A stretch of 64,000 bases of DNA from an uncultured Bacteroidales bacterium. Lineage in GTDB: Bacteria > Bacteroidota > Bacteroidia > Bacteroidales > FEN-979. A program made the translations under genes and the position numbers. The stretch lies in contig CAIVAT010000013.1 in NCBI GenBank assembly GCA_903903985.1, positions 1 through 64,000 of the forward strand. The letters run 5' to 3'. The notes below the pieces were generated by a model. It was given only the letters and a program-made list of their open reading frames with translations, had not been told where the DNA came from and made no database searches. Below are positions 1 to 64,000 of the stretch, in pieces. Numbering within the stretch: position 1 is the stretch's first letter; each line of letters begins with the position of its first letter.

Positions 1-139
1 AAACAGGAAATGGAGTTTCCTTTTTTACGGTATGACTTAAGTCTACCAGCAGGCAGTTCTCTCATTTCCTAATGGTCAATTTGTAAAGTTTAACTACAAC
101 AAATTAACCTGTTTTATGATCGGTTTTACAAAAGTAAAA

Positions 140-162
140 GCAGGCAGTCTGTGACTGCCTGC
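140..162 (-). terminator. Hairpin terminator after the 56-aa gene
   Basis: A perfect 10-bp stem (GCAGGCAGTC / GACTGCCTGC) with a 3-nt loop lies 8 nt past the stop codon of the small minus-strand gene. Read on the minus strand it is followed by CTTTTACTTTTG, a broken T tract. Its position supports the small gene as a real transcription unit. Confidence 0.6.
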
Positions 163-170
163 CGGGGGAG

Positions 171-341
171 TTAATTTTCCATTCTGAAATTTTTCTGAAA
201 CTCTTTAAATTCCCAGTCGTAAAGGGCCGATTGCTCTTCGGTCATTTCTTCTGAAAAGCCTGGGTAGTAAATGTTCTCGATGTGTTGAACAAACATTTCT
301 TCGAATGATTGTTTGCGGGTTTCTCTTGCAAGTGCAGTCAT
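171..341 (-). CDS. Small protein of unknown function (56 aa), element-borne
   Basis: This open frame is too short for the ORF track. It starts MTALARETRKQSFEEMF and ends KEFQKNFRMEN. The protein is acidic and aromatic-rich, with no signal peptide, membrane segment or cysteine. A strong hairpin terminator follows directly, and the codon use looks ordinary, so I think it is expressed. I do not recognise a family. It lies in the mobile element, on the same strand as the replication and integration genes, about 1.4 kb beyond the primase. Roles such as a small regulator or an accessory factor of transfer are possible but nothing in the sequence shows one. Confidence 0.55.
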   Translation of the reverse strand: MTALARETRKQSFEEMFVQHIENIYYPGFSEEMTEEQSALYDWEFKEFQKNFRMEN

Positions 342-432
342 GGTAGTAAGGTTTTAGATTGTGGATACTTGAAATTTTCTGACCGCGAAGCGTTAAACCG
401 GATCGATTGGATTATGTCAAGGGGGCTGGTCT

Positions 433-522
433 GGTTGGTACAACCTGAATGCCTACGGAGTACGACTGTTCCTAAAGGAGGTCGCCCTTTACAGTTCCAA
501 GTTTACAGCTCCCTTCGAGCTG
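433..522. other. Cluster of three hairpins, possible structured RNA
   Basis: Three stems follow one another. GGTTG/CAACC with a 3-nt loop lies at 433-445. ACTGT...AAAGG/CCTTT...ACAGT with a 4-nt bulge lies at 465-495. A perfect CAGCTC/GAGCTG stem with a 5-nt loop lies at 506-522. The strand cannot be told from the stems alone. There is no open frame with credible coding content across them. I do not recognise a known RNA family. Confidence 0.35.
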
Positions 523-1072
523 GATGCCCTGTCGATGTAGGTAGCTTAGTAATGATTTCAAGTATTATATTGAGCGGTGGGTTTGCTTGCTTTTTCAAAG
601 CTGCCCGTTTGAGGTTTCTTTTTGCTCAGCTTCTTCTTTGCCTCTACTCATCAAAGAAAAAGCGTGGCCGAAGGTTGCCCCTGTGAAATTGGGATCAGGA
701 TGGCTTTCTCTTTTGCTTACTTTGCTCTTTAATACAAAGAGAAAAGAAGTTCATTTTCCTTAGAAAATTCATTGCCTTTTTTGATTCTTGTCAAAAAAAC
801 CTCAATTAACAGGCTTTTAAGGCCTTAGAAATGCAAAATAATCTTTTCTTATTGTTTGACTGTCAGTAGACCACGCCCCGCCCTGTCGTCATGCCAATTG
901 GCTTTATGTCGATCTCACTGGATATATGAAATACGGCGGCTGCCGGTGGCAATGCAAAGTAATGGTAATGAAGTTTATACAGTGAAACGCTGTGTAATGA
1001 CTTAGGAAGTGCCTTAGAAGGGCTGTAAATCAACACATGAAGCAAAACAGTCAATTTACTCCCCTATACTAT

Positions 1073-1104
1073 GTATTGCTCCCCCATACGATGGGAGGCA
1101 ATAC
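1073..1104. repeat. Long imperfect inverted repeat
   Basis: GTATTGC and GCAATAC form an outer 7-bp stem, and CCCAT and ATGGG an inner 5-bp stem around ACG, with a small internal bulge. There is no T tract on either side, so it is not a simple terminator. It lies 22 bp from the perfect palindrome at 1126-1139, which suggests a protein-binding or nicking region. Confidence 0.45.
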
Positions 1105-1125
1105 ACCATTTTATAGTTTATGCAA

Positions 1126-1139
1126 ATGCCAATTGGCAT
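1126..1139. repeat. 14-bp perfect palindrome ATGCCAATTGGCAT
   Basis: Perfect 14-bp palindrome. Twelve of its bases (ATGCCAATTGGC) recur at 891-902, and a half copy (ATGCCAATT) lies near 1185. Repeated symmetric sites in a non-coding part of a mobile element are what a dimeric DNA-binding protein would use, but no partner is identified. Confidence 0.4.
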
Positions 1140-1530
1140 CATATTTAAAAATTAAGGTGACTATCATCGTACTCCTACAGTGCCATGCCAATTATAATTA
1201 TCAACTTGCTATCAGTGCATCACGCCAATTTCTTTGGGAAGGACAGTTTTTAAAAATATTTTACACTTTTGTATGGATTTCAAATATTCATTTTTCCGCT
1301 CTTTACACAATAAAAAAGCTGTGTTAAGGTAAAAAAAAGATGAGTTTTGATTTCTTTTTCAACCTCAAAAATCATATCTTTCTGAATATCTGCGTTTAAT
1401 CCTATTTTGATAACTTTTCTAAAAAGTTATGACTCATGTCTGGACGACCCGCCCAGCGTGGTGGTTCCACGTGCAACTCTTCTCAAAAGCGGATATATGA
1501 GCGAAATCCCACACTGGTTATACTGTCCAT

Positions 1531-1558
1531 AAAAAAAATCCCACCATTGAGGTGGGAA
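1531..1558 (-). terminator. Intrinsic terminator downstream of the Toprim primase
   Basis: On the minus strand the sequence reads TCCCACC, a short loop, GGTGGGA and then a run of eight T. It is a textbook intrinsic terminator. It lies about 145 bp past the stop codon of the primase gene and probably ends the element's replication operon. Confidence 0.8.
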
Positions 1559-1703
1559 ATTACTGTTGTTGAATTTACTAAAAATCCATTGAAGAATTGG
1601 ACAGAAACCAGGAACTTGGTTAAAGTTAGATGATCCCTTATTCTTCCATCGTAAACATTATTGAATCACATTGACTTCAATGTCCATCTCCTGGTAAGCA
1701 TTA

Positions 1704-2549
1704 TTACTTGAATCTTTCTTGCATCAAAAATTCATTGAAGTCTTTGTGTCCAGGGTAAATGCTCTGGGACCAATCTGTTACTTTACCACAACTGCTAATG
1801 ACCTTTTGCGTAGCAGTTCTCCCCGCCGCATCATTGTCCAGAAACAGGTTTACTTCTTTTGCATCAACCAACACAGATTCGATCTTGGGCAAAAAAGACA
1901 ATGAGTTTAAAACAATTGTTCGGGATATTGGCATTCTGTTATAATGGGTGCAACAGGATAAAAAATCCATGAACCCCTCAAAAACATTAATTTTGGAGAT
2001 GGATATGCCGGGTATGGTGGTAAAGTATTTTGGACTGGAACCTGTTTTAAAGGATGCATTTCGAAGTTCATAACCGCCATTATCATTTTTAAATGCCAAT
2101 GCAAAGTAACGGCGACCATGAACGCTATAATAGGCTTCTTTAAGAAATGTTTGAGCGAAAGTCAGGGAAACATTACGTGATTTAAGGTACTGAATCAAGG
2201 AAGGGCTTCTTATTATCTGGATGCGGTCAATCTTAATATGGCCTGACTCGTCTGATGTTCCTTTGAATTTATGAGGTTCCGCTGAATAAGAATCTTTCCC
2301 GAGCAAATCCAGGGTTTCAGGCAAATTGACATGGTATAATTTCATCACCAGGTCAATCAGATTGCCACCCTCACCGGTTCCAAAATCATACCAGACGTTC
2401 TTAGAAAGATGGACCTTAAAGCTTGGTGTGTTTTCATTTCTCAATGGACTTAGGAACCATGCGCTGCCAAATCGGGTTTTTACAGGATCATGCCCGTTGA
2501 TATGCAGATAATCAATTAAATGCGTTTTCGTTGCCTCAGTAATATTCAT
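1704..2549 (-). CDS. CHC2-like/Toprim primase of the mobile element
   Basis: This is a 281-residue DnaG-type primase of the short kind found on Bacteroidota mobilisable elements. It would make primers for replication of the excised element. The N-terminal third (about residues 20-75) has the CHC2-like pattern FLSPLRNENTPSFKV and WYDFGTGEGGNLIDLVM, but the zinc-binding cysteines and histidine are absent. The C-terminal half is a Toprim fold, with the acidic residue E191 in VFEGFMDF and the D238-x-D240 pair in LFLDNDAAG. It follows the AAA ATPase gene on the same strand, across a repeat-rich gap, and ends before a strong terminator. The two proteins probably form the element's replication module. 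Start: ATG at 2549, matching family N-termini. Confidence 0.85.
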   Translation of the reverse strand: MNITEATKTHLIDYLHINGHDPVKTRFGSAWFLSPLRNENTPSFKVHLSKNVWYDFGTGEGGNLIDLVMKLYHVNLPETLDLLGKDSYSAEPHKFKGTSDESGHIKIDRIQIIRSPSLIQYLKSRNVSLTFAQTFLKEAYYSVHGRRYFALAFKNDNGGYELRNASFKTGSSPKYFTTIPGISISKINVFEGFMDFLSCCTHYNRMPISRTIVLNSLSFLPKIESVLVDAKEVNLFLDNDAAGRTATQKVISSCGKVTDWSQSIYPGHKDFNEFLMQERFK

Positions 2550-2805
2550 GTTTTCCTATTTAACAATCGTTAATTTATTTGGATTATTTCGTCATTTTAT
2601 TCAATGAATGTTTTAACACGATCGCATGTTTGATTATCAAGCTTTTAACCGTGTTATGTTAACTCCCGTATATATAACATACCATTTAACGCAACATGGT
2701 CGATATTTTTCTAACATGGTTCAAAAATGCAACTAACTGTAATTGAATGAATAAACCGTGTTATGTTAAAAACCATGTTATATATATTAAGGTAACGTAA
2801 CATAC
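2550..2805. repeat. AT-rich direct-repeat region, candidate replication origin
   Basis: A 256-bp gap between the RepA-like ATPase and the primase. It holds two exact 16-bp copies of AACCGTGTTATGTTAA (2647-2662, 2754-2769). At least five further TAACAT-core sites lie in both orientations, near 2675, 2693, 2712, 2773 and 2788. Long A/T stretches such as TATATATAA lie next to them. Iteron-like repeats beside a helicase and a primase fit an origin. Auto-regulation of the primase promoter is the main alternative. Confidence 0.5.
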
Positions 2806-3894
2806 TTATTCATTTAAACACAATTTGAAAGTCTTGCCTTTCCCAATATCCTTTATAAAACCATGGTCTAAATGATAGGGTACAAAATCACGCAAGTTTG
2901 AATAGCCAATACGAACATTATAAATTTTGGCTACCTTTTTAAGTTCTTCAATGTATTTGGTTTGGGAAAATTCATTACCGACTTTAAACACCTCTTTTAT
3001 CCAATTCCTATGAAGTGTTTCTTCCATGTCTTCCGGGCGTTTGTATGTTTGTTTGGGAACATTACCAGTAACAACTTCAGGGATCCCATCCTCCATAATC
3101 TCAAAGAAAAAGTCCTCAAAATCCATATCTCGCAAATAAACCGGTTCAACTTTGGAATGGCTCTTGTTTTCCGGGTCTCTCGATACACGGATTACACTTT
3201 CGGCTTTATTCTGAAGTTCTGTACCGATATGTCCCCTAGAATTCCTGTCCCCTTTATTTTCATGCAGGACGCAAAGAATATGGATTTTGCGTTCTTCACT
3301 CCATTTCATAAGCATTCCTGTAACCTTGGTAGATTCATCGGCATTGTTTATATCTGTCACTAAATCGCGGATCCCATCGATTATCACAAAACCCAGGTCC
3401 AGGGTCGAATAAATTACCTTTTCAATTATTTCAATTCTTTCTTTGGTATTATATGACCTTAGCCGGTAATATTGAATATTGTCATTTTCAACTGCCTTGG
3501 AAATTCCGGATAGATCATAAATTCTTTCCTGGACTCTTTTGGCATGATACAGGCCTTGCTCTGTGTCAAAGTAGATGATCTTTGATTTTTCTGACGGCAA
3601 TTTGCCTCTGAATTTCAGGAACTCTTTTTTCCTTAGCAATGCCGTACAAATAAAAGAGAGAAGAAAAGTTTTCCTCGATTTGGCTTGTCCCTGGATTAAA
3701 GAAATATTACCCAGGGTGCATAGGATTGATTTTTTCTCATTTTCACTTATATAGAGAACATCCTGAGGTGCTTCAACTGGCTGCGTTATTAGCATCCTGG
3801 ATTTCTGAATCCTTTCAAACAGTAAATTTTCGTTGCTGGATGGCGGATATTTTTCAGTTTTTGTTGGGAGGGTAGATACCAGAGAAGCCATCAT
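2806..3894 (-). CDS. RepA-type AAA family ATPase (hexameric helicase-like)
   Basis: A 362-residue ATPase of the RecA/RepA (AAA_25) type that accompanies primases on Bacteroidota elements; the likely job is to unwind DNA at the element's origin. The P-loop is at residues 69-76 (GQAKSRKT), where the usual second glycine is an arginine, as I recall for this group. A Walker B-like strand FVIIDGIRDL and the segment ILCVLHENKGD with RGHIGTELQ (sensor-like) follow. The last 90 residues look like a winged-helix C-terminal domain. Start is the double ATG at 3894/3891. It lies between the HTH gene (108-bp gap) and the repeat-rich origin-like region, all on the minus strand. Confidence 0.8.
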   Translation of the reverse strand: MMASLVSTLPTKTEKYPPSSNENLLFERIQKSRMLITQPVEAPQDVLYISENEKKSILCTLGNISLIQGQAKSRKTFLLSFICTALLRKKEFLKFRGKLPSEKSKIIYFDTEQGLYHAKRVQERIYDLSGISKAVENDNIQYYRLRSYNTKERIEIIEKVIYSTLDLGFVIIDGIRDLVTDINNADESTKVTGMLMKWSEERKIHILCVLHENKGDRNSRGHIGTELQNKAESVIRVSRDPENKSHSKVEPVYLRDMDFEDFFFEIMEDGIPEVVTGNVPKQTYKRPEDMEETLHRNWIKEVFKVGNEFSQTKYIEELKKVAKIYNVRIGYSNLRDFVPYHLDHGFIKDIGKGKTFKLCLNE

Positions 3895-4002
3895 TGAAAA
3901 TTTGGATAGTCAGAGTTTACAATAATAATGCATCGGTCATGCCAGATGTTTTACCACCGGAAGTCACAATAAAATCATTTAGGCAAGGGGAAAGGGGCGC
4001 TG

Positions 4003-4347
4003 TTATAACTTACCCCTTTTCTTACGCATCGGCAAATAGGTACTCACTTCGGCTTCGATTTCAGAAATCGTTTTTTTTCTGCCAGCCATGATCCAGGTGG
4101 TAAGTTCTTGTTTAGAAAAGTACAAGCGCTTGCCGCGTTTGCAAACAGGCACTTCGGCGCGTTGCACCAAACCATAGATAGTAGGAACCGAAAGGTGGAG
4201 TATTTCAGCTGCCTGCTTAATGGTTAGCAGGATATCGGATTCCGGTTGGGGGGTGTTACTTTTTATAAGTAACAGCCGTTCGATGTTTTCCAGTTTATCC
4301 AATAACTGGGTTACGGCTTGTGGTAATTTTTCGAATGTTATTTCCAT
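4003..4347 (-). CDS. Helix-turn-helix DNA-binding protein, excisionase-like
   Basis: A 114-residue protein with an N-terminal coiled helix (about residues 8-30, leucine-rich). A MerR/AlpA-type helix-turn-helix follows at about residues 40-88: LTIKQAAEILHLSVPTIYGL, then the wing KRGKRLYFSKQELTTW. This is the HTH_17 family, common next to integrases, where it serves as excisionase or as a regulator. The C-terminus is very basic (PMRKKRGKL), fitting DNA contact. It lies upstream of the ATPase on the same strand. The short region before it (4411-4442) holds nested inverted repeats, GTGGG/CCCAC inside TACGG/CCGTA, that could be its own operator. Confidence 0.8.
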   Translation of the reverse strand: MEITFEKLPQAVTQLLDKLENIERLLLIKSNTPQPESDILLTIKQAAEILHLSVPTIYGLVQRAEVPVCKRGKRLYFSKQELTTWIMAGRKKTISEIEAEVSTYLPMRKKRGKL

Positions 4348-4449
4348 TGCTTACAAGTTTAATTTGTGAAACTTGCTGCAATGGTAGCAGGACATTTAGT
4401 AGGGTTACAATACGGTGGGCACCCACACGTGAGTAATCCGTATATGATT

Positions 4450-5385
4450 TTATAATTTATTTATCAAATATGTCCCTGTTGATTTCTGTTTGATGATATT
4501 GAGAATTGGTTTTTGGCACTTGTCCTTGGTGGTTGAAAGTATGTCACTAAGGTACCTTGGGGTATATTTCATTATCTTATCCCTATAGCGGTAATGAAAG
4601 TTTTGACCAATCCAATTTTCAAGTTCTTTTTTTTGGCAACCTATAATAATGTCATAATCGAATAATTGTTTGAACGCGTCTGCCAATCGGTTTCCTGAAT
4701 CATTGAATAGTAATGGCTTACTTGCATTCCCGCCACTTTTCAATATTCTTAGCAGTTCAATCTGATGTTCAGGAGCAAAAAAACTTTTAAGAATATCAAA
4801 TATGTGAGGTACCGAGTCTGTCAGAAATGTTGGCCTTATATCACGCTGAGGCTGGATAACCTCTGAATTTTGAGGCGGTGACAAATTCTTCATTTCTTCG
4901 TTATCCATCGTGTATTCGGTGTTAATAGTGTTTAATGGGAAACACATATCATTACAGATTTTAAGAAAGGGAATGTCGAATAGACTGCAATAGGTTTGTA
5001 TCTCATTAAAAAATAATGCATAGAGAAAATGTGTCCTTACCTTAGCCATGTTAAATCGATCAAAAGGAAGATCAGGAGATGCGTAAAACAATGGGAAATC
5101 ATTATCATCCAAGAGTTCGTGCTGCCCTATACTTTTATAATCTTCTTGTACGAGTGCAGCTCTATGAAGTTCATCAATGTAAAACATTATCAATTCCTTT
5201 TTTTCCTGAAAGCTTGCTTTTGATAATAAGTTTTCAATAAGCTCTCTTCTGAAGGGTTCAACGAAACCTTTAATAAAATCTGTATTTGTATCTTCAATTA
5301 ACGATATAAGCTGTTCGTCGTATTCATTCCAATAGTTAAGCACTCTGGCACATTTATCTAATACCTCAGTTTTCATAAATTTCAA
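4450..5385 (-). CDS. Hypothetical protein of the mobile element (311 aa)
   Basis: I do not recognise a named family. The 311-residue protein is soluble, mixed charge, without a signal peptide or membrane helix. The N-terminal part is helical and acidic. The C-terminal 110 residues (from SVPHIFDILKSFF) contain a pattern I associate with proteins carried beside integrases in Bacteroidota: a hydrophobic helix, GNRLADAFKQLFDY, then ELENWIGQNFHYRY. It sits between the HTH gene and the integrase on the same strand, so it belongs to the element and may help control excision or replication. That role is inferred from position only. Confidence 0.65.
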   Translation of the reverse strand: MKFMKTEVLDKCARVLNYWNEYDEQLISLIEDTNTDFIKGFVEPFRRELIENLLSKASFQEKKELIMFYIDELHRAALVQEDYKSIGQHELLDDNDFPLFYASPDLPFDRFNMAKVRTHFLYALFFNEIQTYCSLFDIPFLKICNDMCFPLNTINTEYTMDNEEMKNLSPPQNSEVIQPQRDIRPTFLTDSVPHIFDILKSFFAPEHQIELLRILKSGGNASKPLLFNDSGNRLADAFKQLFDYDIIIGCQKKELENWIGQNFHYRYRDKIMKYTPRYLSDILSTTKDKCQKPILNIIKQKSTGTYLINKL

Positions 5386-5435
5386 TATTATGTCGGTAGT
5401 TGAAAATTGATCATGGTTTCATGAACTTTTTTTTC

Positions 5436-5583
5436 TCAATTTCCCGGTGATTCATGCATCTTTGAAACGGAATAAATATCGTTCCCCGGTTTAGCTGCAA
5501 GTTGGCACAAGTATGACGAAAAAATGATGGCCTGCTCGGGAGTGGAAATTATTTTAACACCTTTGATCCCCCCTTTTCTTCAT
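5436..5583 (-). pseudogene. Frameshifted small element gene (about 48 aa if repaired)
   Basis: From ATG at 5583 the frame MKKRG breaks at a run of six G (5568-5573 on the plus strand as C). Dropping one G gives a continuous product that continues IKGVKIISTPEQAIIFSS and ends SVSKMHESPGN, with normal composition and a stop at 5436. The unrepaired frame ends after nine codons. A TAnnTTTG promoter element lies about 80 bp upstream (5662-5669). Either a decayed gene, a programmed slip, or a homopolymer sequencing error. Confidence 0.45.
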
Positions 5584-5661
5584 GGTTTGTTCAACAAGTT
5601 CAGCGAGATTCTATTTTACTGTTTGATAAGTACTCCGTGTTATTCGGCATTTATTGAGCAT

Positions 5662-5669
5662 CAAAGGTA
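5662..5669 (-). promoter_or_regulatory. Candidate -7 element (TACCTTTG) in the 5584-5906 gap
   Basis: The minus strand reads TACCTTTG, matching the Bacteroidota -7 consensus TAnnTTTG. No clear -33 TTG lies at the right distance. It would drive the small frameshifted gene and perhaps the 311-residue protein. I see no gene or strong repeat in the rest of the 5584-5906 gap. Confidence 0.35.
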
Positions 5670-5906
5670 AAATTATTTTCATGCAATTGGCCGGGTAATA
5701 TCTCTATTTAAGCAACCCCAAAAAATCACTTTCTGCCAGAAATTTGATTTCCCATTCCAAGCCTTAAATAAATATTTGACCGAAGGCATTAATAGGAAAG
5801 GTTGTGTAGTTTCTATTTCAATAGATGTACCTTATTTGTACATCATCGGCTATAATATATTGATATACAGACGTGATGTGTATACGACTGCTTAGGTTTG
5901 CCGGAA

Positions 5907-7166
5907 TTAAAAATTCATCATCGTTTTCATGAATTCTCTTTTATCCTCATCTTCAAATCCGGCAAAATAATTTTGGGTGGTTCTCACATTGCTGTGGCCA
6001 ACTGATTCACCGACAAACTCCATGGTTGCGCCATTCCTTATTGCTATAGTTGCAAAACTATGTCTGGCCCAATAGGTTGAAATTTCTCCTGTAATACCGT
6101 TGCTGGTTGCCAAAATCTTCAGATTCTGATTTATAAACCGCGTAAAGTTTTTAATTCTGGCAAACTTAGTTTCTTCATCCTGATCGTCTGAAAGAATTGT
6201 AAACATGAGCCGTTTGGGGCTTCGTTTGGGACTCCCATATTTTTCAATGACAGATTTAACATGATCCGTGAGATAAATAGTTATCGGCTTTAAATGTGTC
6301 TTCGATGTGTTTATTGTTTTAGCGCGATAAAAAATCAACTTATCTTCATGCATATTCTCCCATCTCAATAAAGCAATATCTTTAATGTTCATCCCATTGC
6401 AACCGTATGAAAAAAACCAAAAATCTTTGGCCTTTTCCTGCTCCGGAGACTGAGGTACTGAATTAAACAGTGTTTTCAACTGGTCTTTATTTAATGCCTT
6501 TTTAACATTCTGAACAGATGGCACCTGGTACCTGTTCTTTCCAAAAGGATATATTTCCGGTTCGATTTCCTTTTCACTTATTGCCTTATTGAATACTGTC
6601 CGTAGTGCCCTTAGGTACATTGAAACCGTTGTACTGCTTCTATGGAGTGTGTTAAGCATGTATTTTTCATACTTATTCAGCCACACCGCTGAAATTTCAG
6701 TAAATAAAAGTTTAGCAGGTTCTTTACCTCTTGTAAAAATGAGAAAATTCTTAAGCGATTGGAGACTCATTTTGTAGTTACTCGCTGTTCCAAGCTGATT
6801 GTTTTCCTTTAAAGTTTCAATGACTTGGCCATATTGATAGAAAATATTCTCTCCGTCACCTGCTATCCTTAAAAACTTTTTTTCGAAATCTTCAAAAGAA
6901 AAGTAGTGCAACTTGCCAGCAACATCGTTGGCAGAGTTTTGAACAGCCTGCAATTTTAACCTGGCCGTATTATTTCCTTTTCGCGGTTTGGTTGTTTCCC
7001 AAATACTTTCAAACTCTTTTATTGTGTACTCAAATTTTGTATTGTAAAGTTTCGTTATTTTGGTCTTCGGTTGATATACGCGAAGTTTTACAGGATACTT
7101 TTGATTATCCTTTATTCTTCGTGTGTCTAAAAATATTGAGATAAAAAACGGTTGTTCCATGTGCAT
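5907..7166 (-). CDS. Tyrosine recombinase / integrase
   Basis: A 419-residue site-specific recombinase that integrates and excises the element at the tRNA-Val site 160 bp upstream of its start. An arm-binding domain (about 1-95), a SAM-like core-binding domain (about 100-205) and a catalytic domain (about 225-419) can be seen. The nucleophile is Tyr400 in RTTQNYFAG, with the preceding GHSN histidine and the ARHSFAT box present. Two usual catalytic positions differ: the first arginine box reads CNGMN and the H-x-x-R box reads YWAR. I recall both changes from a Bacteroidota subgroup, so they do not prove inactivity. A TACCTTTG promoter element and three phased repeats lie just upstream. Confidence 0.9.
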   Translation of the reverse strand: MHMEQPFFISIFLDTRRIKDNQKYPVKLRVYQPKTKITKLYNTKFEYTIKEFESIWETTKPRKGNNTARLKLQAVQNSANDVAGKLHYFSFEDFEKKFLRIAGDGENIFYQYGQVIETLKENNQLGTASNYKMSLQSLKNFLIFTRGKEPAKLLFTEISAVWLNKYEKYMLNTLHRSSTTVSMYLRALRTVFNKAISEKEIEPEIYPFGKNRYQVPSVQNVKKALNKDQLKTLFNSVPQSPEQEKAKDFWFFSYGCNGMNIKDIALLRWENMHEDKLIFYRAKTINTSKTHLKPITIYLTDHVKSVIEKYGSPKRSPKRLMFTILSDDQDEETKFARIKNFTRFINQNLKILATSNGITGEISTYWARHSFATIAIRNGATMEFVGESVGHSNVRTTQNYFAGFEDEDKREFMKTMMNF

Positions 7167-7178
7167 TTCTTAATCATT

Positions 7179-7220
7179 CAAAGGTAATCCATTTGCACAC
7201 CATTTGCATATATTTGCACA
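7179..7220 (-). promoter_or_regulatory. Integrase promoter element with three phased repeats
   Basis: On the minus strand TACCTTTG (7179-7186) fits the -7 consensus, 13 bp before the integrase start. Next to it ATTTGCACA, ATTTGCATA and ATTTGCACA occur on the plus strand at 7191, 7202 and 7212, spaced 11 and 10 bp, so they lie on one face of the helix. They cover the place where a -33 box should be. Likely integrase arm sites or an operator. Confidence 0.5.
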
Positions 7221-7329
7221 CAAAAACCAAATAATAGTTATTAACAAACATATATCAGATAGCACGAAACGCCTGTATTTACTGACATTTCCGCTCATAT
7301 ACAAGTAACATCTATTAGTCTTAAATTAC

Positions 7330-7375
7330 GCCTTACAAGCAGAGGGTCACAGGTTCGAATCCTGTTGCTCCCACA
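7330..7375 (+). tRNA. 3' fragment of tRNA-Val(UAC): element attachment site
   Basis: The sequence from GCCTTACAAGCAGA to GCTCCCACA is the 3' part of a tRNA: anticodon loop CTTACAA (UAC, valine), the 3' half of the anticodon stem, variable loop, T arm CAGGTTCGAATCCTG and the 3' acceptor strand. The D arm, the 5' acceptor strand and the outer 5' anticodon stem are missing; bases left of about 7330 no longer pair. So this is the chromosomal remnant left after integration into the tRNA gene. The intact tRNA should lie at the element's other end, left of this window. It is not a functional tRNA as it stands. Confidence 0.8.
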
Positions 7376-7441
7376 GAAAAATCAAGGGTTTCAGACGGTT
7401 TACGTTTGGGGCCCTTTTTCTTTTTCGAGTGAATTTGTAAA

Positions 7442-7573
7442 ATGAAAAATCGTGTGGTCAGCGAATTCATTGCCGTGATAAAAATATTACAACCGGAAAA
7501 CCGGATTTACCAGCGTAATTGCCTGATAATTAAGTATTATAAAGGCATACTCCCTGCTGACAGGCACGGGTAG
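7442..7573 (+). CDS. Possible 43-aa ORF just outside the attachment site
   Basis: ATG at 7442 opens a frame beginning MKNRVVSEFIAVIKIL and ending ILPADRHG. Composition is protein-like but there is no family match and no clear promoter. It is the only open frame I see in the 7376-7629 gap. Chance is a fair alternative. Confidence 0.2.
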   Translation: MKNRVVSEFIAVIKILQPENRIYQRNCLIIKYYKGILPADRHG

Positions 7574-7629
7574 ACCGGTATCAAACCCCTCTGAACCCTT
7601 TATCTCCCTAGTAAGAAAGCGGTAACCTG

Positions 7630-7662
7630 TAGCTATGGAGTAGCTATGGACTAGGTATGGGG
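7630..7662. repeat. 11-bp tandem repeat, three copies, containing a stop codon
   Basis: TAGCTATGGAG, TAGCTATGGAC and TAGGTATGGGG follow head to tail. The stop codon of the minus-strand gene (7651-7653) lies at the junction of copies two and three, so the last codons of the protein are made of repeat sequence. Confidence 0.75.
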
Positions 7663-8244
7663 TAACCGTCTGATGGCATCTTCCGGATCTATCCGGTATT
7701 CTTTGATGGTATAATGGCCGGGATAATCATAAGCAAATACCCTGATCGTATGGATGGTGCTGAGCTGACCGCTGCCAATCCGGTACACCCAACGGTCGCT
7801 TTTTCTGAATTGCCTGGCCTCTCCCCTGCTTGACTTGTTGTCGAAGTCAATCAAGGTCAGCATGACCCGGGTAACCATAAAATCATCCGCCGCAGTGACC
7901 TGTACCAGATATTCATCCTGTCCCCTGGCTTTGCGGATATTGATGGAAGTGATGACCGGTGCGTGCAAATAATCGGCAATCGCCAGGTTGTAGGCATTGA
8001 TTCCGTCGTGTTCACGTTCCTGATAAAAAGCAAGCCGTTCGGGGATATTTATTGCATGGCTGGCGTATCGTGCGGCATCTTTGAAATCCTGCCGGTGTTT
8101 CTTCTGGTTGTCCGTCCATTTGATCCGTTTTCCTTTCGGATAGAAACACATGACCGGCTTTCCGTTTCGCTGTTTGATGACAATAAATTCATTCAGCCTG
8201 CCATGAAAACCGCTCAGCAGGGATCCATGCTCTCCACGTGCCAT
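7651..8244 (-). CDS. Conserved-looking hypothetical protein (197 aa)
   Basis: The protein begins MARGEHGSLLSGFHGRLNEF and has no signal peptide. The first 80 residues, with GFHGRLN, GKPVMCFYPKGKR and TDNQKKHRQDFKDAARYA, resemble the layout of DUF6266-type Bacteroidota proteins (glycine-rich start, a YP/P motif, then a Q-x3-R-x2-F-x2-A helix). That is inference from pattern only. The C-terminal half is beta-rich and could be an Ig-like fold. A well-formed promoter lies 20 bp upstream, so it is probably transcribed alone. Its stop codon is inside an 11-bp tandem repeat. Function unknown. Confidence 0.65.
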   Translation of the reverse strand: MARGEHGSLLSGFHGRLNEFIVIKQRNGKPVMCFYPKGKRIKWTDNQKKHRQDFKDAARYASHAINIPERLAFYQEREHDGINAYNLAIADYLHAPVITSINIRKARGQDEYLVQVTAADDFMVTRVMLTLIDFDNKSSRGEARQFRKSDRWVYRIGSGQLSTIHTIRVFAYDYPGHYTIKEYRIDPEDAIRRLPHT

Positions 8245-8263
8245 GTCTGCGTATTTTGATCCA

Positions 8264-8294
8264 CAAATATAATTTCATTTTCCCCCGAAAGCAA
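8264..8294 (-). promoter_or_regulatory. Bacteroidota-type promoter for the 197-aa gene
   Basis: On the minus strand TTG, 20 bp, then TATATTTG match the -33/-7 consensus closely. Transcription would start about 10-15 bp before the ATG at 8244. Confidence 0.6.
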
Positions 8295-8455
8295 GTAGAC
8301 AGAATAAAACCAGCGAATTTGACAAATTGCCCCATATTTTCGCTCAACAGCGGAAGAGATGCCGAAAACCTGATGATTGAAATTTTTCTCAGGAAGATCA
8401 TCAATTGATTGATTAGTTTTAACTTTACAGATTGATCTGACAGAAAAGGTAAATA

Positions 8456-11443
8456 ATGAAGTCTTTCAGGGCCTGTTTGTTTTTTTCCTGTTTTTTCTTC
8501 TTTCCGGTCATTACCATATTTGGTGAAGGCACGAAACAACTGAGGCCGGATACAACCTATCCGGGGAGCATTCAAATAGCTGATCCATCATGGGGGGTCT
8601 GTTTTGCTATGTCGGGCTGTGATGACGATCATAAATTATTTGTAAGGATTGCAAGTCCCTCCGAAAAGATTTATTTGGGATTTAACACAACAAATCTTAA
8701 AATTAAAATAACGAAAAATGGGGTTGTGCTTTTTGGGCCCAGGACAATTACACTCACTTCTCAAGGTTATCTTAGATATTTGAGCCAGGCCATTGCCGGG
8801 CCGAACGTGCTGAACGTTCATGGCTATAATGCCTTACAATTCGCCCCGGGCAGCCCGGGCGATTACAGCATAGAGTTCGAACCAGCCGGGGAGATAACAA
8901 GATTTGATATCACGGTCATTGATACAGCCGTTTCTCCCCTGGCAGCCATTGAGGGCCGGCTCTGGTCAAAAAACTGGCGTCTTGCAACCGGGGTTACTTC
9001 GGTTCCTGCCAATGTTTTCCTTGGAACCATGTATATTTATTCCGACGACTCTGTAGTTACATCAATCTATTTTAACCGCATGTTGCCCGGTGAAATTGAT
9101 CTTACTGCCAACAGCAACGGATTATTTCCCCCGCCTGCACGTTTTGACACCAGCCGTATGTCACGAAACGGCCGCTACCTTTACCCGCAATTTAAAATTT
9201 TCCTAAGCAATCCTGATTCAACCCAATTCCCGACAGGAACGCTGGGTTTGATTCAGAACGGGGTTCTTGTTACCCCGCAATGTGACGGATCGTTCATGCT
9301 CACTTTTACGGCAAATAAACCCGGGGAAATTAAAGTCGAAATAGAGGTAAACCCTTTACCTGGTCACCAGCCTGAAGATGTTACACTGACCACTGCAGTA
9401 ACAGCAGGAACCAACACAATCACCTGGAATGGCCTGGATGGGTTGGGCGTTCCTGTTCCATCCGGAACGGTCGTTGGCATTAATATCTCCTATATCAATG
9501 GCCTTACGAATGTTGCATTATTCAGTATTGTAAAAAATCTGTATGGTTTTATTGTCTCGCTTGTCAGACCATCCGGGCCACCGCTTGCCATGTACTGGGA
9601 TGATAGTAAATTGCCATGGTGGGGAGGATTAATCCAACTGGATGGTTGCCATGGTTCCTTGCCATCCAATGGCTGCCATACCTGGGATGGAGGCAGTAAT
9701 TGGGGGCTCGGACAAAGCAACACCGTGAATAGCTGGTGGTATGCATGCAGCAGCAATTCCAATCTTGGCAATTTCACGGCATTGCGATTTCCTCAGCAAG
9801 CCATGAATATCCTTGGCCCGCAGGAAACTTGTTCATACAGTACGGAGGCATATACCATTCAACCGGATCCGCTGCCAGATGCAGATCCGGGCAGCTACAA
9901 CTGGGTGCTTACCGATGCAAACACCGGCGCCACGCTCTTCGATGCGTTTAACAAAGGAACGACCATTAACATCGATTTTTCGCTTTACCCGGCAGGGCCG
10001 AAATGGCTGAAAGTAAGAGGCAGCTCAACTACTTGCGCCTTCGGGCCATTCGGACCCGGGGCCAATGGCATCCTGATCAACAGCAATTCACCGCCGCAAA
10101 TCACCAATGCCGCCAATTCCTTACAAATCTGCAGCGGCGGCCTGGCTGCCATTTTCCTCCAGGCATCCATTCCATTGACAACTTTCAGTTATACGGCCAG
10201 TGCGACCTCCGTATCGGTTTCCGGGTATTTTCCCGGCAATGTCAACCCGATCCTGCAAACGCTTTTCAACTCGGGAACGGAAGCGGATTCCGTCATTTAT
10301 CGCGTGGTGCCCGCTACCATGCTTTGTGATGGGGATACAACCAGCTTCTACGTCATAGTCAGCCCCAATTTGCCCGTCGGCGTTTCCATCGCCGCTCCAT
10401 CAAATCCCGCATGCGCCGGCTATTCTGTTACATTTACGGCTGCCCCTGCAAACGGCGGAACGGCCCCTCATTTTCAATGGTATGTTAATGGCACCGGTTC
10501 AGGAACCGACAGCCCGGTTTTTTCCTATATCCCGGCAAATAATGACAACGTTTATTGTGAAATAATGTCAAATTCCAATTGTGTTGCCGGTAATCCTGCA
10601 ATTTCATCAACTATTCTGATGACCGTGAAATCAAACCCAGATGTTTCCTTCACCTCCTGTTTTGACACCGTGACAACCATCAATGCCAAACCCTTCAGGC
10701 TTGGCGGAGGAATCCCTTATGGAGGAACCTATTCCGGTTCGGGAGTGAACCCCCTGACCGGGGTTTTTACGCCATCCGCGGCTGGATTGGGATTGAAAAC
10801 CATCAACTATACCTCTACCAATAGTTATTCATGCAGTGCATTTAAATCAAGGACTATTCTTGTCCAATCCCCGCCACTGTTTGCCTGCGGGAATTCTTTA
10901 CAGGATATCCGCGATGGCAAATCGTACCCGACCATTTTAATCGGGACCCAATGCTGGATGGCCTCGAACCTGAATTACGGCAAAACTGTTTCTGCATCCA
11001 GGGTTCAATATGACAACTGCATTTCGGAAAAACATTGTATTAACGACCTGCCTGGTAATTGCACAAATTACGGCGGGCTTTACCAGTGGGAGGAGATGAT
11101 GAAGTATGACGATACACCCGCCGGGCAGGGGTTGTGTCCACCGGGTTGGCATGTGCCGACGGAAGGCGAATGGACCATATTATTTAATTTTTACCAGGGA
11201 AATTCCCTCGCCGGGAAGCCCCTGCAGGATCCATTTACCGATGGATTCAAGGCATTGCAAAGCGGTGTTTTTTATCTGAATTCAAGGATGAGCTTTATGG
11301 GATTCGCCACGATCTTCTGGTCATCAACACCCGGCACCCAGGACACCGGGATCGCTCATGGGTTAAACAGCAATAACAATTCGGTTTCCCTGTATGAGTC
11401 GTCAAAGGCAAATTCACTGTCTGTGAGGTGTTTAAAAGATTAA
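8456..11443 (+). CDS. Large exported protein with C-terminal FISUMP domain
   Basis: A 995-residue exported protein. A signal peptide (residues 1-24, CLFFSCFFFFPVITIFG) opens it. The middle is beta-rich and probably a string of Ig/PKD-like folds, including LVRPSGPPLAMYWDDSKLPW and YTIQPDPLPDADPGSYNWVL. The last 140 residues are a FISUMP domain (Fibrobacter succinogenes major paralogous domain, C-lectin-like): QDIRDGKSYPTILIGTQCWM, YQWEEMM, LCPPGWHVPTEGEW and WSSTP. The chain stops at SLSVRCLKD right after that domain, so no T9SS sorting domain is present and its export past the outer membrane is unclear. It stands alone between an opposite-strand gene and a 708-bp gap. A surface role is likely; ligand unknown. 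Confidence 0.75.
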   Translation: MKSFRACLFFSCFFFFPVITIFGEGTKQLRPDTTYPGSIQIADPSWGVCFAMSGCDDDHKLFVRIASPSEKIYLGFNTTNLKIKITKNGVVLFGPRTITLTSQGYLRYLSQAIAGPNVLNVHGYNALQFAPGSPGDYSIEFEPAGEITRFDITVIDTAVSPLAAIEGRLWSKNWRLATGVTSVPANVFLGTMYIYSDDSVVTSIYFNRMLPGEIDLTANSNGLFPPPARFDTSRMSRNGRYLYPQFKIFLSNPDSTQFPTGTLGLIQNGVLVTPQCDGSFMLTFTANKPGEIKVEIEVNPLPGHQPEDVTLTTAVTAGTNTITWNGLDGLGVPVPSGTVVGINISYINGLTNVALFSIVKNLYGFIVSLVRPSGPPLAMYWDDSKLPWWGGLIQLDGCHGSLPSNGCHTWDGGSNWGLGQSNTVNSWWYACSSNSNLGNFTALRFPQQAMNILGPQETCSYSTEAYTIQPDPLPDADPGSYNWVLTDANTGATLFDAFNKGTTINIDFSLYPAGPKWLKVRGSSTTCAFGPFGPGANGILINSNSPPQITNAANSLQICSGGLAAIFLQASIPLTTFSYTASATSVSVSGYFPGNVNPILQTLFNSGTEADSVIYRVVPATMLCDGDTTSFYVIVSPNLPVGVSIAAPSNPACAGYSVTFTAAPANGGTAPHFQWYVNGTGSGTDSPVFSYIPANNDNVYCEIMSNSNCVAGNPAISSTILMTVKSNPDVSFTSCFDTVTTINAKPFRLGGGIPYGGTYSGSGVNPLTGVFTPSAAGLGLKTINYTSTNSYSCSAFKSRTILVQSPPLFACGNSLQDIRDGKSYPTILIGTQCWMASNLNYGKTVSASRVQYDNCISEKHCINDLPGNCTNYGGLYQWEEMMKYDDTPAGQGLCPPGWHVPTEGEWTILFNFYQGNSLAGKPLQDPFTDGFKALQSGVFYLNSRMSFMGFATIFWSSTPGTQDTGIAHGLNSNNNSVSLYESSKANSLSVRCLKD

Positions 11444-12151
11444 ACTGCTGGTTCCGGCATCAGGAACAGCATCACAAAGATCGTTTCAAGGAAAACGAGA
11501 AAAACCATTGCGGTTCAATTTTTCCAAAGGATCTTTCAGTTTACCAATCTTTTCAAGCCGAAATTGATCATCGAATGACCACAAGATTTTTTATGCGCAT
11601 TTTGTCGTTTTTATTTCAATTTTACGCAATAATTTAACAGGCAATATATTGATAACCAGGTATTTATTAACAATCGATTTTCAGAGATCCCCTTAATTCT
11701 TCCATTTGCGCTAATAACAGCCCATCTTGTCTTCCTGCATGAACCTATCTATGAGTTGATAAAATAAAGCATCCTGAGGCATTTCGTCGGTTATGGGTGA
11801 GGGGGTATCAGGAATAATATCACCGGAGGTAAATACTGATCTGCAGTAAGCCACCTTGCAAGTTCACATGAAATCGCCTATTGACTTTCCTTAATTTATT
11901 CATTACATTTGCGACGCACTCTGTAAATCGAACACCCGGATGGATTTGGAATCAACCAGATGTTGATCCAAATATACAAGGTTTAAAACCACATAAATAG
12001 CAGGTTCATTCCCGGAAAATATTAATAGAAAATGGCTTTCAATTGATTCAGATATATCAATCCTCTTGCTTGCATTTATTTGCTACATGCAACCATTGAG
12101 ACAAGTGCAAACTGAAACCCATCAAAAACCATATTAATAAATACCTGAAAA
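11444..12151. other. Intergenic region with a likely promoter
   Basis: No solid gene. The ORF 11428-11637 overlaps the previous gene's end and looks like a shadow. A minus-strand frame with GTG start (11711-11854, 47 aa, ending FMQEDKMGCY) has protein-like composition but no other support. At 11881-11911, TTG-N20-TACATTTG fits the promoter consensus and probably serves the plus-strand gene at 12152, giving a leader of about 235 nt. I see no strong hairpin in that leader. Confidence 0.4.
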
Positions 12152-13492
12152 ATGAAAAAGACAACTTTAATGATTGCCATTTATATGATAATGATGGTAA
12201 TCACTGCCAATTCACAAATGTGGGTTACACAAAATGTAAACCCTGTAAACCAGGGATATAATTTTACCTGCCTGTCAGTGGTTGATCATAACACCGTTTT
12301 GGGCATAGGTACATTGATTGATGAGCCGGAAGGTTATAGATTTAATTATATCAGTCGTACGATTGATGGCGGGATGAACTGGAATAGCAATGCCCTTGAC
12401 ACAGACTGGATGGTATCAAGTTTCCAGGCCCTCAGTGCAGACACTGCATGGATGTCGACCGCCTCCATTCAGGGGATATACCATGGAGGTAATCATTTAT
12501 CATCCATCAGAAAAACAACAGATGGCGGGCAAACATGGATTAAAAACACCAGCATCACATTCGACAGCGTTAATTCTTATTGCGACTTCATGCATTTCTT
12601 TAATTCCAATGAAGGAGTTACTTTTGGCGATGTACATAATGGCGCCTGGGAAGTTTATTATACATCGGATGGAGGAATTCTCTGGAACATGGCTGACAGC
12701 CTGCCTCAACCTTTATCAGGAGAGGCAGTCCATGATAATACGCAATATGTGCTGGGTGATCATATCTGGGCAACATCGACCAAAGGAAGAGTTATATATT
12801 CTCAAGACAAGGGGCATATCTGGAAGGCCGCATCTGTGGGGAGCTTTCAGTTTCCGCTGATGTTGCGTGTTGCTTTTTTTGGTCCATTGGAAGGAATTGC
12901 AGCCAGGTATAATTATTCCAACAATGTTACTGATAATGTTTACCGCACCCATGACGGAGGCAAAACCTGGAGCAAAATTTCGCATACCGGACCGGTTTAC
13001 CTGTCCTATCCCGCAGGAAATCTTTTTATTGTCCCGGGTAGTAATATTGTGATTTCAAACGGTGGAGGAAGTTCATATTATGGCAGTTCTTTCAGCGCAG
13101 ATTATGGCGCAACGTGGACAGGTATTGATGCTTCGAAAAAATACGGAGTTGCTGACGGTAAAGACTGGAACTCACTTTGGACCGGGCAGTATTCAACTAT
13201 TCCCGGAATAGGTGGAATTGCAAAATGGGATGGCATCATCTTAGGGATGAACAGAATATTATTGGAGGGGGATCTTTCCATATATCCCAACCCCGCCACT
13301 GCTGCCATCACGATCTCAACGATCCTCCGTGGGCAACTCTTCGTCATGAATCTCAACAACCAGGAAATAATGCAACAAAAGATTACCCAACCAACCACTA
13401 CCATTGATATAAGCAATTTGCCAAAAGGGGTTTATGTGATAAAAATTATCGGGGACAGATGTGTACAGATGGGGAAGGTGATCAAACAATAA
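12152..13492 (+). CDS. T9SS cargo protein with BNR/YCF48-like repeats
   Basis: A 446-residue secreted or surface protein. It has a signal peptide (residues 1-21, ending ITANSQM). At least four repeats of the BNR/YCF48 kind follow, seen as RTIDGGMNWN, KTTDGGQTWI, YTSDGGILWN and RTHDGGKTW, which build a beta-propeller. The last 75 residues, from LSIYPNPATAAITIS to GVYVIKIIGDRCVQMGKVIKQ, are a type A T9SS sorting domain, which PorU-like sortases cleave after outer membrane passage. Ligand or activity is not visible. It reads as a single-gene unit with its own likely promoter at 11881-11911. Confidence 0.85.
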   Translation: MKKTTLMIAIYMIMMVITANSQMWVTQNVNPVNQGYNFTCLSVVDHNTVLGIGTLIDEPEGYRFNYISRTIDGGMNWNSNALDTDWMVSSFQALSADTAWMSTASIQGIYHGGNHLSSIRKTTDGGQTWIKNTSITFDSVNSYCDFMHFFNSNEGVTFGDVHNGAWEVYYTSDGGILWNMADSLPQPLSGEAVHDNTQYVLGDHIWATSTKGRVIYSQDKGHIWKAASVGSFQFPLMLRVAFFGPLEGIAARYNYSNNVTDNVYRTHDGGKTWSKISHTGPVYLSYPAGNLFIVPGSNIVISNGGGSSYYGSSFSADYGATWTGIDASKKYGVADGKDWNSLWTGQYSTIPGIGGIAKWDGIILGMNRILLEGDLSIYPNPATAAITISTILRGQLFVMNLNNQEIMQQKITQPTTTIDISNLPKGVYVIKIIGDRCVQMGKVIKQ

Positions 13493-13546
13493 CTTCATCT
13501 GTTGCGGGCCATAAACCGGGGTGACCCCTTTTCCGATTAATTTTTT

Positions 13547-13712
13547 ACCACTCAGGCACTGAGAACACTTAGGAACACTAAGATTTGGGTTCATATAATA
13601 TCATTTCTTTCAGCTTTCTCAGTGATTCGTGTCCTTAGTGCCTCAGTGGTTTTCCTTATTACCACTCAGACACTGAGAGTACTTAGCACTGAGAGCACAT
13701 AGGAACACGAAG
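13547..13712. repeat. Three copies of a CACTGAG-type repeat, middle one inverted
   Basis: ACCACTCAGGCACTGAG begins a copy at 13547. An inverted copy (reverse complement ACCACTGAGGCACTAAGG) ends at 13650. A third begins ACCACTCAGACACTGAGAG at 13661. Each is followed by a decaying AACACTTAGGAACAC tail. Copies one and two can pair into a long stem. They fill the gap between two convergent genes, with no coding frame in the 13493-13817 region. Confidence 0.6.
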
Positions 13713-13817
13713 TCTTTGCTGGTTTACCGAAGGCTTCCGCTACCAATGGGACCATGGCAGTAAAGGCTAGACGACATGAGTCTGCCAGATGAGTTTTACC
13801 TTTCATCCGCCTTTCCC

Positions 13818-16364
13818 CTAATTCACCGTCAGGATTTTCCCAGGGGAGATGGTTAATTTTCCGCCGGGATGGATATTGACATTCTTTGCTGTCAAGTTGT
13901 AATTGAGCACAGGAAAAGGCTTGTTGTGGCTGAATATGATGATCGACGATTGTGATCCCGGTACCAGCCCTTCGGCCCAGTTGCCGCAATCGCCCATATC
14001 TGTCGTATTCTTGTTTCCTGTCCATATGGAAATATTTCTCACCATTTTCCCCGGCCCGCTCCGGGTATTCACTGCTGTTGGGGCCGTATAAGTCACATTG
14101 ACCCAGCAACGCTGCCCGGCACAGGTATCCATGGTATTCCTCACTTTAACGGTGATCCAGCCTTCACTTGAAACAGGGTAATTCAAAGTGAGCGGAGATG
14201 CAGCAGTTGTAATACCCGAGGATGTGGCCACCATGTCGCCCGATGCATTGTAGAAACTTACGGTCAGGTTCTTCCCATCAATTTCCGGCCACACCGAACA
14301 GGATACCTGCGAGATTCCTGCAGGATAGATCTTCCCGGCAACCCGCTCATTCGTAGAACTATCGGGCAGCCTGCCCCCCTGACCCAGCGAACCGCAGTGG
14401 CTGTCGCCCAGATCATCGGCCATTTCCCATTCCTGGGTGGTGGAACTGCTCCGCGGCGGCGTATAGGATGAAAGGTACGCGTACATATCAGGTACCGAAG
14501 TAAATGTGATGCCGGCTGGTGCGGGAGCCCAAACGGAGTATCCATGTCCGCGGGCTCCTGGAATGCTGTGCCCGTTCGGAGCCGTTTTAATGAGCACACG
14601 CCCGTCGTTGTATACGGTCGTAGTGGTTAGTCCATGAGCCCCGGAATAATCATACAGTTCAACATTATGCCAGGCCGGGTCGCTCGTGGAAACCCATACC
14701 TGCTGATCCTGCGAATTGTCGGAAACAGCGAAGTAGGCATCCGTAATTCCGATGAGCGCTTTCCCGATCCTTTCGATTACGAGATGATCAGCGCCGGAAC
14801 CGGTAACATAATAAGGAGCTGAAGAACCACCCAGGGAGGTAGGCACTGCATATGAACCGCTTTTAAATCCCAGTTTCTGGTGTGCCTGCATGATATTCTG
14901 AATGTCGCTTCTCACCGGCAGATCGGTTTCGGAAGTGGGAAGATGGCTCCATCTTTTGCCTGTGGTGCCGATGTCGAAGAGGTCTTCAAAAAACACGCAG
15001 GGATTGCCGTCGACCGAGAATGCCACTGCATAGGCCGCTGCCAGCCTTGGGTCGCGGGGATCGATATGGGAGCCGGGCCCGTATAGTTCATTGGCCATGT
15101 CCCAGCCGCTGGGATCACCAAGGGGTTGGCTGTAATTCCCGTTCGTTGACAGGATGGGACGGAAATTATCATGCCCGTTCACGAATGGGACCGACCGGTA
15201 AACACGCGTAGAGCCGTAATCGTAATAACGCTTCCCTTGCTGGCAGGAAGGAATATTCTGCATGTCGTAATAACCCCCGCCCATGATCAGTCCATAGATA
15301 CCACTTCCATTGGTACTGTACCCCCGCAGGCTGATATCCGTCGTCCCAGTATGTTCCTCACCCCCTGCTGCCACGCTGGCCACATAATTATCAAGATCGA
15401 ACTGGCTGCCGATCCATTCACCAAAGCACATCATGTTCTGCCCCCCGGCGGCAAATGCAGGGAGGTTATACTTCACATTCATGATGAAACTGGTCTGGGC
15501 ATAAATTGAATAATGTTTGACCGCATCCAGCCTGAATCCATCAACCCCGGTTTGTTTCTTGAACCAGGCCACGTATTCCCTGCCTCCATCCAGCATGTAA
15601 TTGGATGACTGGGCCGGATTGTAGTAAGGTCTTGTGACCCCAAATATCGTAGCCGATCCGGAAGTCGGGATATTCGAACTTTGTCCGTAAGCCCCCGGGG
15701 TTTCATAGTCAATGTCGGGCCCCCAATAGGTGCTGCAGATATCACCGCTGTTGCAGTTGTTCATGAAATTCGGATGAAAATTGCTGTAATTTTTGGCCCA
15801 GCGTCCGGACCTGGTCCAATAGTCATTTTGGGATTCGTCGAACCTTGGTGTTTTATAGGACACGTATCGGAAATTTTTGAAGCCACCGGCGCTTTGCATG
15901 GAATAGTTTGGTTCAGGATCCAGCCCGCCTACATTGTTTGCATCAACACAATGGTTCAGCACCATGTCTTCAATTACTTCGATCCCGTTGGCATGAAGGA
16001 CAGCGATCAGGCGGAGCAGTTCGTCCTTTGTTCCCATCCGCGTTGAATCACCATTCTGTTTTTGATATTTATCTCCAAGGTCATACATATCAAAAGGAGC
16101 ATAACCAACAGAATTGGCAGAGCTGTTCTTGGCAGCGGGAGGAATCCAGACTGCATCGAAACCCATGGCCCTGAGGCGGGGAGCCAGTTCAGTGAGATAG
16201 TTCGCCCAGCCATTCCTGAAATTATAGTTATAATAATCCCACCAAAACCCCTGAAAAACAACCCTTGAAACATTCTGCGTGATTTGCGCACCTGAACGCA
16301 GGGAAAAAAAGGCTGACAGGACCAGGCAAAGTAAAATCAGCTTGACACAGGTTGTTATTTTCAT
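13818..16364 (-). CDS. Alpha-amylase family protein (GH13), exported
   Basis: A retaining alpha-glucanase of family GH13. The catalytic residues are seen in order: conserved region I DMVLNHC, nucleophile Asp280 in GFRLDAVKH, acid/base Glu316 in CFGEWIGS, and Asp399 in NGHDNFRP. Start: ATG at 16364 gives a good signal peptide (VKLILLCLVLSAFF). The track's start at 16499 would put a promoter-like TATATTTG inside the gene. After the barrel and its C-domain (to about 600) come two beta-rich domains. The chain ends GGKLTISPGKILTVN, inside a repeat that normally continues, and there is no T9SS sorting domain, so the C-terminus may be truncated. It probably degrades starch-like glucans outside the cytoplasm. 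Confidence 0.85.
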   Translation of the reverse strand: MKITTCVKLILLCLVLSAFFSLRSGAQITQNVSRVVFQGFWWDYYNYNFRNGWANYLTELAPRLRAMGFDAVWIPPAAKNSSANSVGYAPFDMYDLGDKYQKQNGDSTRMGTKDELLRLIAVLHANGIEVIEDMVLNHCVDANNVGGLDPEPNYSMQSAGGFKNFRYVSYKTPRFDESQNDYWTRSGRWAKNYSNFHPNFMNNCNSGDICSTYWGPDIDYETPGAYGQSSNIPTSGSATIFGVTRPYYNPAQSSNYMLDGGREYVAWFKKQTGVDGFRLDAVKHYSIYAQTSFIMNVKYNLPAFAAGGQNMMCFGEWIGSQFDLDNYVASVAAGGEEHTGTTDISLRGYSTNGSGIYGLIMGGGYYDMQNIPSCQQGKRYYDYGSTRVYRSVPFVNGHDNFRPILSTNGNYSQPLGDPSGWDMANELYGPGSHIDPRDPRLAAAYAVAFSVDGNPCVFFEDLFDIGTTGKRWSHLPTSETDLPVRSDIQNIMQAHQKLGFKSGSYAVPTSLGGSSAPYYVTGSGADHLVIERIGKALIGITDAYFAVSDNSQDQQVWVSTSDPAWHNVELYDYSGAHGLTTTTVYNDGRVLIKTAPNGHSIPGARGHGYSVWAPAPAGITFTSVPDMYAYLSSYTPPRSSSTTQEWEMADDLGDSHCGSLGQGGRLPDSSTNERVAGKIYPAGISQVSCSVWPEIDGKNLTVSFYNASGDMVATSSGITTAASPLTLNYPVSSEGWITVKVRNTMDTCAGQRCWVNVTYTAPTAVNTRSGPGKMVRNISIWTGNKNTTDMGDCGNWAEGLVPGSQSSIIIFSHNKPFPVLNYNLTAKNVNIHPGGKLTISPGKILTVN

Positions 16365-16848
16365 CTCAGATTGAATATGCGTAGACGGATAAGGACTACT
16401 GGTTAACTTTGAGTCTGGTTGAATAGCAAAGCACTCACCACAAAACATGATTACAAATATAACAAAATATAACAAACAGTAATGACAGGAAATTGTCAAA
16501 TAAAAATCTTAATCACTGTATATCAATGTTTTATACTATATTCCCTGATCGTTTGTATTTGTTGATTTTTCCTTTACAAAAGGCATTAAAGCCAGGGAGC
16601 CATCACTTCCTGTATTGTCGTTTCCATCAGTAAAATCAAGTGCTATAAACGGTTCAGGCATTGGTCTATTTATTTGCAGATAATTTTCAGTGGCCGGCAG
16701 CCGGATAACACGGTTCCTGGAAAGGATGGTCCGGCCATTCCCGGAAGGAACAGTTTAAAGGCATTTTCCCTGATTACAAGGAATTGAATTTTAATCCCTA
16801 TTTTTGTTACGCGGCAGAAACAGGATAAACCCTGCACAGCCTAAACCA
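16365..16848. other. Divergent promoter region between amylase and TamA-like genes
   Basis: TATATTTG on the minus strand (16454-16461) is a likely -7 element for the amylase, 90 bp from its ATG. TATTTTTG on the plus strand (16799-16806) is a likely -7 element for the outer membrane protein. A minus-strand frame at 16536-16661 (41 aa, MPEPFIALDFTDGND...) has protein-like composition and its frame stays open about 28 codons further upstream without a start, so it may be a gene remnant. Confidence 0.4.
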
Positions 16849-19251
16849 ATGGAACCCTTTATCAGCAAGGTGGATATAACGTATAAAAACAAGTACTGCC
16901 TGACTTGCAAGGCAGCCGCTATTTTGTTTTTTTTCATTATTGCCTTGTTTATCCTCGTGGGGTGCAATGTCACAAAGAACCTGGACTCCAGCGAGCATCT
17001 CCTGATCAAAAATAAAATTCATATCTCCGACAGGAAGGTCCTTTCCGAAGAACTCGAACCCTATGTACAGCAAAAGCCCAATAAAAAATTTGGTTTTTTC
17101 CGGATGAACATTGCGTTGTACAACATGGGAAACAAAGGGAAGGATACCAAGTTCAAGAAATGGCTGCGTACGAAAGCTGGTTCGGAGCCTGTCCTGCTCG
17201 ATACAAGTCTTGTCTCGGTTTCCATTAAGCAGATGACCATGTATCTTGCAAACAAGGGGTATTTTAAATCTACCATTACCGATACGATCCTCTTCAAAAA
17301 GAAAAAGGCCTCGGTCCAGTACCGTGTGCATGTTTCAAAACCCTACCAGATAAAAAATCTGCAGTATGCTGTGGCTGATACCCAGGTGGCTTCCTTTGTT
17401 TTTCAGGACACCTCCAAGTGCCTGATAAAGAAAGGTCAGAATTTCGATTCCTATGTTCTTGACAATGAGCGAACAAGGATCACCAACAACCTATTAAACG
17501 ATGGTTTCTTCCGGTTTTCAAACATATACATCAAATACAGGATTGACACCAGCCTCCAGCAGCACCAATGTGATATCACCATTGAAATCATCAACAGGGT
17601 TGAGCCATCCTTTGACAATTTCATGATGGTGAAACAAGTTCCACATAAACGATATTACATAAACAGGGTGTATGTTTATCCCGAGTTCGACCACCTGGTT
17701 GTTTATACCGGAGCATATGACACACTGGTAAAAACGTATCAGAGTCCTGTGAAGGGTCAGCCCCCGAACAGTTATTATTTTCTTTCCCAGAAGCATTTCC
17801 GGGTGAAACCCCGAACCATTTCACAGGCAATCTTTATTACCCCCGGCTCCCATTATAACCTTCTGGACGTCAACCAAAGCTATTCCCAGCTTTCCGGATT
17901 GCAGGTTTTCAAATATATCAATATCCAGTTCAGGGAGGTAGAAGCAGGCAGGGAGGCATTGTTGGGGAACAAAGACAATGTCGATTGTCATGTCGAATTG
18001 TCGCGGGCACCGGCACAATCATTCTCTGTGACCACCGACGGGACAAATTCAGCAGGGGCATTCGGGGTACAGGCCAGTCTTGGTTACCAGGTCCGCAATA
18101 TTTTCAGGGGAGCCCAGCTTTTCCGGATGAATCTGAGCGGATCACTTCAAATGCAGGCATCCGATGGCAACGGGGGCACTTCGTTCTTTAATACCATCGA
18201 ATTGGGTATTAATGCAGGGCTCACATTTCCGCAGTTCCTCATCCCGATCAGGCCTGAAACGATGCCAAAAAAATTCAAGCCAAAAACAACCATCAATATC
18301 GGGTACAACTATCAGCATCAACAGCATTATGACCGGCACATTTCTAATATAAACTTTGGTTATTCCTGGTTTCAGAATGAAACAATCCATCATGTGTTCA
18401 ACCCGGTGGAGGTTTCACTCGTGAAAGTTTATACGGATGCTTATTTTGATTCCGTTATGAACAGTGAACAGGATAACAGACTGAAGAACCAATATACTGA
18501 CCACATGGTTGCCGGGTTGAAGTATACCTTTACCTTTAACAACCAGCAAATCACCAAGGTAAAGGATTTTGTCTATATCCGGGCCAACTTTGAAACAGGG
18601 GGCAACCTCCTCTATGCCTGTAATAAAATTTTCAACACCGCGAAACCAGACAGCGGCGGTTACCGGGTTTTTGGATTGCCCTATGCACAATATGTTCGCC
18701 CGGATGCGGATTTTCGCTATTACAATGTCATCGGGAACAATTTTTCCATGGTTTACCGGTTTTATGGCGGGATCGGGATACCCTATGGAAATTCATCGCT
18801 TTTGCCCTTTGAAAAGGCCTTTTTTGCCGGTGGTGCCAATGGCATGCGGGGGTGGAAAATGTATACCCTTGGACCGGGAAGTTATCATAACGCTAATCCC
18901 AGCGCGACCTTCAACCAGATCGGTGATATTCAACTGGAAGCGAACGTTGAGTATCGTTTCCCGGTATATGGATTTATCCGCGGGGCCTTGTTTGTCGATG
19001 CAGGGAATATTTGGCTCCTTCAGGATTCACAGGATTTGCCGGGGGGAAAGTTCCTCTTTCCGGAATTCTTCAATCAGATCGCGCTGGATGCCGGTCTTGG
19101 GATCCGGTTCGACTTTGATTTTTTCATTTTCAGGTTAGATCCGGCGATCCCGTTGCGCGTTCCGTCGTATCCCCAGCATGATCGCTGGTACTTTAATAAA
19201 ATGCAGCTTTCGGATATCATCTGGAATTTTGGGATCGGGTACCCGTTCTGA
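16849..19251 (+). CDS. BamA/TamA-family outer membrane protein with lipoprotein-like start
   Basis: An Omp85-superfamily protein: N-terminal POTRA-like domains, then a C-terminal 16-strand barrel (surface antigen family). The start at ATG 16849 gives 800 residues. The TTG start used by the track is part of the likely -7 promoter element. A hydrophobic stretch ending FILVGCNVTKNL looks like a lipobox, common in the Bacteroidota TamA-like group, which is predicted to help insert other outer membrane proteins or move lipids. The barrel shows KAFFAGGANGMRGWKMYTLG (the conserved RGW/RGF turn) and LFVDAGNIW. It is a single gene. Substrate unknown. Confidence 0.85.
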   Translation: MEPFISKVDITYKNKYCLTCKAAAILFFFIIALFILVGCNVTKNLDSSEHLLIKNKIHISDRKVLSEELEPYVQQKPNKKFGFFRMNIALYNMGNKGKDTKFKKWLRTKAGSEPVLLDTSLVSVSIKQMTMYLANKGYFKSTITDTILFKKKKASVQYRVHVSKPYQIKNLQYAVADTQVASFVFQDTSKCLIKKGQNFDSYVLDNERTRITNNLLNDGFFRFSNIYIKYRIDTSLQQHQCDITIEIINRVEPSFDNFMMVKQVPHKRYYINRVYVYPEFDHLVVYTGAYDTLVKTYQSPVKGQPPNSYYFLSQKHFRVKPRTISQAIFITPGSHYNLLDVNQSYSQLSGLQVFKYINIQFREVEAGREALLGNKDNVDCHVELSRAPAQSFSVTTDGTNSAGAFGVQASLGYQVRNIFRGAQLFRMNLSGSLQMQASDGNGGTSFFNTIELGINAGLTFPQFLIPIRPETMPKKFKPKTTINIGYNYQHQQHYDRHISNINFGYSWFQNETIHHVFNPVEVSLVKVYTDAYFDSVMNSEQDNRLKNQYTDHMVAGLKYTFTFNNQQITKVKDFVYIRANFETGGNLLYACNKIFNTAKPDSGGYRVFGLPYAQYVRPDADFRYYNVIGNNFSMVYRFYGGIGIPYGNSSLLPFEKAFFAGGANGMRGWKMYTLGPGSYHNANPSATFNQIGDIQLEANVEYRFPVYGFIRGALFVDAGNIWLLQDSQDLPGGKFLFPEFFNQIALDAGLGIRFDFDFFIFRLDPAIPLRVPSYPQHDRWYFNKMQLSDIIWNFGIGYPF

Positions 19252-19291
19252 AAGACGCAGGATGTGGGAAATTTTCGGCGAGAGGTAGTAT

Positions 19292-19312
19292 CTCTTATGT
19301 CCCATGTCTTAT
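19292..19312. repeat. 7-bp tandem repeat beside a stop codon
   Basis: CTCTTAT, GTCCCAT and GTCTTAT follow head to tail (minus strand ATAAGAC, ATGGGAC, ATAAGAG). The array ends 5 bp from the stop codon of the plug protein gene. Confidence 0.5.
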
Positions 19313-19317
19313 GCTTT

Positions 19318-20607
19318 TTAATGTTGGATCGTGTTGAGAAAATTGACTGCAATCAACCGGTCGAAAAAAGACCCTGCTTCATGATAGTACACATAAATGG
19401 TATAGTCGTTTTCCGTTTCCCAATGGCTGCCTTCAATAAATGATTCATCCCCGGTTGTTTTTCCCTTTTCCCTGAGTACATACTGATAGTTATAGTATCC
19501 TTGTTTGAGGAACAGGTTCAGCTCATATCCTTTGTGTTCAGGGTTGAAGTACAATCTGCTGTCATCGTTCATTTGCCACGCAGTAAGGTCGCCGATTACA
19601 TGAAAGGTTCCGGTTGTGATCAAAAACGGATACGGTAAAAAGAAATGGACCCACGCATAATCTGCTTCTATACTGCTATGTTCCGCATGGTCTTCATTTT
19701 TTATATAATAACGCCCGTTTATATCTGCTTCAAAGACATATTGTTTGAATGTACGGAACTGGTCGGCAAGCAGGTATACCTGGTTCGATGTGTCATAGGT
19801 AATCCGGGCAATCCGTTCGGTCTGATATTGAAGGCTTTTGATATCAAAATTACGAAACTGGTTCCCGCCGGTGAAAGAGATCGATTCATCAAAACGGTAA
19901 TCGAGTTCACCGGTGCGGGCAAATCGTGGTTTGGATACCTGGATTGCATTGTCCCATCTTCCATTCTGCTGGATGAGGATCTTTACTTCGCGCCCAACAT
20001 CAAGGATTTGAAATCCATTCAGCTGAACAATAAAATCAATTTGCTGACGGGTATTCTGTTCATCGGCCACCGTACTCTGCACAACCTTACCGGTTGCGAC
20101 AACCGGTGTGGTTTCCACTACCATGAACCTCACCGTAAAAACCAGGTGTAAAGGTTCGTCGTTATAAACCACCAGCAGGTAATTGCCCGAAATCCTGGGC
20201 CGCATGTTGTCGGTGGGGAAGGTTGTTTTAAAATGGGTATACAAGACACTGGTATTATAAGAATATTCGTATTGATCGATATTTTCTTCCCGGTAACCAT
20301 CGATATAATCAGCAACATGCAGATCGGCAGAGGAACTCCAGTCTGATTCACAATGCACGATGGTATATTTATATCTTTGGATATCCCGGCCTAGGTCGTC
20401 GAACTGAATCGACAATCTTTCCGTTGAATTCAACCCGATAATCGGAGGTGACAACTCAAACCCTTCTTTGAACGCCTGGATTGTTTTTATTGCCGGGTCA
20501 TAACAATGGTTTTCGTTGAGGAGACCTTCGGCGAAACCTGCGGATGCGGACAGGGCAACCAATAGTGTTAACGATAATCGTATAATGATGCCGGGGTTCG
20601 TATGCAT
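19318..20607 (-). CDS. T9SS plug protein (DUF5103)
   Basis: A 429-residue exported protein of the DUF5103 family, identified in the literature as the periplasmic plug of the SprA/Sov translocon of the type IX secretion system. It closes the empty channel from the periplasmic side. Visible marks are a signal peptide (LSLTLLVALSASAGFAE) and family segments such as PIIGLNSTERLSIQFDDLG, YTIVHCESDWSSS, YEYSYNTSVLYTHF and NYQYVLREKG. Length is typical. It lies downstream of the RNA methyltransferase on the same strand (60-bp gap), so transcription from the ribosomal side may reach it. A 7-bp repeat flanks its stop codon. Confidence 0.85.
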   Translation of the reverse strand: MHTNPGIIIRLSLTLLVALSASAGFAEGLLNENHCYDPAIKTIQAFKEGFELSPPIIGLNSTERLSIQFDDLGRDIQRYKYTIVHCESDWSSSADLHVADYIDGYREENIDQYEYSYNTSVLYTHFKTTFPTDNMRPRISGNYLLVVYNDEPLHLVFTVRFMVVETTPVVATGKVVQSTVADEQNTRQQIDFIVQLNGFQILDVGREVKILIQQNGRWDNAIQVSKPRFARTGELDYRFDESISFTGGNQFRNFDIKSLQYQTERIARITYDTSNQVYLLADQFRTFKQYVFEADINGRYYIKNEDHAEHSSIEADYAWVHFFLPYPFLITTGTFHVIGDLTAWQMNDDSRLYFNPEHKGYELNLFLKQGYYNYQYVLREKGKTTGDESFIEGSHWETENDYTIYVYYHEAGSFFDRLIAVNFLNTIQH

Positions 20608-20667
20608 TTTAATGAATGAGGTTACTGGTTTTCAAACAGTTCATGACGGGTTTCATTTATAACAGTT

Positions 20668-21498
20668 TTAATCGGCAATGGTTTTTCTCCTGAATTCAGC
20701 GCAGAGAATGGCTGTCGCGATGGAGGCATTGAGGGATTCGGCTTTGCCTGATGCAGCAGTGCCAAATGACGGGATAAAAAGTTTACGGGTGATCAGGGGA
20801 ACCAATTCCGGTGAAATTCCGTGCGATTCATTGCCGATCACGATCACGCCATGATGGCTGAGGGTTTGGGAAAACAGTGGATCGCCCTCCAGGAAGGCGC
20901 CATAGACAGGAAAACCACCAATACACCCTGACGGGGTGGGTGACCCTGACGGGGTGGTTGACCCTGACAGGGTCGAAAGGGCTTCCGCCAGATTGCAACG
21001 AACCACTTTGACCCTTGCAATGGAGCCCATGGTTGCCTGCACCACCTTTGGATTATAGGTATCTACACAACTCTCAGAACACAAAACCAAACCGATGCCA
21101 AACCAATCTGCAATGCGGATGATCGTTCCAAGGTTACCGGGGTCGCGGATGTCATCAAGTGCAAGGACCAGTGAATCCCTCCCTAGCTCCCCTCCAAGCG
21201 GGGAGGGGTTGGGGCCGGGGATATTTACAACGGCCAGAACAGGGCTTGGCGTAGAAAGTCCTGACATCCGTTTCATTTCCTGTGGCAGGGTTTCAAAAAC
21301 AGGAATTTTCCGCTCTCCGGTCTGCAGTAAGTTTGAAAGGATCCACCCGGAAGAGGCAAAGATCCCTGCAACACTGAATTCGCTGTTAACTAAATCCATA
21401 ACCAGTTTGTGGCCTTCGGCGATAAACTGGCTGTGCTCCTCCCGGAATTTTTTGAGTTTAAGGGCGGCAATATGTTTGATCTGGCTTTTTGAAAGCAT
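20668..21498 (-). CDS. TrmH/SpoU-family RNA methyltransferase
   Basis: Transfers a methyl group from S-adenosylmethionine to a ribose 2'-OH of rRNA or tRNA. The N-terminal substrate-binding part (1-85) reads SQIKHIAALKLKKFREEH. The SPOUT trefoil-knot domain has the three motifs: LALDDIRDPGNLGTIIRIAD, VIGNESHGIS and LNASIATAILCAEF. Start ATG 21498 matches family N-termini. Odd features: a GC-rich palindromic repeat lies in frame between the domains (encoding GPNPSPLGGELGRDS), and three 18-bp repeats encode a SGSTTPSGSPTPSG linker, so the protein carries two repeat-derived insertions. A terminator hairpin ends exactly at its start codon. Which RNA base it modifies cannot be told. Confidence 0.85.
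   Translation of the reverse strand: MLSKSQIKHIAALKLKKFREEHSQFIAEGHKLVMDLVNSEFSVAGIFASSGWILSNLLQTGERKIPVFETLPQEMKRMSGLSTPSPVLAVVNIPGPNPSPLGGELGRDSLVLALDDIRDPGNLGTIIRIADWFGIGLVLCSESCVDTYNPKVVQATMGSIARVKVVRCNLAEALSTLSGSTTPSGSPTPSGCIGGFPVYGAFLEGDPLFSQTLSHHGVIVIGNESHGISPELVPLITRKLFIPSFGTAASGKAESLNASIATAILCAEFRRKTIAD
20925..20973. repeat. 18-bp-period repeat ACCCTGACRGGGT, three copies, inside a CDS
   Basis: The 13-bp near-palindrome ACCCTGACGGGGT occurs at 20925 and 20943, and ACCCTGACAGGGT at 20961, exactly 18 bp apart. Eighteen is a multiple of three, so the reading frame is kept and the product gains a six-residue repeat. The same unit with the same 18-bp spacing recurs at 49910 and at 61128. 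Confidence 0.9.
21180..21222. repeat. GC-rich palindromic repeat inside a CDS
   Basis: CCCCTCC and GGAGGGG form a 7-bp stem (21189-21208) flanked by CCCTCCCTAG and GGTTGGGGCCGGGG. The same CCCTCCCC...GGGGAGGG-type unit is found in gaps near 26580, 51530 and 63030. Here it is in frame in the RNA methyltransferase gene. Confidence 0.75.
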
Positions 21499-21530
21499 AA
21501 AAAATCCCGGAATCGTTGGGATTCCGGGAT
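21499..21530 (-). terminator. Terminator after rplI, abutting the next start codon
   Basis: On the minus strand ATCCCGGAATC, a 5-nt loop and GATTCCGGGAT are followed by TTTTTT, then directly by the ATG of the RNA methyltransferase. It should end the rpsF-rpsR-rplI transcript; read-through would be needed for the next gene, unless that gene has an internal promoter. Confidence 0.8.
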
Positions 21531-21555
21531 AAAATTACAAATTTTCAGGATAGGT

Positions 21556-22005
21556 TTATTCAGCAAACACTTCAAGCCCGATTTCTACCTGAACATCTTT
21601 ATGCAGGTGGATTTTTGCTTTGTAGGTACCCAACTCTTTGATATGCTCATGATCGACATGGATCTTCTTCCTGTCAACATCGAAATCGAACTGTTCTTTC
21701 AGCGCCTGTGCAACCTGGATTGCATTCACCGATCCGAAGATCTTGCCGCTTTCTGCAGCTTTTGCACCAATCCTGACCACGAGGTTTTTCAGTCCGTCCG
21801 ACAGGTCTTCCGCGGATTTTTTGATCTTGGCCTCTTTGTGCGCCTTTTGCTTAAGGGTTTCGGCCAGAACCTTTTTGTTTGACTCGGTCGCCAGAATGGC
21901 AATACCCTGAGGAATAAGATAATTCCTGGCATAGCCGGGCTTTACATTTACCTTTTCGTTTGTATAGCCCAGGTCGAGGACGTCTTGTTTTAAAATTACT
22001 TCCAT
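21556..22005 (-). CDS. rplI: 50S ribosomal protein L9
   Basis: A 149-residue ribosomal protein that binds 23S rRNA at the base of the L1 stalk. The N-terminal domain MEVILKQDVLDLGYTNEKV with VKPGYARNYLIPQGIA is diagnostic. A long charged linking helix (about 45-75) and the C-terminal domain with VNAIQVAQALKEQFDFDVDR and IKELGTYKAKIHLHKDVQVE follow. Length is normal for the family. Last gene of the rpsF-rpsR-rplI operon, 13 bp after rpsR, before a strong terminator. Confidence 0.97.
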   Translation of the reverse strand: MEVILKQDVLDLGYTNEKVNVKPGYARNYLIPQGIAILATESNKKVLAETLKQKAHKEAKIKKSAEDLSDGLKNLVVRIGAKAAESGKIFGSVNAIQVAQALKEQFDFDVDRKKIHVDHEHIKELGTYKAKIHLHKDVQVEIGLEVFAE

Positions 22006-22018
22006 GGTTACAGCCTCC

Positions 22019-22291
22019 TTATTTTAATAAATCTCCTACGTAGGGCATAATGGCAATGTGCCTGGCCCGTTTAACTGCCTGTGCTACTTTCCGCTGGTAT
22101 TTGGTAGATGTACCTGTAATACGGCGGGGAAGCAGTTTGCCTTGTTCATTCACGAACTTCAGCAAAAAGTCTGCATCCTTGTAATCGATGTATTTAATAC
22201 CGCTCTTCTTGAAACGGCAATATTTTTTTCTCTTGGTATCTACCGCAATCGGGGTCAGATACTTTATTTCACCTTGTTGTTGTGTTGCCAT
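22019..22291 (-). CDS. rpsR: 30S ribosomal protein S18
   Basis: A 90-residue small-subunit protein that binds 16S rRNA as a partner of S6. Family segments [20 protein letters not shown] and [19 protein letters not shown] are clear. The start at ATG 22291 (MATQQQ) is preferred to the TTG two codons upstream used by the track. It is the middle gene of the rpsF-rpsR-rplI operon, in the order typical of bacteria. Confidence 0.97.
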
Positions 22292-22315
22292 GATCAAACA
22301 GTTTTTGGATGGTTA

Positions 22316-22669
22316 CTATTCTTTTACTTCCTTTACAGCCTTAGACCTTGCACGTTTCTTTTCGCTGTAGGCGAGCATGTGCTTGTCAAAAACTACCGTC
22401 AAAAAGCGGAGGATCCGCTCATCACGTTTAAAGGTTACTTCCCACTCTCTGATCAGTGTCGGTTCAGCCTTGAATTCAATCAGATGATAGAACCCTGTGG
22501 CCTTTTTCTGAATGGGATAGGCGAGCTTGCGCAACCCCCAATGATCCTCGTGAACGATCTCAGCTCCTTTGCTGACGAGGAATTTCTGATACTTTTCTAC
22601 CGTTTCCTTCATCTGTTCATCAGACAAAACGGGAGTCATAATGAAAACGGTTTCGTACTGTTTTAACAT
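22316..22669 (-). CDS. rpsF: 30S ribosomal protein S6
   Basis: A 117-residue small-subunit protein that binds S18 in the central domain of 16S rRNA. It shows YETVFIMTPVLSDEQMKETV and the family segment DHWGLRKLAYPIQKKATGFY. A basic C-terminal tail (KKRARSKAVKEVKE) is a little unusual in charge pattern. First gene of the operon. A very good promoter lies about 45 bp upstream, divergent from the membrane protein gene at 22789. Confidence 0.97.
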   Translation of the reverse strand: MLKQYETVFIMTPVLSDEQMKETVEKYQKFLVSKGAEIVHEDHWGLRKLAYPIQKKATGFYHLIEFKAEPTLIREWEVTFKRDERILRFLTVVFDKHMLAYSEKKRARSKAVKEVKE

Positions 22670-22713
22670 TTCTCGTTGATTTTAATTAATTTATAGTTTT
22701 TTAAAAAGGACTG

Positions 22714-22745
22714 CAAAAGTACGTAAAATATATTATAATACCAAA
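22714..22745 (-). promoter_or_regulatory. Promoter of the rpsF-rpsR-rplI operon
   Basis: On the minus strand TTTG, exactly 20 bp, then TACTTTTG. Both boxes match the Bacteroidota sigma-ABfr consensus fully. The leader to the rpsF ATG would be about 40 nt. Confidence 0.8.
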
Positions 22746-22788
22746 TGGGAAACTCGTTAAATTTGAAGAGGAAAATGAATTACGGTAT

Positions 22789-24636
22789 ATGGATCATAGC
22801 AACAGCCAGCGTATTGTTCTTTTCTGCATGTTCAGCATCATGCTGGCTTTCTTTTTCAGCATGAGGGTATTCAACGATGGGCCACCCGGTTGGAAACACA
22901 TCATTACCAGCGATGGGCGCGGTTATTATGCCTATTTGCCTGCCTTGTTGATTGATCATGATCCGACGTTTGCCAAAATGGCAGAAAGGGAGGCCAGGAT
23001 GCTTGGGTATGCGCATTACCGGCCCGGATATCTTGTAAAATCTGGTGACAAGACGCTTAATAAATATTTTGCGGGCGAAGCCTTGTTGCTTTCACCGTTT
23101 TTTTTACTTGCCACACTGTTGACATACTTTGTTGGGGCTGACATCAACGGATATTCCTTTTTTTTCCAGGTATTTACAGGACTGGGTGCTTTGTTATACT
23201 TATTTCTCGGCCTCATTTTTCTGAATCGCGTCCTGAAAAGCCAGCAGATCAGCAACAAGGCAGTTTCGTTGACGCTGATCGCCATCCTTTTTGGCACCAA
23301 CCTTTTTTATTACAGTATGTGGCAACCAACCATGTCGCATGTGTTTTCTTTCTTCGCCATGAACGGCTTCCTGTGGTATACCTCCAGGGCTATTCAGGAA
23401 TGGAATATTAAAACAGCAGCATGGATGGGTTTATTTCTTGGCTTGACATGCCTGATCAGGCCTTCAAATGCAGTTGTTTTGCTGTTGATTCCGTTCATGG
23501 CAAGAGACGGGAATGGGTTACAACGGTTTTTCAAAATGGCACCTGCAAATAAACGTGCCATTTTTTTACTCCTCGTGATATGTTTGTTCATCCTTTCGAT
23601 ACAGGGCGTTTTGTGGTACATCCAGACAGGCCGGTTTTTTGTGTGGTCCTACCGTGATGAAGGATTTCATTTCAGGAGCCCCGAAATCATGAATGTGCTT
23701 TTCAGCTTTCGCAAAGGGTTATTCGTATACACGCCCCTGCTCCTGGTGGCCTTGTTTGGATTGCTGCCGCTGATTGCCAGGAAAAGGCTCCAGTTTATCA
23801 GCCTGGCCGGATTCCTTATTGTAAGTACCTATGTTGTTTCAAGCTGGTGGAACTGGTATTATGGCGACGGGTTCGGCCTTCGTGCATTTATAGATTATTA
23901 TGGTGTGTTCGCCCTCTTGCTCGGACTGCTGATAAACATGTGCCGTACACGATTGGGCGAGGTTCTCGTAATTGTTTTGCTAACACTGTTTGTGTTTGTT
24001 AACCTTGTTCAAACCTGGCAGTATACCCATTTGGTGATACAACCCAACAGCATGAACGCCACAAAATATAAATATATCTTCATGAGGACTGATTCTTCAG
24101 TTGTCAACTGCCTGGGCGGCAATGAGGAGATTGCCGGTTTCACCATCAATTTGCATCGCCCGGTGAGGCAGTTTTTCAATGATTTTGAAAATCCTGTGGC
24201 AGGCTGGACGAGTAATTCAATTGTTCAAACAGACCATGCTTACTCAGGGAACCATGCCGGATATCTTGACTCAGTGCATCCGTATAGTCCGGGAATTGCC
24301 ATTCAAGCCGGCCAATTGTGCAAATTACCCGCTTCTTGTTTTTTAACCGGAGAATTGATGGTCAGGGATAGTCTTTCCGGTGCCGGCAATCATGCTTTGG
24401 TAGTATTGAGCATGGATTCAATCCACCCGGGAGAGAACTGGTGGCAGGGATTCCGGCTGAATGATATCCCCGTTGACCATTGTTCATCCTGGCGGAAATG
24501 CAAATTTTCACTGATGTTGCCAGCGATTTCGGATCCTGACAAAATTCTCAAGGTATATATCTGGAATACCGGGAAGAAACCGATGCTGGTGGATGATTTT
24601 GTGGTAAGGGTTTATGGGGAGTTAGGAAGATGGTAA
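22789..24636 (+). CDS. Multi-pass membrane protein, GT-C glycosyltransferase-like
   Basis: A 615-residue protein with about ten to eleven predicted membrane helices in the first 430 residues and a soluble C-terminal domain of about 180 residues. The layout (an acidic loop TSDGRGYYAYLPALLIDHDP after the first helix, then many helices with LIRPSNAVVLLLIPF) resembles membrane GT-C glycosyltransferases using lipid-linked sugars, but no family signature is certain. The C-terminal part is beta-rich (FINLHRPVRQFFNDFENPV, WYIWNTGKKP-like end) and could be a carbohydrate-binding module facing the periplasm. The stop codon lies in the first unit of an 8-bp tandem array. Substrate unknown. Confidence 0.6.
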   Translation: MDHSNSQRIVLFCMFSIMLAFFFSMRVFNDGPPGWKHIITSDGRGYYAYLPALLIDHDPTFAKMAEREARMLGYAHYRPGYLVKSGDKTLNKYFAGEALLLSPFFLLATLLTYFVGADINGYSFFFQVFTGLGALLYLFLGLIFLNRVLKSQQISNKAVSLTLIAILFGTNLFYYSMWQPTMSHVFSFFAMNGFLWYTSRAIQEWNIKTAAWMGLFLGLTCLIRPSNAVVLLLIPFMARDGNGLQRFFKMAPANKRAIFLLLVICLFILSIQGVLWYIQTGRFFVWSYRDEGFHFRSPEIMNVLFSFRKGLFVYTPLLLVALFGLLPLIARKRLQFISLAGFLIVSTYVVSSWWNWYYGDGFGLRAFIDYYGVFALLLGLLINMCRTRLGEVLVIVLLTLFVFVNLVQTWQYTHLVIQPNSMNATKYKYIFMRTDSSVVNCLGGNEEIAGFTINLHRPVRQFFNDFENPVAGWTSNSIVQTDHAYSGNHAGYLDSVHPYSPGIAIQAGQLCKLPASCFLTGELMVRDSLSGAGNHALVVLSMDSIHPGENWWQGFRLNDIPVDHCSSWRKCKFSLMLPAISDPDKILKVYIWNTGKKPMLVDDFVVRVYGELGRW

Positions 24637-24695
24637 GTTGGTAAGTTGGTAAGCTGGTAAGCTGGTAAGCTGGTAAGTTGGTAAGTTGGTAAGTT
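24632..24695. repeat. 8-bp tandem repeat GGTAAGYT, eight copies
   Basis: Eight units of GGTAAGTT or GGTAAGCT lie head to tail. The stop codon of the membrane protein (24634-24636) is inside the first unit. A second short repeat, TCGTAAATCGTAAAT, follows at 24706-24720 and reaches the stop codon of ispF; the same 15 bp recur at 41570. Confidence 0.9.
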
Positions 24696-24722
24696 GGTGG
24701 ACAATTCGTAAATCGTAAATTG

Positions 24723-25205
24723 TTAAGATTCTCCCTTTTGTAAAAGTGCCACCGCGTATGCTGAGATTCCCTCTTCGCGGCCGATGAAGCCAAGTTTTTC
24801 ACTGGTTTTGGCTTTGATGGAAATCTGTTCAGTGCCTATATTCATCACCGCTGCCAGGGCTTCAATCATGGAAGGGATGTGGGTACTGATCCTGGGGGTC
24901 TGAATGACAATGGTGCTGTCAATATTGACAATCGCAAATCCTTTGGCACCGATCATTTCCATGGTCCGTGCCAGCAGGTTCCTGCTGTCGATCCCTTTGA
25001 ATTCAGGAGAAGTATCAGGAAACTGGCTGCCTATGTCCCGCAATCCGGCTGCACCCAACAATGCATCAATGATGGCGTGAACCAGCGTATCCGCATCTGA
25101 ATGTCCGGTTGTTCCTTTGTCATGCGGAATTAAAACACCACCAAGCCAGAAGTCGCGGTTGTAATCCAGTTTGTGTGTATCGAAGCCGAAACCGATACGA
25201 ATCAT
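24723..25205 (-). CDS. ispF: 2-C-methyl-D-erythritol 2,4-cyclodiphosphate synthase
   Basis: Fifth step of the MEP (non-mevalonate) isoprenoid pathway: closes the cyclic diphosphate of CDP-ME-2-phosphate with release of CMP. At 160 residues it has the family length. Metal-binding residues are in GFGFDTHKL (Asp, His) and the second histidine region HSDADTLVHAIIDALLG. DIGSQFPDTSPEFKGIDS and the C-terminal KAKTSEKLGFIGREEGISAY are diagnostic. It is followed closely by porV on the same strand (start to stop gap 11 bp), though porV lies upstream in transcription order. The isoprenoids feed menaquinone side chains and undecaprenol. Confidence 0.95.
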   Translation of the reverse strand: MIRIGFGFDTHKLDYNRDFWLGGVLIPHDKGTTGHSDADTLVHAIIDALLGAAGLRDIGSQFPDTSPEFKGIDSRNLLARTMEMIGAKGFAIVNIDSTIVIQTPRISTHIPSMIEALAAVMNIGTEQISIKAKTSEKLGFIGREEGISAYAVALLQKGES

Positions 25206-25216
25206 AAATAGTGAAA

Positions 25217-26434
25217 TTAGTTTGTCCCAGCCGCTTTCTCTGCTTTTTTAGTATTGTCGAAGTTAAAGAGCAGGGTAAATTGCAGGGTATGTTGCAGCGG
25301 GTTGTTGTTCTTGATCGGGATCAGGTAGGAGAAATCGAGACCAAACACATTGTAGCGCAGGCCGGCGCCCAGGGTGAAAAATTGCCTGCCGCCCTTGTAT
25401 TTTGATTCATAAAAATAACCCGCACGGACTGAAAACAGTTTATTGTACCAATACTCGGCAGCCACGGAGAGGTTTATTTCCTGTATCTCTTCCTTGAAGC
25501 CATAGGGTGCATCGTAAAATGACTGGATCATGCCCTTGACGACAGAGACATCCGGATCCATCCCTTTGTAAATCACCCGCTTGCCATTTGCATCCGTACT
25601 GTCGGCACTTCCTGTGTGATCTTTCAGATAAACCGGTGGCGTCGGGACCAGCAGTTTTGCCAGGTCGAGTGAAATGGAGATCCGGTTATAATCATCAATA
25701 TCCATGGTGAACGAGGGGCCCAGGCGCAGCGTAGTGGGAATAAAATCACGCACGGTGGAAGTACTGCTGTATGACATTTTAACCCCGATGTTGGAGATAT
25801 CCAATCCAAAGTCGACAGAAGCGTTTGAAAGGCCTTTTATTTCCATTTCATGATGATAATACATTGCCACGTCGGCAGCAGCTGACATTCCTGGTTGAAC
25901 ACTCAGGTTTGCGAGATCGACCGGAACAAGGTTGGAATAGATGAACCGTCCCGCCACTGCACCGGAAAATTCACGGGAGAATTTACGTGCATAGGTTGCA
26001 TCAATGGCCCATTCATTGGGTTTTACTTCACCAAGTTCATTTCCGTCATTGTCGGTGAACATCACAGATCCCATGGAGAAAAAGCGCAGAGAGGCAGCGA
26101 TGGCTTGTTTGTCGCCTATCTTTCCGAAGCCAACCACCGAAGCCAGCCCGATATCGTTGACCAGACTGCGCAACCAGGGAACATACCCTATTCCAAAACC
26201 GAAGGTTTTATCAATAAAAGCATATTTTGCAGGATTCCAGAACATGGAATAGGTATCGGGTGTCGTGGCGGCTCCTACGTCACCCATGCCGCCTGATCGC
26301 GCATCAGGGGAAATGGTTAAAAAAGGAACCGCGGTAGAAATGACCCGGCTGCCGTCATCTGGTTCTGTGTCTTGCCCAAAGGTCCTGGATATTGCCAACG
26401 CGCATAAAATGATAAAAAATAATCTGATCTTCAT
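25217..26434 (-). CDS. porV: T9SS outer membrane shuttle protein PorV (LptO)
   Basis: A 405-residue outer membrane barrel of the FadL fold. PorV receives T9SS cargo from the translocon and carries it to the PorU sortase. It has a signal peptide (LFFIILCALAISRTFG). Family segments include VPFLTISPDARSGGMGDVGA, SMFWNPAKYAFID and the C-terminal YNVFGLDFSYLIPIKNNNPL. A TAATTTTG -7 element at about 26476-26483 (minus strand) suggests its own promoter, although the porU genes lie just upstream on the same strand, as in other Bacteroidota. Downstream ispF follows after 11 bp. Confidence 0.93.
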   Translation of the reverse strand: MKIRLFFIILCALAISRTFGQDTEPDDGSRVISTAVPFLTISPDARSGGMGDVGAATTPDTYSMFWNPAKYAFIDKTFGFGIGYVPWLRSLVNDIGLASVVGFGKIGDKQAIAASLRFFSMGSVMFTDNDGNELGEVKPNEWAIDATYARKFSREFSGAVAGRFIYSNLVPVDLANLSVQPGMSAAADVAMYYHHEMEIKGLSNASVDFGLDISNIGVKMSYSSTSTVRDFIPTTLRLGPSFTMDIDDYNRISISLDLAKLLVPTPPVYLKDHTGSADSTDANGKRVIYKGMDPDVSVVKGMIQSFYDAPYGFKEEIQEINLSVAAEYWYNKLFSVRAGYFYESKYKGGRQFFTLGAGLRYNVFGLDFSYLIPIKNNNPLQHTLQFTLLFNFDNTKKAEKAAGTN

Positions 26435-26530
26435 CTGTTAAAATCTAAAATATGTAATAATTATTAAAAGGCAGCAAAATTAACGCTTTTACTTTTCAGA
26501 TATTGCTTCAATCTGAAATTAGATGAGTCA

Positions 26531-26613
26531 ATATCCTAAATCCATCGAAAACCCCATCCTAAATCCATCCCCAACAAGGAAGGGACAAATTTCCCTTCCC
26601 GCTCAGGGATAGG
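26531..26613. repeat. Palindromic intergenic repeat between porU and porV
   Basis: CCTAAATCCATCGAAAACCC and CCTAAATCCATCCCC are two degenerate copies about 21-25 bp apart, followed by AAGGAAGGGA and TTTCCCTTCCC arms. The same layout (CCTAAATC units and then GGGAGGGG/CCCTTTCCC arms) is found at 51490-51592, again ending against the stop codon of a minus-strand gene. Confidence 0.6.
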
Positions 26614-26622
26614 GGTAAATCA

Positions 26623-29600
26623 TTATCTTGTAATCATCAACTTTTGAGTTGTCTCTGAATAGGATCCATTCTTTGCTTTAAAAATAATTTTATAGGGATA
26701 GAGCCCGTTGGGGAGTTTATTTCCGTTAGAATCGGTGCCATCCCAGGGAATATTTGGTGATGATGCCAAAGTTCCGGTGTAGCTTTTTGCCAAAGAACAC
26801 ACCTGGATCCCTTTCAGGTTATAAATATTTATCTGCACATCCAGTCCTCCGCTGTCAAAAAGTTGTGGCTGAAACACGAAGTTGGTATGGTCAACCAGGG
26901 GGTTGGGTGCGGTCATCACATTCTTCACTGTCAAACCCGGGTGACTGGAAACATAGAACCGGATCTCACGAATGGATGAGTTATCAAACAGATCCCAGGC
27001 CTTCAAGCTCAGCGTATGTGTACCAGGAGTAAGACCATCGAGGGGGTAAGCCACGGTTCCGCGGGTGCAGGAATTAAACGCAGGAGCGTAATAATCATTC
27101 AGAACCATTGCGTTGGCTCGGTTGTTATCCAGCACCGCTTCAATCTCGTGACCGATGCCCAATCCAAGGCTGTTTATTCCATTTGTATCATAAAGATCCA
27201 CCAGTAAGATGGCAGCACTGCCGGTTTTTCCGCCGTTCACAAAGGACCGGTCATCCATGTAGAGGTTGATTGCGGGGCCCTGGTTTACCGGATTTATCGA
27301 TTCATCCCGTCCTCCGATGATGATCTGGTCAGAATATCCCGCCGCTTCCAAATTTTCATTGGAGGCAAAATAGCTGAGTTTCCCGTTTCCAAACTGCAGT
27401 GAGATGTTCCTGGGCACAACAAACGAGAGTTGGAAATCTCCCGATGATACAGGGACATCACCCTTAAAAAGCACGCTGTTCTGTATGGTAAAATTCTCCG
27501 GATAGGAACCATCCGTACCCGGGCGGTTTCCCAGGGTCGTATTGGTAACGGGTTTATCATATACCTTACAATTCACTACGCCATTGAACGAGGTTACTTT
27601 TTGCCCTGCTCCGTCTTCAATTTGCCCTTTAACGATCACCGTCGACATTCCCTTCACCGTAACAGGCTGTCCGGACTGGCCATTGATGGAAAGTGTTGCA
27701 ACATTATAGGCAGGGAATGCTATATTCTGGGCAGGGTCTCCCAGCAAAACAAAGTTGCGAAGCTGGGGATTGTTGTTGTTATCGTTTTTCGACAACCGGA
27801 TCAGATCACCCATCTTGATATATTTCCCATCTGTTCCTTTGTCCATGAAATGTTCAAAAAAACTTGTATTCAACAGAATATTCGTTGTAGCATAAGCGAG
27901 GCGGGTCGTCGAGTATAGTGCAATGGCACCTCCTTCCGGCTGAAGGATCAGCATTTCACCGGCCGTAAACCGCTCAGGATTGTCGAACCTGCTGAATTCA
28001 CAGGTTGCGGTCACAAAAACCGGGAGTTTATACTTGTTTTTCCACGACAGGATATCGGGGATGGTCAGCACCTGTTCAACCGCCCAACCGGTTTCGCCTC
28101 CATGCCCCGTATAATTAACCACCAGCGACCCTTTATTTACTGCATCCACAAGGGCCCGGTTGGCATCAGGGAAACGGGTTCCACCAGGAATTTCGATCAA
28201 TTTATACGCATCGAAATAAATTTTATTCAAATTGAATACCGGATATTTAGGACCAACCATAGCAACCATATCTTCCGCCTGGTGCAAGTGCAGGTTCCCG
28301 TTTTCATCATCCGCCACGAATGTGAGTGTATTCCGCCAATCAGTCCTGAACAGGGAAGAGGTCGAGGAATAGCTTAAAATTTTATCAACCATGTTTTGAG
28401 CTTCTGCAGTGGTTGAAACAGGAAACCTTCCTATGCCGATATTGATGGCGCCGTTTGCTTCCATGCCGGCATTGTCAGCCATGATCCCGAAGTAGTCGTC
28501 GGTGACATAAGTGGAAGTCGAATTCAGTGATTCAAATGACTGGAAGGTAGGTATAAGGTTGTTATTCCCCGGGATGCGATTTTTAGGGTCATAAGACCCA
28601 TCGCCGAAAAGCAGTAAATACTTCGGTTGGTTACCAGTTTGTGCCCGATCGTATAGCATTTTCATGTAATCGCGGATGGCTGTAGGATCAGGCTGGCCGC
28701 ATGAAAACTCATTGTAAACCTGGGCAGTGGTCACAACCTGCACGGTGAGTCCGTTGTGCTGACGGTGAAATTCGCCCAGCTGCTCCGCCTGTGCGAGGAA
28801 TATTGGATTTGTGACAATAACAAGGGTGACCGGAGCAGTGGAATGGATGTTTTGATTTTTCACTTCACCGGCACAGGTAACCGGGTAAACAAAAGAACCA
28901 TCGAAGGCAATGAATTCATGAAGGGAATCTGTAGTACGCTTAAACCGGAGGGTCCCCTCTTCCAGGGTCGTTTTGACGGCCATGATCGCGGAAGGATTTG
29001 AAACATCCCAGACTTTTACATCTGCATTGGCATTTTTCATCGAAAATTCAGTGGTCTTTCCCGGGCCAATGGTTTGCACATCCCTGAACGACATCTGGGG
29101 GCCATACCATGAAAGGTGGCGCCGGCAGGTTAATTCCAGGTAGTTAAGCCATCCTTTTGAATTGGAAGTAGGCATGTTGTAGGAAAGGGTTATTGTTTGA
29201 TCGGAAACCGGGGAGGAAACTGTTGTGAGTTTTGATTTTGACCTGCCGGCAAGCGTAAACACCCTTGGATCGGTGGAATCGATCATCAATGAATCAACAA
29301 TGCGTCCTGACTGGGAGAGATAGAAATAACTGTTTGCCGGGGAGTTGGCGGCAACATACCATTTGATCCTTACATTTGACATTGAATCGATACCCGGGAT
29401 CAAAAAGGGGAAAATCCATTCACTTTTAAGGTTATCAAACGTTTCACCGAACCATTCCCGCCCCGACCTGATCAGGTTCTGCTGGTCAAGTTCATGGGAC
29501 ATAAAATCGTCGTATCTCGATGAGAAGTTGTTGGGGTTTTCTGAGATGCCAGGCATCGGCTGCACACGTCTGCCTTCACGCTGGTCGAAATTCAGGAAGT

Positions 29601-30036
29601 AATAAGTAGAATCGGAATAAAGGTTTCGCTGGCGGCTATAGAAGCGGTTCAACGGGTCATATTTCCATTTATCGGCACCTTCACCATAGAAAAGGATATA
29701 ATCTGTTGCATCAAAGCGGCCATCGCCGCCATCTTCAACCTGAACGGAAATCTCACGCAAATCATCAATGCGGGTTGCGGAATTTACTTCCGGCAGCATC
29801 CCCGAGCCATTTCCGAATAATCGGATCCTGGCATCATCAACAGTGGACGGATCAATCCCTAAAGTCTTTAAATTATCCCAGGTTATCTTGTGGATCCCGG
29901 TGTGTGTGACTGCAAGTTTATACCATTTGCCTCTTGCAAGCACCGAAGAATCGGCATGGGGTATTGCCCCTGAAACAATAAGCGGCAGAAGGAATACAAT
30001 GAAAATCTGTATTTGTTTTCGCAAGAATGGCAGCAT
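26623..30036 (-). CDS. PorU-like T9SS sortase, second copy (shorter)
   Basis: A C25 (gingipain-family) cysteine peptidase of the PorU type; PorU cleaves the sorting domain from T9SS cargo and attaches the cargo to A-LPS. From ATG 30036 it has 1137 residues; the track's start adds 22 residues that overlap the upstream gene. Signal peptide: FIVFLLPLIVSGAI. Catalytic His645 (NYTGHGGETGW) and Cys679 (VTATCEFSRF) are kept, with the same 34-residue spacing as the neighbour. The C-terminus (GLYPYKIIFKAK...LMITR) is a sorting-domain-like fold. Compared with the upstream copy it lacks about 150 N-terminal residues. The two genes are 19 bp apart, so this looks like an old tandem duplication with specialisation. 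Confidence 0.85.
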   Translation of the reverse strand: MLPFLRKQIQIFIVFLLPLIVSGAIPHADSSVLARGKWYKLAVTHTGIHKITWDNLKTLGIDPSTVDDARIRLFGNGSGMLPEVNSATRIDDLREISVQVEDGGDGRFDATDYILFYGEGADKWKYDPLNRFYSRQRNLYSDSTYYFLNFDQREGRRVQPMPGISENPNNFSSRYDDFMSHELDQQNLIRSGREWFGETFDNLKSEWIFPFLIPGIDSMSNVRIKWYVAANSPANSYFYLSQSGRIVDSLMIDSTDPRVFTLAGRSKSKLTTVSSPVSDQTITLSYNMPTSNSKGWLNYLELTCRRHLSWYGPQMSFRDVQTIGPGKTTEFSMKNANADVKVWDVSNPSAIMAVKTTLEEGTLRFKRTTDSLHEFIAFDGSFVYPVTCAGEVKNQNIHSTAPVTLVIVTNPIFLAQAEQLGEFHRQHNGLTVQVVTTAQVYNEFSCGQPDPTAIRDYMKMLYDRAQTGNQPKYLLLFGDGSYDPKNRIPGNNNLIPTFQSFESLNSTSTYVTDDYFGIMADNAGMEANGAINIGIGRFPVSTTAEAQNMVDKILSYSSTSSLFRTDWRNTLTFVADDENGNLHLHQAEDMVAMVGPKYPVFNLNKIYFDAYKLIEIPGGTRFPDANRALVDAVNKGSLVVNYTGHGGETGWAVEQVLTIPDILSWKNKYKLPVFVTATCEFSRFDNPERFTAGEMLILQPEGGAIALYSTTRLAYATTNILLNTSFFEHFMDKGTDGKYIKMGDLIRLSKNDNNNNPQLRNFVLLGDPAQNIAFPAYNVATLSINGQSGQPVTVKGMSTVIVKGQIEDGAGQKVTSFNGVVNCKVYDKPVTNTTLGNRPGTDGSYPENFTIQNSVLFKGDVPVSSGDFQLSFVVPRNISLQFGNGKLSYFASNENLEAAGYSDQIIIGGRDESINPVNQGPAINLYMDDRSFVNGGKTGSAAILLVDLYDTNGINSLGLGIGHEIEAVLDNNRANAMVLNDYYAPAFNSCTRGTVAYPLDGLTPGTHTLSLKAWDLFDNSSIREIRFYVSSHPGLTVKNVMTAPNPLVDHTNFVFQPQLFDSGGLDVQINIYNLKGIQVCSLAKSYTGTLASSPNIPWDGTDSNGNKLPNGLYPYKIIFKAKNGSYSETTQKLMITR

Positions 30037-30055
30037 GGTTTGCAAATGTACGTAT

Positions 30056-33000
30056 TTAACGGATAACCACCAACTTCGAGGTTTGTTGCTCGGTGGTACC
30101 ATTCGGTATCATCAGTTGGACCTTGTAAACATACATCCCGGAACTGATTTTCGCGCCATTGTCCTGCGTTCCGTCCCATTGGATGGATGCATCGCGGAAG
30201 CCTTGCGAATAGAAGTTTTGCCGCAAGGTTTTCACCAGTCGCCCGTTGATGGTAAAAATCCGTATCTCAGCTTCAAGCGGCTGGTCCACCTGGTTTGTTT
30301 CCCAGGCAAACGTGGTGTGGTCAATCATGGGATTTGGATAAGCCACCAGGTGCTTTAAGGCAAATTCAGCTGAAGAAACAACCACAAAATCGATGCTGGC
30401 GTCGGTAGAGTTGTTGTAAACATCCCAGACTTTCACGGTTATCTGATGCGGGCCATCGCTGAGTGAACTGAGCTGGTATTTTATTTCACCGCTTTTAAAG
30501 GTGTTCATATCCGTAACGTAGTAGTCATTGAGGATCATTGGCGTGGTCGTTTTGCCGTCGAGCACAGCGGTAATATCATGGCCGATGCCATTCCCAACCG
30601 CATTGATGCCGGATGAATCGCTCACATCTGCCAAAAGAACCGGATTCTGATCGGTAATCCCGCCTGACCGGAACTGATGGTTATTCATAAAGAGCGCTAA
30701 TTCAGGTCCCTGTTCATCCGCAGGTGCCTGCTTGTTGTATCCTCCCACCTGGATATTGTAATCATACCCGTTGGCGTCGGTTTCGGGATTAAAGGCATAA
30801 TAACTGATCTTGCCAACACCAAATTCATAGGCAATATCTTTGGGAACAATAAACGAGAAAGAAAATGAGCCGTTCGTCACAGCCACTTTCCCGTGATATA
30901 CCGCATTCTTTCGCAGGAAGTACTGAACCGGTGGGCCTTCGCCGGCATTGGCCTTTGTCCAGATTTCAGATGATTTATCAAATACGGTGGGGACGACGGT
31001 TCCAATAAAGCTGGTATCTTTCTGTCCAAAGGCATCCCGAACCTCACCGGTAATGGTAACAACCGACAGTGCCGTCAGGGTATCAGGCACCGAAGATGGG
31101 TTGTGGGCATTGATGGAGGTGGTTACGACATTCAGGTCGGGGTAGGCCATCTGCATGGCCGGATCGCCCAGTAAAACAAAAGCATGAATGTTCGGGGAAT
31201 TACCCATGTCTTTTTTTGCAACCCTCAGTAAATCTCCAAGTTTAAGGTAGCTGCCGGAATATTTTTTAAAAACGTTGTTATAGAAATTGACCAGCAACGA
31301 CTTGTTTGTTCCGGCAAAAGTAAGCCGGGTGGTCGTAAAGAGTGCAACACCTCCCCCCTGGCTGTTTAAAAAGACATATTCACCTGCGGAAGCACGCTCC
31401 GGATCATCGAACCGGCTGAATTCGCATGTCGCGGTCACAAAAACAGGCAGGCTGTTGAAATTACGCCAGTTATTGATGTCTGGTACTTCCAATATTCGCT
31501 CATGTGCCCATCCTACCTCTCCGCCATGGCCCACATAGTTCATGATCAGTGCGCCTTTTTCGACCCTTTTGTTGATCACTTCGTTCACATCGGGGTACCG
31601 TGCCCCACCCGAGGTGGAAACTATGGGATAGGCATCGGAATATATTTTATCAACGTTGTATTTTTTATAAGAAGTTTCGACAAGGTTCGCAAGGTCTTCA
31701 GAATCTTCAATAAACAGGTTCCCGCCTTCATTCTGGTCATCGCTGACGAAAGTCACTACGTTGCGCCAGTCATTTTTAACAGCTTCACTTTGTGAACAGT
31801 AATGGATTACTTTGTCGACCGAAGCCCTTGCCTGCTCAATGTTGTCAACCGGGAACCGGCCGATGCCAATGTCGAGGTCGCCATTGGCCGATTGTCCTTC
31901 ATTGGCATCAAGCAACCCGAAATAATCATCTGATACAAAAGAGGAAACCGGTGAGAGGGATTCCACAGATTCAAAGGAAGGCACAAAATTGGTATTGTTT
32001 TGTGTTCTGTCCTTGAAATCGTAGGATGCATCGCCAAACAGCAGGAGATACCTGGGTTCTTTTCCGGGTTGTGCCTTGTTGTACATCATCCTGACAAAGT
32101 CGCGGATGGCAGTGATGTCCTGGGCCCCCGAGGAAAATTCGTTGTAAATTTTATCGGGAGTTGTGATAAACACCGACATGCCGCTGTTTGCCACATGAAA
32201 GGCTGCCAGCCGTTCAGCTTCACTAAGAAAAGCCGGATGGCAGATGATAAGATAATCAGCCGTTTCCGCACCATGAAGATCCTGATTTTCAACTTTGCCA
32301 ATGAATTCGGGAGTATTGTTAATGACACCACCATCAAATGCCATAAATTCCCGGAGGGTATCTGTTGGCACCCTGAACACATAATTACTTCCGTTCTGGC
32401 TTGTCTCAATGCGCCCGATGCTGCCAGCATGGGTGATATCCCATATCTGAACATTATAACCATTACCGTTCAGCGTGAATTCAGTTACTTTGCCTGGCCC
32501 GGTTCCGGCAACTGAGCGGAAAGCCAACTGAGATCCGTTCATGGCAATAGAACGCAAGGCATTTAACTCAAGATAATTCAGGTAACCCACCGAACTTGAT
32601 GAACTTTTATTAAAAGTAAGTTTCAGGTCAATGACAGGATTTGAAGTTGCAAATGTGGCCAGGCCTGTTTTCGCCTTCGCAAAATCATCATCAAAAACAC
32701 CTGAAATTGGTGGAATGTAAATGGTCATCAGGGCATTTCCCTGTGCCGAAATATTAAAAGAGGTGCTGGTGCCAATGGAACGCGCAGCCACGTATGCAAG
32801 CACCGAAACAGGGCTCAGCGCATCAATACCAGGAAAGTTGAAGGAGTAGTTGCGTGTGGTGGTTACATCGAAATACTGGTGGTCCCACCACTGACGGCCT
32901 GATTTGATCAGGTTGACATCATCCATTTCATATGAAGCAAAATCCTCGAATTTGCTGGCAAGGAAGGTAGGTGAATCTGTTGTGGAGGGTATTGCCGATA

Positions 33001-33916
33001 TTCTCTTTCCCGGGCCTTTATCAAAATTAAGGAAATAATACATGTGATCAGAATAGATATTTTTCCTGAGGTGGAAAAGCTGGTCGGTTGCGTTGTAATC
33101 CCACCGGTTGGGTCCTTGCCCGTAGAACAGCAGGTAATCTGCCGCATCAAACGAACCATCAGCCTCGCCGGAGACGAAGATCGCATTCTCCATCAGATCG
33201 TCGATGCGCGCAGCCGAATTCGCTTCGGGAAGCATGCCTCCCCCATTTCCATATATCCGGATATTCCGTGGGTCAATGCTGCCAACATCAATGCCGGCTT
33301 TTTTCAGGTCATTGTAGGAAAGCCGGTAAATTCCATCAGCACCGACCGAAAATTTAAACCATGCCCCAGAGGCAAGCACTGAATTTGGACTGTAAGAGAC
33401 AGCGGATTTGACTAAAGCCTGGTTTTTTTTCACAACAGTATGAATATCAAGACCGAATGAAACCAGTCGCTCAATTTTTCCGGTAGCATTGTTCAGATGC
33501 AATGGGAGCAGCCGGACCACCAGCGAGGTTTTCTTCCTGGCAACCGATAACAGGTGAACGATGTTGATATCCGCCGAAATTTTATCCAGGTCCTTCACCA
33601 TCTCCAGGTTTTCGTCACTTACCTGTTCGTAAACCGGGTTGTTCATCATCACTTCAACAAGGGAATCATGCATTGGATCAAATGGAAAAGATTTTGTGAA
33701 TACCGGTAAAACACCATAATCCTCAGCCATGACAGACCCTTCAAATGATAAAATTTTTTCGATTGGTGAATGACCATCCGATATCAGCCTTGGTGCGTTC
33801 CATGAAATCCTGTAATGGAAAATAGCGCCTGAACCATTGGCTTTCAAAGCAATAAAAGGGGTGAAAGCCATCAAAACCAAAAGAAACAGGAACGAAAAGT
33901 GTTTTTTTGTATCCAT
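30056..33916 (-). CDS. porU: Type IX secretion system sortase PorU
   Basis: A 1286-residue C25 cysteine peptidase, the full-length PorU of the locus. It removes the T9SS C-terminal domain from cargo at the cell surface and acts with PorV. A signal peptide (FLFLLVLMAFTPFIALKA) and an N-terminal beta domain (about 30-180) precede the shared core starting ASGAWFKFSVGADGIYRLSY. The catalytic residues are His797 (NYVGHGGEVGW) and Cys831 (VTATCEFSRF). The C-terminal 90 residues end AYPNPMIDHTTF and GMYVYKVQLMIPNG, a sorting-like domain that PorU itself keeps. It lies divergent from the PorP/SprF gene and in line with a shorter PorU paralogue and porV. Confidence 0.92.
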   Translation of the reverse strand: MDTKKHFSFLFLLVLMAFTPFIALKANGSGAIFHYRISWNAPRLISDGHSPIEKILSFEGSVMAEDYGVLPVFTKSFPFDPMHDSLVEVMMNNPVYEQVSDENLEMVKDLDKISADINIVHLLSVARKKTSLVVRLLPLHLNNATGKIERLVSFGLDIHTVVKKNQALVKSAVSYSPNSVLASGAWFKFSVGADGIYRLSYNDLKKAGIDVGSIDPRNIRIYGNGGGMLPEANSAARIDDLMENAIFVSGEADGSFDAADYLLFYGQGPNRWDYNATDQLFHLRKNIYSDHMYYFLNFDKGPGKRISAIPSTTDSPTFLASKFEDFASYEMDDVNLIKSGRQWWDHQYFDVTTTRNYSFNFPGIDALSPVSVLAYVAARSIGTSTSFNISAQGNALMTIYIPPISGVFDDDFAKAKTGLATFATSNPVIDLKLTFNKSSSSSVGYLNYLELNALRSIAMNGSQLAFRSVAGTGPGKVTEFTLNGNGYNVQIWDITHAGSIGRIETSQNGSNYVFRVPTDTLREFMAFDGGVINNTPEFIGKVENQDLHGAETADYLIICHPAFLSEAERLAAFHVANSGMSVFITTPDKIYNEFSSGAQDITAIRDFVRMMYNKAQPGKEPRYLLLFGDASYDFKDRTQNNTNFVPSFESVESLSPVSSFVSDDYFGLLDANEGQSANGDLDIGIGRFPVDNIEQARASVDKVIHYCSQSEAVKNDWRNVVTFVSDDQNEGGNLFIEDSEDLANLVETSYKKYNVDKIYSDAYPIVSTSGGARYPDVNEVINKRVEKGALIMNYVGHGGEVGWAHERILEVPDINNWRNFNSLPVFVTATCEFSRFDDPERASAGEYVFLNSQGGGVALFTTTRLTFAGTNKSLLVNFYNNVFKKYSGSYLKLGDLLRVAKKDMGNSPNIHAFVLLGDPAMQMAYPDLNVVTTSINAHNPSSVPDTLTALSVVTITGEVRDAFGQKDTSFIGTVVPTVFDKSSEIWTKANAGEGPPVQYFLRKNAVYHGKVAVTNGSFSFSFIVPKDIAYEFGVGKISYYAFNPETDANGYDYNIQVGGYNKQAPADEQGPELALFMNNHQFRSGGITDQNPVLLADVSDSSGINAVGNGIGHDITAVLDGKTTTPMILNDYYVTDMNTFKSGEIKYQLSSLSDGPHQITVKVWDVYNNSTDASIDFVVVSSAEFALKHLVAYPNPMIDHTTFAWETNQVDQPLEAEIRIFTINGRLVKTLRQNFYSQGFRDASIQWDGTQDNGAKISSGMYVYKVQLMIPNGTTEQQTSKLVVIR

Positions 33917-34046
33917 TATTTTATAAGACTATATCATTGTTATCTTTTTTAACGTTATATGGTAGTTATTATTGTCAATGCTTATTTAGGATATTCATTA
34001 TTTTTGTAATATTGTAATCCTTATTTATCAGGAAACAAAAACAATC

Positions 34047-35042
34047 ATGCTGCGCCGGTTTTTCTTAATCGTATTGTTTGTCGTTCCGCTGGTTTTGGGG
34101 AAGGTATTTGCCCAGGATCCTGAGTTTTCTCAGTTTTATGCCAATCCGCTTTATCTTAACCCAGCTCTTGCCGGGGTCACCATTTGCCCCAAAGCGAATG
34201 CAAACTACCGCAATCAATGGCCGGGGATCGGAAAATCATTCATTACCTATAATGTATCCTACGATCAATATGTTAATTTTCTGCATGGCGGACTCGGGAT
34301 TATTCTTACCGCTGACAGGGCGGGGAACGGGAACCTCAACACAACAGCCATCAGTTTGATGTATGCCTATAAATTCAACCTCACTGAACATTTGCAGGCG
34401 AGCGGAGCGCTTAAGGTTGGATATTATCAAAGAACTCTTGTCTGGGAGAACCTGATTTTCGGAGATCAGATCGACCCGCTTAACGGGAATATCAATCCCT
34501 ACACCAAGGACAAAGCACCAGATAACAGTACCATAGGCGTACCTGACTTCTCGACCGGAATTTTCCTGGCGTACGATGATCTCATTTACGGAGGTATTGC
34601 TGTGGATCACCTCACCCAGCCAGACGTTGGGTTTTATGCCTCAAATAACACACCGCTTTTTATGAAATACACCGTTCATGTTGGTTCGGTGATCAACCTT
34701 CACAAAAATGGCGGTACCGGTGAAGATCGCGAATTTTCAATATCCCCCAACATTTTATACCAGCAGCAGTTTCAATTTCATCAACTCAACATCGGGTTGT
34801 ACGTTACCGTCGATCCCTTTATCGGAGGTATATGGTTCCGTCACAATTTCGAAAATGCCGATGCCGTCATCCCGATGATCGGTCTCCATTACAAAAGTTT
34901 ACGAATCGGATACAGTTATGACTATACCGTCAGTTCATTAAGGAGCGCTTCCGGTGGTGCACATGAAGTTTCTGCCTCATGGCAATTCCCATGTCTGGAA
35001 AAAAGAAGACACCTCAGGGCAATAAAATGCCCAAGATTTTAG
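34047..35042 (+). CDS. PorP/SprF-family T9SS outer membrane protein
   Basis: A 331-residue outer membrane protein of the PorP/SprF family, barrels that anchor T9SS ring or cargo to the outer membrane. Signal peptide: FLIVLFVVPLVLGKVFAQ. The family start DPEFSQFYANPLYLNPALAG is unmistakable, as are YRNQWPGIGKSFITYNVSYD and the ending VSASWQFPC. A TATTTTTG -7 element lies at 33999-34006. Many Bacteroidota have several paralogues, so I do not assign porP or sprF. Transcription is toward gldJ, 118 bp downstream, which has its own promoter. Confidence 0.92.
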   Translation: MLRRFFLIVLFVVPLVLGKVFAQDPEFSQFYANPLYLNPALAGVTICPKANANYRNQWPGIGKSFITYNVSYDQYVNFLHGGLGIILTADRAGNGNLNTTAISLMYAYKFNLTEHLQASGALKVGYYQRTLVWENLIFGDQIDPLNGNINPYTKDKAPDNSTIGVPDFSTGIFLAYDDLIYGGIAVDHLTQPDVGFYASNNTPLFMKYTVHVGSVINLHKNGGTGEDREFSISPNILYQQQFQFHQLNIGLYVTVDPFIGGIWFRHNFENADAVIPMIGLHYKSLRIGYSYDYTVSSLRSASGGAHEVSASWQFPCLEKRRHLRAIKCPRF

Positions 35043-35112
35043 TTATACTGTTGCAATTTTGCATAATTCTTTTACAATGATCATCGTAAAACTGCGTTTA
35101 CTTAGATAATTA

Positions 35113-35144
35113 GTTGCTTAATTTGAGTAATTCACGTACGTTTG
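35113..35144 (+). promoter_or_regulatory. Promoter of gldJ
   Basis: GTTG (35113-35116), 20 bp, then TACGTTTG (35137-35144): a good -33/-7 pair, 16 bp before the gldJ start codon. The leader would be very short (about 10 nt). Confidence 0.6.
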
Positions 35145-35160
35145 CAAAAATTTTCAACGG

Positions 35161-36636
35161 ATGAAAATTAACAGATTTTTCCAATTAAGCGTTCTCGGGG
35201 CGACCATTTTCCTGGCTTCCGGATGTAAGAAAGAAGTATCACGTTCTACCGGCTGGGAATATAACAATCCAAAAAACGGGGGATTTGAAAAACACCAGTT
35301 TACAAATCAGCCCACAGGGCCGGGCCTGGTGTTCATCGAAGGCGGAACCTTCACCATGGGGAGCACCCAGGACGATGTAATGTTCGAATGGAACAACAGC
35401 CCCCGCCGGGTTTCTGTTTCCAGTTTTTACATGGATGAAACGGAAGTGAGCAACCTCGATTACCTTGAATATCTTTACTGGCTCAACCGGGTTTATGCCA
35501 CAGATTATCCCGGGGTGTACCGCAAAGCATTGCCTGATTCGCTGGTATGGCGTCAAAAACTGGCTTACAATGAACCCATTGTGGAGGATTATTTCCGCCA
35601 TCCGGCTTACCGCGATTATCCTGTAATCGGGGTTTCCTGGGTTCAGGCGAATGACTTTTGTCAGTGGCGGACCGACCGGGTGAATGAAATGTTGCTCATT
35701 CAAAAAGGCATTCTTGCCATGGACCCTGCCCAGAAAAATGAAAACAATTTCAATACCGAAGCATACCTGGCCGGCCAGTATGAAGGCCTTCCAGACAAGC
35801 AGCTTCCCGATCTCAATCCAAATGGAACCGGTACCCGGAAAGTTAAAAAGGAAGACGGCATTCTTTTACCAAAGTACCGCCTTCCGACAGAAGCCGAATG
35901 GGAATATGCGGCCCTTGGACTCATTGGGAACACGCTCTACGAAAGAGTTGTTGAACGGAAAAATTATCCCTGGAACGGCAATTATGTGCGCACCAACGAA
36001 TCAAGGTATTACGGAGGATTCATGGATAACTTCAAACGCGGAAAAGGCGACTATATGGGTGTGGCCGGCAACCTGAACGACGGCGCCGACGGTCCTGCAG
36101 CCTGTGGCTCATACTTCCCAAACGATTATGGGCTTTATAACATGGCTGGTAATGTGAGTGAATGGGTATTGGATGTGTACCGCCCGTTAAACTCAATGGA
36201 AGTTTCTGATCTTCGCCCCTTCCGTGGAAATGTGTTTAAAACCCCCGTTCGCGATGCCGAAGGGTTCCTTGCTGAAAAAGACAGCCTGGGACATATGAAA
36301 TACCGCGACATCACCACGGCTGAAGCAATGAACCGCAAGAATTACCGCCAGGCCGACAATATCAACTACCTCGATGGAGATTATGCGTCGAGCATTGACA
36401 ACAATGTATGGAAAGAAGGCGCCAAAGACACCTCTTCCACCAACCTGATGTACCAGTATGGCATCAGCTCACTGATCACCGACCATGCACGCGTTTATAA
36501 AGGAGGAAGCTGGAGAGACCAGGCATATTACCTGAGCCCGGGCACTCGCAGATACCTTGACGAAAACGAGGCATCTGATGCCATTGGTTTTCGGTGCGCC
36601 ATGACCCGTGTCGGAGGCTCTATTGCCGGAAGATAA
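35161..36636 (+). CDS. gldJ: Gliding/T9SS lipoprotein GldJ
   Basis: A 491-residue outer membrane lipoprotein of the SUMF1/FGE-like fold. GldJ is needed for stable T9SS and, in gliding species, for motility. The signal peptide ends in the lipobox ASGCKKE. The FGE-domain starts GPGLVFIEGGTFTMGSTQDD, with LPTEAEWEYAALG, YNMAGNVSEW and GGSWRDQAYYLSPGTRR as markers. A family insertion between about 170 and 240 (QKNENNFNTEAYLAGQ) fits GldJ better than GldK, as does the TGWEYNNPKNGGFE start. Gene order porU | PorP-gldJ-murF is close to the gldJ-porU-porV order known from Flavobacterium. A strong terminator follows. Confidence 0.88.
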   Translation: MKINRFFQLSVLGATIFLASGCKKEVSRSTGWEYNNPKNGGFEKHQFTNQPTGPGLVFIEGGTFTMGSTQDDVMFEWNNSPRRVSVSSFYMDETEVSNLDYLEYLYWLNRVYATDYPGVYRKALPDSLVWRQKLAYNEPIVEDYFRHPAYRDYPVIGVSWVQANDFCQWRTDRVNEMLLIQKGILAMDPAQKNENNFNTEAYLAGQYEGLPDKQLPDLNPNGTGTRKVKKEDGILLPKYRLPTEAEWEYAALGLIGNTLYERVVERKNYPWNGNYVRTNESRYYGGFMDNFKRGKGDYMGVAGNLNDGADGPAACGSYFPNDYGLYNMAGNVSEWVLDVYRPLNSMEVSDLRPFRGNVFKTPVRDAEGFLAEKDSLGHMKYRDITTAEAMNRKNYRQADNINYLDGDYASSIDNNVWKEGAKDTSSTNLMYQYGISSLITDHARVYKGGSWRDQAYYLSPGTRRYLDENEASDAIGFRCAMTRVGGSIAGR

Positions 36637-36655
36637 TATAAGTTGTAACAAATGG

Positions 36656-36690
36656 AAAACCCCGTTTCGCAAAAGAGACGGGGTTTTATT
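36656..36690 (+). terminator. Intrinsic terminator after gldJ
   Basis: AAAACCCCGTTTC and GAGACGGGGTTTT pair with one mismatch around a 6-nt loop, followed by ATTTAT. It lies inside the track's 5' extension of murF, which shows that murF starts at ATG 36694. Confidence 0.8.
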
Positions 36691-36693
36691 TAT

Positions 36694-37989
36694 ATGGACC
36701 AGCAACTCAAAGACCTATACGCGCTTTTTCTTGAACACCCGGTGATTTCTACCGACAGTCGCCGGATTCAGCCCGGATCCCTGTTCTTTGCCTTACGCGG
36801 TGATGCTTTCGATGGCAATGAATTTGCCCGCCAGGCACTTGAGGCGGGAGCTGCATACGCCGTTGTCGATGATGCCAGGCAGGCCGTCAACAAATCATAT
36901 ATTCTGGTCGATGACGTGCTTTCCACCATGCAGGCTTTATCCAGGCACCATCGCCTGCAATTCAGCATCCCGGTGGTTGCCATTACAGGAACAAACGGGA
37001 AAACAACGACCAAGGAGCTTATTTACTCCGTGCTTTCAAAAAAGTATCATGTCCTGGCAACGAAGGGCAACCTCAATAACCACATCGGGGTGCCGCTTAC
37101 ACTGCTTCGTTTGACCGGTGAAACAGAACTTGCCATCATCGAAATGGGCGCAAATCATCCGGGTGAGATTGATTTTCTTTGCAACATCGCTCAACCGAAT
37201 TATGGCCTCATCACCAACATCGGCAAGGCCCACCTCGAGGGTTTTGGCAGTTACGATGGTGTTGTCAGAACAAAAACTGAGCTCTACCGCTTCATCGGGG
37301 CACATGGTGGAAAAATTTTCATGAACAATGAGGATCCGGTTCTTACGAATCACTCCACCGGACTGACAGCAATTACCTATGGCAGTGCTCAAGCCGGTCT
37401 CGCTGCAATGAACCTATCTGCAGATCCTTTCGTGACCGTGGACCTTCTCCCTGCAGGATGCGCAGGATACCGCATTGAATCGAAACTGTACGGCCTTTAC
37501 AACGCCGGCAACATCCTCGCTGCAGCCTGTATCGGACACCATTTCAACGTTGCGGCGGAGGCAATAAAATCGGCCATTGAAGAATATCAGCCTGGCAACA
37601 ATCGTTCACAAATCACCAAAACAAGGCATAACCTCCTTATCCTGGATGCATATAACGCCAATCCAAGCAGCATGTCGGCTGCAATCGAAACTTTTGCCTC
37701 GTCTGACTATCCTGAAAAAACAGTAATTCTTGGCGATATGCTTGAACTGGGCAAAGAATCGGATCTGGAACACCAGGCTATCCTTGACCGGATCAATGAT
37801 CTGCATTTTCATCATGTTTACCTTGTAGGACCCATTTTCACACGACTGAATTCGAAACTTGAAAACACCTGTTTTCAGGATAGCGAACTGGCTAAAATGT
37901 GGTTTGAGCATCATAAAACTGAAAATGCAACCATCCTGATCAAGGGTTCAAGAGGTATCCGGCTTGAGATCCTGGCAGGTGAATTATAG
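36694..37989 (+). CDS. murF: UDP-N-acetylmuramoyl-tripeptide-D-alanyl-D-alanine ligase
   Basis: Adds D-Ala-D-Ala to UDP-MurNAc-tripeptide with ATP, the last cytoplasmic step of the peptidoglycan precursor. The N-terminal domain (ISTDSRRIQPGSLFFALRGD) is typical of MurF. The central ATP-binding domain has the P-loop ITGTNGKTTTKELI. The C-terminal ligase domain shows LDAYNANPSSMSAAIETFA and VLGDMLELG. The start at ATG 36694 gives 431 residues. The track's start at 36652 lies in a terminator hairpin. anmK follows after 38 bp in the same direction, so synthesis and recycling genes may share a transcript. Confidence 0.95.
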   Translation: MDQQLKDLYALFLEHPVISTDSRRIQPGSLFFALRGDAFDGNEFARQALEAGAAYAVVDDARQAVNKSYILVDDVLSTMQALSRHHRLQFSIPVVAITGTNGKTTTKELIYSVLSKKYHVLATKGNLNNHIGVPLTLLRLTGETELAIIEMGANHPGEIDFLCNIAQPNYGLITNIGKAHLEGFGSYDGVVRTKTELYRFIGAHGGKIFMNNEDPVLTNHSTGLTAITYGSAQAGLAAMNLSADPFVTVDLLPAGCAGYRIESKLYGLYNAGNILAAACIGHHFNVAAEAIKSAIEEYQPGNNRSQITKTRHNLLILDAYNANPSSMSAAIETFASSDYPEKTVILGDMLELGKESDLEHQAILDRINDLHFHHVYLVGPIFTRLNSKLENTCFQDSELAKMWFEHHKTENATILIKGSRGIRLEILAGEL

Positions 37990-38027
37990 TATGTTGTCTT
38001 TTGTTATTTAATTTTAAATAATTTCCG

Positions 38028-39077
38028 GTGAAATACCAGGTGATCGGATTAATGTCGGGAACCAGTCTTGACGGGCTTGATCTCGCTTTCTGCGAGTTCA
38101 GCAGGGATGAAAATTGGTGGACCTATCAAATTCACTGTGCTGAAACAATTCCGTACAATGATCGCTGGAAGGGATTGCTTTCGACCCTGGAGTCGGGATC
38201 GGCGCTGGATTTTGTTTCCACGGATATTGAATACGGGCACTTGTTGGGACGATTGACCCGGAGTTTCATTGAAAGGAACAATCTTATTCCCGATTTCATT
38301 GCGTCGCACGGTCATACCATTTTTCACCAGCCCGGGAAAAAAATCACGAGTCAAATCGGCCGTGGATCAGCCATTGCCGCTGAAACCGGTCTGCGTGTGG
38401 TTTGTGATTTCCGTTCACACGATGTCGCTTTGGGCGGACAGGGCGCCCCGCTTGTTCCCATTGGCGATGCGTTGCTTTTTCATGAATATGACTTTTGCCT
38501 GAATATCGGCGGATTTGCGAATATTTCGTTTCAAACCGGGGCAAAAAGGGTTGCCTGGGATGTTTGCCCTGCCAACATTGTTTTGAACCAGCTTGCAATG
38601 CAAGCCGGCCACGATTATGATCCTGACGGAACAATGGCAGCAAGCGGCTTTGTTGACAAAGCTTTGCTCGAAACGCTCAACACCCTGCCGTTTTATTCAT
38701 TGAAATTCCCAAAATCACTCGGCAGGGAATGGGTGGTTCAGTATATCTTGCCGGTTCTTCAGGATTCCGGTCTGCCAACTGTTGACCTGCTCGCCACCTT
38801 CTGTGAGCATATTGCCATACAGATAGCCGCATCTGCTGGCTTAAAAAGAGATACGAAAATGCTCATCACCGGCGGAGGTGCTTTCAACAGGCACCTCATC
38901 AATCGGATCCGCCATCATGCCCTTCCTGAAATCATCATTCCGGATGCACTGACCATCAACTTCAAAGAAGCCTTGATTTTCGCCTTCCTCGGCGTATTGC
39001 GCTGGCGTAATGAAATTAATTGCCTGAGTAGCGTGACCGGCGCTGCAAAAGATTCATCCGGCGGTGCCATTTATTGA
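38028..39077 (+). CDS. anmK: Anhydro-N-acetylmuramic acid kinase
   Basis: Phosphorylates 1,6-anhydro-MurNAc from recycled peptidoglycan, opening its anhydro ring to give MurNAc-6-phosphate. The N-terminal phosphate-binding loop GLMSGTSLDGLDLAF is diagnostic, as are ASHGHTIFHQPGKKITSQIG, FANISF and MLITGGGAFNRHLI. The start codon is GTG (38028), the first in-frame start, 38 bp after murF. 349 residues is the usual length. It lies in a murF-anmK-folC run on the plus strand. Confidence 0.94.
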   Translation: MKYQVIGLMSGTSLDGLDLAFCEFSRDENWWTYQIHCAETIPYNDRWKGLLSTLESGSALDFVSTDIEYGHLLGRLTRSFIERNNLIPDFIASHGHTIFHQPGKKITSQIGRGSAIAAETGLRVVCDFRSHDVALGGQGAPLVPIGDALLFHEYDFCLNIGGFANISFQTGAKRVAWDVCPANIVLNQLAMQAGHDYDPDGTMAASGFVDKALLETLNTLPFYSLKFPKSLGREWVVQYILPVLQDSGLPTVDLLATFCEHIAIQIAASAGLKRDTKMLITGGGAFNRHLINRIRHHALPEIIIPDALTINFKEALIFAFLGVLRWRNEINCLSSVTGAAKDSSGGAIY

Positions 39078-39145
39078 ATTGTTGATCACTTTTCCTCGTT
39101 TTTATAGTACCTTTGGAGAGTAAACCGGATGAAACACATATCAGT

Positions 39146-39426
39146 ATGGCAAGAAAGTACGATATGACCGTCACAACATTGGATTTGTACAACATCCCAA
39201 AGACAAAAATAGGGGAACAAGAGGCACAAGTTTGGTTGAATTTGTTGAAAACAAGGTTGAGGAAGCTTTTAAAAGCAAAAAAGATGATCTTGCATCAAAG
39301 CAGGATATCTATAAATTAGATGTCAAAATCGAGAAAACCAAGTCCGAAATCATCAAATGGATGTTTATTTTCTGGGCAGGGCAGACCGGCATCATGGTTG
39401 GAATTCTGGCGCTGTTTCTTAAATGA
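39146..39426 (+). pseudogene. Frameshifted CCDC90-like/DUF1640-type coiled-coil gene
   Basis: Two overlapping frames make one protein: MARKYDMTVTTLDLYNIPK...EEAQ in the first, and VEFVENKVEEAFKSKKDD to TGIMVGILALFLK in the second. The join is at TTT in CAAGTTTGGTTGAA (about 39230); one extra T would restore QVLVEFVENKVEE, the usual pattern of short DUF1640-like coiled-coil proteins with one C-terminal membrane helix, as I know them from Bacteroidota. Function of these proteins is unknown. So this is either a decayed gene or a homopolymer sequencing error. Its stop overlaps the folC start (ATGA), which suggests it was once translated in coupling with folC. Confidence 0.65.
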
Positions 39427-40718
39427 CTTATAAACAAACCCTTGATTATCTGTATGCCAAGCTGCCGATGTATCACCGGGTAGGCGCCCAGGCATACAAA
39501 GCGAACCTGGACAACACCATCGCACTTTGCGAACTGCTTGACAACCCGCAACATTCCTTCAGGTCGATCCATGTAACCGGGACGAACGGCAAAGGTTCTG
39601 TTTCCCACATGCTTGCGTCCATTCTTCAAACGGCAGGATTTCGCACAGGGCTTTACACTTCCCCGCACCTGAAAGATTTTCGCGAGCGGATCCGTGTCAA
39701 CGGAAAAATGGTTTCCAAAAAATATGTAGGTTCTTTTGTTCAAAAATACAGGAAACAATTTGAACCTTTTAAACCCTCGTTTTTTGAACTCACCGTCGGC
39801 ATGGCATTCGAATACTTCCGGGAACAACAGGTTGATATAGCCGTTGTTGAAGTTGGTTTAGGCGGAAGACTGGATTCAACCAACATCTTAACCCCTGTGC
39901 TATCGGTTATAACCAATGTGAGTTTTGACCATATGCAGTTTTTGGGTGATACACTGGAAAAGATCGCATCCGAAAAAGCAGGCATCATCAAACCAGGCAT
40001 TCCGGTTGTGATCGGGGAAACCCAGGAAGAGGTTCGAACAGTGTTCCAACAAAAGGCCATTGAATGCAATTCAGATATCCTCTGGGCTGATCAACACTTT
40101 CACGCAGGTAATTTTATTTTGAAAGGCAAAGGTGCCACCAGGCTTTTGATGGATATTTCCCGCGATGGCGTACCCTATTTGAATCAACTTATATCCCCAT
40201 TATCCGGATCGTACCAGCGAAAAAATATTCTGACCGTCCTGGGTGTGTGTGATCAGCTTATCGAACAGCGGTTTTCGTTAACACCTGGGTTAATCAGGAA
40301 GGGTATTCAGGACACCATTAAAAATACAAGCCTGAAAGGCCGCTGGCAAATTCTGAACCGGAATCCACTGACCATTTGCGATACCGGGCACAATGAAGGC
40401 GGACTACTGGAGGTTCTCCGGCAAATTGCATCAACACCACATAGTCACCTTCATTTCGTATTTGGCGTTGTAAATGATAAACACCTTCCCCCTATTCTCG
40501 GCTTATTGCCGCGCACAGCAACGTACTATTTCTGCAAACCCGATATTCCCCGCGGCCTCGATGCAGGTGAATTGCAGCAACAAGCTAACGCAGCAGGTTT
40601 ACACGGTGCATTTTATCCGTCGGTAAAGGAAGCCTTGAAGGCAGCTCAATTTTCAGCAAGTGAAAAAGAGCTGGTTTTTGTGGGCGGCAGTACGTTTGTT
40701 GTGGCTGAGGTGGTGTAA
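39423..40718 (+). CDS. folC: Bifunctional folylpolyglutamate/dihydrofolate synthase
   Basis: Adds glutamate to dihydropteroate and to reduced folates with ATP. The 431-residue protein has the FolC P-loop VTGTNGKGSVSHMLASILQ, then YTSPHLKDFRERIRVNGK, the metal-binding region FFELTVGMAFEYF and GGRLDSTNIL, and the C-terminal GVVNDKHL and DIPRGLDA segments. The start ATG overlaps the stop of the frameshifted upstream gene by four bases. The stop is followed two bases later by a 7-bp tandem repeat. It converges with the thiS-thiF-mqnE unit. Confidence 0.95.
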   Translation: MTYKQTLDYLYAKLPMYHRVGAQAYKANLDNTIALCELLDNPQHSFRSIHVTGTNGKGSVSHMLASILQTAGFRTGLYTSPHLKDFRERIRVNGKMVSKKYVGSFVQKYRKQFEPFKPSFFELTVGMAFEYFREQQVDIAVVEVGLGGRLDSTNILTPVLSVITNVSFDHMQFLGDTLEKIASEKAGIIKPGIPVVIGETQEEVRTVFQQKAIECNSDILWADQHFHAGNFILKGKGATRLLMDISRDGVPYLNQLISPLSGSYQRKNILTVLGVCDQLIEQRFSLTPGLIRKGIQDTIKNTSLKGRWQILNRNPLTICDTGHNEGGLLEVLRQIASTPHSHLHFVFGVVNDKHLPPILGLLPRTATYYFCKPDIPRGLDAGELQQQANAAGLHGAFYPSVKEALKAAQFSASEKELVFVGGSTFVVAEVV

Positions 40719-40719
40719 T

Positions 40720-40740
40720 ACGTGACGCATGACATGAGTC
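40720..40740. repeat. 7-bp tandem repeat beside the folC stop codon
   Basis: ACGTGAC, GCATGAC and ATGAGTC follow head to tail, two bases after the folC stop. They are related to the GCGTGAC units at 49454 and, on the minus strand, to the ACGTAAG units at 50811. Confidence 0.5.
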
Positions 40741-40758
40741 GGGGTCTGGAAGGTAAAA

Positions 40759-40962
40759 CTAACCCCCTGAAATAAGATGAAGCACGTGAACTTCATCTCC
40801 TTCTTTGATCAGCGCGATGTCGTACCCTGTCTTTTTTATAAGGATACCATTGATCTTGATGACCAGCATCTTAAAAGTGAAATTTTTCAGCCGGAGAAGA
40901 TCTGTTACGGTCATCTCATCCCCTGCAAATTCTTCCCGGTTATTGTTTAACAAAATTTTCAT
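40759..40962 (-). CDS. thiS: Sulfur carrier protein ThiS
   Basis: A 67-residue ubiquitin-fold sulfur carrier. Its C-terminal Gly-Gly (HLISGG) is activated by ThiF and then carries sulfur for thiazole synthesis. MKILLNNNREEF, the helix VTDLLRLKNF and IKEGDEVHVLHLISGG fit the family. It follows thiF by 10 bp on the minus strand, in a likely mqnE-thiF-thiS unit. No thiG or thiH is in the window. Confidence 0.9.
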   Translation of the reverse strand: MKILLNNNREEFAGDEMTVTDLLRLKNFTFKMLVIKINGILIKKTGYDIALIKEGDEVHVLHLISGG

Positions 40963-40972
40963 ATTTTCATCA

Positions 40973-41563
40973 TTACGCTATTTCACCATTTAACAGGATT
41001 TCCATCACCACATTTGCCTGCATGTTTGCAACCATTCCAACCCGAGGTGCGATGGGCGGCAGTTCCTGGCCAATCTCAGAAATTTCATCACCGCAAATAT
41101 AAATGTTATCTGCTTTGCGGCAATGAAGGGTGTTGTTCTTGCCCCATCCGGCCATTCCCAGGCCAATAACCAGCGGAACGAAGGGCATTTCTGAAAGAAC
41201 TGTTTCGATGATCATCTCCTTCTGATCTGCAAGGTCGAATGCTTCTACAATCACATCACACCCGGTAAAAACCGAAGCAATGTTCTCAGGTGCCAGCCGG
41301 ATATCATGCGCAATGATCTTTACATCCGGATTGATTCTGCCAATGTTGTCCTTCAACGCCACCGTTTTTTTCATTCCGACCTGGTCAAGAAAATAATATT
41401 GCCGGTTCAGATTGCTCTTGCTCACCCTGTCAAAGTCGGCAATGACCAAAGTTCCAAGGCCAACCCGTGCAAGGGCCACGGCACAGTTGGAACCCAACCC
41501 ACCGCAACCGGCAATACCGACTTTCCTGGTTTTCAGAATTGCTGAAATCTGTTCAAAAGTCAT
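40973..41563 (-). CDS. thiF: ThiS adenylyltransferase ThiF (short form)
   Basis: An E1-like enzyme that adenylates the C-terminal glycine of ThiS. The 196-residue protein is of the short ThiF group (family 2). It has the Rossmann nucleotide loop VGIAGCGGLGSNCAVALARVG, the Asp/Arg/Arg region IADFDRVSKSNLNRQYYFL and NPDVKIIAHDIRL. The zinc-binding CxxC pairs of full-length ThiF are not visible. It is flanked by thiS (10 bp) and mqnE (about 20 bp, with a short repeat in the gap). Confidence 0.88.
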   Translation of the reverse strand: MTFEQISAILKTRKVGIAGCGGLGSNCAVALARVGLGTLVIADFDRVSKSNLNRQYYFLDQVGMKKTVALKDNIGRINPDVKIIAHDIRLAPENIASVFTGCDVIVEAFDLADQKEMIIETVLSEMPFVPLVIGLGMAGWGKNNTLHCRKADNIYICGDEISEIGQELPPIAPRVGMVANMQANVVMEILLNGEIA

Positions 41564-41569
41564 TTCCCA

Positions 41570-41584
41570 ATCGTAAATCGTAAA
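41570..41584. repeat. Short repeat TCGTAAATCGTAAAT next to the mqnE stop codon
   Basis: The 15-bp repeat made of two TCGTAAA units occupies the gap between the mqnE stop and the thiF start. The same 15 bp occur at 24706-24720, where they lie against the ispF stop codon. Confidence 0.6.
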
Positions 41585-42700
41585 TCAATTTATCTTGTTG
41601 TATCTCGAGTCCCTCTCGACCGGGGTTCGTTTTGCTCCTGTGATCAGGCTGATCATCTGCGATACCGTCATCACGGGATTTTGGTCCTCCGCACCCGCCA
41701 GTGAATAAATCCGGGTTGAATCGTTGATGGTCCCATCCAGGTCGTCAACGCCAAAAGAAAGGGATACCTGTGCAAGCCGTTTGCCAACTGCAGGCCAGTA
41801 TGCCTTGAGATGGGGGAAGTTGTCGAGATAGATGCGTGAGACGGCATACATTTTCATGTCCTCAATGACTGAAACCTCCGGAATACCCGACATCTCATTC
41901 TGGTTGTTTCTGAATTTCAAAGGAATGAATGCATTGAATCCGCGGGTGCGGTCCTGAACCTGTCTGAGTCTTTCCAGGTGGTCGATCCGGTGCAGGTAAT
42001 TCTCCTTATGTCCATATAGGATGGTGGCATTTGACGGTATGCCAAGTTGATGTGCCGTTTCATGTATCCGGAGCCATTCACCGGAAGTGGATTTCATACC
42101 GCAGATATCTTTACGAATGTTTTCATCAAAGATTTCAGCACCTCCACCCGGGATGGAATCAAGTCCACACGAAATTAGGTACCTGAGACCTTCTTCGATA
42201 CCCATGTGTGATTTTTTAAACATGTAATCGAGTTCAACCGCTGAATAGGCTTTTACATGGAGGCCTGCCCTGGCACCTTTTATCTTTTGAAGCAATTCTC
42301 CATAATAAAAGATATCCCGGTCGGGGTGGACTGCCCCGGTGATGTGCAGTTCTGTGACATTGTCTTCCTGTGCCATCACTTTTTGCAGGATCTCCTCAAC
42401 GCTCAATTCCCATTTTGTATTGCTGAAATGATGCGAATAGGAACAGAACTTGCATTTATTGACACAAATATTGGTTGGTTCAATATGAAAATTCCTGATA
42501 AAAAAAACGTCGTTCCCATTTTTACCCTGCCGTACCAGATTGGCCAATTTCCCAAGGAAACCCAGTTCACCTTTCTCGAACAGAACCACTCCCTCGGCTG
42601 GTGAAATTCGCTGCTGCAGTCCCACTTTCCGGGCAATTATCGCCAAATCATCCGGAATCGTTATCGTATCAAGGATTGTATCCATGCTTAGTTCCGTCAT
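41585..42700 (-). CDS. mqnE: Aminofutalosine synthase (radical SAM)
   Basis: Radical-SAM enzyme that joins 3-[(1-carboxyvinyl)oxy]benzoate to S-adenosylmethionine to make aminofutalosine, the second step of the futalosine menaquinone pathway. The cluster motif is CVNKCKFCSY. Other family segments: ITGAVHPDRD, HVKAYSAVELDYM, SIPGGGAEIFDENIRKDIC and ATILYGHKENYLHRIDHL. This last block separates MqnE from MqnC (which has LRIS and a different loop) and from ThiH. 371 residues is the normal length. It lies upstream of thiF and thiS on the same strand. mqnB and mqnD are 5-6 kb away on the plus strand. Confidence 0.92.
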   Translation of the reverse strand: MTELSMDTILDTITIPDDLAIIARKVGLQQRISPAEGVVLFEKGELGFLGKLANLVRQGKNGNDVFFIRNFHIEPTNICVNKCKFCSYSHHFSNTKWELSVEEILQKVMAQEDNVTELHITGAVHPDRDIFYYGELLQKIKGARAGLHVKAYSAVELDYMFKKSHMGIEEGLRYLISCGLDSIPGGGAEIFDENIRKDICGMKSTSGEWLRIHETAHQLGIPSNATILYGHKENYLHRIDHLERLRQVQDRTRGFNAFIPLKFRNNQNEMSGIPEVSVIEDMKMYAVSRIYLDNFPHLKAYWPAVGKRLAQVSLSFGVDDLDGTINDSTRIYSLAGAEDQNPVMTVSQMISLITGAKRTPVERDSRYNKIN

Positions 42701-42755
42701 TATTTTTTGCTGGTCTTTATTTTGCTGCTTCCCATGGTCTTTCCAGGCTTTTCCG

Positions 42756-44417
42756 CTATTGCTTTATTATTTTCCGGACAAAAAACCGGTCACCATCGTC
42801 GATCGTCACAAGGTACATCCCTGCAGCAAATCCCGACAGATCAACCTGCCTGTTCTGGGTCATTGTACCATTCCATCTCATTTCGTAACGTTTGTTCCCA
42901 AACAGGTCATGAATGGTTACCTGAAGGAATTTTGTGCAACTCAATGAAACGCCGATATTTAACTTGTCCATCACCGGGTTTGGGAAAAGAGTCAACCAAT
43001 CGTTTTGTGCAGTTTCCGGAACAGATAACGCCCAGCCATTCAGTGTCATGACGTCTGTATTATTGGGATCAAGCCAGTATTTTAGCACGCTTGCTGAATC
43101 GGTTCCGTTCTGATCCCAATGGTAAGAGAACATGCCGTAGTAGTCCGGCAAATTCAAAGACATTGAATCACATGATGAATCTCCGCCTGTGAGGGTTCCC
43201 ACCAACCGTCCCTGGCTGTCGAACAAAGGAGAGCCTGATGAACCGCCTTCAGTCGTTCCGTGCCCGTTGGGGGTTCCTGTCCAGGTAACACGCCAGTGTG
43301 AAAGTGCCGGATTGCCAACCCAGTGCGATGGAGTGAGTAGTGAGGTATAGGTAGAGATTTTTTTGATGTCCCCCTGTGGGTGATGAATACTGGTACCGGA
43401 AGCACTTGCAGGGGTGGTTTCACGAGTCCAACCATTGAAATAGACGTTGTATGAAGCGGGGATTGCCGAAGATAACAGCACCAGGAAAAAATCAGACCCG
43501 GTGTTACCGGCATCACCTCCATGGGCTATCAGTGTGGCTCCAGATATTGATTTCAGTGGAGGTTCGTTCGCTGGATCCTTGCAGCCTGATCCCTGGTAGT
43601 TAAATGCAAACACCCATTGGCTTAAGTCAGTCGCAGTAGCCGATTTGCCGCAATGGTCAGCAGTAATCAGGTAAGGTTTTCCATCATTCCGTGTATTGTT
43701 GACCAATGACCCGGTACACCAAAGGGAGGAACTTCCCCGTTTAACCATGATCCGCGCCACACTGCGGATTTCCTTCTGCCAGTTGGTGCCTTCTGTGCAA
43801 TTTACATTCACTTCGCAGGGTCCGGAGCTGCCAAACCCGGCCGGTGTCCTGTCATCGCCCGATACCCCCCGGTATGCATGACCCAATTCTGAAATATGCA
43901 GCTCAGGCATGGAAAGATCTTCCGGAGCGTTGTATTCAATTGTGAGCGCATCCCCGTATATCAATCCTGTGGCGAAAGTTGACAGATTGTTGTTATTTAT
44001 TGAGGTAAATGCGCCAAGAAGTTGTGTCCGTTTTGGATTATATACAAATACTTTGCCCCCTTCGGGAACATGGTAACGATCAAAGTAAAGGATCAGCCCA
44101 AGTGCCCCCGGCGATTTAATGCTGAGCCGCCAGACTTTGGTTCCGCCGGCAGTTCTTTGCCATTGTCCTTGCTCAATCCCCAGATTAACAGGTAAGTTAA
44201 CGGCAAACCGGTAGGGTACGGGCGACTGATTATCCTCCACTGTCAATTTATCCACCGAAACGGGCTCATCAGCCCGATAAATGTTCGTGTCAGGGGCGAT
44301 GGATAAAGAAAAACTGCATGGCACACCCCCTGTACTCAATTGTGCCGACAGCGTCGCAGGCAAGGAAATGATAACCATTGCAATCATACAAAGGATGGCG
44401 TTCAACCGTGATTTCAT
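42756..44417 (-). CDS. Trypsin-like serine peptidase, T9SS cargo
   Basis: A 553-residue secreted serine peptidase resembling bacterial lysyl endopeptidase (Lys-C) in layout. A signal peptide (MVIISLPATLSAQ) and a pro-region of about 150 residues come first. The catalytic triad is His255 (ITADHCG), Asp309 (NTGSDFFLV) and Ser394 (EGGSSGSPLF). The cysteine-rich catalytic domain (CEVNVNCTEGTNWQ, SLWCTGSLVNN) suggests disulfides, as in related enzymes. The last 75 residues (LTLFPNPVMDKLNIGV to MYLVTIDDGDRFFVRKIIKQ) are a type A T9SS sorting domain. The gene is 55 bp from mqnE and 10 bp from the next cargo gene, same strand, so both cargoes may be cotranscribed. Confidence 0.88.
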   Translation of the reverse strand: MKSRLNAILCMIAMVIISLPATLSAQLSTGGVPCSFSLSIAPDTNIYRADEPVSVDKLTVEDNQSPVPYRFAVNLPVNLGIEQGQWQRTAGGTKVWRLSIKSPGALGLILYFDRYHVPEGGKVFVYNPKRTQLLGAFTSINNNNLSTFATGLIYGDALTIEYNAPEDLSMPELHISELGHAYRGVSGDDRTPAGFGSSGPCEVNVNCTEGTNWQKEIRSVARIMVKRGSSSLWCTGSLVNNTRNDGKPYLITADHCGKSATATDLSQWVFAFNYQGSGCKDPANEPPLKSISGATLIAHGGDAGNTGSDFFLVLLSSAIPASYNVYFNGWTRETTPASASGTSIHHPQGDIKKISTYTSLLTPSHWVGNPALSHWRVTWTGTPNGHGTTEGGSSGSPLFDSQGRLVGTLTGGDSSCDSMSLNLPDYYGMFSYHWDQNGTDSASVLKYWLDPNNTDVMTLNGWALSVPETAQNDWLTLFPNPVMDKLNIGVSLSCTKFLQVTIHDLFGNKRYEMRWNGTMTQNRQVDLSGFAAGMYLVTIDDGDRFFVRKIIKQ

Positions 44418-44427
44418 GCGCTGATAA

Positions 44428-46254
44428 TTATGGATGGATAACGGAAATTTTACGCGTCACTTTATCCTTCTCCGTGGAAATTCGAAGGAGGTAAACCCCC
44501 TGAGGAATCTCATGGATGTCAAGGGTCACTTTTCCGGAAACAGGGACCTCCTTCCATGATGAAATAGTTTCTCCCAGGATGCTGATCATTTCAATATTCA
44601 CCGGCACCGGGCTGCTTACCGGGCAATTAATGTTCAAATAATCAGTTGCCGGGTTCGGAAAAACGACCAGGCGGCTCAGTGGACCGGTCTCATTCAAACC
44701 AACAGTGGAGGTGACGAAAATATCATCCAGCATAAAAATGAACCCGTCGTTTGTCACGCACTGGATGCCAAGATATATATCCTGGTTGGTATAATCCTGC
44801 AGGCTGTATGTCTTCTTCGTCCAATCAACAGGAGCAGCTTCAGGCTGAAGAGTTAACGGAATGAAACTGGAAGAAGCCAGGTCGGTGGTGGAAACAGAAA
44901 CATTGAAACGCTCATCTCCAAATTGGTTGTTAAAGGTTTTGACCCATAATTCAACCTGCGGGTTGATCCCGAGGCTGAGCTTTGGCGAGATCAGCCATTT
45001 ATCATTCGGGTTATTGGGCGGAGCTGATGAAAAACTGCAGCCAAGTTTCTGCCCGGAATGCGCTTGCAAATTTGTCATCGGCGGAGTTGTTTTTGCCGGA
45101 TTAAAACAAATATAAGCCATTGGTTGATAATTATTTGGAAAGAACACAGATTGAATTCCATAGGTAGCCCCTCCCTTTTTATCGATCACCATCCATGGGT
45201 CGAAGACCATATTAAAATCAATGACCTCTTCAAAATCCAGGGTAATGGAGGATGGATAGTCGGAAACACTGACATAGGCCGTTTTAGTAATGGAATCTCC
45301 GACGGATCCATTGCTCACCTTCAGGCTTACCGGGTAATTTCCGGGAGTGTTATACCTGATCCCGGTCGGGTTCTGGAGGATGGAAGTTGCAGGAATCCCT
45401 CCGGTAAATTTCCATGACCAGGTAACGGGCCCACCTGTAGACTGGTCTAAAAAATTAACTGTTTCGCCTGCCCGGAGTGAAGTTTTATCTCCTGAAAAAT
45501 CGGCAGTGAGGGATAAAGATGCCTGTGGCCTGATTTCGAGATCATCAATCATCATCAGGAAATGGTCATTGGAAGTACAGTTTATGGCGACGTACACCTG
45601 CTGATTGTTGTAATTGGCAAGTGAAAAATTCTTCTTGCCCCATGTGGTGGTGGTCTGCAATGGCTGGGCACCGGAAATTACAGTAAAACTCGCGGGGTTG
45701 TTATCTGTTGTTGAAACAGCCACCGTATAGGTGTCCAGCCCATAGGTGTCATTGTACGATTTAACCCAGAATGAGAAACTGCCATTGGAGCCCAGTTGAA
45801 TCCGTGGAGAGATGAACCAATCGTTGTTTGATGGCGGGTTGGATGAAAAACAGGCACCGAACCGCGCTCCGGAATGAGGCTGAATTGCCTGATCTGTGGC
45901 CATGGATGGAGCAACCAGCGCAGGATTAAAACAAAGGAAGGCCATGGGCCCGGTCTGATGAAGAAATGAATAACCGGTGATACCGTAAGTGTCATGCTTG
46001 TCGACATCATTTACCGTCCAATTGTTGAAAACGAGAGAAAAATCCGGTACATTTTCAAAATCCATGATGTAGGTGCCTGTATCGGGAGTTGCGGCGGAAC
46101 GATCAGGCTTTGCCGGATAGGATAAATAAAAACCAGCATGATCCATCTGCAACGACCCAACAGGTGACATCCGGCGAGCAATCCCCTGGCCCGACAATCC
46201 GGAAGACCCAATCAGAAAAACGATGGAAGCAAGGAGAAATAACCTGGTTTTCAT
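44428..46254 (-). CDS. T9SS cargo: two choice-of-anchor J domains around a PKD domain
   Basis: A 608-residue exported protein (ATG 46254, signal peptide LFLLASIVFLIGSSGLSGQ; the track's start adds ten residues that overlap the promoter). Two paired jelly-roll, MAM-like (choice-of-anchor J) domains: MDFENVPDFSLVFNNWTVND and LDFEEVIDFNMVFDPWMVID start them, and NDWFISPRIQLG and DKWLISPKLSLG mark each. Between them is a PKD domain (VTWSWKFTGGIPATS). The last 80 residues (RLVVFPNPATDYLNINC to GVYLLRISTEKDKVTRKISV) are a T9SS sorting domain. Ligand unknown; adhesive or enzyme-associated roles are common for this layout. Confidence 0.85.
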   Translation of the reverse strand: MKTRLFLLASIVFLIGSSGLSGQGIARRMSPVGSLQMDHAGFYLSYPAKPDRSAATPDTGTYIMDFENVPDFSLVFNNWTVNDVDKHDTYGITGYSFLHQTGPMAFLCFNPALVAPSMATDQAIQPHSGARFGACFSSNPPSNNDWFISPRIQLGSNGSFSFWVKSYNDTYGLDTYTVAVSTTDNNPASFTVISGAQPLQTTTTWGKKNFSLANYNNQQVYVAINCTSNDHFLMMIDDLEIRPQASLSLTADFSGDKTSLRAGETVNFLDQSTGGPVTWSWKFTGGIPATSILQNPTGIRYNTPGNYPVSLKVSNGSVGDSITKTAYVSVSDYPSSITLDFEEVIDFNMVFDPWMVIDKKGGATYGIQSVFFPNNYQPMAYICFNPAKTTPPMTNLQAHSGQKLGCSFSSAPPNNPNDKWLISPKLSLGINPQVELWVKTFNNQFGDERFNVSVSTTDLASSSFIPLTLQPEAAPVDWTKKTYSLQDYTNQDIYLGIQCVTNDGFIFMLDDIFVTSTVGLNETGPLSRLVVFPNPATDYLNINCPVSSPVPVNIEMISILGETISSWKEVPVSGKVTLDIHEIPQGVYLLRISTEKDKVTRKISVIHP

Positions 46255-46281
46255 GGAGTAGGTTTTACGGATTTGAAAATA

Positions 46282-46289
46282 CAAAGGTA
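46282..46289 (-). promoter_or_regulatory. Candidate -7 element for the two cargo genes
   Basis: The minus strand reads TACCTTTG, 27 bp before the ATG at 46254. No clear -33 TTG is at the expected distance. Its position supports the shorter start. Confidence 0.4.
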
Positions 46290-46362
46290 ATGCTTTCGGA
46301 TATTGTAAAAAAAGCTACTTTTACCGCCGCTATTATTTAATTATTTCTTCAATAAAATTCCT

Positions 46363-47793
46363 ATGAACCAGACCCTAAACCTGAAAAAAGACCCGCCGGC
46401 AGTACTTCGATGGATTGTGTTGATCTTCATCAGTCTGGCCATGTTTGGCAATTATTACATTTATGATTGTATCAGCCCCCTGGCTGATGTTTTGAAAACA
46501 CAACTTCATTTTACTGATAAAAATCTTGGGTTGCTTCAGGGGATTTATAGTATTCCGAACATCTTTATGGTTTTGATCGGAGGCATTATTATCGACAAGA
46601 TCGGGACAAAAAAAGCTGCCCTGATCTTCGCATGCCTTGTCTTTCTGGGTGCCCTGTTTACCACCATCAAAGGTGACATTGTGTTCATGGCTACCGGCAG
46701 GCTGATCTTTGGCCTTGGTGCTGAATCAATGATCGTTGCCATCACAACAATCCTTGCCAGGTGGTTTAAAGGGAAAGAACTTTCATTTGCCTTCGGGTTG
46801 AACCTCAGCATTGCACGATTGGGTTCATTTCTTGCACTCAACTCTCCAACATGGGGCAAATCGATGTTTGTCCACTGGCAGAATCCATTATGGATCGCTG
46901 TGGGAGCTGGTGTTATTGCCGTCATTACGCTGGTTATCTATTATCTGATCGATATTTATTCCGAAAAAAAATATTCACTTCAGAAAGAAGGCAACCAGGA
47001 TAAAGTTATTCTGAAAGACCTGTTCAAATTCGGGAAATCATTCTGGTTTATCACCCTGCTTTGCATTACGTTTTATTCGGCCATGTTCCCGTTCCAGACT
47101 TTTGCCGTAAAATTCTTTAAAGATGTTCACCTCGCCGGGCTTCCTGACGATGTTGCACGCGGCATGGGCGGATTTCTTTCCAGTCTGCTCACGCTTTCAG
47201 CCATGATCCTGACACCCATCTTCGGATTGTTATCTGATAAAATAGGCAAGCGTTCACTTTTGATGATGTTCGGTTCGCTGTTGATCATTCCCGTTTACCT
47301 GATCATGGGTTATGTTGTACATACGGTCGACATGCCCCCGTCGGTGGTCAGCATATTTTCTTCAGCCGACCAAAGTACCGGATTCTTTGGAGGAGTTGCC
47401 TATTTCGGCAAGATGATCGGAACCCTGTTCAGCTATTTCCCAAATATTGCATTCCCGATGGTGATCATGGGAATTGCATTTTCGCTGATCCCTGCCATCA
47501 TGTGGCCATCGGTTGCCCTGATCGTCGACAATTCCAAACTTGGCACCGCTTATGGTTTAATGACAATGATCCAAAACATTGGGCTTGCCGGTTTTAACCT
47601 CATGATTGGATGGGCAAATGACTTTTCCGGAGCCAGTGCTGCAAATCCACACGGTTATCACCTGGGGATGTGGATATTCAGCAGCCTAGGCTTCTTTGGA
47701 TTATTCTTTGCCTTTTTGCTCAGGCAAAACGAAAGAGGTCCGAATGCACACGGACTTGAATATGGGACAAAATACAACAAACGACCCCAGTAA
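46363..47793 (+). CDS. MFS transporter, 12 membrane helices, coupled to mqnB
   Basis: A 476-residue major facilitator with two six-helix halves and a cytoplasmic loop of about 45 residues (YSEKKYSLQKEGNQDKVILK). The MFS loop signature IIDKIGTKKA after helix 2 and GLLSDKIGKRS after helix 8 are clear. It is of the MFSD1-like type I know from Bacteroidota, without an assigned substrate. Its stop codon overlaps the mqnB start by one base (TAATG), which implies translational coupling. A link to futalosine-pathway intermediates or nucleosides is possible but is only inferred from the overlap. Confidence 0.8.
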   Translation: MNQTLNLKKDPPAVLRWIVLIFISLAMFGNYYIYDCISPLADVLKTQLHFTDKNLGLLQGIYSIPNIFMVLIGGIIIDKIGTKKAALIFACLVFLGALFTTIKGDIVFMATGRLIFGLGAESMIVAITTILARWFKGKELSFAFGLNLSIARLGSFLALNSPTWGKSMFVHWQNPLWIAVGAGVIAVITLVIYYLIDIYSEKKYSLQKEGNQDKVILKDLFKFGKSFWFITLLCITFYSAMFPFQTFAVKFFKDVHLAGLPDDVARGMGGFLSSLLTLSAMILTPIFGLLSDKIGKRSLLMMFGSLLIIPVYLIMGYVVHTVDMPPSVVSIFSSADQSTGFFGGVAYFGKMIGTLFSYFPNIAFPMVIMGIAFSLIPAIMWPSVALIVDNSKLGTAYGLMTMIQNIGLAGFNLMIGWANDFSGASAANPHGYHLGMWIFSSLGFFGLFFAFLLRQNERGPNAHGLEYGTKYNKRPQ

Positions 47794-48500
47794 TGAGGAT
47801 ACTCCTGGTTGCTGCTACTGTTTTTGAAATAAGGCCATTTCTTGACAAACTCACGCCGGCAGGAATACAGAATGCGAACCTGAGCCGGTACCAGCTTCAT
47901 GACCATCACATTGATGTGCTGATACCCGGAGTCGGAATGGTGCCAACCGCCTATTATACAGGCTTACAATTGGCGAAAGAGCATTACGACCTGGCCATCA
48001 ATGCCGGAATTGCCGGCACCTATCAAAAATCCCTATCCCTTGGATCGGTAGTGAATGTCGTCGAAGATTGTGTTCCTGAATTGGGGGCAGAGAATGGAGA
48101 ACAGTTCATTTCTGTTTTTGAACTGGGGTTGACCGATCCCGATTGCCCCCCATACAAGGGTGGAAAATTGGTCAATGATTTTCAAAATGACCCCATGTTA
48201 AATAACAACCTAACCGTTGGAAAACTTCCGAAAGCAAGGGCCATCACCTCCAATACCGTCCATGGCAATGCTGAAAGCATCGCACAGATCCGTAAGAATG
48301 AAAACCCCGACGTTGAAAGCATGGAAGGGGCTGCTTTTTTCTTTGCATGTTTCAGTGAACAACTCCCCTGCCTGCAAATCAGATCCATATCAAATTTTGT
48401 TGAAGAACGCGACAAATCGAGGTGGAACCTTGAGCTGGCCCTGAAGAACCTGAACAGGATGTTATATGCAATTCTGTCCTCATTTCGTGAAACAGATTGA
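47793..48500 (+). CDS. mqnB: Futalosine hydrolase
   Basis: Splits futalosine (or aminofutalosine deaminated by a partner) to dehypoxanthine futalosine and hypoxanthine in menaquinone synthesis. The 235-residue protein has the nucleoside-phosphorylase fold with GVGMVPTAYYTGLQL, INAGIAGTYQ, and the base-binding segment VESMEGAAFFFACF. The late motif QIRSISNFVEERDKSRWNLE is typical of MqnB. Its start overlaps the MFS stop by one base. mqnD follows after 155 bp with its own possible promoter. Confidence 0.92.
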   Translation: MRILLVAATVFEIRPFLDKLTPAGIQNANLSRYQLHDHHIDVLIPGVGMVPTAYYTGLQLAKEHYDLAINAGIAGTYQKSLSLGSVVNVVEDCVPELGAENGEQFISVFELGLTDPDCPPYKGGKLVNDFQNDPMLNNNLTVGKLPKARAITSNTVHGNAESIAQIRKNENPDVESMEGAAFFFACFSEQLPCLQIRSISNFVEERDKSRWNLELALKNLNRMLYAILSSFRETD

Positions 48501-48587
48501 GAGACCTCCATATTTTCATTGATATTTATTTCCATATATCATGATAAATCTCATGTTAATTAATTAACAGGTTAATTGTTTTGTTAT

Positions 48588-48595
48588 TAGATTTG
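48588..48595 (+). promoter_or_regulatory. Candidate -7 element upstream of mqnD
   Basis: TAGATTTG fits TAnnTTTG, 60 bp before the mqnD start. A good -33 box is not seen at the right distance, so the call is weak. Confidence 0.3.
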
Positions 48596-48655
48596 CTTTT
48601 TTACACTTTCCTTCGGGATTTGACTGAAAACGAAAAAATCTAAACAATTAACACC

Positions 48656-49459
48656 ATGTTGTCACTCGCGATCTCACCCTGTCCCAACGACACTTTTATT
48701 TTTGATGCCCTTATCCATAACAGGATTAATTTAGAAGGATTAAAGTTCAATTACCAGTTGCACGACGTTGAAACCCTGAATAAAATGGCCCTGGCAGGAA
48801 GTGCCGATATGATCAAGGTAAGCTTCTTTACCTACATGCTGCTTCAACAGAATTTTATCTTGCTTGATTCCGGGAGTGCCATGGGATTTGGTAATGGTCC
48901 ATTGCTCATCAGTAAGAAGGAATATACCCTGGAAGATCTCCCTGGGCTTACTGTTGCTATTCCCGGACAATATACAACAGCACATATGCTATTCCGGATT
49001 GCCTCTCCCGGAGTTAAGAAAAAGGAATTCATGTTGTTTTCTGAAATAGAGGATGCCGTTCTCACCGGAAAAGTTGATGCAGGGGTCATTATTCATGAGA
49101 ACCGTTTCACATATGAACAGAGGGGATTGAAGAAGATTCTTGACCTTGGAAAGTACTGGGAACAACTTACCGGATCACCAATACCGCTGGGTGGCATCAT
49201 TGCCAGAAAAGGGTTGGGCTACAATGTGATCAATAAACTCAACCGCATCATGTATCACAGTGTTGAATATGCCCTCAAGCACCCGGCCGAAGCCATGCCC
49301 TTTGTAAGGGAACATGCACAGGAAATGAACGATGCCGTGATGCAGAAACATATCCACCTGTATGTCAATGAGAATACACTGAGTATGGGAACAGGCGGCA
49401 AAGTGGCCCTGGCAAAATTGCAGAAGATTGCACGGGAAAAGGGGCTGATTAATGCGTGA
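48656..49459 (+). CDS. mqnD: 1,4-dihydroxy-6-naphthoate synthase
   Basis: Converts cyclic dehypoxanthine futalosine to 1,4-dihydroxy-6-naphthoate. The 267-residue protein has the MqnA/MqnD periplasmic-binding-like fold: LAISPCPNDTFIFDALIH at the start, DMIKVSFFTYM, LLISKKEYTLEDLPGLTVAI and DAGVIIHENRFTYEQRGLKKI. The HE..F.YE segment and the LGGIIARKGLG block are diagnostic for MqnD over MqnA. The stop codon lies inside a GCGTGAC tandem repeat. nspC follows 42 bp later. Confidence 0.93.
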   Translation: MLSLAISPCPNDTFIFDALIHNRINLEGLKFNYQLHDVETLNKMALAGSADMIKVSFFTYMLLQQNFILLDSGSAMGFGNGPLLISKKEYTLEDLPGLTVAIPGQYTTAHMLFRIASPGVKKKEFMLFSEIEDAVLTGKVDAGVIIHENRFTYEQRGLKKILDLGKYWEQLTGSPIPLGGIIARKGLGYNVINKLNRIMYHSVEYALKHPAEAMPFVREHAQEMNDAVMQKHIHLYVNENTLSMGTGGKVALAKLQKIAREKGLINA

Positions 49460-49474
49460 CGCGTCATGCGTGAC
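49454..49474. repeat. 7-bp tandem repeat GCGTGAC containing the mqnD stop
   Basis: GCGTGAC, GCGTCAT and GCGTGAC lie head to tail. The mqnD stop codon (TGA, 49457-49459) is inside the first unit. Confidence 0.65.
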
Positions 49475-49501
49475 GGGACAAAAAAACAGTTACGATATTT
49501 T

Positions 49502-50794
49502 ATGATTCAAAGCAACAAAAGTACTGAATCCATTGGAAGGGCATTGCGTTCGGCACTTTCCAATGGTTGGATACGGCAGGAGGATACCGCCGTGATTTTT
49601 TATGATATTGCCTTCCTGGAATCCCGTATCAGGTACCTGATATCCTGTTTCCCTCCCAACACCTTGCATGGTTTTGCCATCAAAGCAAATCCATTGGCCA
49701 GGATCATGAAGTACGTCAAAGGCGTTGCGCCAAACATCGGTGTGGAGGCTGCTTCTACCGGAGAGGTGAACATGGCTTTGAATGCCGGATATACTCCCGG
49801 AAAAATAGTATTTGATTCACCTGCAAAAACACTGGCGGACATTGATTTTGCCCTGAAAACAGGCGTACATATTAATGTTGACAACCTTTCGGAACTTGAA
49901 CGTGTTAAAACCCTGACGGGGTCCTCGACCCTGACGGGGTCCATCGGACTGAGGATCAATCCGCAGGTTGGTGTCGGAACGATTCTTGAATCGAGCGTGG
50001 CAGGAGATTATTCAAAATTCGGGGTGCCGCTCAACTACAATCGCCCCGCCCTGGAACAGGTATTCCTCTCCTATCCCTGGCTGACCGGTGTGCACCTCCA
50101 TGTGGGCTCACAGGGATGCCCTGTGAACATGCTGATTGACGGCATTGGAGTGTTATACGACTTTGTATCGGAGATGAATTCCAAAAGGACAAGCAGTGGA
50201 ATGTCCCCAATATCGGTTTTTGATATCGGCGGCGGGCTGCCCATCTCCTACCAGACTGAAGCACCTGCTCCATCGATGGAAGAATATGTTAAAAAAATTG
50301 GTGAACGGGCACCCCTGCTCACTCATTCAGATACCTTCAAACTGATTACCGAATTTGGCCGCTGGATCTATACCAATTCAGGCTGGACAGCCAGCAGGGT
50401 GGAATATGTCAAACACGACCCGTCAATCAATACCGCCATGATCCATGTTGGAGCAGATCTGTTTTTACGTGAATGTTTGAATCCCCGCGACTGGCAGCAT
50501 GAATACAGCGTGTTTGATCAAAATGGCATGTTGAAAAACGGCTCCGATGATCATTCCTATAACCTGGCAGGCCCGCTCTGTTTCTCGGGAGATATTATTG
50601 CTAAAAATGTTAGATTGCCCAAAGTGGAAGAGGGTGATTTTATCGTTATCCACGACACCGGCGGTTATACTTTCAGCATGTGGTCACGGTACAACAGCAG
50701 GCAGACTCCCAGGATCATAGGTTACAATGAAGACCATTTTGAGATCCTCAAGGAGCGGGAAACCATGGAAGAACTGCTACGTTTTTGGGAATAA
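49502..50794 (+). CDS. nspC: Carboxynorspermidine/carboxyspermidine decarboxylase
   Basis: A PLP-dependent enzyme (alanine-racemase/ornithine-decarboxylase fold) that removes CO2 from carboxynorspermidine or carboxyspermidine to form sym-norspermidine or spermidine. The PLP lysine is in the FAIKANPLARIMKYV segment. GVEAASTGEVNMALNAGY, the PLP phosphate-binding HLHVGSQGCPVNM and FDIGGGLPISYQ, and HVGADLFLRECL follow. Start is ATG 49502; the track's start at 49466 is in the repeat region. The gene carries two 18-bp repeats (49910, 49928) giving a TLTGSSTLTGS loop just before the conserved IGLRINPQVG strand. A second gene of the pathway (carboxynorspermidine dehydrogenase) is not in the window. 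Confidence 0.9.
   Translation: MIQSNKSTESIGRALRSALSNGWIRQEDTAVIFYDIAFLESRIRYLISCFPPNTLHGFAIKANPLARIMKYVKGVAPNIGVEAASTGEVNMALNAGYTPGKIVFDSPAKTLADIDFALKTGVHINVDNLSELERVKTLTGSSTLTGSIGLRINPQVGVGTILESSVAGDYSKFGVPLNYNRPALEQVFLSYPWLTGVHLHVGSQGCPVNMLIDGIGVLYDFVSEMNSKRTSSGMSPISVFDIGGGLPISYQTEAPAPSMEEYVKKIGERAPLLTHSDTFKLITEFGRWIYTNSGWTASRVEYVKHDPSINTAMIHVGADLFLRECLNPRDWQHEYSVFDQNGMLKNGSDDHSYNLAGPLCFSGDIIAKNVRLPKVEEGDFIVIHDTGGYTFSMWSRYNSRQTPRIIGYNEDHFEILKERETMEELLRFWE
49910..49940. repeat. 18-bp-period repeat ACCCTGACGGGGT, two copies, in nspC
   Basis: Two exact 13-bp copies at 49910 and 49928, 18 bp apart, in frame inside nspC. Same unit and same spacing as in the RNA methyltransferase (20925) and after the gene ending at 61126. 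Confidence 0.9.
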
Positions 50795-50810
50795 GCCATG
50801 ATGAACGACA

Positions 50811-50831
50811 AGTAACGTCTTACGTCTTGCG
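50811..50831. repeat. 7-bp tandem repeat between nspC and the next gene
   Basis: On the minus strand ACGCAAG, ACGTAAG and ACGTTAC follow head to tail. The array lies in the 46-bp gap between two convergent stop codons. Confidence 0.45.
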
Positions 50832-50840
50832 TTTAACATC

Positions 50841-51374
50841 TCACACACCCCGTTCCCCTGCAAACTGGTCATCCTTGTTTTTGAATAACACATTAAAGGT
50901 CGTTAAGCTTCCGTATATCCTTGTAATATATTGCTGCATATCCACCTTTTCCTGATCAGTAAGTTCGCTGGCATTGAGTTTTTGTTCCAGGACACGCAGA
51001 CGGTCGCGCATCATCACAATTTTATGAAAAAACGCCTCCATGGGAACTTCCTTTTCTTTCAGCCCGGCTTCGCCGGGAAACATGACCATTTTCCCGCCTT
51101 TCCATTTTGACCCCAGGGGAACTGTTTCATGGATGTCGCTGAACCGCTGAAGCACACGGATCAGGCTTTTCTCAATTTTTTCGTACGTAACCATTTCCGA
51201 TGAGGTTTCAACTGCCTCAATTGTTTCCATGCCTTCATAATCGCGCAGGATCATGCGTGTACCATGCTCAATAAAAGTAATTTCCCAGGCATCGGAACGA
51301 ACCTGGATAATGACTCCTTTTCCAAACTGCGGGTGTTTCACCCGTGAACCGATTCCAAGAATTGTTTCTGACAT
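50841..51374 (-). CDS. Conserved hypothetical protein with N-terminal SH3/Tudor-like fold
   Basis: A 177-residue cytoplasmic protein starting at ATG 51374 (the track's start adds 33 residues without support). The N-terminal segment GIGSRVKHPQFGKGVIIQVR resembles the Tudor-like fold at the C-terminus of UvrD/PcrA helicases, a nucleic-acid- or RNA-polymerase-contacting module. The rest is helical with a long coiled region (VMMRDRLRVLEQKLNASELT). I know similar Bacteroidota proteins as conserved hypotheticals, without a function. It converges with nspC. Confidence 0.65.
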   Translation of the reverse strand: MSETILGIGSRVKHPQFGKGVIIQVRSDAWEITFIEHGTRMILRDYEGMETIEAVETSSEMVTYEKIEKSLIRVLQRFSDIHETVPLGSKWKGGKMVMFPGEAGLKEKEVPMEAFFHKIVMMRDRLRVLEQKLNASELTDQEKVDMQQYITRIYGSLTTFNVLFKNKDDQFAGERGV

Positions 51375-51439
51375 TATGCTGAAAATATTGACGTTAGTTG
51401 ATAAAAGCCATCGTGGACTCACCTTAAATTCAGGCAATT

Positions 51440-51592
51440 GCCCTTTCCTGAATCCGTGGGAAATGCCCCTCACTGAATCCCTGAAAAGGACCCCTTCCTA
51501 AATCGCTGGAAATCACCCCTCCCTAAATCCCTCCCCAAACAGGGAGGGGCTAACTTCCCTTTCCCTTTTTGGGGAAAAGGGTCAGGGGGATT
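51440..51592. repeat. 25-bp degenerate tandem repeat x4 ending in palindromic arms
   Basis: Four degenerate 25-bp units start at 51440, 51465, 51490 and 51515, each with a CCCCTYMCTRAATC-like core. They run into GGGAGGGG and CCCTTTCCC arms (51541-51592) and stop 3 bp before the stop codon of the FISUMP gene. Spacing is exact, with no unique spacers, so it is not a CRISPR array. Confidence 0.75.
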
Positions 51593-51595
51593 GGA

Positions 51596-52222
51596 TTATT
51601 TATTTCTGACGCACCTTACCGAAAATCCTGAATTTTTATCATTGGAGCTGACTCCCAAATCCTTGCTGCCATGTGCAAAAAGCACGTTGTTGCCAACGGA
51701 ATCATTGACTTTCCCTGATGACCAGCAACCACCCCAGAAATTCATGCCGATACAGGATCCATCAGGATGCCTTACACCGCTCAACAGGGAGGATAAGGTG
51801 CCGGGAGCGGGAGTTCCCGCAGTGCCGGGAGCTCCGGCTATCGTGTCCATCATTTGCATTTTCAGGCCTGCTAAATTGCTTCCTCCAAGAGACTGGATCA
51901 ATACGTTCCACTCTTTGTCTGAAGGCAGGTGCCAGCCTTTGGGACAAGCAGTTTGGGCTGCTTTCCATGAATAAAGCCTGCCAAATTTCTTTTCATTGAC
52001 AGAATCATTGTTGTAAGACCAACTCCCTGCCGGGAGATTAACCCTCAGGTTTTCTGCCATCCAGCTTTGGGCTCCGATTTTCACATAATGATAAACATGG
52101 TTGTCACGAATATCAGTGAAAGTCTGTTTGGCCTGGGCATTCAGTAAAACCGGAAGAATGGACAAACTGAAAAACAGCGCTATGGCAACTATTAAGCCAC
52201 CAGTAAGATTTGATTTTTTCAT
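51596..52222 (-). CDS. Exported FISUMP-domain protein (short)
   Basis: A 208-residue exported protein (ATG 52222; signal peptide GLIVAIALFFSLSILPVLLNAQ). Almost the whole mature chain is one FISUMP domain: FTDIRDNHVYHYVKIGAQSW, WMAENLRVN, GRLYSWKAAQTACPKGWHLP, WNVLIQSLGGSNLAG and GFSVRCVRNK. It is the simple form of the domain that ends the 995-residue protein at 8456. Function of FISUMP domains is not established; they resemble the formylglycine-generating/C-lectin fold. There is no T9SS sorting domain. It may have its own promoter, as TACTTTTA lies about 25 bp upstream on its strand. Confidence 0.85.
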   Translation of the reverse strand: MKKSNLTGGLIVAIALFFSLSILPVLLNAQAKQTFTDIRDNHVYHYVKIGAQSWMAENLRVNLPAGSWSYNNDSVNEKKFGRLYSWKAAQTACPKGWHLPSDKEWNVLIQSLGGSNLAGLKMQMMDTIAGAPGTAGTPAPGTLSSLLSGVRHPDGSCIGMNFWGGCWSSGKVNDSVGNNVLFAHGSKDLGVSSNDKNSGFSVRCVRNK

Positions 52223-52272
52223 AATAAATTTTTCATATTTGGATGTAAAAGTAGAGAGAAAAAAGTGAACCA

Positions 52273-52304
52273 TTGCATTTTTCTCTTTTGTTTGTCTATT
52301 TTTG
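52273..52304 (+). promoter_or_regulatory. Promoter of hldD
   Basis: TTG, 21 bp, then TATTTTTG (52297-52304) match the Bacteroidota consensus. It lies in the divergent gap before hldD, 68 bp from the ATG at 52372. Confidence 0.55.
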
Positions 52305-52371
52305 TCAAAAAGATTGATTCCTCTGCAGCAATAACTGCTGAAGTGGTATCATGATTCAAATCCGGGATATC

Positions 52372-53367
52372 ATGATCGTTGTCACAGGAGCCGCAGGGTT
52401 TATCGGGAGTTGCCTGGTTGGCAAACTCAACAACAAGGGATATAAAAACATCGTCCTGGTGGATGATTTTTCAAAAACGGAAAAGTTTCCGAACCTGGCA
52501 CATAAGATCTATATTGAAAAGGTCGAACGCATGCAGTTTTTCCCCTGGCTGGCTAAAAATTCCGCAGAGGTGGAATTTATCTTTCATATAGGAGCCCGCA
52601 CTGATACTACCGAATTCAGCATGGCAGTGTTCGAAGAACTGAATATAAGGTATTCCAGGGATGTATGGAACGCCTGCATCCTGTATGGTATCCCGATGGT
52701 GTACGCTTCCTCTGCCGCTACCTATGGAGATGGCTCGCTTGGTTATGATGATCATGACAACAGCCTGAGTTCCCATCTGAAGCCCCTCAACCCCTATGGT
52801 GTTTCGAAAAACGAATTCGACAAATGGGTCTTGCAGCAAATTATAACACCCCCGCGGTGGTACGGGTTGAAATTCTTTAACGTTTTCGGACCCAATGAAT
52901 ATCACAAGGGGAGGATGGCTTCGGTGGTTTTTCATGCGTTCAACCAGGCGGACGGATGGACGGGCGGACGGGCGAACGGGCAGAGGGGCGTTGTTCGGTT
53001 GTTCAGGTCGCACAATCCTGAATATACTGACGGCGGACAATTGCGTGATTTTATCTATGTAAAGGATGTAACGGATGTACTTTATTTTCTCTTGAATAAC
53101 CCTGCTGAAAGTGGCATATACAACCTCGGTACCGGAAAGGCCCGGACATTCCTCGACCTGGCCACTTCCGTGTTCACTGCCCTGAACATGCCACCTGTCA
53201 TTGAATTCATCGATACGCCTGTGGATATTAGGGATAAGTACCAGTACTTCACCGAGGCAAAAATGGAAAAGCTGCGGGCTGCGGGATACTCAAAACCTTT
53301 TTTCACCCTCGAAGCCGCGATCACTGAATATGTACAGGGGTATCTGGTCGAAAAAATCTACTATTGA
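52372..53367 (+). CDS. hldD: ADP-L-glycero-D-manno-heptose 6-epimerase
   Basis: Turns ADP-D-glycero-manno-heptose into the L form for LPS inner core. The 331-residue protein is an extended SDR: the NAD(P)-binding loop is VVTGAAGFIGSCLVGKL and the catalytic Tyr/Lys are in YGVSKNEFD. SAATYGDGSLGYDDHD and LFRSHNPEYTDGGQLRDFIY are typical of HldD. ATG 52372 (MIVVTG) is preferred to 52351, which only adds seven residues. An 8-bp tandem array (52950-52989) in frame replaces a short conserved loop with ADGWTGGRANGQRG. An array with a period not divisible by three in a coding region could cause phase-variable expression. Confidence 0.93.
   Translation: MIVVTGAAGFIGSCLVGKLNNKGYKNIVLVDDFSKTEKFPNLAHKIYIEKVERMQFFPWLAKNSAEVEFIFHIGARTDTTEFSMAVFEELNIRYSRDVWNACILYGIPMVYASSAATYGDGSLGYDDHDNSLSSHLKPLNPYGVSKNEFDKWVLQQIITPPRWYGLKFFNVFGPNEYHKGRMASVVFHAFNQADGWTGGRANGQRGVVRLFRSHNPEYTDGGQLRDFIYVKDVTDVLYFLLNNPAESGIYNLGTGKARTFLDLATSVFTALNMPPVIEFIDTPVDIRDKYQYFTEAKMEKLRAAGYSKPFFTLEAAITEYVQGYLVEKIYY
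52950..52989. repeat. 8-bp tandem repeat GGACGGGC, five degenerate copies, in hldD
   Basis: GGACGGAT, GGACGGGC, GGACGGGC, GAACGGGC and AGAGGGGC follow head to tail. The 40-bp array lies inside hldD. Gain or loss of one unit would shift the frame. Confidence 0.8.
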
Positions 53368-53498
53368 CCGAAACCTTAACAAGCAACCATGACGTTTTTT
53401 CCCCCTATATTATTTTTTGATTAATTCTTCACTGCCCATGACATTTTCATTTATTTATTCTTATTTTTGTATAAAATATTAACGAAAAACACGAACGT

Positions 53499-56420
53499 AT
53501 GAAAAAGTATTTATTTCTTTTTGTCATGGCTATTGGCTTTAGTATCCTTGGGATGGGACAAGCCATTCTTTATGAAGACTTTAACTATACACCACCAGCC
53601 TATATCGGAGGGAATGGAAATGCTGGCTCCACTTCCAATAACTGGACAACGCATAGTGTTACCGCAGGACAAACAACCACCGTTGATATACAAAGTGGCA
53701 GTTTATCGTATACCGGATTAGCAACATCCACTGGCAATAAAGTTTACCTGTTCAGCAATGCAAATGCTACCTCCCGGGATGTGAACCGTCCTTATACCAC
53801 AACGGCAACTGCAATTTACTATTCTGCACTGGTCTCGGTTATCGACAATTCGCAGATTTCTGCTGCAACACCTGATTATTTCATGTGCCTTGGTCAAACT
53901 GCAGGAACAACCGTTACAATTTTATCTGGCCGTCTTGGAATTAAATCCGTGAACACTGGCGCCAACTTCCGTTTGAGCATCCTGAATACTTCGGGAGGAA
54001 CTCCTGTATTTACTGAATTTGCCCAGGATCTTACTTTTGGCACAACTTACCTTGTTGTTGTGAAAGTTGACAGGAGTACAACCCCCATCACCGCCAGCCT
54101 CTGGGTGAATCCTTCCAGTATTGGCGGGACGGAGCCAACAGGACAAATAACAAATAACAGTGGAACCGGAGCATTCACAGGCTTTGCATCCATCTGTCTC
54201 AGAAATTCCGCAACAACACCCAAAGCAAATATTGATGAGATCAGGGTCGGAACCACCTGGGCCGATGTTACACCAACAGGGACCGTTGCGCCTCCCACCG
54301 TTCAAACATCAAACTTTACCTTCGCAAACGTCCTGCAAACCCAGATGGATGTTTCCTGGACCAATGGAGACGGTGCCAAACGCGTTATCAAGATGAATAC
54401 GACCAATTCATTCACAGCACCTGCGGATGGTACAGATCCTACTGCCGATCCATTTTATGACAGTGGCGAACAAGTGATTTATAATGGTACCGGAAGTACC
54501 GTTCCGACGGTAACCGGCCTCACAGCCAATACTACCTATTGGTTCAAAGCATGGGAATACAATGGATCAGGAAGTTTGACGGCTTATTATACCGGCGTTG
54601 GTGCCAATAACCCTTTAAGTCGTGTAACTGCTGCCAGTGCAACTGCTCCTGTCATCATCGATCCTACCGCAACTTCAATCGGGCAGATTTCGGCTGTTCT
54701 TGGCGGTAACATCACCGCCGACGGAGGTGCTGCCATCACCGAGCGCGGAACCTGCTGGAGTGAGAATTCCCCGGTTGGTTATAATGACCATAGACAGGCT
54801 GAAGGATCAACGGCAACCGGTGTTTTTACCCAAACCGTTTCCGGATTCCCGGCTAACAAGCTGATCTATTATGCTGCATATGCAACCAACAGCCAGGGAC
54901 ACTCCCTTGTCGAATCAAGCTTTACCACATTGCCGGGCGAGCCAACCAACCATGCTACCTTGTTTACTGCTACATCTCCTACCTATTCTTCAGTCACGAA
55001 TACCTGGTCAGACAATAACGGAGCGCAAGCAGCCACAGGATTCCTGATCCTCGCCAACACAACCGGTATTTTCACAGATCCTGTAGACGGGGTGCAACCT
55101 GCTTCCGATCCAAGCTTAACCGACGGCACCGGCCTCGTGTATGTCAACCCAGGAGTCGGAACCTATACCTGGTATTATCTTTACGCATCAACACCCTATT
55201 ATTTTGCCATTTATCCATATACCAACTCAGGAGCCAATATCGATTACAAAACCTCTGCTCCTGTTCCCAATGCAACCGTAACCACCCTTCCTTTTGTAAG
55301 CCCGGTTGCTGCGTGGACTTTTGACACAACACCTCCGTCTGCCGCTGGCCCACCAGTTACAGAAACCCCTACTTCAGTAGCCGCTGAGTTCGGCGATCAG
55401 ATCGGTACTGCATATCTTTATGCCGATGGTACCAATGGTTCCACTTTATGGAACAATACTACAAGCGGCAACGAATTGACTGCATTCGGTGGCTCAACCA
55501 TCAATGATCCAAGACAAGGGGCTGCTATACTGGCAGGAATGGCTTATTCACCTGTTGCAGGAACAGGATTGTCCGCAAACGGGAAAACCATGGTGATCAA
55601 ATTCTCTATGACCGCCCTGCTGGACCCGATCTTATCATTTGTAACCCGGGGTACAACTACAGGTTTTAACAGCCAGACCTGGGAATGGAGTACAAATGGC
55701 ACGGTATTTACCCCTTTCGGATCAAACACCGGTGACAATACTGCCAGTTTTGTTTTGAAAACGCTTGACATGAGTGCGATTAACGACCTGGACGGGGCAG
55801 CAGAAGTTTACCTGAGGGTTACTTTTAGCGGTGCTACCAATGCTTCCGGGAACAACCGCCTCGACAACATCGTGATCCGTGCGACCCCAAATACCGGCCC
55901 CCCGGCTACCCTTTCTGTTAGCGGAACCCTATTACCAGGACAATCCCAGTGTTATAACGCCACCAGCACCATCACGGTTGCCGGTTACGATCTTCCAGCC
56001 ACTGCAAGCGCTACGATGATTGCAGGCCAGAATATCTTATATGAACCTGACACCTGGATTCATGCAGGAGCTTACATGTGGGGAAAAATCGCCACGTCCT
56101 ATTGCTCAAAATCACCATCCATGGCCGAAGTTACTTTACCAAAAGAAGAACCTGCAGCCATCAGCCTGATGGATAATGACTTCAGGATCTATCCGAACCC
56201 GACAAGCGGTGTATTCACGCTTGAGCAACGGGGTGAGAACGTAACCGGTACCGTGCGTGTTGAGGTTCTCAACACACTGGGTGGCAAAATTCTCAGTTCT
56301 GAACTGCAAGGCTTGCGTAAACATGAGCTTTCCATCAAAGGCAACCCTTCCGGGATTTATTTTGTAAAAATAATGGCTGGTGAAAAAGTTCAGACCGTGA
56401 AAATCATCCTTACCAACTAA
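53499..56420 (+). CDS. Large T9SS cargo protein with beta-sandwich and Fn3-like domains
   Basis: A 973-residue secreted protein. A signal peptide (LFLFVMAIGFSILGMGQ) opens it. The first 260 residues form a jelly-roll (YEDFNYTPPAYIGGNGNAGS to IDEIRVGTTWADVTP), then Fn3-like repeats with VTGLTANTTYWFKAWEYNGS, an ITERGTCWS block and a further jelly-roll (AWTFDTTPPSAAG to LDNIVIRATP). The C-terminal 85 residues (FRIYPNPTSGVFTLEQR to GIYFVKIMAGEKVQTVKIIL) are a type A T9SS sorting domain. A TATTTTTG -7 element lies at 53462-53469. A strong terminator follows. No catalytic motif is visible; adhesion or matrix role is a guess. Confidence 0.85.
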   Translation: MKKYLFLFVMAIGFSILGMGQAILYEDFNYTPPAYIGGNGNAGSTSNNWTTHSVTAGQTTTVDIQSGSLSYTGLATSTGNKVYLFSNANATSRDVNRPYTTTATAIYYSALVSVIDNSQISAATPDYFMCLGQTAGTTVTILSGRLGIKSVNTGANFRLSILNTSGGTPVFTEFAQDLTFGTTYLVVVKVDRSTTPITASLWVNPSSIGGTEPTGQITNNSGTGAFTGFASICLRNSATTPKANIDEIRVGTTWADVTPTGTVAPPTVQTSNFTFANVLQTQMDVSWTNGDGAKRVIKMNTTNSFTAPADGTDPTADPFYDSGEQVIYNGTGSTVPTVTGLTANTTYWFKAWEYNGSGSLTAYYTGVGANNPLSRVTAASATAPVIIDPTATSIGQISAVLGGNITADGGAAITERGTCWSENSPVGYNDHRQAEGSTATGVFTQTVSGFPANKLIYYAAYATNSQGHSLVESSFTTLPGEPTNHATLFTATSPTYSSVTNTWSDNNGAQAATGFLILANTTGIFTDPVDGVQPASDPSLTDGTGLVYVNPGVGTYTWYYLYASTPYYFAIYPYTNSGANIDYKTSAPVPNATVTTLPFVSPVAAWTFDTTPPSAAGPPVTETPTSVAAEFGDQIGTAYLYADGTNGSTLWNNTTSGNELTAFGGSTINDPRQGAAILAGMAYSPVAGTGLSANGKTMVIKFSMTALLDPILSFVTRGTTTGFNSQTWEWSTNGTVFTPFGSNTGDNTASFVLKTLDMSAINDLDGAAEVYLRVTFSGATNASGNNRLDNIVIRATPNTGPPATLSVSGTLLPGQSQCYNATSTITVAGYDLPATASATMIAGQNILYEPDTWIHAGAYMWGKIATSYCSKSPSMAEVTLPKEEPAAISLMDNDFRIYPNPTSGVFTLEQRGENVTGTVRVEVLNTLGGKILSSELQGLRKHELSIKGNPSGIYFVKIMAGEKVQTVKIILTN

Positions 56421-56441
56421 ACTTTGTCTATCTCTTTATCA

Positions 56442-56480
56442 AGAGGCTGTTCCGCAACCAGGAACAGCCTCTTTTTTTTA
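56442..56480 (+). terminator. Intrinsic terminator of the 973-aa cargo gene
   Basis: AGAGGCTGTTCC, a 7-nt loop and GGAACAGCCTCT are followed by a run of T. Perfect 12-bp stem. Confidence 0.9.
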
Positions 56481-56483
56481 TCT

Positions 56484-56515
56484 TGGCCTTTGATTCGCAT
56501 TAATTGTATTTTTGC
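56484..56515 (+). promoter_or_regulatory. Promoter of the 501-aa cargo gene
   Basis: TTG (56484-56486), 21 bp, then TATTTTTG (56508-56515) match the consensus. The leader to the ATG at 56606 would be about 85 nt. It starts directly after the terminator. Confidence 0.55.
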
Positions 56516-56605
56516 AAGAGGGAATTGAAAAAAGGAATAATTGATGGTTCATTCCCTTCACAAGAAAATGCAAAGTCGTTATACAGATTTTAAAATCAAT
56601 TAATT

Positions 56606-58111
56606 ATGAAACTAAAAATAATTTTACCTGGCCTGATATTCGTTTTGTTGAACCTTCTGCAGCCGGAATCGGTTTCTGCAAGAAATGCACCTTTCACCAC
56701 CGCCGGTTCTTCCTCCGTGTGCCCGGGAGGTACCGCGATCGTTCCGGTTACCGTTTCAAATTTCAGCTTTGTCAAAGCCATCACCCTTCGGCTCGATTTT
56801 GATCCGACCCAAATGAGCTATGTTGAGTTTACAAATCTGAATCCCTTACTTTCAGACGCAGCGGTTCAATGCATCAATGTTGGGCCAAATCTATCTAAAA
56901 TAATCGTTTTCTGGACAAGTTTTACCTCGTCATTCCTGCCGGATGGAGCAGTAATGATGAACCTGAACTTTAAGCTGACAACCGGATCTCCCAACCTTAT
57001 TTTCAACAACAGCTCAAACAGCGGAGGCGATTGTGAATACGCAGATGAAAACATGCAGGCAATGATCGACACACCTACAGATACCTATTATTTCAATTCA
57101 ACCATCACCAACCTGGGGGTAACTCCTGCAGGTCCAGTTGCCGGGGTTTCCACTCTTTGTGCCGGATCCAGTAATGTGCCCTATACCGTGGCCCCCATTG
57201 CCAATGCCACAAGCTACCTATGGACACTACCTGCCGGAGGAACAATTGTCGCAGGAGATAACACGAATTCAATTGTTGTTGATTATTCAAATTCGAGTGC
57301 TTCTGGAGATATAACCGTAGCAGGCACTAATATTTGCGGACCCGGAACTTCTTCAAGCCTTGCTATCACTGTTAACCCTTTGCCTGTTCCTGCCCTCACC
57401 GGGCAAAGCATGGTTTGCGAAGGTGCTACCGGAGTTTACACTACTGAGCCAGGGATGGCCGGTTATATTTGGGCGGTATCTGCAGGCGGAACAATTCTGG
57501 GCTCGGGCTTGAATAACGTGACTGTATCCTGGAATGCTGCCGGTGTTCAATCGGTGAGTGTCAACTATACCAATGCAAATGGATGCAGCAGCAGTTCACC
57601 CTCAATATTGAATGTAACCGTATCCCCAATACCGAACGCGGCTGTTGTAACGGCTGTCGGTGCAGTGCTAACCAGCAGTGCACCCTCTGGAAATCAATGG
57701 TATTATGAAGGAAATTTAATCCCGGGAGCGACAGGACAGACTTACACGGTTACCAGCAATACCGGGTACTACTGGTGTTTGGTTACACTCAATGGTTGCT
57801 CGTCACCTATCTCAAATAAGGTTTGGGTGGTAATTACAGGCCAGAATGAATTGACTGACAACAGTTTCAGGATTTACCCAATACCAAATGACGGGAGATT
57901 CACGCTTTCCTTAACCACTTCGGTGCCGGAAAGCTTTTGCATGGTGGTTTACAACCAGTTGGGTGAAAAAATCTTTGAATTGAACAATCTGCAGGCCAAT
58001 GGTATTTTTGAAAAACAGATCGACCTGCGCCCAATAACCAAAGGTATATATTCCGTAGTACTCACCGGCAAGACAAACAAGGTTGTGCGGAAAATTCTAA
58101 TCGATCGGTAA
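56606..58111 (+). CDS. T9SS cargo protein with N-terminal cohesin-like domain
   Basis: A 501-residue secreted protein. Signal peptide: IILPGLIFVLLNLLQ. The first mature domain (about 35-165) has the cohesin layout: CPGGTAIVPVTVSNFSFVKA, ITLRLDFDPTQMSY, DGAVMMNLNFKLTTG. Two PKD-like repeats follow, the first with NATSYLWTLPAGGTIVAGDN, the second with MAGYIWAVSAGGTILGSG. The last 80 residues (FRIYPIPNDGRFTLSLTT to GIYSVVLTGKTNKVVRKILI) are a T9SS sorting domain. Cohesin domains bind dockerin domains in other systems, but no dockerin is seen in the window. The gene is followed by an 8-bp tandem array. Confidence 0.85.
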   Translation: MKLKIILPGLIFVLLNLLQPESVSARNAPFTTAGSSSVCPGGTAIVPVTVSNFSFVKAITLRLDFDPTQMSYVEFTNLNPLLSDAAVQCINVGPNLSKIIVFWTSFTSSFLPDGAVMMNLNFKLTTGSPNLIFNNSSNSGGDCEYADENMQAMIDTPTDTYYFNSTITNLGVTPAGPVAGVSTLCAGSSNVPYTVAPIANATSYLWTLPAGGTIVAGDNTNSIVVDYSNSSASGDITVAGTNICGPGTSSSLAITVNPLPVPALTGQSMVCEGATGVYTTEPGMAGYIWAVSAGGTILGSGLNNVTVSWNAAGVQSVSVNYTNANGCSSSSPSILNVTVSPIPNAAVVTAVGAVLTSSAPSGNQWYYEGNLIPGATGQTYTVTSNTGYYWCLVTLNGCSSPISNKVWVVITGQNELTDNSFRIYPIPNDGRFTLSLTTSVPESFCMVVYNQLGEKIFELNNLQANGIFEKQIDLRPITKGIYSVVLTGKTNKVVRKILIDR

Positions 58112-58130
58112 CTAACAGATAAAATATATT

Positions 58131-58226
58131 TACCCTGTCACCCTGTTACCCTGTCACCCTGTTACCCTGTCACCCTGTCACCCTGTTACCCTGTCACCCT
58201 GTTACCCTGTTACCCTGTCACCCTGT
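58131..58226. repeat. 8-bp tandem repeat YACCCTGT, twelve copies, abutting a start codon
   Basis: Twelve units of TACCCTGT or CACCCTGT lie head to tail. They end two bases before the ATG of the next gene (58229). They occupy nearly the whole gap between that gene and the stop at 58111, so any promoter must lie upstream of, or within, the array. Confidence 0.95.
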
Positions 58227-58228
58227 CA

Positions 58229-61126
58229 ATGAAATTCAAACTTTCACTCTGCATCTTCTTATTAATCAACCTGCAGGGATTCTGCCAGTATTCCAGCACG
58301 GGCCAGGATCCTGCATCAACCCAATGGCGACAGATTAGAACAAGCCGTTACACACTGATCTTTCCTGAACCGTTCGAAAAAAAAGCACAATACCTTGCCA
58401 ACATCATGGATGTACTTTGCCGGAATGAGACAACAACACTCTCTGCCAGGGTTCCGCGGATACCAGTTATTTTGCACACACAGTCCGTAATTTCCAACGG
58501 CCTGACCGCCTGGGCACCAAAACGCATTGAGTTATATACCTGCCCTCCGCAGCAAACATATGCAGAGGAGTGGCTGGAGCAACTCGCAGTTCATGAATAC
58601 CGGCACGCCGTGCAGATCAGCAAGATTAATCGCGGGTTTTCCAGGGCGCTCTACTATATCTTCGGTGAACAGATTACCGGTGGCATTCTTGGATTGTACG
58701 TTCCTGCCTGGTTTCTTGAAGGAGACGCTACGGTTACTGAAACTTCCATGACAAGGACAGGCCGCGGCAGATCAGCACTTTTTGAAAGTACCCTGAGGGC
58801 GCAGGTTGTCGAAAAGGGGGTCTATCCCTATGATAAAGCAACGCTGGGGTCATATAAAACCTTCACCCCCGATGCCTATTCCCTGGGCTATTACCTGGTA
58901 GGGCAATCGCGTAAAAAGTACGGACCGGAACTATGGAACACCGCAGTTGACAAGGTTGCAAAATATCCCTTCATGGTGGTTCCGTTTAACAGTGGCATCC
59001 GTAAAATCACCGGCATGTGGAAGACGAAACTGTACAAGCAATCACTTGCTGAACTTGACAGCGCCTGGCAACAACAACTTGTTGCAACCCATCATCCGGT
59101 GTTGCGCACCATCACCAAAATAGATCCCAAAAACTATGCTGTTTACAATCATCCCATCCTCTTGAATGATTCCACCATCATTGCCGATAAATCGAGCATG
59201 GACGACGTTGACCGGTTTGTTCTCATCGACCGCAAAACCGGAAAGGAACGGATACTGTTAACGCCCTGCAAGCACATCAACGGAACAACTTCAATCGGAG
59301 GGGATTATCTTTTATGGACGGAGAGTGAAGATGATGTCCGGTGGTCAAACCGCGATTATGCTGAAATCAGGATGTTCAATTTCAGAACGAAAAAGCAGCA
59401 GGAGCTGACAACCGATTCCCGCTATTTTGCTCCGGTCATCTCCCCGGATGGTTCCCGGGTAGCAGCTGTTTGTATTTCGGAGGTCAACCAGTGTTCCATT
59501 GATATCCTGGAAGTTCCTTCCGGTAAAAGAACAGGAAGATTCCCGATCCCGGGTTATGGACAGGCGATCACGCCCAATTGGTCGCCCGATGCCTCCAGGA
59601 TCATTTTCACCTTGCTGACGGAATATGGTGAAACAGTTGCCACCCTCGATCCGGGCACCGGTAAGATCAGTCATTTAATTCCATTTTCATACAATGAGTT
59701 TACCGGCCCTGCGTTTTTTTTCAGGCAGTATATCATCTACAGCGTTGATCATTCAGGTATTGAAGATATCTATGCGATGGATACGATAAGCAGCAATATA
59801 TTTAAGGTCACATCCAGCCGCTTCGCCTCTTTTGATCCTGATTTTACATCGGATAAAAAAAACATGATCTGTTCCGATTACACTTCCGACGGGCTTATGG
59901 TTGTGGAAATACCCGTGGATACAGCAACATGGACCCCCTTGCACCTGGTTGACAACCACTCCTATAAGCTGTATGATGCACTTTCAGCACAGGAAACCGG
60001 CAACATCCAGGACAGTGTGCGTATCCGGAACATCTTCAAAATGAATTCGTCCGACGATTATAGCCTGGAAAAAGACACCATCGGCGGAAAATTATACTCA
60101 TCCAGGAAATATTCGAAAATATTGAACCTTTTTAATCCCCACAGCTGGGCCCCGGTATCGTTTGATGTGAGCAACCTGCTGTTCAATCCCGGGGTCATGG
60201 TGCTTTCACAAAATACCCTGAGCACCATGTTTGCCGGAGCAGGCTGGGAATATGACATCAATGAACAAACCGGAAAATTTTATACCAGTTTAGTTTACAA
60301 AGGGTTGTATCCTGAGTTCACTTTCCGTTTTGATATAGGTAACCGCTCCGCATATGCACAGGATAACGATAGCAGCCAAACATACCGTTTTACCTGGCAG
60401 GAAACCAATTTCAAAGTCTATGCGGGCATCCCATGGAATTTTTCACATGGCAGATTTTCCCGTTACTGTCAACCTTCAATTGGAACTGCCCTGACGGGAA
60501 TTAAACACAACGCATCCACTCCCGGAAATTTTATGACCGGCTGGATTCAGACAATGGATTACCGGCTCACCGCCTCTCAATATCTGCACTCAAACCAAAA
60601 AGATGTTTATCCCCGCTTCGGGCAATCCATCGATTTCAGTTACCGGAATTCACCGTTTGGGGGCAACGACATAGGCTCTGTCCTTGCTCTTGCAGGAAAT
60701 CTATATGTCCCGGGGTTTATCCGTCATCACGGAATCTGGATTTACGCTGGTTATCAGAAGCGTTGGGATGAAGACGTACAATATTATTTATTTTCAAACC
60801 GGATTGCATATCCGAGGGGGTATAATAATGTTTATGATGTTGGTTTACTTAGTATTAGCATTAATTATAAGCTTCCATTGTTCTATCCTGATTTCAGTTT
60901 TGGCTCCGTTATCTACCTGAAACGACTGAAATTGAATCTGTATTACGATTGGGCCAAAGGGAAAAATAAAGGATATATTAATGAATACCAGTCCATGGGC
61001 GGAGAGCTCACTGCTGATTTCCACCTGCTTCGATTTGTCCTGCCCATCGAAATGGGTATGCGGAGCATCTATTATCCCGCTTCAGGCGGCTGGGGATTTG
61101 AATTTCTTTACGCTATTTCATATTGA
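58229..61126 (+). CDS. Metallopeptidase (MA clan) - beta-propeller - barrel protein
   Basis: A 965-residue exported protein with three parts. Signal peptide: FLLINLQGFCQ. About 30-290: a gluzincin-like peptidase domain with the zinc motif HEYRH (His122, Glu123, His126) and a downstream Glu164 in WFLEGDAT, a plausible third ligand. About 300-610: a TolB/PD40-like beta-propeller (YFAPVISPDGSRVAAVC, IFTLLTEYGETVATLD). About 640-965: aromatic-rich, alternating strands ending YPASGGWGFEFLYAISY, like an outer membrane barrel. So a peptidase may be tethered to the outer membrane by its own barrel. Substrate unknown. The start codon directly follows the 8-bp array, and no leader for a ribosome site is visible. 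Confidence 0.75.
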   Translation: MKFKLSLCIFLLINLQGFCQYSSTGQDPASTQWRQIRTSRYTLIFPEPFEKKAQYLANIMDVLCRNETTTLSARVPRIPVILHTQSVISNGLTAWAPKRIELYTCPPQQTYAEEWLEQLAVHEYRHAVQISKINRGFSRALYYIFGEQITGGILGLYVPAWFLEGDATVTETSMTRTGRGRSALFESTLRAQVVEKGVYPYDKATLGSYKTFTPDAYSLGYYLVGQSRKKYGPELWNTAVDKVAKYPFMVVPFNSGIRKITGMWKTKLYKQSLAELDSAWQQQLVATHHPVLRTITKIDPKNYAVYNHPILLNDSTIIADKSSMDDVDRFVLIDRKTGKERILLTPCKHINGTTSIGGDYLLWTESEDDVRWSNRDYAEIRMFNFRTKKQQELTTDSRYFAPVISPDGSRVAAVCISEVNQCSIDILEVPSGKRTGRFPIPGYGQAITPNWSPDASRIIFTLLTEYGETVATLDPGTGKISHLIPFSYNEFTGPAFFFRQYIIYSVDHSGIEDIYAMDTISSNIFKVTSSRFASFDPDFTSDKKNMICSDYTSDGLMVVEIPVDTATWTPLHLVDNHSYKLYDALSAQETGNIQDSVRIRNIFKMNSSDDYSLEKDTIGGKLYSSRKYSKILNLFNPHSWAPVSFDVSNLLFNPGVMVLSQNTLSTMFAGAGWEYDINEQTGKFYTSLVYKGLYPEFTFRFDIGNRSAYAQDNDSSQTYRFTWQETNFKVYAGIPWNFSHGRFSRYCQPSIGTALTGIKHNASTPGNFMTGWIQTMDYRLTASQYLHSNQKDVYPRFGQSIDFSYRNSPFGGNDIGSVLALAGNLYVPGFIRHHGIWIYAGYQKRWDEDVQYYLFSNRIAYPRGYNNVYDVGLLSISINYKLPLFYPDFSFGSVIYLKRLKLNLYYDWAKGKNKGYINEYQSMGGELTADFHLLRFVLPIEMGMRSIYYPASGGWGFEFLYAISY

Positions 61127-61127
61127 C

Positions 61128-61158
61128 ACCCTGACAGGGTCAGTCACCCTGACGGGGT
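61128..61158. repeat. 18-bp-period repeat ACCCTGACRGGGT, two copies, after a stop codon
   Basis: ACCCTGACAGGGT at 61128 and ACCCTGACGGGGT at 61146, 18 bp apart. The first begins one base after the stop codon (61124-61126) of the 965-residue gene. It is the third locus of this family in the window. Confidence 0.9.
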
Positions 61159-61170
61159 GTTAAAAAATAC

Positions 61171-61178
61171 TACATTTG
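61171..61178 (+). promoter_or_regulatory. -7 element of the ClC gene; leaderless mRNA likely
   Basis: TACATTTG matches TAnnTTTG, 7 bp before the ATG at 61186. Transcription would then start at or next to the first codon. The place for the -33 box falls in the repeat at 61146-61158 and has no TTG. Confidence 0.45.
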
Positions 61179-61185
61179 CATCAGC

Positions 61186-62958
61186 ATGGTTCCAAAATCA
61201 ATCACCGGCAAACTACTGGTATGGCGGTTGCGTCATATCAAACAGCGGCAATTTATTCTGATTCTCAGCATACTGGTTGGCATCGGCAGTGGCCTGGCTG
61301 CTGTTATCCTTAAAAATACACTGTATTACACGAATTATTTTCTCACCAATGGATTTAGTTATCATGGTGTATTTTACCTGTTTCTCATCTTCCCGATGGT
61401 GGGGATCATTCTCACAATTTTATTCATTAAATACATTGTCAAGGATAACATAAGCCATGGCGTAAGCAAAGTACTTTATGCAATATCGAAGAATAACGGG
61501 CACATCAGACCTCATAATACGTTTTCATCATTGGTTGCCTGTACCCTGACCCTGGGATTTGGCGGTTCAGTCGGGCCCGAAGCTCCGATTGTCCTGACAG
61601 GTTCGGCGATTGGGTCGAATCTGGCGCGGTTATTCAGACTTGATTATAGAACAACTACCTTGCTGATTGGCTGTGGCGCTGCAGGAGCCATTGCCGGGAT
61701 ATTTGAAGCACCGATCGCAGGAGCAATTTTCGTACTTGAAATCCTCATGCTTGATCTCACGGTGACCACCCTGATCCCCCTGCTGATCACGACCGTTACC
61801 GCCTCGCTCGTTTCATACCTCCTGATGGGGAATGAGGTTTTATTCTCTTTCACCCTGAGCAGCCCTTTTATTCTTCGTCACATCCCGTTTTACCTCCTGC
61901 TGGGTGTTTTCACGGGGCTGGTTTCGGTTTTCTTCATCCGAGGGAGTATCGGCATTGAACTGCTCCTGAAAAAAGTTTCCCCGGCACTGAGGGTCGGAAT
62001 TGCAGGTATTTTTCTGGCCATACTGATATTTGCCTATCCATCATTGTTTGGTGAAGGCTATACTGTTTTGAAAGAGGTCATTAACGGACACGGGCAGGTG
62101 ATCGGCAACTCCAGTTTATTTGGCTTTTTAAAACAAAATAATTGGTCATTCCTGGTTATCATTTTCGGGTTGATCATCATGAAAGTTATTGCCATGGCAT
62201 TGACACAGGGCAGTGGCGGGATCGGGGGCACTTTTGCTCCATCCATTTTTGTCGGGGCCATCTGCGGATTTTTTTTCGCAAATCTGCTCAACACTGTTTT
62301 TGGGCTGCATATTTCGCAAAGTAACTTCGCCCTGGTTGGCATGGCCGGCGTAATGGCTGGCGTGATGCACGCACCGCTTACAGCCATTTTCCTTATCGCT
62401 GAGATCACCGGCGGTTATTTACTGCTTACACCCCTCATCATGGTGTCGGCAATTGCCTACCTTACCTCCCATATTTTTGAAAGCCATTCCATTTATACAC
62501 GTCAGCTGGCTGCCCGAAAAGAGCTGATTACCCATGATAAGGATAAGGCTGTCCTCCTGTTTATGTCGCCGCGCCAACTGATCGAAACAAATTTCGCCAG
62601 TGTTGACCCGGAGGCTACCCTTGGTCAGCTTGTCAAGGTGGTTGCCACTGCCACGCGCAATATTTTCCCTGTGGTTGACCGGGAAGGTACCTTCCATGGA
62701 ATCGTGATGCTCGACAATATCCGCCAGATCATGTTCGACCAGACAATCTATGAAGTCACCTATGTTAAAGACCTCATGTTCATGCCTGATTACGCCATCA
62801 ATCCCGGTGATTCAATGGATACGGTGATCCAGCTTTTCCAGCGGAGCGACCGTTATAATTTACCAGTAGTGGAAAATGGGAAATACATCGGGTTTATATC
62901 AAGAGCCAATGTTTTCTCACAATACAGGGAGTTGCTGAAGAAATTCTCGGAGGATTAA
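61186..62958 (+). CDS. ClC-family chloride channel or Cl-/H+ antiporter with CBS domains
   Basis: A 590-residue membrane protein of the ClC family. About 430 residues form the two-fold repeat of helices. The selectivity-filter segments are GSVGPEAPIVLTGSAIGSNL (gating Glu132) and GSGGIGGTFAPSIFVGAICG. The conserved glutamate of the GxxPE region is present, but the family's later proton glutamate and the external tyrosine cannot be fixed by eye, so channel or antiporter is open. The last 130 residues are two CBS domains (FASVDPEATLGQLVKVVATA, MDTVIQLFQRSDRYNLPVVE) that usually sense nucleotides. The gene may be leaderless. It converges with the M16 peptidase. Confidence 0.9.
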   Translation: MVPKSITGKLLVWRLRHIKQRQFILILSILVGIGSGLAAVILKNTLYYTNYFLTNGFSYHGVFYLFLIFPMVGIILTILFIKYIVKDNISHGVSKVLYAISKNNGHIRPHNTFSSLVACTLTLGFGGSVGPEAPIVLTGSAIGSNLARLFRLDYRTTTLLIGCGAAGAIAGIFEAPIAGAIFVLEILMLDLTVTTLIPLLITTVTASLVSYLLMGNEVLFSFTLSSPFILRHIPFYLLLGVFTGLVSVFFIRGSIGIELLLKKVSPALRVGIAGIFLAILIFAYPSLFGEGYTVLKEVINGHGQVIGNSSLFGFLKQNNWSFLVIIFGLIIMKVIAMALTQGSGGIGGTFAPSIFVGAICGFFFANLLNTVFGLHISQSNFALVGMAGVMAGVMHAPLTAIFLIAEITGGYLLLTPLIMVSAIAYLTSHIFESHSIYTRQLAARKELITHDKDKAVLLFMSPRQLIETNFASVDPEATLGQLVKVVATATRNIFPVVDREGTFHGIVMLDNIRQIMFDQTIYEVTYVKDLMFMPDYAINPGDSMDTVIQLFQRSDRYNLPVVENGKYIGFISRANVFSQYRELLKKFSED

Positions 62959-62984
62959 GATACCCTAACCCTTGTCCTTTTTGA

Positions 62985-63060
62985 CCTCATCCCCCAACCC
63001 CCTTCTCCTGAAGGAGAAGGGGAGTTGTCCCTCCCTTTTTGGGGAGGGATTCAGGGTGGG
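62985..63060. repeat. Two perfect 8-bp-stem hairpins between convergent genes
   Basis: CCTTCTCC/GGAGAAGG (63001-63020, loop TGAA) and TCCCTCCC/GGGAGGGA (63028-63049, loop TTTTTG). They fill the gap between the ClC stop and the M16 stop and could serve as terminators for both. The second is of the same type as the repeats at 21189, 26580 and 51540. Confidence 0.7.
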
Positions 63061-63062
63061 GT

Positions 63063-64000
63063 TTAATACCCAAACACATCCTTCAATTCCAGTGATTTAA
63101 CCTGCCCGTAGGTAGACAAGGTTTTCACATCCAGTTCAGCCTTTTTACCGAGGACCACGATAGTGAAGTTTTTATCTTTAATAAACTTCTGCTGGAATGT
63201 TTTCAGGTCGTTAAAGGTCATGGTCGGGACTTTCTCAAAAACATCTTTACGGATATCATAAGTAAGACCGAATTTCTGGGCATTGATATAATTGAACAAC
63301 ACCTGCGATTTGGTGATGCGCTCTGTACGAATCTTGTTGATGATCGCTTCCCGGGAGGAGCTCAGCGCTTTTTCACTTTCGGGCATGTTGTTGAACAGGC
63401 CCGACATCGCTTTCATGGCTTCAGGCAGCTTGTCGATCTGGGTACCGATGTAAGAAAACAGATAAAAATTCTGATAGGGCTGTTGCGGAGAGCGATACCC
63501 GGCATATGCACTGTATGCAAGGCCTTTCGATTCACGGATTTCCTGGAAAACGATTGAATTCATACTGCCGCCAAAATACTCATTGAAAAGACGTACCACC
63601 GGGATGATTGTTTTGTCGTACTTTTCCGACTTCGACAGCATGATGATCTCAGCTTGTTTCATATCGTAATCTACTGTATAAACTTTCGTGACATCCGTAG
63701 GTTTCTGTTCGAATTTTAGTGCTTCCGGAACTGGCTTTAATACAGCAGGTATGCGATGTTCCTTGTTCAGCAGGGCAGTCAACCCATTCACTTTGTCGGG
63801 GCCGTAATACAGTATTTTATGCTGAAACCCATTCAATCCCCTGATCAGGCCAACCAGTTCATCTGCCTTGAGTGCATCCAGCTCTGTGGCCGACAAAATA
63901 TTGGTATAAGGAGATTTCTCTCCGTATACTCCATAGTTATACATCGCATCCCAGAGAATAGTCTGCTTTGAAAGCTTGTCATCTTCCCTGCGTTTTTTGA
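63063..64000 (-). CDS. M16-family (insulinase-like) peptidase, C-terminal part
   Basis: Truncated by the window edge: the frame stays open to base 64000, so the N-terminus is missing; the track's start at 63944 is internal. The visible 312 residues belong to the C-terminal half of an M16 peptidase pair or fusion, with VVRLFNEYFGGSMNSIVFQE, IRESKGLAYSAYAGYRSP and the late PTMTFNDLKTFQQKFIKDKN helix. This half lacks the zinc motif HxxEH, as expected for the second domain of the family; the catalytic half should be upstream. The likely role is peptide degradation in the periplasm or envelope. The stop lies next to the palindromic repeat. Confidence 0.85.
   Translation of the reverse strand, partial: KKRREDDKLSKQTILWDAMYNYGVYGEKSPYTNILSATELDALKADELVGLIRGLNGFQHKILYYGPDKVNGLTALLNKEHRIPAVLKPVPEALKFEQKPTDVTKVYTVDYDMKQAEIIMLSKSEKYDKTIIPVVRLFNEYFGGSMNSIVFQEIRESKGLAYSAYAGYRSPQQPYQNFYLFSYIGTQIDKLPEAMKAMSGLFNNMPESEKALSSSREAIINKIRTERITKSQVLFNYINAQKFGLTYDIRKDVFEKVPTMTFNDLKTFQQKFIKDKNFTIVVLGKKAELDVKTLSTYGQVKSLELKDVFGY

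What the first reader, a model, noticed from the sequence alone, without database searches (positions are those of the whole stretch)
26623..33916. Tandem PorU-type sortases next to porV
Two C25 sortase genes lie 19 bp apart, both with intact catalytic His and Cys at identical 34-residue spacing, but the second lacks about 150 N-terminal residues. Usual T9SS loci have one porU. The second copy might process a subset of cargo or be an accessory.
Basis: partly seen in the sequence, partly recalled or inferred. Interest (0 to 1): 0.55.

Follow-up and report, generated by a model that had tools for sequence, protein, structure and literature searches.

The report
Ancient tandem pair of PorU sortases
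This uncultured Bacteroidales bacterium, like many of its relatives, carries two side-by-side copies of porU, the enzyme that trims and anchors proteins exported by the type IX secretion system; the pair comes from one old duplication that has been kept ever since, which suggests the two enzymes do different jobs.

Summary
Two intact porU genes sit 19 bp apart beside porV. Both encode genuine PorU: curated PorU model 1345 and 1249 bits against a cut-off of 420; closest solved structure P. gingivalis PorU 6za2; intact His/Cys dyad in both. Neither is the separate NCBI family called 'PorU2'. The pair is not a local oddity. It occurs in every family member whose contig spans the locus and in many other families of the order, always as gldJ-porP-||-porU1-porU2-porV-ispF; elsewhere in the phylum a second copy is rare. 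A mixture-model tree groups all upstream copies in one clade and all downstream copies in another: one ancient tandem duplication, with order kept. An AU test rejects a duplication confined to this family (p=0.003). The ~150 residues missing from PorU2 are predicted to be a gingipain-type prodomain. It has been lost in either copy in different families, and P. gingivalis PorU lacks it too, so it does not define the second copy. Both copies are under strong purifying selection and share one PorV, PorQ and PorZ. PorU copy number rises with T9SS cargo load. Best reading: two active, diverged sortases that share the cargo. The division of labour is inferred.

The parts
30056..33916 (-). porU1, upstream copy, 1286 aa, 'long form' PorU
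   Evidence: NF033707 1345 bits (cut-off 420); NF052318 long-form N-terminal domain 41.6 bits (cut-off 40); PDB 6za2 E 7e-152
33431..33835 (-). N-terminal prodomain of PorU1, residues 28-162, absent from PorU2
   Evidence: AlphaFold2 pLDDT mostly 92-98 over this stretch; Foldseek best PDB hits are the RgpB prodomain 4ief (E 8e-6) and Kgp prodomain 5mun (E 5e-4)
31148..32254 (-). C25 catalytic domain of PorU1, H797/C831
   Evidence: PF01364 364 bits; catalytic columns
30878..31000 (-). region of the first Ig-like domain of PorU1 that corresponds to the latency beta-hairpin of P. gingivalis PorU
   Evidence: alignment region; hairpin function from PMC10202324; position inferred, not mapped on coordinates
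30059..30358 (-). C-terminal domain of PorU1 (T9SS export signal; expected to stay attached to PorV)
   Evidence: TIGR04183 20.7 bits, just under cut-off; FlgD_ig 26 bits
26623..30036 (-). porU2, downstream copy, 1137 aa, short form without prodomain
   Evidence: NF033707 1249 bits; 6za2 E 7e-135; model of the protein matches 6za2 with Foldseek E 1e-76
27730..28821 (-). C25 catalytic domain of PorU2, H645/C679
   Evidence: PF01364 363 bits; both residues invariant among 19 PorU2 proteins of the family
27445..27582 (-). long beta-hairpin predicted in PorU2 (strands 819-833 and 848-864), candidate latency hairpin
   Evidence: AlphaFold2 secondary structure (tip pLDDT under 50); sequence block
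26626..26928 (-). C-terminal domain of PorU2
   Evidence: FlgD_ig-like, 22 bits; aligned to the PorU1 CTD
30037..30055 (-). 19 bp between the PorU1 stop and the PorU2 start
   Evidence: sequence
25217..26434 (-). porV, the single canonical shuttle/anchor of the attachment complex
   Evidence: NF033710 480 bits; only one canonical copy in the genome
24723..25205 (-). ispF, conserved downstream neighbour
   Evidence: homologue in the same place next to porV across relatives; name from the reviewer's own knowledge
34047..35042 (+). porP/sprF-family gene, divergent neighbour
   Evidence: TIGR03519 232 bits
35161..36636 (+). gldJ, conserved upstream neighbour
   Evidence: TIGR03524 479 bits, cut-off 458

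Best explanation
porU1 and porU2 are two active type IX secretion sortases made by one ancient tandem duplication and kept in order next to porV. Each is secreted by the T9SS, stays bound to PorV through its own C-terminal domain, and cuts the C-terminal signal from cargo, either releasing it or joining it to surface lipopolysaccharide supplied by the shared PorQ-PorZ pair. PorU1, the slower-evolving copy, most likely keeps the general ancestral role. PorU2 has diverged and most likely handles part of the very large cargo set, or a different rate or acceptor. They also differ in how they are kept inactive before assembly: PorU1 carries a gingipain-type prodomain, PorU2 does not and would rely on the hairpin-mediated latency known in P. 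gingivalis. Shown here: gene content, homology, one ancient duplication, conservation, intact dyads, shared single partners. Inferred: enzymatic activity, PorV binding of both, and the split of work.
For: Both copies far exceed the PorU equivalog cut-off and have 6za2 as nearest solved structure. His and Cys are intact in every tandem copy whose catalytic region was available (one copy was truncated before it). All complete loci of the family carry the pair in one gene order, two genomes with three copies. In the IQ-TREE LG+C20 tree the upstream copies form one clade (SH-aLRT 95), the downstream copies another (99), their union 99, with single-copy PorU outside; a family-specific duplication is rejected, p-AU 0.003. 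dN/dS is about 0.07-0.11 where computable in both copies, with dS near saturation. One canonical PorV, one PorQ, one PorZ in the window's genome. PorU2 is further from single-copy PorU in every domain, most in Ig-like domain 2 and the CTD. In genera g2/g3 one copy keeps Glu after GHGG and Arg four after the catalytic Cys, while another has V/W, T/W, I/Y, D/H or D/Q, which suggests a changed pocket. Proxy cargo counts are higher with two or more PorU (median 160 vs 78, p 7e-10; 8 of 9 within-family contrasts, p 0.04). The window's genome has at least 150 type A CTD proteins.
Against: No biochemical or expression evidence exists for either copy. Few positions cleanly separate the clades (5 at 75%), and in the window itself the residues next to the dyad are the same in both, so a specificity split is not proven. 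Cargo counts are first-look candidates in MAGs, not controlled for genome size, fragmentation or contamination. Pure dosage would also fit a large cargo load.
Confidence: 0.6

Rival explanations
1. Gene dosage: the two enzymes do the same job and the second copy only raises sortase capacity for a very large set of T9SS cargo.
For: PorU copy number goes with cargo counts; three copies in two genomes of the family and in L186; identical residues around the dyad in the window's two copies.
Against: The copies have stayed two separate clades at about 41% identity with no sign of gene conversion homogenising them; PorU2 has a longer stem and diverges more from single-copy PorU; pocket residues differ between copies in g2/g3.
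Confidence: 0.22
2. Regulatory partner: PorU1 and PorU2 form mutually inhibiting heterodimers through the latency hairpin, or the PorU1 prodomain restrains PorU2 in trans, so that the pair controls when sortase activity switches on.
For: P. gingivalis PorU is inactive as a dimer in which one monomer's beta-hairpin blocks the other (PMC10202324); both copies keep the hairpin region and its sequence differs between copies in this family: PorU1 loses the TLGN block that PorU2 and many single-copy PorU keep; one copy usually has and one lacks the prodomain in f1.
Against: Both copies keep the full dyad, so neither looks like a dedicated inhibitor; in genus g8 both lack the prodomain and in many families both have it; no complex was modelled.
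Confidence: 0.13
3. The second gene is a non-sortase C25 protease or the family NCBI calls PorU2.
For: PorU2 has weak similarity to NF052324, 182 bits against a cut-off of 450.
Against: It scores 1249 bits on PorU, PorU1 scores just as weakly on NF052324 (200 bits), and the tree puts it inside PorU.
Confidence: 0.02
4. Assembly artefact or a decaying duplicate.
For: The window comes from a draft genome in 195 contigs, 87% complete; its named relatives are nearly all metagenome-assembled.
Against: The same pair is found in many independent assemblies, both ORFs are intact and under purifying selection.
Confidence: 0.01

Closest known systems
Type IX secretion sortase PorU of Porphyromonas gingivalis (PDB 6za2)
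   Same: Sequence matches along nearly the whole chain for both copies, with His/Cys dyad, Ig-like domains and CTD; PorU2 also lacks the prodomain, as P. gingivalis PorU does
   Different: P. gingivalis is described with one porU; here two diverged copies sit in tandem and PorU1 has an extra prodomain
PorU 'long form' (NCBIfam NF052318 plus NF033707)
   Same: PorU1 passes both cut-offs; gene order gldJ / porU / porV is the usual one in Bacteroidota
   Different: PorU2 has no NF052318 domain; the locus has a second copy
NCBIfam NF052324, putative sortase PorU2
   Same: Shares remote sequence similarity with PorU
   Different: Both window proteins are far below its cut-off; the name PorU2 here means only 'second copy' and is not that family
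Gingipain RgpB and Kgp prodomains (4ief, 5mun)
   Same: Predicted fold of the PorU1 N-terminal domain matches them best in the PDB
   Different: 10-13% identity, TM-score about 0.4-0.5; inhibition by this domain in PorU is not shown

Membership tests
T9SS sortase PorU (NF033707) | Whole-protein score above the curated equivalog cut-off | tested here: met
   1345 and 1249 bits, cut-off 420
T9SS sortase PorU (NF033707) | C25 domain with His/Cys dyad | tested here: met
   PF01364 about 360 bits each; H797/C831 and H645/C679
T9SS sortase PorU (NF033707) | PorU domain architecture (N-terminal cluster, catalytic domain, two Ig-like domains, uncleaved-type CTD) | tested here: met
   End-to-end sequence match to 6za2 for both, Foldseek E 1e-76 for PorU2; the PorU2 model is weak in the catalytic domain
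T9SS sortase PorU (NF033707) | Linked to porV and the rest of the attachment complex present | tested here: met
   porV adjacent; one PorQ and one PorZ in the genome
T9SS sortase PorU (NF033707) | CTD cleavage and transpeptidation to A-LPS | not testable with these tools
   needs protein or mutants
PorU long form (NF052318) | N-terminal long-form domain above cut-off | tested here: met
   PorU1 only, 41.6 bits against 40; PorU2 has no hit
NCBI putative PorU2 (NF052324) | Score above curated cut-off of 450 bits | tested here: not met
   182 and 200 bits
C25 gingipain prodomain | Prodomain fold | tested here: met
   PorU1 only; Foldseek E 8e-6, probability 1.00, TM about 0.47; Pfam found no family by sequence
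C25 gingipain prodomain | Inhibits the attached protease | not testable with these tools
   needs purified protein
Latent dimer of PorU | Latency beta-hairpin in the first Ig-like domain | tested here: inconclusive
   Region present in both; long hairpin predicted in PorU2 with a low-confidence tip

The most novel reading that the evidence does not exclude
The T9SS attachment complex of a large part of the Bacteroidales exists in two forms built on the same PorV-PorQ-PorZ, one with PorU1 and one with PorU2, that differ in cargo or in the surface acceptor, so that the cell sorts its exported proteins between fates such as anchored versus released.
Probability: 0.25. Interest if true: 0.7.

Novelty: new variant of a known kind. 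Interest (0 to 1): 0.45.

Why it matters
A 2023 T9SS review states that how PorU chooses between releasing and anchoring a cargo remains to be unravelled (PMC10202324). A pair of diverged PorU enzymes kept together since before many families split is a natural experiment on that question: each copy can be deleted and the cargo fates read out. It also indicates that 'one porU per system' is not general in the order and that short and long PorU differ by a gingipain-like prodomain lost several times.

Tried and rejected
(1) Membership of PorU2 in NCBI's 'PorU2' family or a non-sortase C25 group: rejected by score and tree. (2) A duplication specific to the window's family, which the first FastTree left open: rejected after adding other families. 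(3) The missing N-terminus as the mark of the second copy: rejected, it is lost in either copy. (4) Pfam search of the N-terminal domain found nothing even at E 10; the fold search identified it. (5) AU test on 58 rows with the mixture model did not finish in two calls; repeated on 26 rows with LG+G4. (6) Clean specificity-determining positions: only five at 75% in both clades. (7) Paper searches for two porU or porU paralogues found no report in the open-access library held here; subscription papers are not covered, and the primary paper on PorU latency was not held, so a review was used. (9) Rfam found no structured RNA in the window.

Full report
What is there. On the minus strand, porU1 (30056-33916, 1286 aa) is followed by porU2 (26623-30036, 1137 aa if started at the ATG that opens a signal-peptide-like N-terminus), then porV and ispF. 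porP and gldJ are divergent on the other side. The gap between the two porU genes is 19 bp. The dyads are H797/C831 and H645/C679, 34 apart in both.

What they are. Both proteins score far above NCBI's curated PorU model (1345 and 1249 bits, cut-off 420) and both are well below the cut-off of the family NCBI calls PorU2. The nearest solved structure for each is dimeric latent PorU of P. gingivalis, 6za2. A model of PorU2, weak in the catalytic domain because only 19 related sequences were aligned, still finds 6za2 first with E 1e-76. The other three C25 genes in the genome are PorU-unlike; at least two of them carry a type A CTD and look like secreted cargo proteases.

Distribution. All genomes of the window's family whose contig covers the locus have the pair in one gene order, and two of them (G019, G026) have three copies. 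Named relatives are uncultured Bacteroidales, many from lakes and sediments, with Lentimicrobiaceae further out. In 197 genomes of the order, 175 have PorU and about 54 give two or more matches; a few of these are gene fragments. In an even sample of the phylum only the window's genome and 3 others of 269 had two (only two candidates per genome were scored there). In the pairs listed that lie close together on one contig, the upstream copy scores higher on the PorU model than the downstream copy.

History. The first FastTree showed two fully supported clades inside the family. With other families added, all downstream copies fell together. An IQ-TREE LG+C20 tree of 58 rows gives upstream copies as one clade (95), downstream copies as another (99), the union at 99, and single-copy PorU outside. 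Forcing the family's two copies together is rejected (p-AU 0.003, LG+G4, 26 rows) and the second copies form one clade with 99. So one tandem duplication preceded the split of many families, and the order has been kept. Within the family both copies show dN/dS of roughly 0.07-0.11 where it could be computed; dS is close to saturation.

The missing N-terminus. AlphaFold2 folds residues 28-162 of PorU1 with high confidence, and the best PDB matches are the prodomains of RgpB (4ief, E 8e-6) and Kgp (5mun, E 5e-4). Long-form PorU therefore appears to carry a gingipain-like prodomain. It is missing from PorU2 in this family, from PorU1 in f6 (L061) and, by length, in f170, and from both copies in genus g8, while many families keep it in both copies. 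P. gingivalis PorU also lacks it. Its absence is a recurrent loss and not the mark of an accessory protein.

Function. P. gingivalis PorU works in a complex with PorV, PorQ and PorZ (PMC5562754) and is latent as a dimer in which a beta-hairpin of one monomer blocks the other (PMC10202324). The window's genome has one canonical PorV, one PorQ and one PorZ, so two PorU must share them. Both copies keep the hairpin region, with different sequence. Downstream copies lie further from single-copy PorU in every domain, most in the second Ig-like domain and the CTD. In genera g2 and g3 the residue after GHGG and the residue four after the catalytic Cys change together in one copy and stay Glu/Arg in another, a hint of a changed pocket; in the window's own pair they are the same. 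Proxy counts of type A CTD cargo are about twice as high in genomes with two or more PorU (median 160 vs 78) and higher in 8 of 9 within-family contrasts; the window's genome has at least 150. These counts are first-look candidates and are not corrected for genome size or assembly quality. Together they favour two active, diverged enzymes sharing a heavy cargo load over simple dosage, but do not prove it.

Verdict. A real, conserved and apparently unreported arrangement in the open-access literature searched; a new variant of a known system, of moderate interest because it makes the choice of cargo fate by PorU testable by gene deletion.

Noticed in passing
L195:2307-7831 (own genome, contig C18): A 1467-aa protein with no NCBIfam match lies directly upstream of, and overlapping, a third PorV/PorQ-family gene that is neither PorV nor PorQ by cut-off. 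In several genus members a protein of similar size with a PorU/PorZ-like C-terminal domain sits in the same place. It may be a dedicated cargo-shuttle pair.
   Followed up: partly
L058 and L057 (genome G038): This genome of another family has two unlinked short porU genes and two tandem porZ genes but one strong PorV match; the attachment complex may have been duplicated in a different way there.
   Followed up: no
L045 and L046: Three tandem porU copies, with different residues next to the catalytic His and Cys in each copy.
   Followed up: partly
L059:8309-12043 (genome G039): A very divergent second porU-like gene (490 bits) directly after a normal one, on a long tree branch.
   Followed up: no
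G000 contigs C115, C90, C67: Three further C25 proteases in the window's genome; at least two (858 and 700 aa) end in a type A T9SS sorting domain, so they look like gingipain-type cargo.
   Followed up: partly
window 42756-46284, 12152-13492, 53499-56420: Four likely T9SS cargo proteins with type A sorting domains in the window.
   Followed up: partly
L161, L156, L179: The first porU copy is split into two ORFs in these relatives, either by a frameshift in the assembly or by real loss.
   Followed up: no
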